A stretch of DNA of 49,809 nucleotides from Actinomycetota bacterium. Lineage in GTDB: Bacteria; Actinomycetota; Actinomycetes; Nanopelagicales; Nanopelagicaceae. Positions 1-49,809 of the stretch are shown one piece after another. The notes below the pieces were generated by a model. That model did not search any database. It was not told the DNA's origin and worked only from the letters and a program-made list of their open reading frames with translations. The translations under genes were made by a program, and so were the position numbers. How positions within the stretch are numbered: the first letter of the stretch is position 1; every line of letters starts with the position of its first letter. The stretch covers positions 1 to 49,809 of the forward strand of contig CANKXJ010000002.1 of assembly GCA_947487595.1 (NCBI GenBank), in the 5' to 3' direction.

Positions 1-2
1 CA

Positions 3-1277
3 GTGAAATCCGACATGATTACGCCCTTTTTAAAGGCCCGTCATGGCTGGGCTAAAGCCCAAATCATTCACCCAGATCTCTATGAGATTTTGCGCGATAC
101 CGAAGGTGTTGTTGTTTTCCATGAACAAGTCATTGAAATCATTGCAACGATGACGGGGGTTTCACTGGCTAGCGCTGATGAAAAGCGGCGGGCGTTGGGG
201 GACAGGGATGGACAACAAGAAGTCTGTGATTGGTTCTTTCCTGCAGCAACGGCCAAGGGCTATGAACTACCTATCGTTAACCAGATCTGGGAAGTTCTGC
301 GCGCCTTTGCATCCTTTGGTTTTTGTAAGGCACATGCTGCAGCTTTTGCCCTGCCTACCTATCAATCAGCTTGGCTTAAAACTCATTACCCAGCAGCGTT
401 TTTAGCTGGTGTGCTCACACATGATCCGGGGATGTATCCAAGGCGTTTACTTGTTGATGAAGTAAGACAGATGGGATTAAAGGTTGCACCCCTTGATATC
501 AATGAATCTGATTCGGTGTATCGGGTGGAAGAAAATGGAAGCGCAGTTCGTATTGCACTCTCCACCATTACAAAGATTAGTGATGGGGAAGTTGCATCGA
601 TTATTGCTGGGCGGCCCTATATAGATTTAACTGATTTTGTCCGCCGCTCTGGTGCCAGTGCACCTGTTACAGAAAGTGCAATCTTGACTGGTGCCTTTGA
701 TCGTTTGCATACCGATGTTAACCGCCGTGATTTGCTGCTGCATTTTTCAGATCTACAGAAATCACCTAACGCTGGAGTAACAGGAGCACAGATGAATTTA
801 GCTTTTGCGCCCCCTGTGTTAATTAGTAGTGGACTACCTGATATGAGCCCTGCTGAAATAGTTCAACATGAAATAGCGCGTTTAGGTATTGATATGTCTG
901 AGCACTTGGTCAGCTTCTATAGTGATTTTCTCAACTCCATTGGCGCCGTGCGCTCCTGTGATTTACTAGCTCAGCGTTCGCGCTCTTCGGTATTGGTAGC
1001 TGGTATAAAAGTTGCGATGCAAACCCCACCGGTGCGAAGTGGAAAGCGCGTTATCTTTGTAAGCCTTGATGATGGATATGGCTGCAGTGATTCAACTTTC
1101 TTTAGCGATGCCCAAGCCGACTTTGCCAGCACCCTCTATTCCTCATCCCTGCTACTCATTCGTGGCATTACCCGGCGCACAGGGGCCCGTGGTATTTCAC
1201 TTCGGGCAACTGGTGCATGGGATTTACGCGCGGCCTATGAATCCTGGCGCACAAAAGAAAGTACGCTGGCAATATGA
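3..1277 (+). CDS. dnaE2: DNA polymerase III alpha subunit paralogue, C-terminal part (DnaE2-like, error-prone); 5' end lies outside the window
   Basis: ORF open from the window edge; DnaE-type motifs (EGVVVFHEQVIEI, GFCKAHAAAFALPTYQSAWLKTHYPAAFLAGVL). A second, complete dnaE is at 25286, so this is the paralogue. Confidence 0.8.
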   Translation: MKSDMITPFLKARHGWAKAQIIHPDLYEILRDTEGVVVFHEQVIEIIATMTGVSLASADEKRRALGDRDGQQEVCDWFFPAATAKGYELPIVNQIWEVLRAFASFGFCKAHAAAFALPTYQSAWLKTHYPAAFLAGVLTHDPGMYPRRLLVDEVRQMGLKVAPLDINESDSVYRVEENGSAVRIALSTITKISDGEVASIIAGRPYIDLTDFVRRSGASAPVTESAILTGAFDRLHTDVNRRDLLLHFSDLQKSPNAGVTGAQMNLAFAPPVLISSGLPDMSPAEIVQHEIARLGIDMSEHLVSFYSDFLNSIGAVRSCDLLAQRSRSSVLVAGIKVAMQTPPVRSGKRVIFVSLDDGYGCSDSTFFSDAQADFASTLYSSSLLLIRGITRRTGARGISLRATGAWDLRAAYESWRTKESTLAI

Positions 1278-2464
1278 GTGAAGAAATCGCCACCCAGGCC
1301 ACCATTCTTCATGTTGATATGGATGCATTTTTTGCCTCCGTGGCAGAGCGCGATAACCCAGAGTTAAAGGGAAAGGCCGTTGTTATTGGTATGGGAGCAC
1401 GCGGCGTTGTCTCTGCTGCTAACTATGAAGCGCGCAAATTTGGTATTCATTCAGCGATGCCGGTGGGACGTGCTCGTCGATTAGCACCGCATGCAATTTT
1501 TTTACCTGTTGATATGGCCCGCTATCAAGAAGTCTCAGAACATGTCATGGAGATCTTCCATAGTTTCACGCCGTGGGTGGAACCGATTTCTTTAGATGAA
1601 GCTTTCTTAGATGTGACTGGTTCACAAAAGCTACTTGGCACAGGGCGTGAAATCGCAGTTGCTATCCGTAAGAAAGTAGAGGAGCAAGAAGGCATTACCT
1701 GCTCAGTTGGAATTGCACCTTCTAAGTTCATTGCAAAGTTAGCATCAGCCAACTGCAAACCCAATGGAATGTTAGAGATAACTTCTGATCGCATTCTTAC
1801 CTTCCTCCATCCCCTTCCTATTCAAGCGATGTGGGGAGTGGGACCAAAGACTGCTGAAGTTCTGGAGCGATTAGGGCTAAGAACAATTGAAGATATTGCC
1901 AAGCTGCCCCGGGCCACACTCCTCAGAGCTCTCGGTGAAGCAAATGGTGCATCTCTATATGAACTTGCATGGGGCCGTGATTACCGTGATGTCACACCGG
2001 AGGAACCTGATCGCAGTATCAGTGCAGCAGAGACATTTGCGCAGGATCTAGATAATCCAGAAGAGATATTGACTGAGTTTTTACGTTTAACTGAAAGGGC
2101 AACTGCCAGATTGCGCGATCGTGATTTATTTGCAAAGACAATAAGTATCAAGGTGCGCTTTGCTGATTTCTCAACGATTAATCGCAGTAAGACTTTGCCA
2201 CTTCCAATTGATAGCACCCATGATGTGTATGAAGTAGTGAAGGGTCTCTATCAAGCGTTGCGCATTGAGCGGGCCCGATTGCGCCTTGTGGGGGTCTCGC
2301 TAGAGAACTTAAGTGAGGGAGCACCGCACCAGATGATGCTGGGCGAGCGCGAAGTTGGCTGGCGCCAAGCCGAAGGGGCTATGGATCAAGCCCGAGCACG
2401 CTTTGGTAAGGGTTCTGTGCGCCCAGCCCGCCTCATTAAGGATGCTGAGGATGAAGAAGAGTAA
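1274..2464 (+). CDS. dinB: DNA polymerase IV (Y-family)
   Basis: ILHVDMDAFFASVAERDNPELKGKAVVIG and SLDEAFLDVTGS motifs; ATGA overlap with the upstream gene. Confidence 0.95.
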   Translation: MSEEIATQATILHVDMDAFFASVAERDNPELKGKAVVIGMGARGVVSAANYEARKFGIHSAMPVGRARRLAPHAIFLPVDMARYQEVSEHVMEIFHSFTPWVEPISLDEAFLDVTGSQKLLGTGREIAVAIRKKVEEQEGITCSVGIAPSKFIAKLASANCKPNGMLEITSDRILTFLHPLPIQAMWGVGPKTAEVLERLGLRTIEDIAKLPRATLLRALGEANGASLYELAWGRDYRDVTPEEPDRSISAAETFAQDLDNPEEILTEFLRLTERATARLRDRDLFAKTISIKVRFADFSTINRSKTLPLPIDSTHDVYEVVKGLYQALRIERARLRLVGVSLENLSEGAPHQMMLGEREVGWRQAEGAMDQARARFGKGSVRPARLIKDAEDEEE

Positions 2465-2496
2465 TTTCTAAGTAGCCAGAGGCGCCATTGGTGTTC

Positions 2497-2502
2497 TATT
2501 GT
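2497..2502 (+). promoter_or_regulatory. Candidate -10 element (TATTGT) 6 nt before the DUF3040 start codon
   Basis: TATTGT-GGGGCC-ATG; spacing fits leaderless transcription. Confidence 0.4.
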
Positions 2503-2508
2503 GGGGCC

Positions 2509-2850
2509 ATGGCCTTATCTGATCATGAGAAGCGAATGCTCCAGGAGATGGAAGCTGCGCTAATGACGGAGGATCCACGCCTAGTTTCAGCACTTTCTGG
2601 TGAGGTTAAGCCACTGGGCAAAAACCGTATTCTGCTTGGCCTTGGCCTTATTGCATTAGGAATACTGGTCCTCTTCACCGGTCTGATTTCAAAGACAACA
2701 CCTGTGGGAGTTCTTGGCTTCATTATCGCTCTAGGCGGGGTCATTACAGCTATCTCCTCAATGGGCCGGCCATCCATGCCCAAGAGCAAGCGCCCATCAT
2801 CGATCAGCGCTCGCCTCGAACAACGCTGGGATGAGCGCAATAACGGCTAA
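2509..2850 (+). CDS. DUF3040 family small membrane protein
   Basis: MALSDHEKRMLQEMEAAL start is typical of DUF3040; two hydrophobic segments. Start placed at 2509 rather than the longer ORF start at 2488. Confidence 0.8.
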   Translation: MALSDHEKRMLQEMEAALMTEDPRLVSALSGEVKPLGKNRILLGLGLIALGILVLFTGLISKTTPVGVLGFIIALGGVITAISSMGRPSMPKSKRPSSISARLEQRWDERNNG

Positions 2851-2870
2851 ATAACCTCTACTTTCGATTC

Positions 2871-2896
2871 AAGGGCTCCCACCGGGGCCCTTTTTT
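2871..2896 (+). terminator. Rho-independent terminator
   Basis: AAGGGCTCC-CACC-GGGGCCC followed by TTTTTT, downstream of the DUF3040 stop. Confidence 0.8.
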
Positions 2897-2911
2897 CATG
2901 CCTAAAAACAG

Positions 2912-2987
2912 GTGGGGAGGGGTGGGGCTCAAAAGGGTAAATAGTGGCGAAAGGTGGTTGAAAAAGGAGGAAAGTGGAGTAAAGTGG
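2912..2987 (+). promoter_or_regulatory. 10-bp-periodic GTGG box array upstream of mraZ (candidate MraZ operator)
   Basis: GTGG at 2912, 2922, 2944, 2954, 2974 and 2984; degenerate units at 2934 (AGGG) and 2964 (AAGG). Confidence 0.7.
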
Positions 2988-3040
2988 GGAATTGAGCGCA
3001 GATATTAAGCGCAGCGAACCTGGGGAAGGGGGCGCTAAAA

Positions 3041-3472
3041 ATGTTTCTTGGCACCCACGAGCCACGCCTTGATGACAAGGGCCGTTTAATTTTGCCCGCG
3101 AAATTTCGCGAAGAACTCTCTTCAGGTTTAGTAATTACTAAAGGACAAGAACGTTGTCTCTATGTTTTTCCATCGGCAGAGTTTTCAGTAATTACAGAGA
3201 CGCTAAAACAAGCGCCAGTCACTGCAAAATCAGCTCGCGATTACATGCGTGTGATGTTTGCAGGTGCACACGATGAAATTCCAGATCGTCAAGGTCGCGT
3301 GACTATTCCTCAAGGTCTTCGCACATATGCAGGACTTGAAAAAGATTGCGTTGTTATTGGTGCAAATACTCGCGTTGAAATTTGGGATGCAACTTCTTGG
3401 AATGAATATCTAGCAGATCGCGAAAAGGGATTTGCCAATGTTTCAGAGGAGGTATTCCCAGGCTTGTTCTAA
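3041..3472 (+). CDS. mraZ: Transcriptional regulator MraZ
   Basis: [26 protein letters not shown]; 143 aa; first gene of the dcw cluster. Confidence 0.97.
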
Positions 3473-3474
3473 CT

Positions 3475-3576
3475 CTCTCATCTGTGGCCACCGCCGACCC
3501 TTCGAAAATAACGGCGCCCCTTCCCCGGCGCCGCTATAAAACAGATCCGTCGGCCGGCGGTGACCAGAGATGAGAG
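3475..3576 (+). ncRNA. Structured intergenic/5'-leader RNA upstream of rsmH (position resembles the actinobacterial mraW RNA motif)
   Basis: Arms 3475-3499 and 3552-3576 pair at 22 of 25 positions; inner hairpin CGGCGCC (3512-3518)-CCTTCCCC-GGCGCCG (3527-3533). Confidence 0.7.
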
Positions 3577-3634
3577 CACTGCAGTAAAGCGCAAGAAAAG
3601 AAAAAACTTACGGATGAGTTGAAAGGGGGAGAGA

Positions 3635-4588
3635 GTGAATAACAACGTTGCACATGTATCTGTGATGCTAGATCGTTGTATTGACTTACTGACCCCAGCA
3701 GTTCAAGCAAGTGCACACCCAGTTATTGTCGATGCAACCCTTGGCGCAGGTGGTCACACCGAGGCTCTATTCACTAAGTTCCCACATGTAACTGTTATCG
3801 GCATCGATCGTGATGCAGATGCCTTAGCAGCTGCAACTAATCGCTTAGCCCCATTTGCCAATCGTCTTCGCACATCCCATGCAACCTTTGATCAAATAGC
3901 AGATGTCGTGGCGTCCCACGGCTTTACAAAAATAGATGGCGCCCTCTTTGATCTGGGAGTTTCATCAATGCAGCTCGATCAAAGTGAGCGTGGTTTTTCT
4001 TACTCACACGATGCTCCGCTAGATATGCGCATGGATCGCAGCCAATCACTTACTGCGGCAGAGATTGTTAACTCTTATGAGCCAGGCCAGTTAGTGAAGA
4101 TTTTGCGCACATATGGCGAAGAAAAGTTTGCAACCAGAGTGGTGGAGAGAATTGTTAAGGCCCGTGCCATTGCACCGCTTAATTCAACTTCCCAGCTGGC
4201 CGATCTGATTAAAGAGGCGATTCCAGCGGCAACTCGTCGTACTGGCGGTAATCCAGCCAAGCGCACTTTCCAGGCACTTCGTATTGAAACCAATGATGAG
4301 CTCGGTGCAATTACACGGGCTCTTCCTGCAGCCCTTGGTCTTCTAGATATTGGGGCTCGTTTAGTAGTGATGTCATTTCAATCCCTTGAAGATCGCATCG
4401 TTAAAGAGTTATTTGTTGCATCGACAACCTCTGGCACACCACGTGGTCTGCCATTTGATCTCCCTGAATTTGCTGCCAAGTTCTCACTGGTTATTCGAGG
4501 CAGCGAAACACCAAGCACGGAAGAACTCAATGAAAATCCGCGCTCGGCATCTGTTCGTTTGCGTGCTATTGAAAGGGTGGCTGCATAA
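3635..4588 (+). CDS. rsmH: 16S rRNA (cytosine(1402)-N(4))-methyltransferase
   Basis: HVSVMLDRCIDLL, VDATLGAGGHTEA, FDLGVSSMQLDQSERGFSY motifs. Confidence 0.97.
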   Translation: MNNNVAHVSVMLDRCIDLLTPAVQASAHPVIVDATLGAGGHTEALFTKFPHVTVIGIDRDADALAAATNRLAPFANRLRTSHATFDQIADVVASHGFTKIDGALFDLGVSSMQLDQSERGFSYSHDAPLDMRMDRSQSLTAAEIVNSYEPGQLVKILRTYGEEKFATRVVERIVKARAIAPLNSTSQLADLIKEAIPAATRRTGGNPAKRTFQALRIETNDELGAITRALPAALGLLDIGARLVVMSFQSLEDRIVKELFVASTTSGTPRGLPFDLPEFAAKFSLVIRGSETPSTEELNENPRSASVRLRAIERVAA

Positions 4589-4995
4589 TGGCAATGACAG
4601 CGTTTGCTCCAGTAATCACACGCTCACGTGAAATCATCGCAACTAAGAGTGCCGAAGTTGCACTCAAACTAGTTCCAGATGTTTCAGAGCAGACCCAAGA
4701 AAACCGTAAGTATTTTGCCAAGTTTGTATCTGTCGTGGGCATTCTTGCACTGATGTTCCTTCTCTTCATCAATACATTGCTTGCACAAGATGCTTTCACG
4801 CTTAGTCATTTAAAGCTTGAGGCAAAGATGGTCAGTGATCAACGTGAAGCAATCAATCGTCAGATTGATGGCATTGCAGCACCTGAGAACTTAGCCAAAG
4901 CTGCAACTGCGTTAGGGATGAAGCCATCTGAAACCCCAACGTTCTTGAGCCTTAATCCACCAGTAACACCAGCAGAGAGTGTGGACAATGGGTAA
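4588..4995 (+). CDS. ftsL: FtsL-like septum formation protein (single TM plus coiled coil)
   Basis: Position between rsmH and ftsI; one TM segment followed by a coiled-coil-like segment. Confidence 0.65.
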   Translation: MAMTAFAPVITRSREIIATKSAEVALKLVPDVSEQTQENRKYFAKFVSVVGILALMFLLFINTLLAQDAFTLSHLKLEAKMVSDQREAINRQIDGIAAPENLAKAATALGMKPSETPTFLSLNPPVTPAESVDNG

Positions 4996-6787
4996 TTTTT
5001 CATTAGCTCACAATCGAATTAGAGCGCTCATCTTTTTATTGGCATTAGCTATGTTCGTATTTGGTTTGCGCTTAGTTCAGGTCCAGGCAGTGCAAGCGGG
5101 CGACTACCGCATGCGTGCTGTGAATGAAATGGAAAATACTAAATCTTTACCTGCCCCACGTGGTGAAATTACCGATATTAATGGAATCGCATTTGCCAGA
5201 AGCGTTGCTGCAACCAGCATTGTGGTTGATCAGACCCAAATTACAAACCCTGCTCGTGTTGCTACCTTCATCGCACCGATTCTTGATATGCCGGTTGCCC
5301 AAGTACAAGCCAGCATCACAGGTAAGCGCAAATGGAACATGGTCTATCAAAATGCTAAGCCAGCACTGTGGCAGAAATTGACTCAATCTATTTCTCAGTT
5401 CAATTCACAGTACCCAGCAATGAGTCCAGATCGAATTATTGGCTTCTTCCCAGAGCGCGGATATATTCGTGAGTATCCATCAGGCTCACTTATTGCCTCG
5501 TTAGTTGGCTTTGTTAATCGTGATGGCATCGGTGCAACTGGCCTTGAATCAAGTATGAATTCAATGATTTCAGGAATTGATGGCAAGTATTCATTTGCCA
5601 ATGGTTATGGCGCTGAGATTCCAGGTTCTCAATCAGAGATTATCCCAGCCCAAACTGGCACGACCGTTCGCTTAACCGTTGATCGAGATATTCAGTGGGT
5701 TGCATCGCAAGCTATCTCTGATGCCGTTAAGTCATCTAATGCCCTTAGTGGAACTGTCATTGTGATGGATCCAAAGACAGGTGAAATCCTTGCTCACGCA
5801 ACTGCGCCAACATTTAACCCTAATAACACCTCAAAAGTGGCACTTGTTGCAATGCGCAATCCTTCAGTCCAAGATGTCTATGAGCCAGGTTCAACGGGCA
5901 AGGTAATGACATTAGCTGCAGCCCTTGAAGAGAAGAAAGTAACTCCAGAGACAGTAATTACGGTGCCATATGCACTCAAGCGCTCAACCAAGGTTTTCCA
6001 TGATCACGAAAAGCATCCAACACAGTACTTAACAACTGCTGGTGTTTTAGCTGTTTCAAGTAATACGGGATCAATTCAAATTGGTGAACTTTTATCCAAC
6101 GATAAGTTCTATGAATACCTTAGTAAGTTTGGGGTTGGTTCAAAAACTGGTTCAGGTTTGCCAGGAGAATCCCGCGGAATCCTTCCTAAAGTAGCTGATT
6201 GGTCAGGAACCTCAGCGCCAACGATGGCATTTGGTCAGGGATATTCACTGACTGCAATGCAAGCCACAAGTATTTTTGCAACCATTGCCAATGATGGTGT
6301 TCGAGTTTCACCCACTGTGATTGCAGGAACTCGTGATTCAAGTGGAAACTTCACACCTGCTCCAGGTCGCACAAGCCAGCGAGTGATTAGCGCAGAGACT
6401 GCACAAGTAATGCGATTGATGATGGAGAGCGTTGTTTCTGGAAATGGAACTGCTCCAAGTGCAGCAATTCCTGGGTATCGCGTGGCAGGTAAGACTGGTA
6501 CAGCCCAGCGCATTGATGACACATGCGGTTGCTACCGCGGTTACACCGCTTCATTTATTGGCTTTGCACCAGCAGACAAGCCCGCCTATGTCATTAGCGT
6601 GACTATCCAGGATCCAAAAGGAATGCACTGGGGCGGTGTACTTGGTGGGCCAGTATTTAAGAAAGTGATGTCATTTGTTCTACAAAGTCGCCATATTGCA
6701 CCTACTGGCACAACATTTGATCCAATCCCTTTGAACAAAAAAGCGTTAGCTGCAAAGAAGGCCCAGGATGCAACGGCCAATAACTAA
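4988..6787 (+). CDS. ftsI: Peptidoglycan transpeptidase FtsI (PBP3-like)
   Basis: STGK (SxxK), SSN and KTGT motifs; N-terminal TM segment; dcw position. Confidence 0.93.
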   Translation: MGNFSLAHNRIRALIFLLALAMFVFGLRLVQVQAVQAGDYRMRAVNEMENTKSLPAPRGEITDINGIAFARSVAATSIVVDQTQITNPARVATFIAPILDMPVAQVQASITGKRKWNMVYQNAKPALWQKLTQSISQFNSQYPAMSPDRIIGFFPERGYIREYPSGSLIASLVGFVNRDGIGATGLESSMNSMISGIDGKYSFANGYGAEIPGSQSEIIPAQTGTTVRLTVDRDIQWVASQAISDAVKSSNALSGTVIVMDPKTGEILAHATAPTFNPNNTSKVALVAMRNPSVQDVYEPGSTGKVMTLAAALEEKKVTPETVITVPYALKRSTKVFHDHEKHPTQYLTTAGVLAVSSNTGSIQIGELLSNDKFYEYLSKFGVGSKTGSGLPGESRGILPKVADWSGTSAPTMAFGQGYSLTAMQATSIFATIANDGVRVSPTVIAGTRDSSGNFTPAPGRTSQRVISAETAQVMRLMMESVVSGNGTAPSAAIPGYRVAGKTGTAQRIDDTCGCYRGYTASFIGFAPADKPAYVISVTIQDPKGMHWGGVLGGPVFKKVMSFVLQSRHIAPTGTTFDPIPLNKKALAAKKAQDATANN

Positions 6788-8258
6788 CCATCATAAAAAA
6801 CTCTCTGCGCTATGCGCCATAGTTGGCGCGGAATCTATTTCCAAAGAGTTAGAGAGCATTGAGCTCAGTGGAATTGCCCAAGCTAGTAATGCAGTTTTAC
6901 CTGGAGATCTCTTTATTGCTCTGCCTGGTGAAAAATTTCATGGAGCCCAATTTGCATCCGATGCCATAGCCCGCGGGGCAGTTGCGGTTCTTACAGATTC
7001 ACAAGGTGCTCAAGATATAAAGGGTGTTCCCGTTCTTATCTCAACAAATCCAAGGCGGGCTGCTGGAATTGCAAGTGCCTGGTTTTATTCCGAACCAATG
7101 CGAGATCTCTATAGCGTTGGTGTCACAGGAACTAATGGCAAAACCACAGTAACAACGCTGCTTCACCAAATCATGACTACCGCAGGACGTGAAAGCGGAC
7201 TTATCGGAACTGTTGAAACTCGTATTGGCGTTGAAAGCATTGCAAGTAAGCGAACAACCCCTGAAAGCTCAGATTTACAGGCTCTATCTGCGGTGATGCG
7301 TGAGCGCCATATGCGCAATCTCATTATGGAAGTCTCAAGCCATGCAATTACGTTGGAGCGCATCCGTGGCAGCCACTTTGCTGTCGTTGGATTTACTAAT
7401 CTTTCACAAGACCATCTTGATTTTCATAAAGACATGGAAGATTACTTTGGGGCAAAAGCAAAGTTATTTACATTTGAATACGCTGATCTAGCAGTGATTA
7501 ATCTTGATAATCCTTATTGAAAGCGCTTAGCTGCACAAACAGCGCTACCAGTGCTTACTTTGTCTAGATTAGATACGAGTGCCACGTGGCACTATGCCTC
7601 GATTGCATCGGACTATGTTGGTGCATCGGTTTCAATACGCGGAAGTGGCGGAATCCTCATTGAAGGAAAAACTGCTTTGTATGGCGGCTTTAACTTTGAC
7701 AATCTTTTAATGGCAGTTGCCATTGCAGTTGAAAGTGGAATTGATCCCATTGATATCGCTGCCATCTTGCCAACCCTTACTGGAGCAGTTGGCCGGTTAG
7801 AGGCTGTGAGCCTTGGACAAAACTTCACAGCCCTAGTTGATTATGCGCACTCACCAGATGCAGTGAAGCGAGTTTTAGAAACAGCGTCAGAGATAGCAGA
7901 TGGCAAAGTTATTGCAGTACTGGGTTGCGGGGGAGATAGAGATAAAACTAAGCGCACCTTGATGGGTCAAGCACTTCACGAGGGCGCAGATATTGCTATC
8001 TATACCAGCGATAATCCGCGTTCTGAGAAAGCTGAAGACATTTTGGTTCAGATGGTTTTAGATATAGATGTGGTACCACCCAGTGAAGTAATCATTGATA
8101 GAGCCCAGGCTATTCGCACAGCGGTCAACTTGGCGCAAGCTGGCGATGTCGTGATGGTTTTAGGTAAGGGACATGAAAAGGGCCAAGAAATTAATGGCCA
8201 AGTGCATGAGTTCGATGATCGCATTGAGTTAGCTAAGGCGATTGAAGATAAAAAATGA
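6768..8258 (+). pseudogene. murE: UDP-N-acetylmuramyl-tripeptide synthetase MurE, interrupted by one in-frame TGA (7518-7520)
   Basis: ORFs 6768-7520 and 7551-8258 share a frame; TNGKTTVTTLLHQI precedes the stop and GCGGDRDKTKR and YTSDNPRSE follow it; reading NLDNPY*KRLAAQ. Confidence 0.85.
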
Positions 8259-9631
8259 TTACCTTAACCGCTGGAGAAATAGCCCTTTTAGTTGGCGGAA
8301 AAGTCTTTTGCGATAAAGATTTACTAGTTTCAAAAGCACCGGTCTTTGATTCTCGCTTAGCAACTCCTGGTTGTTTCTTTTTAGCACTCAAAGGTGAAAA
8401 CGCAGATGGCCATGAGTTTGCAGCCGATGCTTATCGAAATGGTTCGATGTTCTCTCTCACTTCAGAGCGAATAGATGGTCCATGCATTGTTGTCTCAGAT
8501 GTGCTGGGGGCTCTATCAATTCTTGCCACATTTGTTCGAAAGCGCTTGGACAAACTAATAGTTATTGGCATTACAGGATCGCAAGGAAAGACAAGTACTA
8601 AAGATCTCTTAACGCACATGTTAGGCGCAGTTGGTCCAACTGTTGCACCAGCTGGCTCATTTAATAATGATTTAGGCCTGCCTATCACTTTGCTGCAATG
8701 TGATGATCGCACCCGCTTTTGTATCCTTGAAATGGGTGCGCGACATGTGGGCGATATTGCTCGGTTGTGTGAGATTGCAAAACCAAACATCGGTGTTGTT
8801 CTAACTGTTGGGACTGCCCACATTGGTGAGTTTGGGTCCCGTGAGGTGATTGCTCAGACTAAAGGCGAACTCATCGCATCACTTGATAAAGACGGTATTG
8901 CAATCTTAGGAAATTATGATGAGTTCACGCCTAAGATGGCCTCCCTGCATCAAGGTCAAGTAATTCTCTTCGGTGAAAAAGCAGATACTCAAGTAAGAGC
9001 TGCAGATGTTGAAATGCGAGAAGGACGTCCACACTTTGATTTAGTTACACCAGCAGGGCGAGATGCAGTTGGAATGCGCGCGGTGGGTGCACATCAAGTA
9101 TCAAACGCCCTTGCCGTTGCTGCAGTTGGTACAGCGCTTTCACTGCCATTGGAGTTAATTGCTAGCTCTTTATCAACCGGTGAAATAGCTAGTAAGTGGC
9201 GCATGGAACTTCATGAAAGCGCTGATTTACTGATCATTAACGATGCATATAACGCTAACCCAGAATCTATGGGTGCTGCCTTGCGTGCATTAGCCCTCTT
9301 TGCCCAAGAGCGTGGCGGTTCTGCATGGGCTTTTGTTGGAAAGATGAATGAACTTGGCCAGACACAAGCACCACAGAGCGCTGCAATTGGCGCCCTTGCG
9401 GTTGAATTAGGAATAGATCATTTAGTTGAAATCGATGCTCCTGAATATGGAGAACCCGTTGGCGCAATGGTGGTTCACCATCGCCGGAGCATTGAGTCAG
9501 CTCTTGATTTAGTTGAATACTTGGCACCTGGTGATGTTGTTCTAGTGAAAGCATCTAGGTCGCAAGGTTTTGAAGTTCTTGCAGAATCACTAGAGCGTGC
9601 CTGGAAAGAAAAGAGTGGAGTCGATTCATGA
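8255..9631 (+). CDS. murF: UDP-N-acetylmuramoyl-tripeptide-D-alanyl-D-alanine ligase
   Basis: GITGSQGKTSTKDLLTHML, NDAYNANPESMGAALRAL motifs. Confidence 0.95.
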   Translation: MITLTAGEIALLVGGKVFCDKDLLVSKAPVFDSRLATPGCFFLALKGENADGHEFAADAYRNGSMFSLTSERIDGPCIVVSDVLGALSILATFVRKRLDKLIVIGITGSQGKTSTKDLLTHMLGAVGPTVAPAGSFNNDLGLPITLLQCDDRTRFCILEMGARHVGDIARLCEIAKPNIGVVLTVGTAHIGEFGSREVIAQTKGELIASLDKDGIAILGNYDEFTPKMASLHQGQVILFGEKADTQVRAADVEMREGRPHFDLVTPAGRDAVGMRAVGAHQVSNALAVAAVGTALSLPLELIASSLSTGEIASKWRMELHESADLLIINDAYNANPESMGAALRALALFAQERGGSAWAFVGKMNELGQTQAPQSAAIGALAVELGIDHLVEIDAPEYGEPVGAMVVHHRRSIESALDLVEYLAPGDVVLVKASRSQGFEVLAESLERAWKEKSGVDS

Positions 9632-10692
9632 GACAGATCCTTATCGCAGGTGCTTTTGCTCTAGCCTTTGCCCTCTTTGGTACAAAGGTTTTAATTCGAA
9701 TTCTTGCTGCACGTGGCTTTGGTCAGATTATTCGAGACGATGGTCCATCCACACATAAGGTAAAGCATGGCACGCCAACTATGGGCGGCATCATCTTTAT
9801 TCTGGCCGCGATTTTTGGTTATCTCATGGCACATCTTCTTACAGGAAATTCAATGACCGCTTCAGCGCTCTTGGTGATTGGGTTGGTTATTGGTTTAGGT
9901 TGTGTTGGATTCATAGATGATTGGCTCAAAGTTTCACGCCAAAACTCTCGTGGTCTTAAGGGACGATACAAACTTTTAGCTCAAGCATCCTTAGCCGGTG
10001 TCTTTGGTTATGCGGGCCTGCAGTTTGCCGATCAAAACCAACTCACTCCAATTTCGCAGTACCTATCAACGGTTAAAGAAACCTCTATCTACCTTGGCAC
10101 AGCTTTAGTTATTGCCTTTGTAATCCTGATGGTGATGTCGGCAAGTAATGGCGTGAATTTAACTGATGGCCTAGATGGTTTGGCAACGGGCGCAACGATT
10201 ATGACTTTCTTAGCTTTTGTATTAATCGGTGTGTGGGAGTTTGGTCAAAGTTGCACAGCCGGTGTGTTAATAGCAAGTAATTGTTATCAAGTGCGCGATC
10301 CACTTGATCTAGCGGTGCTTGCTGCTGCATTTGCTGGTGGTTGCACAGGATTCCTCTGGTGGAATACCGCACCAGCCAAAATCATTATGGGCGACACTGG
10401 CTCTTTAGCCCTAGGAGCCGCTATTGCGGGCTTTGCAACCACGCTTCGCGTTGAGCTGCTATTGATCCCACTGGGTGGATTATTTGTTATCGTCACAATG
10501 TCGGTAGTTATTCAAACGCTTTATTTCAAACTCAGTGGTGGCAAGCGAGTCTTTCGTATGGCCCCACTTCACCATCACTTTGAATTAAAGGGATGGGCCG
10601 AAATAACTGTTGTTATTCGATTTTGGATTATTGCTGGACTCAGTGTTGCTGGCGGATTAGGTCTGTTTTATGCACAGTGGGTAGCAAAGTAA
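9628..10692 (+). CDS. mraY: Phospho-N-acetylmuramoyl-pentapeptide transferase
   Basis: GTPTMGGIIFI, GLDGLATG, MAPLHHHFELKGWAE motifs; polytopic. Confidence 0.97.
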   Translation: MRQILIAGAFALAFALFGTKVLIRILAARGFGQIIRDDGPSTHKVKHGTPTMGGIIFILAAIFGYLMAHLLTGNSMTASALLVIGLVIGLGCVGFIDDWLKVSRQNSRGLKGRYKLLAQASLAGVFGYAGLQFADQNQLTPISQYLSTVKETSIYLGTALVIAFVILMVMSASNGVNLTDGLDGLATGATIMTFLAFVLIGVWEFGQSCTAGVLIASNCYQVRDPLDLAVLAAAFAGGCTGFLWWNTAPAKIIMGDTGSLALGAAIAGFATTLRVELLLIPLGGLFVIVTMSVVIQTLYFKLSGGKRVFRMAPLHHHFELKGWAEITVVIRFWIIAGLSVAGGLGLFYAQWVAK

Positions 10693-10697
10693 TAACC

Positions 10698-12065
10698 ATG
10701 TCACTCTCTTTTGATGGCCAGAGAATTCTCATTCTTGGTGCAGGTGTTACGGGAAATGCTGTTGCCCGTTCACTTATAAAAAGAGGGGCAGTTGTGAGCA
10801 TTACCGATGAAAATCCTGCCGCTAAATCAGAACACACAGTTATCGATGCTAAAAATGTAGTAATTAAGGATTTTGATTCAGTAGTCGTTTCACCAGGCTG
10901 GCGACAAGCCCATCCTTTAGTTGCTAGCGCCATGAAAGCAGGTTTGCCTCTGCTCAATGAAGTTGATTTGGCCTGGCAGATAAAGAGTGAGATTGCACCT
11001 GCGCAAAAGTGGCTGGCCCTGACTGGCACTAACGGTAAGACAACAACGGTTGAAATGGTTGCTGCAATGTTAAAGCGCGGAGGCCTCACAGCAGCTGCAT
11101 GCGGAAACGTTGGTGAGACGGTCATTGAAGTAGTAGATCGCAGTGATGCATATGAAGTTCTAGTTCTCGAGCTTTCCTCTTTTCAACTTCACTGGTCAAA
11201 GCAGGCTCAATTTGTGGCAAGTGCAATTCTCAATATTGCCAATGATCACATTGATTGGCATGGAAGCTTTGATGAGTATGCAAAAGCTAAGCTCAGCATT
11301 CTAGATCGCGCATCCACAGCGGTATTAAACGCTGATGATGGCGAAATAGTTAAACGCACCAGCCATTGGCAGGGAAGAAAAGTGTTTTATAGCCTAGATA
11401 CACCGGCTCCAGGTGAGATTGGCTTAGTAGAAGAGCTCTTAGTAGATCGCGCTTTTGTGCAAGATACCCAAGAAGCCTCGATGTTTGCCGAGTTAGTGGA
11501 AGTAAAGCCAACAATTCCGCACAATGTTTCAAATACCTTAGCTGCGGCAGCGCTTGCCCGAACTGTTGGGGTTTCTCATGAGGAGATTCGCGCTGCAATC
11601 AAGGGTTTTCGACCCGGGCGCCATCGCATTGAAACGATTTATTCTGCGGATTCAATTAACTGGGTTGATGACTCCAAAGCAACTAACCCACATGCAGCAA
11701 CAGCATCACTGCTCTCACATGAATCAGTGATTTGGATTGCGGGAGGATTAGCTAAAGGTGCTGCTATGGATGAGTTAGTAGAGCGCACCGCCAAGCGGAT
11801 TAAGGCTGCGATTCTTATTGGGACTGACAGAGGATTAATTGAAGCTGCACTTATTAAGTTCTGCCCAGATGTTCCACGCCTTCTTATTGACGGTGATTCA
11901 TCGCAAGAGTTAATGGAAAAATCTGTTGGTGCTGCCCACGGCTTTGCCAAAGCCGGCGATACGGTTCTTTTAGCCCCGGCGTGCGCGTCCATGGATCAAT
12001 TCATCTCTTATGCCGATCGCGGCGATTGCTTTGCAGCTGCAGTAAAGAAGGTCGTGAGTAAGTGA
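10698..12065 (+). CDS. murD: UDP-N-acetylmuramoylalanine-D-glutamate ligase
   Basis: LTGTNGKTTTVEMVAAML, PGRHRIE, NWVDDSKATNPHAA. Start at MSLSFDG (10698), not the ORF start at 10593 inside mraY. Confidence 0.95.
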   Translation: MSLSFDGQRILILGAGVTGNAVARSLIKRGAVVSITDENPAAKSEHTVIDAKNVVIKDFDSVVVSPGWRQAHPLVASAMKAGLPLLNEVDLAWQIKSEIAPAQKWLALTGTNGKTTTVEMVAAMLKRGGLTAAACGNVGETVIEVVDRSDAYEVLVLELSSFQLHWSKQAQFVASAILNIANDHIDWHGSFDEYAKAKLSILDRASTAVLNADDGEIVKRTSHWQGRKVFYSLDTPAPGEIGLVEELLVDRAFVQDTQEASMFAELVEVKPTIPHNVSNTLAAAALARTVGVSHEEIRAAIKGFRPGRHRIETIYSADSINWVDDSKATNPHAATASLLSHESVIWIAGGLAKGAAMDELVERTAKRIKAAILIGTDRGLIEAALIKFCPDVPRLLIDGDSSQELMEKSVGAAHGFAKAGDTVLLAPACASMDQFISYADRGDCFAAAVKKVVSK

Positions 12066-13237
12066 AAACACAAAAGCGCAGCAATCTTTTCACTCGCCCC
12101 ATCAATCTGTATTACATGCTAGTTGGAAGCACGTTTGCTTTGAGTATTTTTGGTTTGATTATGGTTTTTTCTGCTTCATCTATTTACTCTCTTGACAATA
12201 AGGGCTCCACGTGGGCGATTCTCCTTCGCCAATTAATCTTCTTAGTTCTTGCAATTCCAATGGCATGGGCGCTGTCTCGCTTTTCTCTCACTCGTTGGAA
12301 GTTCTTTGCTCGTTTTGGTGTTCTGGCTTCAGTGGGCCTACTCGCAGTTGTGCAAGTACCCGGAGTTGGTAAAAGCGTGAATGGTAATAACAACTGGATT
12401 TCACTTGGCTTTGTCGATGTTCAACCTAGTGAAATCGCCAAGTTCTTAATGATTTTGTGGGCTGGCTCAATTTTGGCTAAACGAGAGAGCGCTGGAGATA
12501 TTCAAGCCAATGTTCTCAAACTGATTGCACCAGCATTTTTGCTCTGTATTGTCTTGGTGCTTGTAGGAGAAGATTTAGGAACAGCCTCCGTATTTGCCTT
12601 TGTATTGGCAGGAATGCTCTGGGTTTCAGGAGTGCATCTAAAGTTATTTGCAGCGATTTCAGCTGTGGGTTTTTTAGGAATCGCAGCGCTGATTATCTCT
12701 GCTCCATATCGCGTTGCACGCTTGTCTGTTTTTCTTAATCCATTTGCTGAAGAACAATACAAATCAGTGGGCTGGCAGCCTGCTCACAGCCTTTTAGGCT
12801 TAGCTAGTGGTGGTTTATTTGGTGTTGGACTTGGAGCCAGCCGTCAAAAGTGGGGAAATCTTCCTGAAGCTCACACAGACTTTATCTTTTCAGTCATAGG
12901 CGAAGAGCTTGGTCTTTTTGGAACTATCGCGACTTTGTTATTACTATCGACTCTTTTGTTCTCAATATTTAAAATCGCTCTTGGCACCCAAGATCCAATG
13001 GTGCGCTATGTCTGTTCGGGTATTGGTTGCTGGATAGGCATTCAAACTGTGCTCAATATTGGCTCTGCAGTCAGCGTTCTTCCAGTGGTGGGTGTAACTT
13101 TGCCACTACTTTCCTATGGAGGTTCAGCCTTGATTGCTACTTACATGGGAATCGCATTTGTTATTGGTGCCGCCCGTAGAGATCCAGCAATTTATCAAGA
13201 GCTAGAAAAAACAGGCATACCGAAATGGCTTCGATAG
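12062..13237 (+). CDS. ftsW: SEDS glycosyltransferase FtsW
   Basis: Polytopic; QPSEIAKFLMILWAG, FIFSVIGEELGL, LPLLSYGGSALI motifs. Confidence 0.95.
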   Translation: MKTQKRSNLFTRPINLYYMLVGSTFALSIFGLIMVFSASSIYSLDNKGSTWAILLRQLIFLVLAIPMAWALSRFSLTRWKFFARFGVLASVGLLAVVQVPGVGKSVNGNNNWISLGFVDVQPSEIAKFLMILWAGSILAKRESAGDIQANVLKLIAPAFLLCIVLVLVGEDLGTASVFAFVLAGMLWVSGVHLKLFAAISAVGFLGIAALIISAPYRVARLSVFLNPFAEEQYKSVGWQPAHSLLGLASGGLFGVGLGASRQKWGNLPEAHTDFIFSVIGEELGLFGTIATLLLLSTLLFSIFKIALGTQDPMVRYVCSGIGCWIGIQTVLNIGSAVSVLPVVGVTLPLLSYGGSALIATYMGIAFVIGAARRDPAIYQELEKTGIPKWLR

Positions 13238-14304
13238 TTTTTGCTGGCGGTGGCACCGCTGGCCATATTGAACCGGCATTGGCTGTGGCACGTGTGTGCA
13301 AGAGTGCCAATCCCCAGGATGAGATTACTTTTTTAGGAACAGCCAAGGGCTTAGAAAATACTTTAATTCCAGCAGCTGGTTTTAGCGTTTCCCATATTCC
13401 AAAGGTAAGAATCTCGAGAACACCATCACTTACATGGGCCAGAATTCCCTTTGAACTAGTTGCCTCAGTAAAGGCCTGCCACGCATTATTGAAAGGCGCA
13501 GATTTACTCATTGGCTTTGGTGGTTATGTCAGCGCTCCTGCATACATCGCTGCACGCATTCTTGGCGTCCCAACGATTATTCATGAAGCAAATGCAAAAC
13601 CTGGTTGGGCAAATCGACTGGGCTCTCTTTTCACCCCTCATTTAGCAGTTGCACATGGTGTTAACACAGGCCTGTTTAGCGGTGCGCTTATTACCGGTTT
13701 ACCACTTCGAAGTGATGTGGCAGATGCGCTCAAGGCGGCAGGAGCTGATTGGAAGAATGCACGATCACAAGCAAAAACCCGTTTGGGATTTGATGCAGCG
13801 CAACCACTGGTATTTGTTATGGGTGGCTCACAAGGCTCTGTTGCAATAAATAAAGTCATTGAGCAAAGCGTGCCTAACTTTTCAACTAAAGGTATTGCCG
13901 TGATGCACTCAGTGGGCCGTGGAAATACTTTGCCCCCAGCAACAGATCTTTATCGTCCAGTGGCATATGTGGACCAGATGGCTGATGCCTATTTAGCCGC
14001 TGATCTGATCATTGCCCGCAGTGGCGCAGTTACCTGCGCTGAATTTAGAGCACTTGGCCGTTACGCTCTTTTTGTGCCGCTACCCATTGGAAATGGAGAA
14101 CAGTTCCATAATGCACGTGGATTAGTTGCAGATGGGCGAGCTGAGGTTATTGATCAAAAGGAATTCACAACCAGCTATTTGCACAATCATATTGATGCCC
14201 TAATTGCTTCAAGTCAATCGGCACCCCTTGAGGGATCAACGCTAGATGCAGATGCAGCCCTAAAAATCGCAGCTTTGGGACAGCACGCCTTGGAGTCACG
14301 ATGA
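13225..14304 (+). CDS. murG: UDP-GlcNAc:lipid I N-acetylglucosaminyltransferase
   Basis: FAGGGTAGHIEPALAVA, IHEANAKPGWANR, VMGGSQGS motifs. Confidence 0.97.
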   Translation: MASIVFAGGGTAGHIEPALAVARVCKSANPQDEITFLGTAKGLENTLIPAAGFSVSHIPKVRISRTPSLTWARIPFELVASVKACHALLKGADLLIGFGGYVSAPAYIAARILGVPTIIHEANAKPGWANRLGSLFTPHLAVAHGVNTGLFSGALITGLPLRSDVADALKAAGADWKNARSQAKTRLGFDAAQPLVFVMGGSQGSVAINKVIEQSVPNFSTKGIAVMHSVGRGNTLPPATDLYRPVAYVDQMADAYLAADLIIARSGAVTCAEFRALGRYALFVPLPIGNGEQFHNARGLVADGRAEVIDQKEFTTSYLHNHIDALIASSQSAPLEGSTLDADAALKIAALGQHALESR

Positions 14305-15689
14305 ATAAGCCAACTTTGCGATCACTCATTGGTAAGCGCGTCCACTTCATAGGCATTGGTGGCGCAGGCATGAGCGGTTTGGCGCGAATCTCACTCTCTC
14401 ATGGAATCACAGTCAGTGGTTCAGATGCTAAAGATTCATCAGTAGTAAAAGCTCTGCAGGCACTTGGTGCAACGATTGCAACTGCGCATTCTGCTGGCAA
14501 TGTTGATGGTGCTGATTTAGTTGTTTACTCAACTGCGATCTCAACTTCAAACCCAGAGCTCATGCGGGCACAAGAGTTAAAGCTGACCACTCTTACACGA
14601 GCCGCTGCACTTTCAATTTTGATGTCAGAGTCTAAAAGCATTGCTGTAGCTGGGACACATGGAAAGACAACAACTTCTTCCATGATGGCTGTGGCACTAC
14701 AAGCTTGCGGGGCAGATCCATCCTTTGCAATTGGCGGAACAATTACTGCCTCTGGTTCTAATGCTCATCGCGGCACTGGCGAGATATTTGTTGCTGAGGC
14801 TGATGAATCCGACGGCTCATTTATTGAATATCATCCTTATGGCGCCATTGTGACAAATGTTGAACATGATCACGTTGATTTCTTTGCAACTCTAGAGGAT
14901 GTGGCCCAAGCTTTTAAAGATTTTGCAGCAACCATTAATCAAGATGGCTTCCTTACTTACTGCGCAGATGATCAAGGTGCTAAAGCTTTAGCCTCAACTG
15001 TGAAAACGTGCACAGTGATCTCCTATGGAGTCGATGAACGCTGCGATTTACGTTTAGATTCCATTGATTTAGAGGCGATGGGCTCACGTGCCCGTGCAAT
15101 TTGGCGGGGTAAAGTTGTAGGTTTCATCGAACTTCAAGTACCAGGCCATCACAACTTACTTAACGCTGCAGCGGTCTTAGCCACCGGGTTAAACCTTGGC
15201 TTTCCTGCCCCTGAATTATTAACGGGATTAGCTGTTTTTAGAGGCACTGGCCGACGCTTTGAACTTAAAGGCACTGTGCATGGAATTAGAGTCATTGATG
15301 ATTATGGACATCACCCCACAGAAATCGATGTCACATTAAAGGCTGCACGTCGCTTTGCAGGAGATGGCCGACTAATTGTTATTTTCCAACCACATCGCTA
15401 TTCACGAACTAAGGCTTTTTCTGCCCAGTTCGCCAAGGCGCTAGATATGGCAGATCGCGCAATAGTTCTAGAGGTCTACTCAGCCAGTGAAAAACCAATC
15501 ACAGGTGTCACATCACGCTTAATCACCGATGCAATGAGCCATGGCGAGTACATCCCTAATTTCATTGAAGTAACTGATTCAGTCATAGATTCTGCCCAAC
15601 CTCAAGATGTCATCATCACTCTGGGAGCTGGAGATGTCAGCTCTCTTGCACCCATTATCGTTGACGGACTCAGCCGTCGTTTCGGATAA
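14301..15689 (+). CDS. murC: UDP-N-acetylmuramate-L-alanine ligase
   Basis: HFIGIGGAGMSGLA, AGTHGKTTTSSM, DDYGHHPTEI, FQPHRYSRT motifs. Confidence 0.97.
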   Translation: MNKPTLRSLIGKRVHFIGIGGAGMSGLARISLSHGITVSGSDAKDSSVVKALQALGATIATAHSAGNVDGADLVVYSTAISTSNPELMRAQELKLTTLTRAAALSILMSESKSIAVAGTHGKTTTSSMMAVALQACGADPSFAIGGTITASGSNAHRGTGEIFVAEADESDGSFIEYHPYGAIVTNVEHDHVDFFATLEDVAQAFKDFAATINQDGFLTYCADDQGAKALASTVKTCTVISYGVDERCDLRLDSIDLEAMGSRARAIWRGKVVGFIELQVPGHHNLLNAAAVLATGLNLGFPAPELLTGLAVFRGTGRRFELKGTVHGIRVIDDYGHHPTEIDVTLKAARRFAGDGRLIVIFQPHRYSRTKAFSAQFAKALDMADRAIVLEVYSASEKPITGVTSRLITDAMSHGEYIPNFIEVTDSVIDSAQPQDVIITLGAGDVSSLAPIIVDGLSRRFG

Positions 15690-16331
15690 ATGAAAAACAA
15701 ACGCCTTATTGCACTTGCTACTGTAATCATTTTAGGCCTTGCCTCATATGGCCTGGGTTGGTCAACGCTCTTTACCGTGAGCTCAGTTGAAGTCAAAGGC
15801 ACAGATCAGTTCTTGCCGCAAAATGTCAAAATAGGTGAAAAGCTTGCACGAGTAGAACCTCGCGCAGTTGCTTCAAGCTATGAAAAATTCGCCTTTGTGC
15901 AAGATGCACAAGTGAGTAGAAATTGGATTTCAGGCAAAGTTACGATTTCGATTACAACTAGAACACCTGTTGCTATCTTTAATAATCAAGGGATAGATGA
16001 ATCAGGAAAAGCATTTGTGGTCAAGGGCAATCTGCCTGACACATTGCCGCAGATTCAGGCTGGCAACCTTGAAATTGCTGTCACGGCCGTGAAGTTTTTG
16101 ACCTCATTGCCAGATGAGATGAGGTCAGCTCTAAAGATTCTTAAGGTCCGCAGTACCGGGGCCTATGTCTTGGAGGTTGATGTTGAGGGTCGCAACGTTG
16201 AAGTTCGTTGGGGATTCGCAACAGATAATGAGTTAAAAGCTAAGGTTTATAAGGCTTTATTGACACAACCAGAAAATGCAAAGTTGAAGCGGATGGATCT
16301 CTCTGCACCACATGCGCCCATCGTTAAATAA
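15690..16331 (+). CDS. ftsQ: Cell division protein FtsQ/DivIB family (POTRA domain)
   Basis: N-terminal TM, FTVSSVEVKGTDQF POTRA-like start; between murC and ftsZ. Confidence 0.8.
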   Translation: MKNKRLIALATVIILGLASYGLGWSTLFTVSSVEVKGTDQFLPQNVKIGEKLARVEPRAVASSYEKFAFVQDAQVSRNWISGKVTISITTRTPVAIFNNQGIDESGKAFVVKGNLPDTLPQIQAGNLEIAVTAVKFLTSLPDEMRSALKILKVRSTGAYVLEVDVEGRNVEVRWGFATDNELKAKVYKALLTQPENAKLKRMDLSAPHAPIVK

Positions 16332-16398
16332 AGTTTTTAACGACACAATAAATAAATCATGTCGGTGTTTGATTAAGAGCCTTGCGCACTTTACGTTC

Positions 16399-16427
16399 GC
16401 CTTATAGAAAACGTTGAATTATAAGGC
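16399..16427 (+). promoter_or_regulatory. Inverted repeat/hairpin in the ftsZ upstream region
   Basis: GCCTTATA (16399-16406) and TATAAGGC (16420-16427), perfect 8 bp, 13-nt loop. Confidence 0.5.
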
Positions 16428-16463
16428 TCAAGTAGAGGTTTATGGTTCTCAAGGAGGATACAA

Positions 16464-17597
16464 GTGGCTTCACCGCAGAATTATTTAGCAGTCATCAAAG
16501 TTGTTGGTATTGGTGGCGGTGGAGTAAATGCAATCAATCGCATGATTGATGTTGGACTCAAAGGTGTTGAGTTCATTGCAATTAATACAGATGCACAACA
16601 TTTGTTAATGAGTGATGCAGATGTGAAATTAGATATTGGTAGAAAAACAACACGTGGTCTTGGTGCTGGCATGGATCCAGAAAAGGGTCGCGAAGCAGCA
16701 CTTGATCATGCAGATGACATCGAAGAAATCTTGCGTGGTGCAGATATGGTTTTTGTTACCGCAGGTGAAGGTGGCGGAACTGGGACAGGTGCGGCGCCAA
16801 TTGTTGCAAAGATTGCTCAAGATATTGGCGCATTAACTATCGGAGTTGTTACTCGTCCATTTTCTTTTGAAGCAAAACTTCGCTCAGCACAAGCTGACGT
16901 TGGGATTGAAGCGCTCAGAGCAGAAGTTGATACATTAATTGTTATTCCAAATGATCGCCTTCTAGCAATTTCAGATCGCACCATTACATTGGCTGATGCT
17001 TTCAAGAGCGCTGATCAAGTTCTACTCTCTGGCGTTCAAGGAATTACAGAGATCATTACGCAGCCAGGTTTAATCAATCTAGACTTTGCAGATGTGAAGG
17101 CAGTGATGTCAGGAGCAGGTTCTGCGTTGATGGGTATCGGTTCTGCGCGTGGAGAAAATCGCGCACTGCGCGCTGCCGAGTTAGCTATCTCTTCTCCACT
17201 ACTTGAGGCATCCATTGATGGTGCTATGGGTGTCTTGCTTTCAATTTCAGGTGGCTCAGATCTTGGTTTGTTTGAAGTTAATGAGGCGTGTGAGTTAGTT
17301 CAATCAGCAGTGCATCCAAATGCCAAGTTTATCTTTGGAACAACTATTGATGATGCTCTAGGTGATGAAGTTCGTATCACCGTAGTTGCAGCTGGCTTTG
17401 AAGGTGGAGAGCCTCGCAAGGTTGTTACGCCAGTTATTGATGCTGCCACTTTGGGTGGGGTTGCTAATCCAATTCCAAGCAACGACCCAATCTCAGTTGC
17501 CCTGGATTTAGACTCTGATTCAACTCCACGCCGCCGAGTTACTTTTGAAGAACTCGTAGCCGAGGATGAGATCGACGTTCCTGACTTTATGAAGTAA
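16464..17597 (+). CDS. ftsZ: Cell division GTPase FtsZ
   Basis: [32 protein letters not shown]-terminal [18 protein letters not shown]. Confidence 0.99.
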
Positions 17598-17603
17598 GGG
17601 CAA

Positions 17604-18263
17604 TTGCCTAGCGTTTTTACTACTAGGCGCAATGGCGCAAGCCTTGCGCCCTATGAGTCATTGAACTTGGCCCAACACGTTGGTGATGACGCAGAGAGCG
17701 TTGCGACCAATCGCCGACTCTTAGCAAAAATTTCTGGGCCGGTTCAGTTTATGAATCAGGTGCATGGGGATGAAGTTGTGGAAGTAAAAACACTAGGCGA
17801 TGATCCGACATGTGATGCACTCATTACTACCCTTCCAGGAATTGCACTAGCCGTGATGGTTGCAGACTGCATTCCACTGTTGCTCTCATCATCAACTGTT
17901 GTTGGTGCGGTGCATGTTGGTCGGCGTGGGCTTATGAACTCGGTTGCAATTAAAGCGCTGGACGCAATGAGAAAGCTGGGTGCTGGTCAGATTCATGCCC
18001 AGTTAGGCCCATCGATTTGTGGGCGGTGTTATGAAGTTCCACAGGATTTAGCAGATGAAGTAAGCGCCAAACATCCGGCCGCGACGTCATTGACCAATAA
18101 CTTAACCCCAGCGCTAGATCTTCCTAGAGCTTTGATAGCTGACTTAGTGGCCCATGGTGTGACATATGAAGCAACATCAAGATGCACCCTGGAAGATGAT
18201 GAGTATTTCTCTTATCGTCGCCATAACATCACAGGTAGAAATGCGGGTGTGGTGTGGCTATAG
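17604..18263 (+). CDS. pgeF: Multicopper-oxidase-like (laccase-domain) YfiH/PgeF family protein
   Basis: NQVHGDEVVEV, ADCIPLLL, VHVGRRGL, GPSICGRCYEVP; located after ftsZ. Confidence 0.85.
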   Translation: MPSVFTTRRNGASLAPYESLNLAQHVGDDAESVATNRRLLAKISGPVQFMNQVHGDEVVEVKTLGDDPTCDALITTLPGIALAVMVADCIPLLLSSSTVVGAVHVGRRGLMNSVAIKALDAMRKLGAGQIHAQLGPSICGRCYEVPQDLADEVSAKHPAATSLTNNLTPALDLPRALIADLVAHGVTYEATSRCTLEDDEYFSYRRHNITGRNAGVVWL

Positions 18264-18922
18264 ATCGCAGAAGTGAGATTACTTCAAATTTAGAGGCTGT
18301 TCGTGATCAGATATCAAAGGCTGCGTTGACTGCTGGTAGATCCCTAGATGAGATAACCCTGATTGCTGTTACTAAGACTTTTCCAGCCAGTGATGTTGAG
18401 ATTTTGCGTGATCTTGGAATCACTCACTTTGGCGAGAACAGAGATTCAGATGCCGCGCCAAAGGCTGCAGCTGTGGTTGGAACTTGGCATTTTCAAGGTC
18501 AGATTCAAAGCAATAAGTTGAAATCAATTACTTCTTGGGCCAACGTTATTCATTCATTGGATGAGATTCGACATTTTGAAGTGATTGAGAAAAACGCCCT
18601 ACATCCATTGGATATTTTCTGTCAGGTTTCACTTGATGATTCAGTGGGGCGCGGGGGAGTCAGTGAGCAAAAGCTCTATGAATTGGCCCAGGCGATTGAA
18701 AAATCTGCGACCCACAGACTTCAAGGGCTCATGGCAGTTGCCCCGCTAGGCGTTGATCCCACAGTTGCCTTTTCCAAATTATCAGCAATACATAAGGCTT
18801 TTATGGCCGATTTTCCAAAGGCAGATAAGTTATCAGCTGGCATGAGTGGGGATTTTAAAGAGGCGATTGCCTATGGTGCGACACATATTCGCATAGGTAG
18901 CCAAATCCTGGGTTCGCGCTAG
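18254..18922 (+). CDS. YggS/YlmE family PLP homeostasis protein
   Basis: LIAVTKTFPASDV, HFGENRDSDAAPK, WHFQGQIQSNK, SAGMSGDFKEAIAYGATHIRIGSQILG. Confidence 0.93.
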   Translation: MAIDRRSEITSNLEAVRDQISKAALTAGRSLDEITLIAVTKTFPASDVEILRDLGITHFGENRDSDAAPKAAAVVGTWHFQGQIQSNKLKSITSWANVIHSLDEIRHFEVIEKNALHPLDIFCQVSLDDSVGRGGVSEQKLYELAQAIEKSATHRLQGLMAVAPLGVDPTVAFSKLSAIHKAFMADFPKADKLSAGMSGDFKEAIAYGATHIRIGSQILGSR

Positions 18923-18931
18923 GGCTGCAGG

Positions 18932-18937
18932 TACCGT
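18932..18937 (+). promoter_or_regulatory. Candidate -10 element (TACCGT) 6 nt before the sepF start codon
   Basis: TACCGT-TGTCAT-ATG. Confidence 0.35.
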
Positions 18938-18943
18938 TGTCAT

Positions 18944-19402
18944 ATGGCTAATGCACTCAAGCGCGTCGCGAACTACTTAGGTTTGATGGACGACCCAGAA
19001 TTCGATACACCAATTGCGTCTACGACTTCTTCTGCAACGACATCAAGTGAAGTGCGAATCAAACCGCGCTTACCTCGTCACGTTTCTTCAGTAGATGCAG
19101 CACCGCAATTAGATTTACCTGTTCTAGATCGCATCGTCACATTGCACCCACGTTTTTATAACGAGGCCCGCACAATCGGTGAGCACTTTCGTTTAGGCAA
19201 TCCAGTCATCATTAATTTGACTGATATGGATGAGTCAGAGCACAAGCGCTTAGTTGACTTTGCAAGTGGACTTGCATTTGGTTTGCACGGAACAATTGAG
19301 CGAGTGACAAAGAAGGTCTTCCTGTTGTCTCCTGCTAATGTTTCAATCGATGTTGAAGATAAGTCAGCTGCAGCACAAGCAAGTTTCTTTAACCAGAGCT
19401 GA
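18944..19402 (+). CDS. sepF: Cell division protein SepF
   Basis: IVTLHPRFYNEARTIGEHFRLGNPVIINLTDM...RLVDFASGLAFGLHG. Confidence 0.95.
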   Translation: MANALKRVANYLGLMDDPEFDTPIASTTSSATTSSEVRIKPRLPRHVSSVDAAPQLDLPVLDRIVTLHPRFYNEARTIGEHFRLGNPVIINLTDMDESEHKRLVDFASGLAFGLHGTIERVTKKVFLLSPANVSIDVEDKSAAAQASFFNQS

Positions 19403-19407
19403 TCTCA

Positions 19408-19689
19408 GTGAACATCGGAGCGTTACTAGCTAACGTCCTGCAATTATTTCTTTTTGCACTACTCGCACGATTAATCCTTGATTATGTTCGTATGTTTGCA
19501 CGAAATTGGCGACCAAAAGGTATTGGCCTGATGCTTGTTGAACTTGTCTATAGCATCACTGATAAACCAATGGCATTTGTTGGACGCTTCATCCCGCCAC
19601 TTCGCCTAGGCGCAGTCAGCCTAGATTTAAGTTTCATTGTTCTCTTTTTTGGAATTCAACTACTCATGGGATTGGTTAGCTCGCTTTAG
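19408..19689 (+). CDS. YggT family membrane protein
   Basis: ARLILDYVRMFARNWRPKG...ITDKPMAFVGRFIPPLRLGAVSLDLSFIVLF. Confidence 0.88.
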   Translation: MNIGALLANVLQLFLFALLARLILDYVRMFARNWRPKGIGLMLVELVYSITDKPMAFVGRFIPPLRLGAVSLDLSFIVLFFGIQLLMGLVSSL

Positions 19690-22600
19690 TAAGTTTGATA
19701 GCAATTCCAAGTTCATTATCTTCAATTGCAAGTGTTGAGTCTTGAACCATAGATAGTGCTAGCACTTCATCCTTAATATGAGATTCATCGCTGGCAATTG
19801 CGCCTGCTATCTGTGCTGTTGCATTCCATTTCACATCAATGCGATCTGAGATTTCAAAACCATCGCTCTTTCTACGCTCTTGAATAAATCGAATCACTTC
19901 ACGCACATGCCCCGCAGCAATAAGTGCTGGGGTGAGCTCTAGATCAAGTGCCACGCTCTCACCTTCGTGTGAGGCAACCATCCAGCCAGTCTTTGGTACT
20001 TCTGTGATGACTAGGTCATCCAGAGTAATTTCCCAACTTCCTAGCTGAGTAGTTCCAGAAGCACGCAGCGTTTTCACAAGAGCAGTTGCATCAGTTGCTG
20101 CGATTGCCTTAGCTATCTCTTGGACCGCGCCACCATATTTGGCACCGAGTGATTTGAAGTTAGCTTTAATAGAGATATCGACTAAATCTCCATCGGCATG
20201 AGCGATATCTTGCAAATCAATCACATTGAGTTCATCTGCAATCTGCTCACGCATCTGTTCTGGCAATGCTGCCCATCCACTTGCTGCAATTAGTGCACGG
20301 CCCAATGGCTGTCGAATCTTTATGCCAGATTCTGCGCGTGATGCACGGCCAAGTTCAACGATGCGTCTAGTCAATGCCACTTGGTTTCCCAATTCTCGAT
20401 TAATCACTGCTGAATCTGCAACTGGAAAATCAGAGAGATGCACTGAAGCCACTGCTGATGAATCAGCTGGGATAACTAACTCTTGCCAGACTTGCTCAGT
20501 AATAAATGGCACCATAGGAGAGAGAAGTTGAGTCAGAGTTACTAAACACTCATGCAAAGTGGAAAGGGCGCTGGCATCTCCATCCCAGAACCTGCGTCGT
20601 GATCGGCGCACATACCAGTTAGAAAGATCATCGATGAATCTAGCTAGTGCGCGTCCTGCAACCTGTGAATCAAAATCAGTCAGGGCTGCGTCAACTTCCT
20701 CAATCAAAAGATTGAGTTCAGAGATAATCCAGCGATCCATGAGTGGTCTATCTACGACCTTTGTGCGCTGACTTAAATCAAACTGTGATGCATTGGCATA
20801 GAGAGCGTGGAAAGAGACCGTATTCCAATAGGTCAATAGAGTTTTTCGAACAACTTCATTGATTGCATCATGGCCAACACGACGTGCCGCCCATGGCGAA
20901 CCTGCTGCCAACATGTACCAACGAACAGCATCTGCGCCATGTTGATCCATCAGTGCGATTGGTTCTAAAACATTGCCCAAGTGCTTACTCATTTTGCGGC
21001 CATCTTTATCCAAGATATGTCCAAGGCAAAGAACACTCTTATAAGAGGATTTATTAAAGACCAGGGTTCCAATTGTCATGAGTGTGTAAAACCAGCCACG
21101 TGTTTGATCGATTGCTTCACAGATAAAGTCGGCAGGGTAGGACTCTTTAAATTTTTCAACAGAGCCTTGCTTGTGCGGGTATCCCCATTGAGCAAATGGC
21201 ATTGCTCCAGAGTCATACCAACAATCAATTACCTCAGGCACGCGCACCATCGTGGAATCACACTGCGCGCATGCAAAAGTAATGTCATCAACAAATGGGC
21301 GGTGTGGATCTAAATTTGAGAGCTCTTGTCCCGCAAGTGCGCCTAACTCAGCTAGCGAATCAACGCAGATCTCATGCGTGTTTTCACAGCGCCAGATAGG
21401 TAGGGGAGTGCCCCAAAAACGATTGCGGGAAAGGGCCCAGTCAATATTGTTATTGAGCCAATCACCGTAACGGCCCTCTTTAATTGTTTCTGGATGCCAA
21501 TCTGTTGCTGCATTTTCGCGAAGAAGAGCATCCTTAATTGAAGTGGTGCGGATGTACCAGGATGGTTGCGCGTAATACATCAACGCTGTGTGACAGCGCC
21601 AGCAATGAGGATATGTGTGTTCATATGGTTGGTGCTTATAGAGAACTCCACTGGCCTTTAACTCTTTCACCAAGAGTTTATCGGCCTCTTTAAAGAAGAT
21701 TCCACCAACAACTTTCACTTCTTTTAAGAAGTGTCCATCTGGTGCAATGGGATTAACTACGGGCAAGCCATATGCACGGCAGACCGCCAAGTCATCAGCA
21801 CCAAATGCTGGTGATTGATGGACTAGTCCAGTTCCATCTTCTGTTGTTACATAGGTTGCAAGAACAATGTAATGCGCATCTGGAATCTCTACAAAATCAA
21901 AGGGACGCTTATATGTTGTGCGCTCTAGCTCTTTTCCGAGCATTTTCTTCACAATCTTCTTCTCACCCTTAACGCTCTCTAATAACGCCTCAGCAACAAC
22001 TAGTACTTCACTGACTTCATCTACAGTTACTTCAACAGCCACATAACCCACTTCTGGATGAACTGCAATTGCAGTATTTGATACCAAGGTCCATGGAGTC
22101 GTTGTCCAGACAAGGAAACTGGCCTTCAGTGCAACTAAGTCGCCAGAAGTAATGGGGAAGCGAACATAAACCGAAGGATCTGTAACTGTTTCATAGCCTT
22201 GTGCTAATTCATGATCTGAGAGTCCAGTTCCACAGCGCGGGCAATATGGTGCAACGCGATGATCTTGAACGAGTAATCCCTTTTTCCAGATCTCTTTAAG
22301 AGACCACCACACACTCTCAACATATTCAGGTGACATGGTCCAATACGCTTCATCAAAATCAACCCAGAAGCCCATGCGATGTGTCATGTCTGTAAATGCA
22401 CCAACATGTCGTTGTACTGATTCACGGCACTTTTCGTTAAATGCTGCAATTCCATATTTTTCGATATCGCCTTTACCGGCAAAGCCCAACTCTTTTTCAA
22501 CAGCGATTTCAACTGGCAAACCATGACAATCCCAACCAGCTTTACGGATTACATGCTTTCCCTTCATTGTGTGAAAGCGTGGAAAGACATCCTTAAAAAC

Positions 22601-22789
22601 ACGTGCTTCAATGTGGTGAGTTCCTGGCATTCCATTTGCAGTTGGGGGACCTTCATAAAACATCCATGCAGGTGCGCCTTCACGGGCAGAAACAGTTTTT
22701 TCGAAAATCTCGTTATCGCGCCAGAACTTTAATATCGTATGTTCGACGGCAGGCAGATCAACAGCTGCTGGGATTGCGCGAAACGACAT
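19676..22789 (-). CDS. ileS: Isoleucyl-tRNA synthetase
   Basis: FYEGPPTANGMPGTHHIEAR (HIGH-region), GRKMSKHLGNV (KMSKS); start MSFRAIPAAVDLP at 22789 after GGAGG SD. Confidence 0.97.
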   Translation of the reverse strand: MSFRAIPAAVDLPAVEHTILKFWRDNEIFEKTVSAREGAPAWMFYEGPPTANGMPGTHHIEARVFKDVFPRFHTMKGKHVIRKAGWDCHGLPVEIAVEKELGFAGKGDIEKYGIAAFNEKCRESVQRHVGAFTDMTHRMGFWVDFDEAYWTMSPEYVESVWWSLKEIWKKGLLVQDHRVAPYCPRCGTGLSDHELAQGYETVTDPSVYVRFPITSGDLVALKASFLVWTTTPWTLVSNTAIAVHPEVGYVAVEVTVDEVSEVLVVAEALLESVKGEKKIVKKMLGKELERTTYKRPFDFVEIPDAHYIVLATYVTTEDGTGLVHQSPAFGADDLAVCRAYGLPVVNPIAPDGHFLKEVKVVGGIFFKEADKLLVKELKASGVLYKHQPYEHTYPHCWRCHTALMYYAQPSWYIRTTSIKDALLRENAATDWHPETIKEGRYGDWLNNNIDWALSRNRFWGTPLPIWRCENTHEICVDSLAELGALAGQELSNLDPHRPFVDDITFACAQCDSTMVRVPEVIDCWYDSGAMPFAQWGYPHKQGSVEKFKESYPADFICEAIDQTRGWFYTLMTIGTLVFNKSSYKSVLCLGHILDKDGRKMSKHLGNVLEPIALMDQHGADAVRWYMLAAGSPWAARRVGHDAINEVVRKTLLTYWNTVSFHALYANASQFDLSQRTKVVDRPLMDRWIISELNLLIEEVDAALTDFDSQVAGRALARFIDDLSNWYVRRSRRRFWDGDASALSTLHECLVTLTQLLSPMVPFITEQVWQELVIPADSSAVASVHLSDFPVADSAVINRELGNQVALTRRIVELGRASRAESGIKIRQPLGRALIAASGWAALPEQMREQIADELNVIDLQDIAHADGDLVDISIKANFKSLGAKYGGAVQEIAKAIAATDATALVKTLRASGTTQLGSWEITLDDLVITEVPKTGWMVASHEGESVALDLELTPALIAAGHVREVIRFIQERRKSDGFEISDRIDVKWNATAQIAGAIASDESHIKDEVLALSMVQDSTLAIEDNELGIAIKLTKAS

Positions 22790-22955
22790 TAATAATCCTC
22801 CACGAGTAGGAAAACAACTCTGGAGGGACGTGACCTGCTGGCGCAGATCTCGCGGTACCACCCGCCTTGCGTGAAATTCACGCCACTTAGATTTTCTATC
22901 CACAGCTAGTTCTAGATGGTTTTCACCATTTCTTCTAGCAAACTCGTGAGGTGAT
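22790..22955 (-). promoter_or_regulatory. Ile T-box leader of ileS, probably translation-regulating, with ultrashort-type Stem I
   Basis: Minus strand GGGTGGTACCGCG (22851-22863); Stem I GCTAG...ATC...CTAGC with GGT-GAAA-ACC distal hairpin and ATC specifier (22915-22917); SD-sequestering hairpin CCTCCA/TGGAGG (22797-22826). Confidence 0.9.
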
Positions 22956-22990
22956 GGCCCCGTCAATGCTCATATGCGGTAGTGGCTCAA

Positions 22991-22996
22991 TACTAT
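22991..22996 (+). promoter_or_regulatory. Candidate -10 (TACTAT) for the dksA-like gene, overlapping TAGTAT on the minus strand
   Basis: ATACTAT reads TACTAT on + and TAGTAT on -. Confidence 0.3.
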
Positions 22997-23015
22997 CGCC
23001 TACTCAAGCCAAATT

Positions 23016-23053
23016 ATGCCCGTGGCTAATTGGTAACAGCCCCGTAAGGGCAT
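23016..23053 (+). promoter_or_regulatory. Structured leader element upstream of the dksA-like gene
   Basis: Outer stem ATGCCC (23016-23021)/GGGCAT (23048-23053), inner stem GGCT/AGCC (23024-23041), alternative GCCC-CGTAA-GGGC. Confidence 0.4.
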
Positions 23054-23066
23054 TAAGGTTCGCGAC

Positions 23067-23280
23067 ATGCCTAAGAAGCCGATCAAGAAAGCATCAGCCA
23101 AGAAGGCTGCTGCCAAAAAGGCTCCTACGAAGAAAAAGGTAGCTAAAAAAGCTCCCGCCAAAAAGACTTCAGCTAAGAAGCCAGCAGCCAAAAAGGCTCC
23201 TAAAAAGAAGTCCTCAGCTAAAAAAGCATCGGTAAAGAGCATTCCAGTTAAAAAAGCTCCAGGTAAGCCATTTCCATCTA
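23067..23280 (+). repeat. Degenerate AKKA/KKAP coding repeat (low-complexity Lys/Ala/Pro tail)
   Basis: Recurrent AAAAAGGCTCC/AAGAAGGCTGC-type units encoding KKAP/KKAA. Confidence 0.75.
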
Positions 23281-23843
23281 AGACAACTTTGACTGTTGAT
23301 GAGAAATCTCAAACAGTTTCAGTCTCGACAATTTCTGCGCCAGTTGCTGCGCCAGTAGTTGAAGAGCGCCGATTGGTAATGCCACCACCACCGCGCCCAG
23401 TTAAAAGTGGAAAGAAGGCTGCGCCACTTAAGCCAATCAAAGTTGCTCCAACACCCATCGTTGTCAGTGATAGTGAATCACCATGGACTGGAGCAGAGCT
23501 AAAAAGCATTCGTACTGAGATTTCTAAAGAGTTGGCTCGCCTTCGTGTTGAACTAGCTAAGGTTGAGTTAGAGATGGACTCTCTTATTCAAGAATCTGGT
23601 GAAGGTGCTGGAGATGATCAAGCAGATGCTGGAACGAAAACTTTTGAACGCGAACATGAGATGTCACTAGTGATTAATGCCCGTGACATGGTTTTGCAAA
23701 CAGAGCGTGCCTTGGATCGAATCGACTCCAAGAGTTATGGAAACTGCGAAGAATGCGGAAGTGCAATTGGTAAGGCCCGTTTACAAGTATTCCCACGGGC
23801 CACTTTGTGCATGATCTGTAAGCAGAAGGAAGAACGGCGCTAA
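23067..23843 (+). CDS. TraR/DksA-type C4 zinc-finger protein with lysine/alanine-rich histone H1-like N-terminal tail
   Basis: N-terminal [17 protein letters not shown] repeats; C-terminal [36 protein letters not shown]. Confidence 0.88.
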
Positions 23844-23845
23844 CA

Positions 23846-24328
23846 GTGCGCGTGTGGCGCACACTCTTAGGTGTTGCCTGGCTGATCTGGCTTGCAGATT
23901 TAGCTACCAAAATCTGGGCAGTGGAATATTTATCCAATCGTGGTCCTGTAAAAATTATCGGCTCACTCTTCCAACTCAACTTCATCAGAAACTCTGGCGC
24001 TGCCTTTTCATTTGCGACAGGGGCAACCTTGTTTCTCTCTCTTTTTGGAATCGCCGTATTAATCGCAATCACTTATTACGCACCTTCACTGACCTCAAAG
24101 GGATGGGCAGTAGTTTTAGGCTTAGTTATGGGTGGGGTTTTAGGAAATCTGACAGATCGCATTTTTAGAGAGCCAGGATTGCTGCGGGGCCATGTTATCG
24201 ATTGGATGCAACTGCCTCATTGGCCTATATTCAATATTGCAGATACTGCAATCGTGGTTGCAGCCTTTATTTCCGTTGTTTTAACTGCGCGCAATATCCC
24301 GCCTATTAAAAAAGAAGAGTTGATATGA
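23846..24328 (+). CDS. lspA: Lipoprotein signal peptidase
   Basis: FIRNSGAAFSFATG, GGVLGNLTDRIFR, FNIADTAIV motifs; 4 TM segments. Confidence 0.95.
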   Translation: MRVWRTLLGVAWLIWLADLATKIWAVEYLSNRGPVKIIGSLFQLNFIRNSGAAFSFATGATLFLSLFGIAVLIAITYYAPSLTSKGWAVVLGLVMGGVLGNLTDRIFREPGLLRGHVIDWMQLPHWPIFNIADTAIVVAAFISVVLTARNIPPIKKEELI

Positions 24329-25266
24329 GCACTCGAGAACAGCGCACACTGTCAGTGCCAGAAGGCGTGGCGGGTGAGCGAATCGATAGTGCTCTCACTC
24401 GTGTGCTGGGTCTTTCGCGCACAGCTGTCGTCAAACTATTAGAAGATGGCGACATCACTACATCGGGAAAAGCTATGGCTAAATCTGATCGAGTCAGTGC
24501 TAACCAAGTAATTGACGTGCTGATGCCAGCGCCTATTAATCAAGACCCAATTCCCCTAACGCCACTAGAAGGTCTTTCAATTGTTTATGAGGATGATGCC
24601 ATTGTTGTTATCGATAAGCCGGTGGGATGTGCTGCCCATCCAAGTCCAGGCTGGATGGGTCCAACTGTTGTTGGTGCATTGATGGCAGCCGGGTATTCAA
24701 TTTCAACAAGTGGGGCTGCAGAGCGACAAGGCATTGTCCATCGCCTAGATGTTGGCACTAGTGGCTTAATGATTGTCGCAAAGAGTGATCGTGCATTTAC
24801 AGTATTAAAGGATGCCTTTAGAAATCGCACTGTAGACAAGATTTATCATGCGCTGATTCAAGGACATATGGATCCCACCACTGGAACTATTGACGCTCCG
24901 ATTGATCGGCATCCAAAAGAGGATCATCGTTTTGCTGTGGTGGCAACAGGTAAAGACTCCATTACGCACTATGAAGTCATTGAGTTCTATCGCGGCGTTT
25001 CCTTAGCAAAAGTTGAGTTAGAAACTGGGCGCACACACCAAATCCGTGTTCACTTCTCTGCACTTAACCATCCACTTGTTGGAGACACTACCTATGGGGC
25101 AGATCCGGTATTGGCTAAATCTCTAGAGATGAGACGGCCTTGGCTACACGCCAAAGAGCTCATGTTTGACCACCCGATTACTGGCGAGCACCTGAGTTTT
25201 AGCGCACCATACCCAGCCGATCTCACACGCTCATTGGCGTTGCTATCTGATGCAGTTCTTCCGTAA
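24325..25266 (+). CDS. rluD: RluD-family 23S rRNA pseudouridine synthase
   Basis: S4-like N-terminus, GIVHRLDVGTSGLMIVAKS, ETGRTHQIRVHF. Confidence 0.93.
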   Translation: MSTREQRTLSVPEGVAGERIDSALTRVLGLSRTAVVKLLEDGDITTSGKAMAKSDRVSANQVIDVLMPAPINQDPIPLTPLEGLSIVYEDDAIVVIDKPVGCAAHPSPGWMGPTVVGALMAAGYSISTSGAAERQGIVHRLDVGTSGLMIVAKSDRAFTVLKDAFRNRTVDKIYHALIQGHMDPTTGTIDAPIDRHPKEDHRFAVVATGKDSITHYEVIEFYRGVSLAKVELETGRTHQIRVHFSALNHPLVGDTTYGADPVLAKSLEMRRPWLHAKELMFDHPITGEHLSFSAPYPADLTRSLALLSDAVLP

Positions 25267-25285
25267 GCAATAATCTACGACCACC

Positions 25286-28200
25286 ATGACTTCTGAGAAT
25301 TTCGTACATCTGCACGTCCATACTGAGTATTCAATGCTCGATGGTGCAGCACGTGTTCCCGATTTAATGCAAGAAGTTGCCAGACAGGGCATGCCTGCAA
25401 TTGCAATGACAGATCATGGAAATGTATTTGGCGCCTATGAGTTCTATAAGCAAGCGAAAAAAGTAGGCATTAAGCCAATTATTGGAATTGAAGCCTACGT
25501 TGCCCCTGAATCTCGCTTTGATAAAAAGAGAGTGCAGTGGGCTAGTGGCGGTGAAGATGATGTTTCAGGTGGTGGTGCTTATACGCACATGACTATTTTA
25601 GCTGAAAACAATGTTGGTCTAGGAAATCTCTTTCGCTTGTCATCACTTGCATCTCTTGAAGGTTATTACTACAAGCCCCGCATGGATAGAGAACTCCTTG
25701 CTCAGTATTCAAAAGGACTTATTGCAACAACTGGTTGTCCTGGTGGAGAGATTCAAACGCGCTTGCGTATGGGTGCATATAAAGAGGCAATCAAGGCCGC
25801 TAGTGATTATCGAGATATCTTTGGTGAAGGCAATTTCTTTTTAGAACTGATGGATCACGGCATTGATATTGAAAGCCGTGTCAAAGCTGACTTGCTCAAG
25901 CTTGGAAAAGAGTTAGGCCTTCCACTGCTTGCAACCAATGATCTGCACTACACACTGCAAGCAGATTCTGGAGCACATGAGGCCTTGCTATGTGTTCAAT
26001 CGGGTTCCACATTGGCAGATCCCAAGCGATTTAAATTTGATAACGACTCTTTCTATGTCAAGACTCCGGCGCAGATGCGAGAGCTCTTTAAAGACATTCC
26101 AGAGAGTTGCGATAACACATTACTAATTGCCGAGCGCTGCGATGTGACGATGCGAGAAAATGAAAACCTCCTTCCACAATTTGATGTTCCAGCTGGAGAG
26201 ACAGAGGATTCTTGGCTTAAAAAAGAAGCAGTTCGAGGCATGAAGGAGCGTCTAGGCGCAAAGCTCACGCCAGCCCATGAATCTCGTCTTGATTATGAAC
26301 TTGGCGTGATGGAGAAGATGGGCTTTCCGGGTTACTTCCTTGTTGTTGCTGACTTAGTCGGATATGCCAAGAAAGTTGGTATTCGAGTCGGCCCAGGTCG
26401 AGGTTCTGCACCTGGCTCTTTAGTTGCCTATTCACTGGGTATCACTGGCTTAGATCCACTTGAGCATGGACTTTTGTTCGAGCGCTTTCTTAATCCAGAA
26501 CGTATCTCTATGCCTGATATCGACTTGGACTTTGATGAGCGTCGTCGCGGCGAAATGATTCGTTATGCAACCAATAAATATGGTGAAGATCGAGTTGCTC
26601 AGATCATCACCTATGGAACTATTAAATCCAAGCAAGCAATTAAGGACTCAACACGCGTGCTTGGTTATCCATATGTCATTGGTGAAAAACTAACAAAGGC
26701 TCTACCTCCATCTGTGATGGGAAAAGATATTTCTCTAGCCGGGATATTTGATTCTAAAGATGATCGCTACGGTGAAGCGGGGGAGTTCCGCTCCCTTTAT
26801 GAATCAGATCCAGATTCAAAGCGAGTGGTTGATACGGCCCGTGGTCTTGAGGGGTTAAAGCGCCAGTGGGGTGTTCACGCAGCTGGAGTTATTCTCTCTC
26901 GCGAACCATTGCTCGATATTATTCCTATCCACCGCCGTGAAGCAGATGGTGCCATCATTACGCAGTTCGATATGGGTGCATGTGAATCTATTGGCTTACT
27001 CAAGATGGACTTCTTGGGTCTTCGAAATCTCTCTGTTTTAGATGATGCCTTATTAAATATAAAAGAGAATCAAAATATTGATGTTGTATTAGAGGATTTA
27101 AAACTCGATGATAAAAAGACATATGAGCTACTCTCTCGAGGTGACACGCTCGGCGTCTTCCAACTCGATGGTGGGCCAATGCGAGCTTTGCTTAAATCCA
27201 TGTCGCCTGATTCATTTGAAGATATCTCAGCTGTTATTGCTCTCTATCGTCCAGGTCCAATGGGTGAGAATGCACATAACAACTACGCCGATCGCAAAAA
27301 TAAGCGCAAGCCAGTTGAACCTATTCACCAAGAACTTTCACAACCATTGCAAGAGATTCTTGGTGACACATATGGTCTGATTGTTTATCAGGAACAAGTA
27401 ATGGCAATTGCCCAAAAGGTTGCTGGTTTCTCTCTGGGGCGCGCAGATCTATTGCGTAAGGCGATGGGTAAGAAGAACAAAGATATTTTGGATAAGGAAT
27501 ACATTCCTTTTGAAGCGGGGATGAAGGCTAATGGTTTTTCAACTACGGCAATCAAACGCTTATGGGACGTTCTTATTCCATTCTCTGATTACGCTTTCAA
27601 CCGCGCTCACTCTGCAGGCTATGGCGTCGTTTCATATTGGACCGCTTATCTAAAAACTAATTATCCAACTGAATACATGGCTGCACTTTTAACTAGTGTT
27701 AGAGACGATAAAGATAAATCAGCTCTGTATTTGAGTGAGTGCCGCCGCATGGGTATCAATGTGTTGCCACCTGATGTCAATGAATCAAATGGTGAATACA
27801 CCCCGCGTGGGAAAGATATTCGCTTTGGTCTTGCAGCGATTAGAAATGTTGGTGAAGGAGTCGTTGCATCCATTAAAGCAGCGCGTGAGAGTAAAGGGCG
27901 TTTCGCTTCATTTGGTGATTTCTTGGCAAAAGTTGATGCACAAGTGTGTAATAAGAAAACGATTGAATCTTTGATTAAAGCTGGAGCATTTGGCTCTCTA
28001 GGATCAACTCGTAAAGGTTTGATTGCTGTTCACCTTGAAGCAATTGATTCAGTAATTGAGAGCAAGCGAGCCGAGGCTATCGGTCAGTTTGATTTATTTG
28101 GCGGGGAAGCTATTACAGAAGTTTCAGGTTTGGACATAGAGATCCCAACAGGTGAGTGGGATAAGGCGATGTTGCTCAGTTATGAGCGTGAGATGTTAGG

Positions 28201-28783
28201 ACTATATGTTTCTGATCATCCACTCTTAGGGGTTGAACATGTGCTTCGAGCAAACACAGACATGTCTATCAGCGAACTAGTTGATGAAGGCGCTCAACAT
28301 GAATCCGTTGTCACTATCGGAGGCTTAATTACCAGCGTTACTCGAAAAGTTTCAAGGCAAGGTGCTTCTTGGGCCGTTGTGACGATTGAAGATCTTGAAG
28401 GATCCCTTGAAGTTCTCTTCTTCTCAAATACCTACAATCAATATTCAATGTCATTAACTGAGGATCGAATAGTGACCGTTCGTGGTCGCGTTGATCGCCG
28501 TGAAGAGAATCTGCGATTTACTGCCCTTGAAATGTCGATGCCAGATATTTCAGCAGGCCCAACTGGTCCTTTAGTAATTTCAATTCCAATGTCTCAATGC
28601 ACACCACCTGTGGTTGATCGCATTAAGGAAATCCTGCGTTCACATCCTGGAAAGCGAGAAGTTCATCTTTCCTTGGGCGAAAATGGAAGCAGCACCGTTA
28701 TGAAGATTGATGCATCGGTCACAGCTTCTCCATCATTGAGCGCAGATTTGAAATCAATTCTTGGGCCTAACTGCCTGGTTTAA
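25286..28783 (+). CDS. dnaE: DNA polymerase III subunit alpha
   Basis: FVHLHVHTEYSMLDGAA (PHP), GPGRGSAPGSLVAYSLGIT, PDIDLDFDERRR, AFNRAHSAGYGVVSYWTAYLK; 1165 aa. Confidence 0.98.
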   Translation: MTSENFVHLHVHTEYSMLDGAARVPDLMQEVARQGMPAIAMTDHGNVFGAYEFYKQAKKVGIKPIIGIEAYVAPESRFDKKRVQWASGGEDDVSGGGAYTHMTILAENNVGLGNLFRLSSLASLEGYYYKPRMDRELLAQYSKGLIATTGCPGGEIQTRLRMGAYKEAIKAASDYRDIFGEGNFFLELMDHGIDIESRVKADLLKLGKELGLPLLATNDLHYTLQADSGAHEALLCVQSGSTLADPKRFKFDNDSFYVKTPAQMRELFKDIPESCDNTLLIAERCDVTMRENENLLPQFDVPAGETEDSWLKKEAVRGMKERLGAKLTPAHESRLDYELGVMEKMGFPGYFLVVADLVGYAKKVGIRVGPGRGSAPGSLVAYSLGITGLDPLEHGLLFERFLNPERISMPDIDLDFDERRRGEMIRYATNKYGEDRVAQIITYGTIKSKQAIKDSTRVLGYPYVIGEKLTKALPPSVMGKDISLAGIFDSKDDRYGEAGEFRSLYESDPDSKRVVDTARGLEGLKRQWGVHAAGVILSREPLLDIIPIHRREADGAIITQFDMGACESIGLLKMDFLGLRNLSVLDDALLNIKENQNIDVVLEDLKLDDKKTYELLSRGDTLGVFQLDGGPMRALLKSMSPDSFEDISAVIALYRPGPMGENAHNNYADRKNKRKPVEPIHQELSQPLQEILGDTYGLIVYQEQVMAIAQKVAGFSLGRADLLRKAMGKKNKDILDKEYIPFEAGMKANGFSTTAIKRLWDVLIPFSDYAFNRAHSAGYGVVSYWTAYLKTNYPTEYMAALLTSVRDDKDKSALYLSECRRMGINVLPPDVNESNGEYTPRGKDIRFGLAAIRNVGEGVVASIKAARESKGRFASFGDFLAKVDAQVCNKKTIESLIKAGAFGSLGSTRKGLIAVHLEAIDSVIESKRAEAIGQFDLFGGEAITEVSGLDIEIPTGEWDKAMLLSYEREMLGLYVSDHPLLGVEHVLRANTDMSISELVDEGAQHESVVTIGGLITSVTRKVSRQGASWAVVTIEDLEGSLEVLFFSNTYNQYSMSLTEDRIVTVRGRVDRREENLRFTALEMSMPDISAGPTGPLVISIPMSQCTPPVVDRIKEILRSHPGKREVHLSLGENGSSTVMKIDASVTASPSLSADLKSILGPNCLV

Positions 28784-28813
28784 ATCCAAGTCCATCGTGC
28801 AGAGCACAGCCGT

Positions 28814-28819
28814 TACAAT
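28814..28819 (+). promoter_or_regulatory. Candidate -10 (TACAAT) 6 nt before the hisD GTG
   Basis: TACAAT-TGGCAT-GTG. Confidence 0.5.
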
Positions 28820-28825
28820 TGGCAT

Positions 28826-30133
28826 GTGATTCGCACAGTTGATCTTCGTGGCAAAGCCCTCAATAAGGCTGGATACAACACCGAACTTCCGCGTGCGCTC
28901 TTAGATGTTGCCCAAGCTATGGCCTTGGTTGAGCCAATTTTACACCGCGTAAAAACCGGTGGTGAAAGTGAACTCATTAAGTTGGCCCAAGAATTTGATG
29001 GGGTTACTCCAGTCTCCATTCGTGTGCCACAGAAGGCTTTAGATTCGGCCTTAGCATCATTAGATCCTGTAATTCGAACTGCGCTCGAGATTTCTATTGA
29101 GCGAGTGAGAAAAGTTCATAATGATCAGGTAAGAGTAGATAAGACCACCACTGTTGTTGATGGTGGAAGTGTTACTGAGAAGTGGATTCCAGTTGATCGT
29201 GTGGGCCTATATGTTCCAGGCGGTCGTGCGGTTTATCCAAGCAGCGTTGTGATGAATGTTGTGCCCGCTCAAATCGCAAAAGTTTCATCAATAGCTGTTG
29301 CCTCACCGCCTCAAAAAGAGTTTGCAGGATTACCTCACCCAACTATTTTGGCCACATGCGCACTTCTTGGTATTACTGAGGTATATGCCGTTGGGGGAGC
29401 CCAGGCGATTGCAATGTTTGCTTATGGTGTTGAAGGTTTGTGTGAGAAGAGTGATCTTGTTACTGGACCGGGCAATATCTATGTTGCTGCAGCTAAGCGA
29501 GCCCTACGGGGGGTAATTGGAATTGACTCAGAGGCTGGACCAACCGAGATAGCAATTCTTGCAGATTCTTCCGGGCGAGCAAGCGATGTTGCTGCAGATT
29601 TAATTAGCCAAGCTGAGCACGATGTAATCGCTGCGGCTATTTTGGTAACAGATTCAATTGAGCTAGCCAAAGACGTTGAGGCCGAATTGAAAATACAAGT
29701 AGATAAGACAAAACACAGAGATCGTATTACTTCAGCCTTGTCTGGAGTTCAGTCAGCAATTGTCTTAGTTGATGACATAAAGCAAGGGATTGATGTTGTT
29801 AATGCCTATGCCGCAGAACATTTAGAAATCCAGACCAAGAATGCACGAGAAGATGCTTCACAGATTAGAAATGCCGGAGCAGTATTTATCGGTCGCTTCT
29901 CACCAGTCTCTTTAGGAGATTATTCAGCGGGCTCTAATCACGTATTGCCTACTGGTGGATGTGCTTGTCATTCAAGTGGCTTATCAGTTCAGACATTTCT
30001 GCGTGGTCTGCACTTTATTGAATATAGCGAAAAAGCTTTCACTGACTTAGTTCCAACCGTTGTGACCTTAGCAAATTCTGAAGACCTACCTGCCCACGGA
30101 CAAGCTATGACTATCAGATTGGAAAATTCATAA
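28826..30133 (+). CDS. hisD: Histidinol dehydrogenase
   Basis: [48 protein letters not shown]. Confidence 0.97.
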
Positions 30134-31219
30134 ATGAGTTGGCCAACTTGGTTGCCACTGCGTAAGGAGTTAACTCCGCTTACGCCATATGGTGCCCCAC
30201 AAATTCCTGCACAGGCATCACTTAACACTAATGAAAATCCATATTCACCTTCACCTGCTCTGCAGAAAGCGATTGCTGAAGCTGTGTTGGGTGTTGCAGC
30301 CAAGCTGAATCGTTACCCCGATCGTGATGCCAATGAACTTCGCAGCAAGTTAGCCGGGTATATCAATTCAACTTCTCAAATGAAGTTCACGCTCGATAAT
30401 ATCTGGGCAGCTAATGGCAGTAATGAAATTATTCAATCTATCTTTTTAGCTTTTGGGCAGGGTAGTGCACTTGGCTTTACACCCTCATATTCAATGCACC
30501 CACTGATTGCAAAGGTGTGTGGGACTACCTGGATTGATGGAAGACGAAATGCAGATTTCTCCCTCAATGTTGAAATGGCAACCAAGCAGATCGCCGAAAC
30601 AAAGCCAGTACTCACTTTTATTACCACACCAAATAATCCAACTGGTGGCTCAGTTTCGATCTCGCAAATTAAGTTACTTGCTGACGCTGTGGCCCAAGTA
30701 GGCGGGCTACTAATCGTTGATGAGGCTTATGCTGAGTTCTCTTCAGAGCAATCTGCAGTAACGCTTATTGCTAATAATCCTCATGTTGTTGTGATTCGCA
30801 CCATGAGCAAGGCATTTGCATTTGCAGGGGCGCGATTGGGTTATTTGGTCAGTGATAGTTCGGTCAAAGATGCCATGATGCTGGTGAGATTGCCGTATCA
30901 CTTAAGTGCGCTGACTCAAGCAGCGGCATCGGTTGCTATTGATTTTAAAGATGAACTACTGGGATATGTCTCTGAGTTAATACAAGCTCGGGAGTCATTG
31001 ACTGCCCAACTACATGCATTGGGCCTTGCGACTGTGCCCAGCAGCGCAAACTTCATCCTATTTACAGGATTTAGCGTCGATGCCCCTAAACTTTGGGATG
31101 AATTACTAGGTCAAGGCGTCCTAATTCGAGATGTCGGCCTACCAGGGTATTTGCGCGTAACTGTTGGCAATGAAGCCGAAAATACATTATTTATTTCTGC
31201 ATTAAAAGAACTCATCTAA
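30134..31219 (+). CDS. hisC: Histidinol-phosphate aminotransferase
   Basis: LNTNENPYSPSP, NNPTGG, DEAYAEF, RTMSKAFAFAGARLGY. Confidence 0.96.
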   Translation: MSWPTWLPLRKELTPLTPYGAPQIPAQASLNTNENPYSPSPALQKAIAEAVLGVAAKLNRYPDRDANELRSKLAGYINSTSQMKFTLDNIWAANGSNEIIQSIFLAFGQGSALGFTPSYSMHPLIAKVCGTTWIDGRRNADFSLNVEMATKQIAETKPVLTFITTPNNPTGGSVSISQIKLLADAVAQVGGLLIVDEAYAEFSSEQSAVTLIANNPHVVVIRTMSKAFAFAGARLGYLVSDSSVKDAMMLVRLPYHLSALTQAAASVAIDFKDELLGYVSELIQARESLTAQLHALGLATVPSSANFILFTGFSVDAPKLWDELLGQGVLIRDVGLPGYLRVTVGNEAENTLFISALKELI

Positions 31220-31231
31220 GGAGAGGCCATC

Positions 31232-31816
31232 ATGAGAACAGCACGAGTCGAAAGAGAAACTAAAGAGTCACATGTTTTAGTTGAACTTAATTTAGATGGA
31301 CAGGGCGTGATTGACGTTTCAACGGGTGTGCCATTTTTTGACCACATGATGTCCCAGCTAGGTAAGCACTCTGGCTTTAATCTCACGATCAAGACAACAG
31401 GTGATGTTGAGGTTGATTCTCACCACAGCGTTGAAGACACATCACTAGCATTTGGCCAAGCTCTACGTGAGGCGTTAGGAGATAAGGCTGGCATTCGTCG
31501 CTTCGGTGATTCCATGGTTCCACTTGATGAGGTTTTAGTTCAAGCAGCTGTCGATCTCTCTGGTCGTCCATATCTAGTTCACCGCCAGCCAGAGATTGTT
31601 GAACTCATCGGAACCTTTGATACAACACTTGGAAAACATATTTGGGAATCAATAGTTGCCGAAGCCCACATTGCTTTGCATATTCGTGTGCTAGAAGGAA
31701 GAAATGCACACCATGTTTTCGAAGCACAATTCAAAGCAGTTGCCCGTGCACTGCGCGATGCAGTTTCACTTGATGGAAGAGTTGCAGGTATCCCGTCGAC
31801 TAAAGGCTCTCTTTGA
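31232..31816 (+). CDS. hisB: Imidazoleglycerol-phosphate dehydratase
   Basis: DVSTGVPFFDHMMSQLGKHSGF, DSHHSVEDTSLAFGQAL. Confidence 0.97.
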   Translation: MRTARVERETKESHVLVELNLDGQGVIDVSTGVPFFDHMMSQLGKHSGFNLTIKTTGDVEVDSHHSVEDTSLAFGQALREALGDKAGIRRFGDSMVPLDEVLVQAAVDLSGRPYLVHRQPEIVELIGTFDTTLGKHIWESIVAEAHIALHIRVLEGRNAHHVFEAQFKAVARALRDAVSLDGRVAGIPSTKGSL

Positions 31817-32415
31817 TCGCAATTCTTGATTATGGTTCAGGCAACTTACGTTCGGCGCAAAGAGCATTTGCTACCTCTGGTGTCGATGTCGTTGTCACGG
31901 CAGATCGCGCCGTAGCACTAGAAGCTGATGGCCTAGTTGTTCCAGGTGTCGGTGCTTTTGCTGCTTGTATGCAGGGATTACGAACTGTTGATGGTGCGGC
32001 CATTATCCGTGAACGAATTTCTAATGAAAGACCGATCTTAGGAATTTGTATTGGTATGCAGATTCTTTTTCAAGAGGGCAGTGAGCATGGTGAAAATGGG
32101 AATCATGCTGGAGTTGGAGTGTGGGAAGGTGAAGTTTCTCGCCTTAATGCACCGATACTTCCTCACATGGGCTGGAATAGCGTTGAGAGTGATCCGAACT
32201 CCACGCTATTTAAAGGTGTTGCAGGGGAATCATTTTATTTTGTTCACTCATATGCAGCCAAGAAATCGGTGGGGAAAATGCAGGGGTGGAGTGTTCATGG
32301 TGAAAAGTTTTTAGCTGCAGTTGAAGATGGCTATGTTTCGGCAACGCAATTTCATCCAGAGAAATCAGGGGATGCTGGATTAGCGCTAATAAAGAATTGG
32401 GTGAAGGCTCTATGA
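31813..32415 (+). CDS. hisH: Imidazole glycerol phosphate synthase subunit HisH
   Basis: [41 protein letters not shown] start with TTGA overlap. Confidence 0.96.
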
Positions 32416-33137
32416 GTTACTTAGAGCTTCTACCTGCAGTTGATGTGAAAGATGGACGTGCTGTGCGCTTAGTGCAAGGAGAACTTTCTAAAGAGAGTAT
32501 TTATGGAGCCCCGTTAGAAGTTGCACTTGAGTTTCAAGCAGCAGGCGCCGAGTGGTTGCACTTAGTTGATCTAGATGCTGCTTTTGGTCGTGGTAGCAAC
32601 GCAGCGTTATTAGCAGAGGTTGTTAGAGCCTTAGATATAAAGGTGGAGCTCTCTGGTGGCATTAGAGATGATGAATCTTTGCGCAGAGCACTTGCAACAG
32701 GGTGTGCACGAGTAAATCTTGGAACTGCAGCGCTAGAGGATCCTGAATGGACTGCGCGAGTCATTGGTGAATTCGGAGATCGTATTGCTGTTGGACTTGA
32801 TGTGCGCGGTCATGTTCTTGCTGCACGTGGATGGACCAAAGAGGGCGGAGATCTCTTTGAAACGCTTTCACGGTTAGATAAAGATGGTTGTGTTCGCTAT
32901 GTAGTCACTGATGTGACAAAAGATGGCACCCTTGCTGGCCCAAATTTAGAACTACTCAAATCTGTGTGTGCAGCAACTACCAAACCAGTTGTGGCTAGCG
33001 GTGGGATTTCTTCTTTGGTCGATATTCAAGCTTTGTGTGATCTCAATGCGATAGGTGTTGAAGGCGCAATCGTTGGTAAAGCTTTATACGCCGGTGCCTT
33101 TACCTTGCAAGAAGCTTTGAGGGTTACAGGACGATGA
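32412..33137 (+). CDS. priA: Phosphoribosyl isomerase HisA/PriA
   Basis: [51 protein letters not shown]; start at 32412 with ATGA-type overlap. Confidence 0.9.
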
Positions 33138-33907
33138 CACTTTCAGTTCGCATCATTGCCTGCCTAGATGTCACTGATGGACGCGTGGTTAAGGGTGTTA
33201 ACTTCACAAACCTAGTTGATGCAGGGGATCCAGTTGAAATGGCTGCTCTTTATGGAGCAGAAGGTGCCGATGAGTTAACTTTTCTTGATATCTCAGCAAG
33301 TGTCGATGGGCGTGAGACAACTCTAGATGTTGTGCGCCGCACGGCTGAGCAAGTATTTATTCCACTCACCGTTGGTGGAGGAATTAGAAATGTTGCCGAT
33401 GTCGATCGCTTACTTCGAGCTGGTGCTGACAAAGTTTCAATCAATACTGCAGCAATTGCACGCCCAGAGTTAATTGCTGAAATCACAGATCGCTTTGGTT
33501 CCCAAGTACTTGTTCTCTCAGTTGATGCTCGTCGTGCTCGGACAGATTCTGGTTTTGAAGTAACAACTCATGGTGGCCGAGAGGGCACAGGTATCGATGC
33601 AATTGAGTGGGTTGAGAAAGCATGCGCACTGGGTGTGGGCGAAATTCTTCTTAACTCAATGGATGCAGATGGAACCCGTGCTGGTTATGACATCGGAATG
33701 ATTACAGCTATGCGTTCAGTTTCAAAGGTGCCATTGATTGCCAGTGGAGGCGCTGGAACTTTGACAGATTTTAGTGCAGCCCTGGATGCTGGCGCAGATG
33801 CGCTACTCGCAGCCAGCGTGTTCCACTTCGGAATTCACCGTATTGGAGATGTGAAGTCATACCTTGATTCGCACAATTATCCCGTGCGCGCCGTGGCCGT
33901 TAGGTAA
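33134..33907 (+). CDS. hisF: Imidazole glycerol phosphate synthase subunit HisF
   Basis: [37 protein letters not shown]. Confidence 0.97.
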
Positions 33908-33921
33908 GGCAGAATTAACCT

Positions 33922-34263
33922 ATGAGCGCTCTTGATCCAGCAATTACGGCGATGCTTAAAGATTCGACAACGCTCATTCCTGCCGTTGTGCAAGATTCAA
34001 CTTCCCATGAAGTTTTGATGCTTGCTTATATGAACTCTGAGTCATTAGCGCTCACTCTTAGCACCGGCAAAGCTACCTACTGGTCACGCTCTCGAAACGA
34101 GCTGTGGGTGAAAGGTGCGACCTCAGGCCACTTCCAAAAAGTAATCTCTGTTTCTTTGGATTGCGATGGCGATGCATTACTTATCAGCGTGCAACAAACT
34201 GGAGTTGCCTGCCATACGGGTGAACAAACCTGTTTTCACAGACCGTTAAGGCTGGGTAAATAA
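33922..34263 (+). CDS. hisI: Phosphoribosyl-AMP cyclohydrolase
   Basis: [59 protein letters not shown]. Confidence 0.97.
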
Positions 34264-34265
34264 GA

Positions 34266-35750
34266 ATGAACCTTGATGAATTTCGTGCTTATGCCAAGAT
34301 TTCAAATGTAATTCCAGTTTCAAGGCGCCTGCTTGCAGATGGTGAAACACCATTGGGCGTCTATAGAAAGTTAGCCAAGAACGCTGCCAATACCTTTTTA
34401 TTGGAATCTGCTGAACATGGTGGTGCATGGTCGAGATATTCATTTATTGGTGTGCGAAGTGAAGCAACGCTGAGTGAAAAAGATGGAAAGGCTTACTGGC
34501 AGGGCACAGCACCTGCTGGTGCACCGAGTGGAATTGATCCACTTGAAGCGCTGCGTCTTTCGGCGGCACATTTGAAATCACCGACCATTGCAGGATTGCC
34601 TCCTCTAACGGGTGGCTTAGTTGGTTTTATGGGTTATGACGTTGTGCGTCGTTTGGAAAGACTCCCGAGCCTTTCAAAAAAAGATTTGCCACTTCCAGAG
34701 TTAAGTTTTATGTTGACCAGTGATTTAGCTGTCCTAGATCACAGTGATGGAACTATTACTTTAATTGCCAATGCCATTAACTGGGATGGTAGTGATGATC
34801 GTATTGATGAAGCTTTCAGCGCATGTAATGAGCGATTAGATCGTATGCAGGCAGACTTAGCTGCGCCACTTGATGGAGATATTGTCCAGATTCATTCACA
34901 TGATTCACCAACCTTTGATGCCAACATGAGCGCTGATGAGTTTAAAGCCAAGATTGCTATTGCGAAAGAGGAGATTCTAGCTGGTGAAGCTTTCCAGATA
35001 GTTCTTTCCCAACGTTTTTCAATGCCATGTTCTGCCGATGCAATCGATGTTTATCGCATGCTGCGCCTTAATAATCCAAGTCCGTATATGTATCTCTTCC
35101 GTTTCAATGAGGGAATCACAATTGTGGGATCAAGTCCTGAAGCGTTAGTGAAAGTTAATCAACGTGAAGTGATGATTCATCCCATCGCCGGCACTAGAAA
35201 ACGTTCTGCATCGCCAGAAGAAGATCACCGACTAGGTGAAGAACTCTTGGCAGATCCAAAAGAGCGTGCAGAGCATTTAATGCTGGTTGATTTAGGCAGA
35301 AATGATCTTGGACGGGTGTGTGCTCCAGGATCAGTGGAAGTTATTGATTTCATGCACATTGAAAGATATTCACATGTGATGCATATCGTTTCAACGGTTA
35401 CTGGCACCTTAGGAGCCAACTCAACTCCAGTAGATGCACTCTTTGCAGTCTTTCCTGCTGGAACTTTATCTGGAGCGCCTAAGCCTCGGGCTATGGAGAT
35501 TATTGAAAAACTCGAACCAACGCGCCGTGGCGTCTATGGAGGCATTGTTGGCTATCTAGATTTCACAGGAAACATCGACACATGTATTGCGATTAGAACC
35601 GCCCTTATTCATGATGGCGTTGCATATGTGCAAGCGGGTGCTGGAATCGTTGCAGATTCTGATGCAGAGTCAGAAAATCAAGAGTGTAGAAATAAGGCAG
35701 CGGCGGTCTTAATGGCAGTTGATTCTGCAAATAGATTGCGAAAGCACTAA
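34266..35750 (+). CDS. trpE: Anthranilate synthase component I
   Basis: GSSPEALVK, PIAGTRKR, PAGTLSGAPKPRAMEII, QAGAGIVADS. Confidence 0.95.
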   Translation: MNLDEFRAYAKISNVIPVSRRLLADGETPLGVYRKLAKNAANTFLLESAEHGGAWSRYSFIGVRSEATLSEKDGKAYWQGTAPAGAPSGIDPLEALRLSAAHLKSPTIAGLPPLTGGLVGFMGYDVVRRLERLPSLSKKDLPLPELSFMLTSDLAVLDHSDGTITLIANAINWDGSDDRIDEAFSACNERLDRMQADLAAPLDGDIVQIHSHDSPTFDANMSADEFKAKIAIAKEEILAGEAFQIVLSQRFSMPCSADAIDVYRMLRLNNPSPYMYLFRFNEGITIVGSSPEALVKVNQREVMIHPIAGTRKRSASPEEDHRLGEELLADPKERAEHLMLVDLGRNDLGRVCAPGSVEVIDFMHIERYSHVMHIVSTVTGTLGANSTPVDALFAVFPAGTLSGAPKPRAMEIIEKLEPTRRGVYGGIVGYLDFTGNIDTCIAIRTALIHDGVAYVQAGAGIVADSDAESENQECRNKAAAVLMAVDSANRLRKH

Positions 35751-35920
35751 TGGAGCAGTCAATAGCCATTGGCGTGAGCATCCTTGTTGTTTATGCGATT
35801 GTTCTTCTTATAGGTAAGAAGTTCAAACTTTCTTCACGCTATGAGAGAAAACCCCGTGTGCTAAATACGTGGAGTGCACTTGATGAGGGTATTGATCCAA
35901 CTGAGCAGGATAAAAAATGA
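35750..35920 (+). CDS. 56-aa single-TM small protein between trpE and trpC (not in the supplied ORF track)
   Basis: [61 protein letters not shown] junction with trpE and ATGA with trpC. Confidence 0.75.
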   Translation: MEQSIAIGVSILVVYAIVLLIGKKFKLSSRYERKPRVLNTWSALDEGIDPTEQDKK

Positions 35921-36702
35921 GCGTTCTTGATTCAATCATTGAAGGGGTGCGCGAGGATTTAGTAGCTCGCAGAAAACCATTAGCTCAACTGCAAGAGGCG
36001 ATGGATAAAGCAGCGCCAGTGCGGGATCCTTTAGATACATTGCTCAGGAATGAGCTCTCAGTGATTGCTGAAGTTAAGCGCTCTTCGCCTAGTAAGGGAG
36101 CACTTGCCACAATTGCAGATCCTGCAAGTTTAGCTGAGAAGTATGAAAGCGCTGGAGCCAGTGTCATCAGTGTTTTAACTGAAAGACGTCGCTTTGGTGG
36201 ATCACTTGCTGATTTAGATGCTGTTCGTTCGCGGGTAAGCATTCCGATATTGCGTAAAGATTTTATGGTTGACGAGTATCAATTCTTTGAAGCACGTGCT
36301 CATGGTGCTGATGTTGTGCTTCTGATAGTTGCAGCATTAAGTAAGTCACAGCTTATTGATTTTCATCAACTGGCTGAAGGCTTAGGCATGCGCTCACTTG
36401 TCGAAGTGCATACCCATGATGAACTTGAAAGAGCATTAGATATTTCACCACGTATTGTTGGTGTCAATTCTCGTAATCTAAAAACATTAGATGTTGATGC
36501 TGGCGCATTTGCCGAGCTACTCCCACTTATTCCAACTGATGTGGTGCGCGTCGCAGAGTCCGGGATCTCTACACGGGCCGAGGTGGAGTTTGCGCAAAGT
36601 AATGGCGCTAGCGCAATTTTGGTGGGTGAGGCCTTGGTTAAATCTTCCAATCCAGAGTTGGCGATGCGTGAACTTCTAGGCGAGGATAGGATTGGCTCAT
36701 GA
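35917..36702 (+). CDS. trpC: Indole-3-glycerol phosphate synthase
   Basis: [53 protein letters not shown]. Confidence 0.97.
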
Positions 36703-37895
36703 CAAACCAGTTGAGTGATGTTCTTGGCCATTTTGGCCAATACGGTGGACGCTTTGTGCCTGAAGCACTTATTGGAGCTTTGGATGAGTTAGAAGCAGCC
36801 CACAATGCTGCAAAGACCGATCCAGTTTTTCAAGCAGAGCTTGCCGAACTTCACCGCACGTATACAGGACGTCCAAGCATCATCACAGAAGCTAAGAGAT
36901 TTTCTGAACATGCTGGCGGAGCAAGAATTTTGCTCAAGCGCGAGGATCTTAACCACACCGGTAGTCACAAGATTAATAATGTTTTAGGTCAAGCTTTACT
37001 TACAAAGAAAATGGGCAAGAAGCGCATCATCGCTGAAACCGGTGCAGGACAACATGGTGTTGCTGCGGCAACGGCTGCGGCATTAATGGGACTTGAGTGT
37101 GTTGTTTACATGGGCGAAGAAGACACGCGCCGTCAAGCACTCAATGTTGCCCGAATGAAATTGTTAGGTGCTGAAGTATTTCCGGTGACATCAGGTTCTC
37201 GCACGTTAAAAGATGCCATCAATGAAGCAATGCGCGATTGGGTAACAAATGTAGCAACAACACATTATATGTTGGGCACCGTTGCTGGACCACACCCATT
37301 TCCAACGATGGTGCGCGATTTCCACAAAATTATTGGTGAAGAATCCCGCGAGCAGGTTTTAGCGTTGACTGGGAGATTACCTGATGCTGTTCTTGCATGT
37401 GTTGGGGGAGGATCCAACGCAATAGGAATTTTCCATGCATTCATTCCAGATGCTGGTGTGCGCTTGATTGGATTAGAAGCAGGAGGCGATGGAATTGAAA
37501 CTGGTCGCCATGCAGCAACAATTAGCGGTGGTTCAGAGGGTGTTTTGCACGGGACTCGTTCTTATGTTTTGCAAGATGAAAACGGCCAAACCGTTGAATC
37601 TCATTCAATCTCTGCCGGTTTAGATTATCCAGGCGTTGGTCCAGAGCATGCATACTTGCATGACATTGGTCGTGCCGAGTATCGCGCGGTTAATGATGAT
37701 GCTGCCATGGCCGCGTTCTCTCTCTTTTCTCGGACTGAAGGAATAATTCCAGCGATTGAAACTGCTCATGCCTTAGCTGGTGCATTAGTGATTGGAAATG
37801 AGTTAGGTCCTGATGCGACTCTGCTCATTAACCTATCTGGCCGTGGGGATAAGGATGTTCAGACAGCTGCAGATTATTTCGGAATTCCGTTGTGA
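36699..37895 (+). CDS. trpB: Tryptophan synthase beta chain
   Basis: [60 protein letters not shown]. Confidence 0.98.
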
Positions 37896-38695
37896 GCACG
37901 GCTTTAGATGTAGTCTTTGAAAAAACTCGTGCAGAAAATAGAGCCGCACTAATTGCATATATTCCAGCGGGATTTCCTTCCAAGTCAGGTTGTGAAAAAG
38001 CAATCAAAGCCTTGGCTGACGCTGGCGTTGACGCAATTGAAATTGGATATCCCTACAGTGATCCGATTATGGATGGCCCAACTATTCAAGAAGCAGCAGA
38101 GATTTCCATCAAAGGTGGGACAAATGCTGCAGATGTTTTTTCCGCACTAAAGGTGGCAAGTGCAACCGGTGTCGCAGCAGTTGTTATGACTTATTGGAAT
38201 CCGATTGAAAAATATGGTGTGAAAGAGTTTGCACAGTCCATTGCAGACAATGGTGGCTCTGGGGTTATTACACCAGATCTCACAATCGAAGAATCCGGAC
38301 GCTGGTTAGAGGCAGTTGGAAACTCCGGGATCAATCCGATTTATGTTGTTGCACCAAGTACTTCAGATGCTCGCTTGACTCAAGTAACTTCTAAAACAGG
38401 TGGCTTTGTTTATGCAGCATCTGTCATGGGAGTAACGGGAGCAAGAACTAATGTTTCAGTTGATGCTAGTGCGCTAGTTGCAAGGGTGAAAAAGACAACT
38501 GCGCTGCCAGTCTCAGTTGGTTTGGGTGTTTCAACACGTGAACAGGCAAAGCAAGTTGCCGCCTATGCTGATGGTGTCATTGTTGGTTCTGCTTTTATTA
38601 AACTGCTTTTAAATGCCAAATCTGAGCAAGAAGGCCTAGATTTGATTTCAGCATTAGCAAAAGAGTTGGCGTTAGGAGTGCGTGAAGGCCGATGA
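37892..38695 (+). CDS. trpA: Tryptophan synthase alpha chain
   Basis: [47 protein letters not shown]. Confidence 0.97.
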
Positions 38696-39189
38696 GTACT
38701 TTGCATAAGAAATACCAACCCTTTATTACGCTGCTTTGTCGCATTCTTCTTGGCGGAGTGTTGTTAGTAGCGGGGGGTTTAAAAGCTTTCAAACCCTCTG
38801 AGTCAGCTAGTGCAGTTGCTGCCTATAAAATCTTGCCAACAAATCTGGCGCACCTCATGGGCTACGCATTACCGTGGCTAGAGATTGCTCTTGGAATTCT
38901 TCTTATTATTGGTCTCACCACACGATTGGCTGCAGTAGTGGGCACTGCCATAATGATTGTTTTTATCGCCGCAATTATCTCGGTGTGGGCCCGCGGCATC
39001 CTCATTGACTGCGGATGCTTTGGCGGGGGAGGCGAAGTTGATCCAAGTAAAGCTGCCGAGGCACATAGCGCCTATCTCAAGGAGATTCTGCGCGATTTAG
39101 GTTTGGCTTTGTGCGGTACTTATCTATACTTTTTCCCCTATGGACGTTTGAGCATTGAAAAACCACTTCACAATATCGAGGAGCAGTAA
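38692..39189 (+). CDS. DoxX/MauE-like redox-associated membrane protein
   Basis: LLCRILLGGVLLVAGGLKAFKPSESASAV, DCGCFGGGGEV; 4 TM-like segments. Confidence 0.8.
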   Translation: MSTLHKKYQPFITLLCRILLGGVLLVAGGLKAFKPSESASAVAAYKILPTNLAHLMGYALPWLEIALGILLIIGLTTRLAAVVGTAIMIVFIAAIISVWARGILIDCGCFGGGGEVDPSKAAEAHSAYLKEILRDLGLALCGTYLYFFPYGRLSIEKPLHNIEEQ

Positions 39190-39909
39190 ATGGCAAAGCA
39201 GGCTAAGGCAACTAAAGCATCTGGCGGAGATAACTTCACACGATGGTTAGTAATAGGAATGGTCACCCTGGTTGTTGCATCAGGGGCTATTTTCAGCGTT
39301 GTTGGTGAAAAGAGTAAAGCCAATGAGTCATTTGCGATCTTGAACGATTTTAAAGTTGGACCAACAGTTACTTCAACAGTTGATGACGCTAATGGTGCTG
39401 GCATTACATTTAACAACGGTGCAGCAAAAACTATTGATATTTGGGAAGACCCACAGTGTCCAGTCTGTAATACCTTTGAGCAGGCCAATGGTGAGTTTAT
39501 TGATGATTTAGTGCGCGCTAAAAAGGCTAATGTCGTTTATCACGTTCTCTCTTTCTTAGGCAATGAATCAGTTTCTGCTTCAAATGCTGCTTACTGCGCA
39601 GCTGATGAGGCTCGTTATCTTGACTTCCATAAGGCTATGTATTTGGTGCAGCCAGTGCTTGAAAATTCAGGCTTCTATTCAACAGAAAATTTAATCAAAA
39701 TTGGTAGTTATGCAGGTCTTACTTCCCAGAGTTTCATTGATTGTGTAACCAAAGGTTCAAAGCTAGATAAAGTGAAAGCTGCTTATGAGTCGATGGCTAA
39801 ATACAACGTTCAAGGAACTCCAACCGTGTTCTTCAACGGTAAGTTGTGGGAACGTAAGAATAATGGATTCATACTTGAAGAGTTCGCCGCAGCGTTCGAA
39901 GCAAGCTAA
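39190..39909 (+). CDS. Membrane-anchored DsbA-like thioredoxin-fold oxidoreductase (CPVC)
   Basis: N-terminal TM anchor, DIWEDPQCPVCNTFEQANG, GTPTVFFNGKLWE. Confidence 0.88.
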   Translation: MAKQAKATKASGGDNFTRWLVIGMVTLVVASGAIFSVVGEKSKANESFAILNDFKVGPTVTSTVDDANGAGITFNNGAAKTIDIWEDPQCPVCNTFEQANGEFIDDLVRAKKANVVYHVLSFLGNESVSASNAAYCAADEARYLDFHKAMYLVQPVLENSGFYSTENLIKIGSYAGLTSQSFIDCVTKGSKLDKVKAAYESMAKYNVQGTPTVFFNGKLWERKNNGFILEEFAAAFEAS

Positions 39910-39912
39910 GCC

Positions 39913-40719
39913 TTGATTCGCTCAATTCCATCACCAACAGTTTCATCCTTGGAGTTGGGCCCATTTACTGTTCATCTCTACGCCTTATGCATAATTACTG
40001 GTATTGCCATTGCCATTTGGTTGGGGGATAAGCGCTTTCGTGCTCACGCACCGGAAGCTAAGTCAGTTGTTTCAGAGGTTGCTATCACTGCCGTTCCTGT
40101 AGGAATAATTGGTGGGCGCATTTATCACGTGATCACCTCACCAGATGCATATTTTGGTTCTGGAGGAAACCCAGTTGATGTTTTCAAAATCTGGGAGGGT
40201 GGTTTGGGTATTTGGGGGGCAATTTCACTTGGTGTCATCGGTGCATGGTGGAGGTATCGCCAATTAGCTAAGCGCACGCAATTGCCAAATTTTGCTCACT
40301 TTTTGGATGCGCTAGCTCCTGGGATTTTATTTGCCCAAGCAATTGGCAGATTTGGTAACTGGTTCAATATTGAACTATTTGGGCGACCATTAAATGCGCC
40401 GTGGGCGTTAGAAGTCCCAGCGCAATATCGACCAACGGGCTACTCTGCATTTGAAACCTTTCACCCAACATTTCTCTATGAAGCGATATGGTGTGCAGGT
40501 TTGGCCTTTGTGCTTATCAGATTAGGAAAGCGCTTAGCACCGGGGCAGATCTTTTCCCTCTATGTAATGGTGTATTCATTGGGCCGATTAATAATTGAAT
40601 CTATCCGTATTGATTTTGCTCACACAATTGCAGGCCTGCGCCTAAATATATGGGTCAGTTTGATTGTTGTTGTGGGTGGGGCCGTGATGTTTCGCATGCA
40701 GTCGCGCAAAGTCGATTGA
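39913..40719 (+). CDS. lgt: Prolipoprotein diacylglyceryl transferase
   Basis: GGRIYHVITS, WEGGLGIWGA, AQAIGRFGNWFNIELFGRP; TTG start. Confidence 0.95.
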   Translation: MIRSIPSPTVSSLELGPFTVHLYALCIITGIAIAIWLGDKRFRAHAPEAKSVVSEVAITAVPVGIIGGRIYHVITSPDAYFGSGGNPVDVFKIWEGGLGIWGAISLGVIGAWWRYRQLAKRTQLPNFAHFLDALAPGILFAQAIGRFGNWFNIELFGRPLNAPWALEVPAQYRPTGYSAFETFHPTFLYEAIWCAGLAFVLIRLGKRLAPGQIFSLYVMVYSLGRLIIESIRIDFAHTIAGLRLNIWVSLIVVVGGAVMFRMQSRKVD

Positions 40720-40727
40720 CTTTCAGG

Positions 40728-40733
40728 TAGGCT
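40728..40733 (+). promoter_or_regulatory. Candidate -10 (TAGGCT) 7 nt before the VIT1 start codon
   Basis: TAGGCT-CATCGCT-ATG. Confidence 0.4.
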
Positions 40734-40740
40734 CATCGCT

Positions 40741-41448
40741 ATGGCACTAGAAGAGGTATACCAACGCAATCTTCACCACCGCACTCATCGTGCAGGTTGG
40801 TTGCGTGCTGCAGTTCTTGGTGCAAATGATGGCTTAGTCTCAACAGCATCTTTGATGATTGGTGTTGCTGCGGCCGGTAAAACTGATCTCCTTTTGACGG
40901 TAGGGCTTGCGGGAATTTCTGCAGGTGCAATGTCTATGGCAGTAGGAGAATATGTTTCTGTTCGTTCTCAAAACGATATTGAAGAATCGGATCGTAAATT
41001 AGAAATTGAACATCTTGCTGCAGATCCTGAGGGAGAACTTTTAGAGCTCCAACACATTTACATCGCTCGAGGTCTTTCACCTGAACTTGCGTTAACTGTT
41101 GCACAAGAGATGCATAAAAAAGATCCACTTGCTGCGCACTTGCGTGATGAGTTAGGTCAATATCCCCACACAAAGGCCCGCCCAATTCAGGCAGCAGTTG
41201 CATCTGCTCTAAGTTTTACAGCAGGAGGATTTATCCCACTCTTGGGAGCCTTTGCACCAGCTATCGGTGCTCAAGCATGGAGCATTGTTGCCTTCACACT
41301 CGTCGGCTTATTTCTTACCGGAATACTCAGCGCCAGGACCGCGGGATCCAAGCTCTTGATCCCAACCATCCGAGTGATCATCGGAGGCTGTTTGGGCATG
41401 CTCATCACCGCAGCAATAGGAATGGTTGCCAATATCTCTGGGATTTAG
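40741..41448 (+). CDS. VIT1/CCC1-family transporter (Fe/Mn)
   Basis: AAVLGANDGLVSTASLMIGVAAA, GAMSMAVGEYVSVRSQNDIEESD. Confidence 0.92.
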   Translation: MALEEVYQRNLHHRTHRAGWLRAAVLGANDGLVSTASLMIGVAAAGKTDLLLTVGLAGISAGAMSMAVGEYVSVRSQNDIEESDRKLEIEHLAADPEGELLELQHIYIARGLSPELALTVAQEMHKKDPLAAHLRDELGQYPHTKARPIQAAVASALSFTAGGFIPLLGAFAPAIGAQAWSIVAFTLVGLFLTGILSARTAGSKLLIPTIRVIIGGCLGMLITAAIGMVANISGI

Positions 41449-41482
41449 CTGCTGTGGAAATTAGCGCATTTCTTGCTACCCT

Positions 41483-41531
41483 TTACCAGTAACACAGGGC
41501 CAAGGTTGTCCCTCACATCGTTTTCGACAAC
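41483..41531 (+). promoter_or_regulatory. Palindrome and inverted repeat in the gltB upstream region
   Basis: TTACCAGTAA (41483-41492); GTTGTC (41505-41510)/GACAAC (41526-41531). Confidence 0.35.
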
Positions 41532-41546
41532 AGGAGCTCTGACACC

Positions 41547-44500
41547 GTGGCTTTGCCTTCCAATTATCCGCATGCACAAGGTCTCTATGACCCTGCGCAA
41601 GAACATGATGCCTGCGGTGTGGCGATGGTGGCAACGCTTAATAAAGTAGCAACACATGAGATTGTTGAAAAAGCTCTCACCGCACTTCGCAACTTAGAGC
41701 ACCGCGGTGCTTCTGGAGCAGAACCAGATAGTGGTGATGGTGCAGGAATTCTTATTCGTATTCCAGATAAGTTTTATCAGGAAGTAACTGCTTTTGATTT
41801 ACCGTCAGCTGGCTCCTATGCATCTGGCATTGCATTTGTTGAAAAGGGTGTCGATGTTAAAGCTGCAATAGAGAAGATTGCAGCAGAAGAAGGATTGAAA
41901 GTCTTAGGATGGCGCGAGCTACCAATTAACTCAAAATCACTTGGCAAAACAGCACTGTCAGTCATGCCAAATTTTCAACAGATTTTTCTTTCAGGAGCCA
42001 ATGGGGAATCAGGCTTAGCTCTAGATCGAATAGCATTCTGTTTGCGCAAACGCGCCGAACATGGTCTAAAAGTGTATTTCCCTTCTCTCTCATCCCAAAC
42101 AATTGTTTACAAGGGCATGCTTACAACTGGACAACTAGAAGAGTTTTTCCCAGATCTCTCTGATGAGCGAGTTATTTCACCACTTGCACTCGTCCACTCA
42201 CGCTTTTCAACTAACACTTTTCCTTCTTGGCCACTAGCGCACCCTTATCGCTTTATTGCCCACAACGGTGAAATCAATACTGTTAAGGGAAACCGAAACT
42301 GGATGCGTGCACGCGAGTCTTTACTTGAAAGTGATTTAATTCCAGGAGATCTCAAGCGTCTATTCCCGATTGTTGAAATGTCAGGTAGTGACTCGGCTTC
42401 CTTTGACGAAGTTCTAGAGCTGCTCTATTTGGGCGGTCGTTCCTTGCCCCATGCAGTTTTAATGATGATTCCTGAAGCGTGGGAAAATCATGAAACGATG
42501 CCGCAGAATCGCCGTGATTTCTATGCATTCCACGCATCCTTGATGGAGCCATGGGATGGTCCTGCATGTGTGACATTTACCGATGGACATCAAGTTGGCG
42601 CAGTTCTTGACCGAAATGGTTTGCGCCCATCACGTTTTTGGGTAACAAATGATGGACTTGTTGTACTTGCATCTGAAGTTGGCGTTCTGGAGATTCCTGC
42701 TGAAAACATTGTACGAAAGGGACGCTTACAGCCTGGCAAGATGTTCTTAGTAGATATTGAAGCTGGACGTATTATTGAAGATTCTGAAATCAAAGATCAA
42801 TTAGCTGACTCTTCTCCTTACGGAGACTGGATCCAAGACGGGATGGTCAAGTTAAGTGATCTACCTTCGCGCGAACATATTATTTACCCTCACTCATCAG
42901 TGTTGCGCCGTCAGCGAGCATTTGGTTACACCGAAGAAGAAGTTCGCATTCTTATTACACCGATGGCAAAAAATGGATTAGAAGCTCTAGGTTCAATGGG
43001 AACAGACACTCCAATTGCAGCCCTTTCCGATAAGCCACGTTTAATCTTTGACTATTTCTCTCAACTTTTTGCACAGGTCACTAATCCGCCTCTAGATGCC
43101 ATTCGTGAAGAGTTGGTTACAAGCCTTGGAACTTCAATGGGGCCAGAGCACAATTTATTGGATCCAGGACCAAGTAGCTGTCGCCAAATCTCATTGGCTT
43201 TTCCTGTTATTGATAATGATGAGTTAGCAAAGATTATTCACGTTAACGCTGATGGTGAATACCCAGGCTTAAGTGCCCATGTGATTCGTGGGTTGTTCTT
43301 TGTTGCAGATGGTGGTGACTCACTTCGTGAGCGCATTGAAGGGATTAAAGCTGAGGTTTCACAGGCCATTAATGATGGTGCGCATATCATCGTTCTGTCA
43401 GATCGTGATGCAGATGCTGAAGAAGCACCCATTCCATCACTTTTATTAACTTCTGCTGTTCACCACCATTTAATTCGAGAGAAGACTCGTACCAAGGTGG
43501 GACTTGTTATTGAAGCTGGCGATGTGAGAGAAGTGCACCACATTGCTCTCTTAATCGGATATGGAGCAGCAGCTGTTAATCCATATTTAGCTATGGAGAC
43601 AGCTGAAGATTTAGTTCTGCAGGGAGTAATTACAGGAATTACACCTGAGAAGGCTGTGCGCAACTTAATTAAGTCTTTAGGCAAAGGCGTTCTCAAAGTG
43701 ATGTCCAAGATGGGCATTAGCACCATTGCTTCATACACAGGAGCTCAAGTATTTGAAGCTATTGGTTTGAGTCAAGAGTTAGTAGATGAGTATTTTGTTG
43801 GCACAACATCTCGCTTAGGTGGAGTCAATTTAGATGTCATTGCCCAGGAGACAATTGCCCGTCACCACATTGCATATCCGCCAGGAGGGGCAATTCCTGG
43901 AACTAAGAGATTGCCGATCGGTGGGGAATATCAGTGGCGCCGTGAAGGTGAACCGCATTTATTTGATCCAGAGACAGTCTTTACATTGCAGCACTCCACT
44001 CGCAATAAGCGATATGACGTTTTCAAGCGCTATACCGATCGAGTAAACGATCAGAGCACACGGTTGATGACATTGCGCGGACTCTTTGGTTTCAATGAGG
44101 GTGTGCGTCCTGCCATTTCAATAGATGAAGTGGAATCTGCATCAGAGATTATTAAGCGCTTTTCAACTGGTGCGATGTCATATGGCTCGATTTCTCAAGA
44201 GGCCCATGAAACTTTGGCAGTTGCTATGAACCGTTTAGGTGGTAAATCAAATACGGGTGAAGGTGGCGAAGATCCAGAGCGCTATCTAAAGATGGCTAAT
44301 GGAGATTCAAAGCGTTCTGCGATCAAGCAGGTTGCATCGGGCCGCTTTGGGGTTACAAGTGATTATTTAGTGAACTCAGATGACATTCAAATTAAAATTG
44401 CACAAGGTGCAAAGCCAGGTGAAGGTGGTCAACTTCCAGGTAACAAGGTGTATCCATGGGTGGCAAAGGTCCGCTATTCAACCCCTGGCGTAGGTCTTAT

Positions 44501-46064
44501 TTCACCTCCTCCTCACCACGATATTTATTCAATTGAAGATCTTGCACAGCTCATTCATGATTTAAAGAATGCTAATAAGAATGCACGTGTTCACGTCAAA
44601 CTTGTGGCTGAAGTGGGTGTCGGAACAGTTGCAGCTGGTGTGAGTAAGGCACATGCTGATGTTGTTCTGATCTCTGGCCATGATGGTGGAACTGGTGCAT
44701 CACCGCTGACTTCACTCAAGCATGCAGGTGCTCCATGGGAACTTGGCTTAGCTGAAACCCAGCAGACACTCCTTCTTAACAATTTACGTGATCGCATCGT
44801 TGTTCAAACTGATGGTCAATTAAAGACAGGTCGAGATGTTGTTATTGCTGCGCTCCTTGGCGCAGAAGAGTTTGGTTTTGCTACCGCGCCACTTGTTGTC
44901 TCTGGTTGCATCATGATGCGTGTATGTCATTTGGACACATGCCCAGTTGGTGTTGCAACTCAGAACCCAGAGTTGCGTAAGCGCTTCACAGGTAAGCCTG
45001 AATTCGTTGAGACTTTCTTTGAATATATCGCCGAAGAAGTCAGAGAGATTCTGGCCAGCCTTGGCTTTAAAACTCTGCTTGAAGCAGTTGGCCATGTTGA
45101 GTACTTAGATACCAAGCGTGCAGTTGATCATTGGAAGGCAAGTGGACTTGATCTTTCGCCATTGCTCACTCGACCAGATGTCAGCAGCCCGCTACACAAT
45201 ACTTCAGTGCAAGATCATGGACTTGATGCTGCGCTAGATAACCAACTTATTTCACTCTCGCAAGCTGCACTAGCGAACAAAGAATTAGTACGCATTGATC
45301 TTCCTGTTCGAAACGTGAATAGAACTGTTGGGACGATGTTGGGCGCTGAAATCACGCGCAAGCATGGGGGAGCAGGACTACCTGATGACACAATCGATGT
45401 GACTTTGCATGGCTCAGCTGGGCAATCACTCGGCGCATTTATTCCACGAGGTTTAACAATTCGCCTTTATGGTGATTCTAATGACTACGTGGGAAAGGGA
45501 ATTTCAGGCGGTCGCATCATTGTTCGACCAGATGAGAAGTCTACGTTTAACTCATTCGAAAATGTTATTGCTGGAAATGTTATTGGCTACGGTGCTACTT
45601 CTGGTCAGATCATGATTCGCGGTGTTGTCGGTGAGCGTTTCTGTGTTAGAAACTCAGGAGCTACTGCAATTGTTGAAGGTATCGGTGATCACGGTTGTGA
45701 ATACATGACCGGGGGAAGCGTTGTAGTCCTCGGGCGTACAGGACGTAACTTTGCTGCCGGTATGTCTGGAGGACGAGCCTTTGTTCTAGATCTTGATTCA
45801 GCAAATGTGAATACAGATATGGTGGATATTCTGGCTGTTCCAGAAGAACAAAAAGAGAGTCGACGTTCTTTGATTTCTGATTTTGCCGAAGAGACTGGTT
45901 CTGTTGTTGCTAGCGATCTCATTAAGGATTGGGACAGTGCAATCAAGAGAATCTCTCTAGTTATGCCACGTGATTATGCGCGCGTACTAGATGCAATGGC
46001 ACGGGCAACACGTGAAGGCTTGCCAGTAGATGCATTGGTGATGGAGGTTGCTGCAAATGGCTGA
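41547..46064 (+). CDS. gltB: Glutamate synthase large subunit
   Basis: [12 protein letters not shown]-terminal Cys amidotransferase, [41 protein letters not shown]-rich C-terminus; 1505 aa. Confidence 0.98.
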
Positions 46065-48771
46065 TCCAAAAGGTTTTATGACAACTGAGCGTGAAACTCC
46101 AACACGCCGTCCAGTAGATGTGCGCATTCAAGATTGGCGCGAAGTATATGAACCACAAAGCTTTGAACACTTACAAAAGCAAGCAGGGCGTTGCATGGAT
46201 TGCGGTATTCCTTTCTGTCATTCAGGTTGCCCACTCGGAAACCTGATTCCTGAATGGAATGACTTGATTTGGCGCGGGGATAAGACTGAGGCGATTAATC
46301 GCCTGCATGCTACAAATAACTTTCCTGAGTTCACTGGACGTTTGTGCCCAGCTCCATGTGAGACTGCATGTGTTGTCGCAATCAATCGCGATGCGGTGAC
46401 AATTAAGCAAGTAGAGCTGCGCACCATTGAAGAAGCTTTCGATAATGGTGAAGTTAAGCCTTTAGCTCCAGATCGCATCACTGGTAAGACTGTTGCTGTG
46501 ATTGGTTCAGGACCTGCAGGATTAGCGGCGGCCCAACAACTCACACGCGCTGGTCACACTGTGGCCGTCTATGAGAGAGCCGATAAAATCGGTGGTCTTC
46601 TTCGCTATGGAATTCCAGAGTTTAAAATGGAAAAACACATCCTTGATCGCCGTTTAGTGCAGATGGAAAAAGAGGGAACACGTTTTCGTGCCGGTGTTGA
46701 TGTCGGAGTTGAATTAACTGGCGCTGATCTTCGCAAGAAATACGATGCAATTGTTTTAGCAGTCGGTGCAACTAAATGGCGTGACTTACCAATTCCGGGT
46801 CGTGAATTTAAGGGTGTTTACCAAGCCATGGAGTTCTTGCCTTGGGGTAATAAGCAGGCGCTGGGTGAGATAGAGGTTTCACCCATTAATGTTGCAGGTA
46901 AGCACGTAGTGATTCTGGGTGGTGGTGATACTGGAGCAGATTGCTTAGGAACATCAATTCGCCAAGGCGCAGCATCTATTACTCAACTAGAGATTATGCC
47001 GCGACCAAGTGATGAGCGACCAGATTCACAGCCATGGCCTACATATCCAATGATTTATCGTGTTTCAAGTGCCCATGAAGAAACAGATAACCGAATGTTC
47101 TCAGTGAGTACGGAAGAGTTTCTGGGTGATGCCGATGGAAATTTGCGGGCAATTCGTATTGTTGAAACAAAGTTTGAAAATGGAAAGTTTGAGCCAGTAG
47201 AGAAATCACATAAAGAGATTCGCGCAGATTTCGTATTTCTTGCATTGGGTTTCACAGGCCCTGAGCAATCAGATCTCATTTCGCAGCTAGAAGTAAAGTT
47301 AGATGATCGTGGAATCATTGCCCGTAATGCTGATTTTGAAACAAGCGAAGAAGGTATTTTCGTTGCAGGAGATGCAGGGCGTGGACAATCACTAATTGTC
47401 TGGGACGCTGGAATGAATATGGCACGGTTAAATCTCTCTCACGGCTCATATGAACAGCATCAAGAGCGCCTTGATTCTGTTCGCAAGGCTGCAAAAGCTG
47501 CCGGGCGCTCAGTTGCCATTCTTGTTGATCTTCAAGGCCCAAAGATTCGCCTTGCTCGCTTTAAAGCAGGGCCACATGATTTAGCGCGTGGTGACATATT
47601 TGTTATTACAACTGATGAGGTTGAGGGAACTAAAGAGCGCGTGGGAACAACTTATAAAGGTTTACCAGGAGATTGCAAAGTTGGGGATCGAATACTGATT
47701 GATGATGGAAAAGTAACAGTTGAAGTTGTTGAAGTTAAGGCACATGATGTTGTTACTAAGGTTATTGAACCTGGCGCGGTGAGTAACAACAAAGGTATTA
47801 ACTTGCCTGGCGTGGCAGTTTCAGTCCCAGCACTATCTGAAAAAGACATAGATGATCTTCGTTGGGGATTACGTGCTGGCGCTGATTTTATTGCGCTCTC
47901 ATTTGTTAGAAGTGCCGATGACATTAAAGATGTCCACAAGATTATGGATGAAGAAGGTATTCGGGTTCCAGTTATCGCCAAGATCGAAAAGCCACAGGCC
48001 GTGGAAAACCTCGTTGAAATCGTTGACGCCTTTGATGGCATCATGGTTGCTCGAGGCGATCTAGGCGTGGAGCTTCCCATCGAAGATGTGCCATTGGTAC
48101 AAAAGCAGTGCATTGAGCTAGCCCGAGATATGGCAAAGCCAGTAATCGTTGCAACGCAAATGCTTGAATCAATGATGACTAATTCTCGACCAACGCGCGC
48201 GGAAGCTACAGATTGTGCAAATGCAGTTCTAGATGGCGCAGATGCTCTGATGCTCTCAGGTGAAACAAGTGTGGGAGAGTTTGCAATTGAGGCCGTTCAA
48301 ACGATGGCGCGCATCATTCAAAAGACTGAAGAAGGCGGCTTAGATCGCATTCGTCCAATAAAGACAGCCCCACGTACTAAAGGTGGAGCAATTACAAAGG
48401 CTGCAACTGAAGTTGGCGCAATTGTTGGGGCAAAGTATTTAGTGGCATTTACACAAAGCGGAGATTCAGCGCGTCGTATGTCACGTTTGCGCTCACCTAT
48501 TCCAATTCTTGCTATGACTCCAGAGGTTGGAACATATAACCGTCTTGCACTTTCGTGGGGTGTTGAATCAATGCTCACTCCTATCGTTGGTGCAACTGAT
48601 GACATGGTGAAGTTGGTTGACACTGTTCTAATTGATTCAGGTCGCGCTCAATTAGGTGATCAAGTGATGATTGTTGCTGGATCTCCTCCTGGAATTCCAG
48701 GAGGAACGAACGCGATGCGCGTTCACCGTGTGGGAGATGCTGTTGGTGGGGTAGCTGCGGCTTACCGCTAA
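46057..48771 (+). CDS. gltD-pyk: In-frame fusion ORF: glutamate synthase small subunit (46057 to about 47403) joined to pyruvate kinase (about 47404 to 48771)
   Basis: Glt[56 protein letters not shown]; Pyk: [83 protein letters not shown]; no stop between. Confidence 0.93.
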
Positions 48772-48798
48772 GATTAGGCCCGTTCGGTATCACTTAAC

Positions 48799-48871
48799 GC
48801 CTCGGTACTCCAACGGTAGAGAGGGCAGTCTCAAACACTGCACAGTGTCGGTTCAAATCCGACTCGGGGCA
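48799..48871 (+). tRNA. tRNA with CAA anticodon (Leu by codon) but class I architecture (5-nt variable loop)
   Basis: 73-nt cloverleaf: GCCTCGG/TCGGGGC acceptor, CTC/GAG D stem, GCAGT-CTCAAAC-ACTGC anticodon arm, GTCGG-TTCAAAT-CCGAC T arm. Confidence 0.88.
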
Positions 48872-48872
48872 C

Positions 48873-49455
48873 ATGACACAAAAGGTTCGCATCCTCGTTG
48901 CCGAAGATGAAGCACTCATTCGCATGGACCTTGTTGAGATGTTACAAGGTTGCTGGATATGAAGTTGTGGCAGAGGCAACCAATGGCCAAGAAGCAATTG
49001 ATTTAGCAAATGAACACAAACCAGATTTAGCTATTCTTGATGTGAAGATGCCAGTACTAGATGGAATATCTGCTGCTGAGAAAATTATTGATCTTGCACC
49101 TGTATTGATGCTGACAGCTTTTTCCCAAAAAGAATTAGTAGATAGAGCGCGCGATGCCGGGGTCATGGCATATGTTGTGAAGCCTTTTACTATTGGAGAT
49201 TTAATCCCTGCGATTGAAATTGCAATTAGTCGTCATACACAAATGCGCTCACTTGCTGCTGAAGTTGCAGATCTACATGATCGCCTAGAAACACGAAAGA
49301 TTATTGATCGGGCAAAAGGTATTTTAATGAAGGCACTTAATCTCTCAGAACCAGAGGCTTTTTCTTGGATTCAAAGAGCGGCCATGGATCGCCGATTAAC
49401 TATGAAACAGGTGGCCGAAGCCGTCATTAGCCCGCAGGCCGTACCCGAGAGCTAA
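48873..49455 (+). pseudogene. pdtaR: ANTAR-domain response regulator (PdtaR-like) with an apparent +1 frameshift near 48947-48954
   Basis: Frame from 48873 gives MTQKVRILVAEDEALIRMDLVEMLQ; the next frame gives GYEVVAEATNGQEAIDLA...DLAILDVKMPVLDG...ANTAR C-terminus (TRKIIDRAKGILM...EAFSWIQRAAMDRRLTMKQVAEAV). Confidence 0.85.
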
Positions 49456-49563
49456 CTTCGGTAGTTCTGCCAAAACGTTACATAACTGCAATCAAAGCCG
49501 GGCTTTTCATGCTCAATCGGGCTTGTTAAACCCTCATCCCTGCCATTACCCTGAGCGTCTCCC

Positions 49564-49575
49564 TGTCCCGGGACA
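49564..49575. promoter_or_regulatory. 12-bp perfect palindrome TGTCCCGGGACA upstream of the ABC substrate-binding gene
   Basis: Perfect palindrome 21 nt before the ATG; also flanked by CCTGT (49562-49566)/ACAGG (49581-49585). Confidence 0.4.
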
Positions 49576-49596
49576 CAAGAACAGGAAAGGCGTTAA

Positions 49597-49809
49597 ATGA
49601 ACAAGAAGATCAAGAGTTCACTTGCCATTGTTACTGCTGCAGCCGTTGCTTTTGGCGTTGCATCAGTTCCAACAGCTAGTGCAGCTGTGAAGACATACAC
49701 CATCGGTTACCAAGGCCCACTTTCAGGTGGAGAAGCATCAACTGGTATCGATGAGCAAAACGCAGTTAAGTATGCAATCAAACTATTCGAAGCAAAGAAC
49801 AAGAGCATC
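49597..49809 (+). CDS. ABC transporter substrate-binding protein, branched-chain amino acid type (3' truncated by the window)
   Basis: MNKKIKSSLAIVTAAAVAFGVASVPTASAA signal peptide, then TYTIGYQGPLSGGEASTGIDEQNAVKYAI; open to the window end. Confidence 0.85.
   Translation, partial: MNKKIKSSLAIVTAAAVAFGVASVPTASAAVKTYTIGYQGPLSGGEASTGIDEQNAVKYAIKLFEAKNKSI

Follow-up and report, generated by a model that had tools for sequence, protein, structure and literature searches.

What is the RNA-like inverted repeat between mraZ and rsmH (mraW) for, and with what does its C-rich loop interact? We addressed this question in a window of 49,809 nucleotides, i.e. the whole stretch of DNA analysed, from a genome of the freshwater acI / Candidatus Planktophila lineage (Nanopelagicaceae). 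The mraW RNA motif (Rfam RF01746) was described by Weinberg et al. in 2010 (PMC2864571), and no mechanism has been assigned to it since that listing in the literature found. It heads the division and cell-wall operon of actinomycetes, mycobacteria included. Our best overall explanation, to which we give a probability of roughly 0.4, is that the element is an mraW RNA whose loop would repress mraZ by pairing and whose long duplex would be processed. The novelty lies in naming a concrete candidate partner, the mraZ leader, as a partner hypothesis of intermediate strength.

The first-pass annotation had reported arms at 3475-3499 and 3552-3576 pairing at 22 of 25 positions, and our recount gave the same figure. 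No other ungapped pair of 25-nt arms in the 49.8-kb window reaches 20 matches across a loop of 0-150 nt, and no such pair was found in five shuffles of the window. The GC-rich inner hairpin was also as described (CGGCGCC at 3512-3518, GGCGCCG at 3527-3533 and the loop CCUUCCCC between them), as was the richness in GC relative to the surroundings (0.62 over 3473-3578 vs 0.44 in mraZ and 0.46 in the window). The 106-nt fold of 3473-3578 has a minimum free energy of -53.9 kcal/mol (z = -7.89; 0/200 shuffles as strong). As z reaches just -1.79 over the wider segment 3440-3660, the structure corresponds to 3475-3576 and not to the whole range up to 3634 that had been delimited initially, the remainder (3577-3634), richer in AT, being a tail that contains the Shine-Dalgarno of rsmH. 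Attenuation, one of the roles suggested at that stage, is unlikely in its intrinsic form because no U tract follows the hairpin; no terminator-like site was found within 3473-3634.

Table 1. Features of the mraZ-rsmH locus, with positions in the window
Feature	Position	Strand	Basis and remarks
GTGG-type direct repeats, 10-nt spacing	2944-2989	+	Read directly; starts 2944/2954/2974/2984
mraZ leader hairpin AGCG-AA-CCU-GGGGAA-GGG-GG-CGCU	3013-3036	+	Predicted fold; GGGGAA in loop
GGGGAAG, exact complement of the element loop	3022-3028	+	5' of and overlapping the mraZ Shine-Dalgarno; start at 3041
mraZ	3041-3472	+	ORF; two PF02381 matches, 3041-3247 and 3254-3451
mraW RNA (RF01746), divergent member (very probable)	3468-3587	+	RF01746 match; lineage model gives 3472-3579; core 3475-3576
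Long stem, 5' arm	3475-3496	+	Pairs 3475-3483, 3485-3487 and 3489-3496 (lineage alignment)
Apical stem, 5' side	3510-3518	+	Lineage alignment; 7/9 pairs covary
Apical loop CCUUCCCC	3519-3526	+	CUUCCCC (3520-3526) invariant at scored class loci; predicted unpaired probability 1.00
Apical stem, 3' side	3527-3535	+	Lineage alignment
Long stem, 3' arm	3555-3576	+	99.4 % of cells paired; 7/20 pairs covary
rsmH Shine-Dalgarno region GAAAGGGGGA	3622-3631	+	Sequence; weaker candidate loop partner (-12.4 kcal/mol)
rsmH (mraW)	3635-4588	+	GTG start at 3635; first gene 3' of the RNA element

In other bacteria, MraZ is known to regulate transcription of the operon that encodes it. The GTGG repeats upstream of mraZ are MraZ-operator-like and overlap a promoter-like site (2958-2985; a 9/12 match, about as many being expected by chance). 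Directly 5' of these repeats, after the preceding gene, lies a terminator-like hairpin AAGGGCUCCCACCGGGGCCCUU with a U run (2871-2892). Elsewhere in the window, the murE frame (6768-7520, 7551-8258) is broken by a single in-frame TGA (7518-7521, NLDNPY*KRLAAQ), either an assembly error or a strain variant.

The structure was assessed on an alignment (A1) of 54 sequences from the Planktophila/acI lineage. Both sides change in 14 of the 29 pairs and 98.3 % of the cells are paired; none of 500 shuffles reached either the covariation or the pairing level, and slid versions of the structure gave at most 6 pairs. A lack of covariation in the long arms had been named beforehand as one outcome that would speak against the structure; on the contrary, the changes on both sides concern 7 of the 20 long-stem pairs as well as 7 of the 9 apical-stem pairs. 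Additionally, ~77 G-U cells were counted in the 54 sequences vs ~15 A-C cells and, even when leaving aside the single column pair that contributes 43 of the former, 34 G-U cells stand against 15 A-C cells. Such an excess of G-U over A-C is in favour of an RNA read from the mraZ-rsmH (+) strand rather than of a DNA palindrome. Judging from the aligned sequences, the element is a real RNA structure, with a fold under selection as coding-strand RNA.

Regarding family identity, the earlier proposal of an mraW RNA, made from position, is borne out by the search with covariance models: RF01746 is the best Rfam match between mraZ and rsmH (29.9 bits, E = 5.6e-4). The match is full-length (model positions 1-107 of 107) and covers the loop (CUUCCCC) as well as the GACC stretch in the 3' arm. 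Its score lies below the RF01746 gathering score of 50 bits, so a default Rfam scan misses the element; when gathering cut-offs were applied to the window, tRNA alone matched. The element stands upstream of mraW/rsmH in an actinomycete, which is the location of RF01746. When 53 other loci were searched with a model built from the lineage, elements of the mraZ-rsmH gap were recovered at most of them, e.g. L003 at 52.2 bits and L131 at 32.3 bits; the recoveries span the majority of the other actinomycete families tried. We consider that the element almost certainly represents a divergent branch of the mraW RNA, intercistronic on the mraZ-rsmH-dcw transcript. Streptomyces-like RF01746 matches at ~26 bits (e.g. 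G054 C1 at 6.5 Mb) are remote from rsmH and were discarded as probable chance matches.

In order to describe the distribution of the element, loci were gathered by using the rsmH gene as anchor, and not the RNA, so that the sample was not restricted to positives. The element is present at the same-genus loci for which the upstream region was in hand, and the CUUCCCC hairpin was found between mraZ and rsmH at all of the 169 scorable loci (169/169), which represent 39 groups (families) of the class. One further locus (L026) failed in scoring because its mraZ frame stops early, but it does have the element. RF01746 matches were obtained in 227 of the 297 genomes of the class sample, and 81/297 reach the cut-off; fast search filters skip several acI members that visibly carry the element (e.g. 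L063). Outside the class, three weak RF01746 matches only were obtained in a phylum sample of 198. The mraW RNA is near-universal in the class, and whole lineages fall short of the Rfam cut-off. Spread by phages was considered and gave no match. At three loci (L142, L145 and L174), a pair of CUUCCCC hairpins follows mraZ in the same gap, possibly through tandem duplication of the apical hairpin.

The best-conserved part of the element is CUUCCCC, and what this loop may pair with was examined among the gene leaders. In the Planktophila/acI lineage, the GGGGAAG of the mraZ leader is the exact complement of the mraW RNA loop, a relation that is new here. This motif occurs in 54/54 genus leaders and in 57 of the 63 loci having both features in a second collection, whose species overlap with the first; in two close relatives (L277 and L309), the loop is kept and the mraZ-leader site is gone. 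When the loop core was paired with the 37 gene leaders of the window, mraZ was best (-22.4 kcal/mol), followed by rsmH (-12.4 kcal/mol) and a third leader (-10.0 kcal/mol); in a first energy run, which took the 20-nt loop together with its stem, the stem dominated, so that the run was uninformative. Within the lineage, the mean fraction of shuffled loops pairing with the mraZ leader at least as well was 0.046. The G run is partly an ordinary Shine-Dalgarno (AAGGGGG), a role for which the GGGG located 5' of it is dispensable, and GGGGAAG persists where the remaining Shine-Dalgarno differs (L039, L059, L090). As the core loop and the leader hardly vary in the lineage, their relation, as read from these leaders, is one of conserved complementarity and not of covariation. 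In the same genome, GGGGAAGG occurs 12 times in 879 kb, two of these occurrences being within the mraZ-rsmH locus, and a search for CUUCCCCGG gave one occurrence. The ten other GGGGAAGG sites were rejected as trans targets, most of them lying inside open frames or lacking a convincing start codon.

Accessibility of the two partners was predicted as well. The element loop is always predicted unpaired, and the mraZ-leader site in 58 %. Of 73 distinct leaders, 89 % are predicted to fold with GGGGAA in a hairpin loop, vs 37 % (maximum 49 %) with shuffled flanks, in a test that is post hoc because the leader fold was noticed after the sequences had been inspected. Alternative mraZ-leader stems occur, e.g. 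AGCG/CGCU and CUGG/CCAG. A sister clade (L346, L347, L348 and L351) has a different, covarying mraZ-leader hairpin with a GGGG tetraloop, on stems such as GCAGAAC/GUUCUGC and GCGAAAC/GUUUCGC.

We tentatively propose, on these complementarities and predicted folds, the following mechanism for the Planktophila/acI lineage. Once transcribed, the element would expose its UUCCCC loop, which would pair with GGGGAA in the loop of the mraZ leader; this would take place in cis, with the leader ~500 nt to the 5' side within one mRNA, or, following processing, in trans. The loop-loop contact would comprise 6-7 bp and could extend to ~12 bp across the mraZ Shine-Dalgarno; it would block mraZ translation, so that MraZ would be limited during the synthesis of the products of rsmH and the downstream division genes. 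The long duplex, paired almost throughout, would be a likely RNase III-type processing site splitting mraZ from rsmH. In a broader formulation, which we hold to be doubtful, the mraW RNA would be the 3' half of a kissing switch: by docking on the mraZ leader, it would stop the translation of mraZ and tag the transcript to be cut between mraZ and the division genes. Several genera that lost mraZ would have retained the RNA for a different partner, and in one genus the loop would have decayed.

The genera devoid of mraZ provide natural experiments, some keeping the loop and one (g19) mostly losing it. mraZ is absent from several genera of one family (f19, genomes of 5-12 Mb), which we infer to be Streptomycetaceae. 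The CUUCCCC hairpin is kept at 38/38 loci examined in g116, g117, g123, g124, g127 and g128, all without mraZ. In g19, also without mraZ, the loop is intact in ~3/23 genomes and often shortened (e.g. GACGCUUCCGGCGCC), the outer stem being still visible; the shortened or mutated loops (L199, L134, L136, L141, L235, L237, L243-L245) amount to a natural loss experiment. Class-wide covariation between the loop and the mraZ leader was not found, 18 % of swapped pairs being as good as the own pairs, and loops were no better than shuffles against the mraZ leader except in the Planktophila/acI lineage and family f20. An exposed loop complementary to a G-rich leader, as in C-rich-loop antisense RNAs, is thus a trait of the lineage and not of the whole class. 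The genera without mraZ, together with the lack of class-wide covariation, rule out mraZ as sole and universal partner. Since genera without mraZ keep the loop, it has a role beyond mraZ, and elsewhere in the class it must also have another partner. As a separate observation, a second CUUCCCC is frequent in these genera in the internal loop just 5' of the 3' arm (L192-L196, L219, L220, L222-L224, L227-L230, L232-L234, L247, L248, L250, L254-L259), which would suggest a preference for two binding sites.

The main alternative to pairing with mraZ is a protein partner. CUUCCCC on the long stem would then be bound by a protein, such as one with affinity for C-rich RNA, for control of dcw/rsmH in cis, with a secondary or accidental complement in the leader. 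Such a protein would account for a loop that is invariant class-wide though leaders vary, for its maintenance where mraZ is missing, frequently alongside a second CUUCCCC copy on the same RNA, and for the fact that no RNA partner fitting class-wide was found; it leaves unexplained the conserved mraZ-leader complement and its presentation in a hairpin in the lineage. A KH-domain protein (such as KhpA/KhpB), PNPase or NusA might be guessed as binders, and RsmH or a further product of the operon might also bind, these candidates being chosen from general knowledge. We consider this explanation rather unlikely, and a protein could coexist with loop-leader pairing.

It is also conceivable, if improbable, that the element serves in processing or stability only: RNase III would cut the duplex, or the duplex would protect an end, so that mraZ would decay independently of rsmH and the downstream genes, and the loop would be important chiefly to folding or to the nuclease. 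Compensatory change has maintained a near-continuous stem of over 20 base pairs, which agrees with such a role, but a mere RNase III substrate has no need of an invariant CUUCCCC loop, and the element persists where no mraZ exists to separate. In Corynebacterium glutamicum, mraZ mRNA is cleaved by RNase III according to the passage of PMC8247434 that cites Maeda et al. 2016; this would favour processing, although the published cleavage sits in the mraZ coding region. Likewise, the 5' end listed for the C. glutamicum mraW leader (2,266,932) falls within the Rfam motif (2,267,021-2,266,916; PMC3890552), but may be a true start site. A sRNA candidate was reported upstream of mraW in Mycobacterium tuberculosis (PMC3526491), which also points towards processing. 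Finally, pairing of the loop with the rsmH Shine-Dalgarno just downstream, gating rsmH translation, is very unlikely: the rsmH leader is the second best of the window and GGGGGA occurs in 57/58 lineage rsmH leaders, but its pairing is weaker than that of mraZ in the lineage and own and swapped rsmH leaders do not differ, for which reasons it was rejected as main partner, and shuffled loops are as good in fractions of 0.67 (g116) and 0.37 (g127) in the genera without mraZ that have many loci.

By analogy, the published RNase III cleavage, 5' end, sRNA candidate and mycobacterial RNA B11 fit the proposed repression of mraZ by loop pairing with processing of the duplex. Among known systems, UpsM of Rhodobacter sphaeroides is also an RNA derived from a dcw transcript and adjoining mraZ, but in the account of it in PMC5089854 it is a 5' leader ahead of the dcw cluster in an alphaproteobacterium, and the likeness noted is one of origin and position. 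The actinobacterial C-rich-loop RNAs 6C and B11 share exposed C-rich hairpin loops and G-rich targets near start codons, and the C-rich loops of B11 repress a reporter carrying a G tract in its 5' UTR (PMC10470900); these are free-standing sRNAs, whereas the present element is intercistronic, and Rfam scans of the window reported no match to the 6C model. The closest relative is the mraW RNA motif itself, with which the element shares the position between mraZ and rsmH/mraW, a long closing stem whose 3' arm contains GACC, and an apical hairpin with a CUUCCCC loop. It differs from the motif by its score (29.9 vs 50 bits), by a stem of its own (UGGCCACCGCCGACC/CCGUCGGCCGGCGGUGACCAGAG) with 1x1 mismatches and by the matching GGGGAAG in the mraZ leader.
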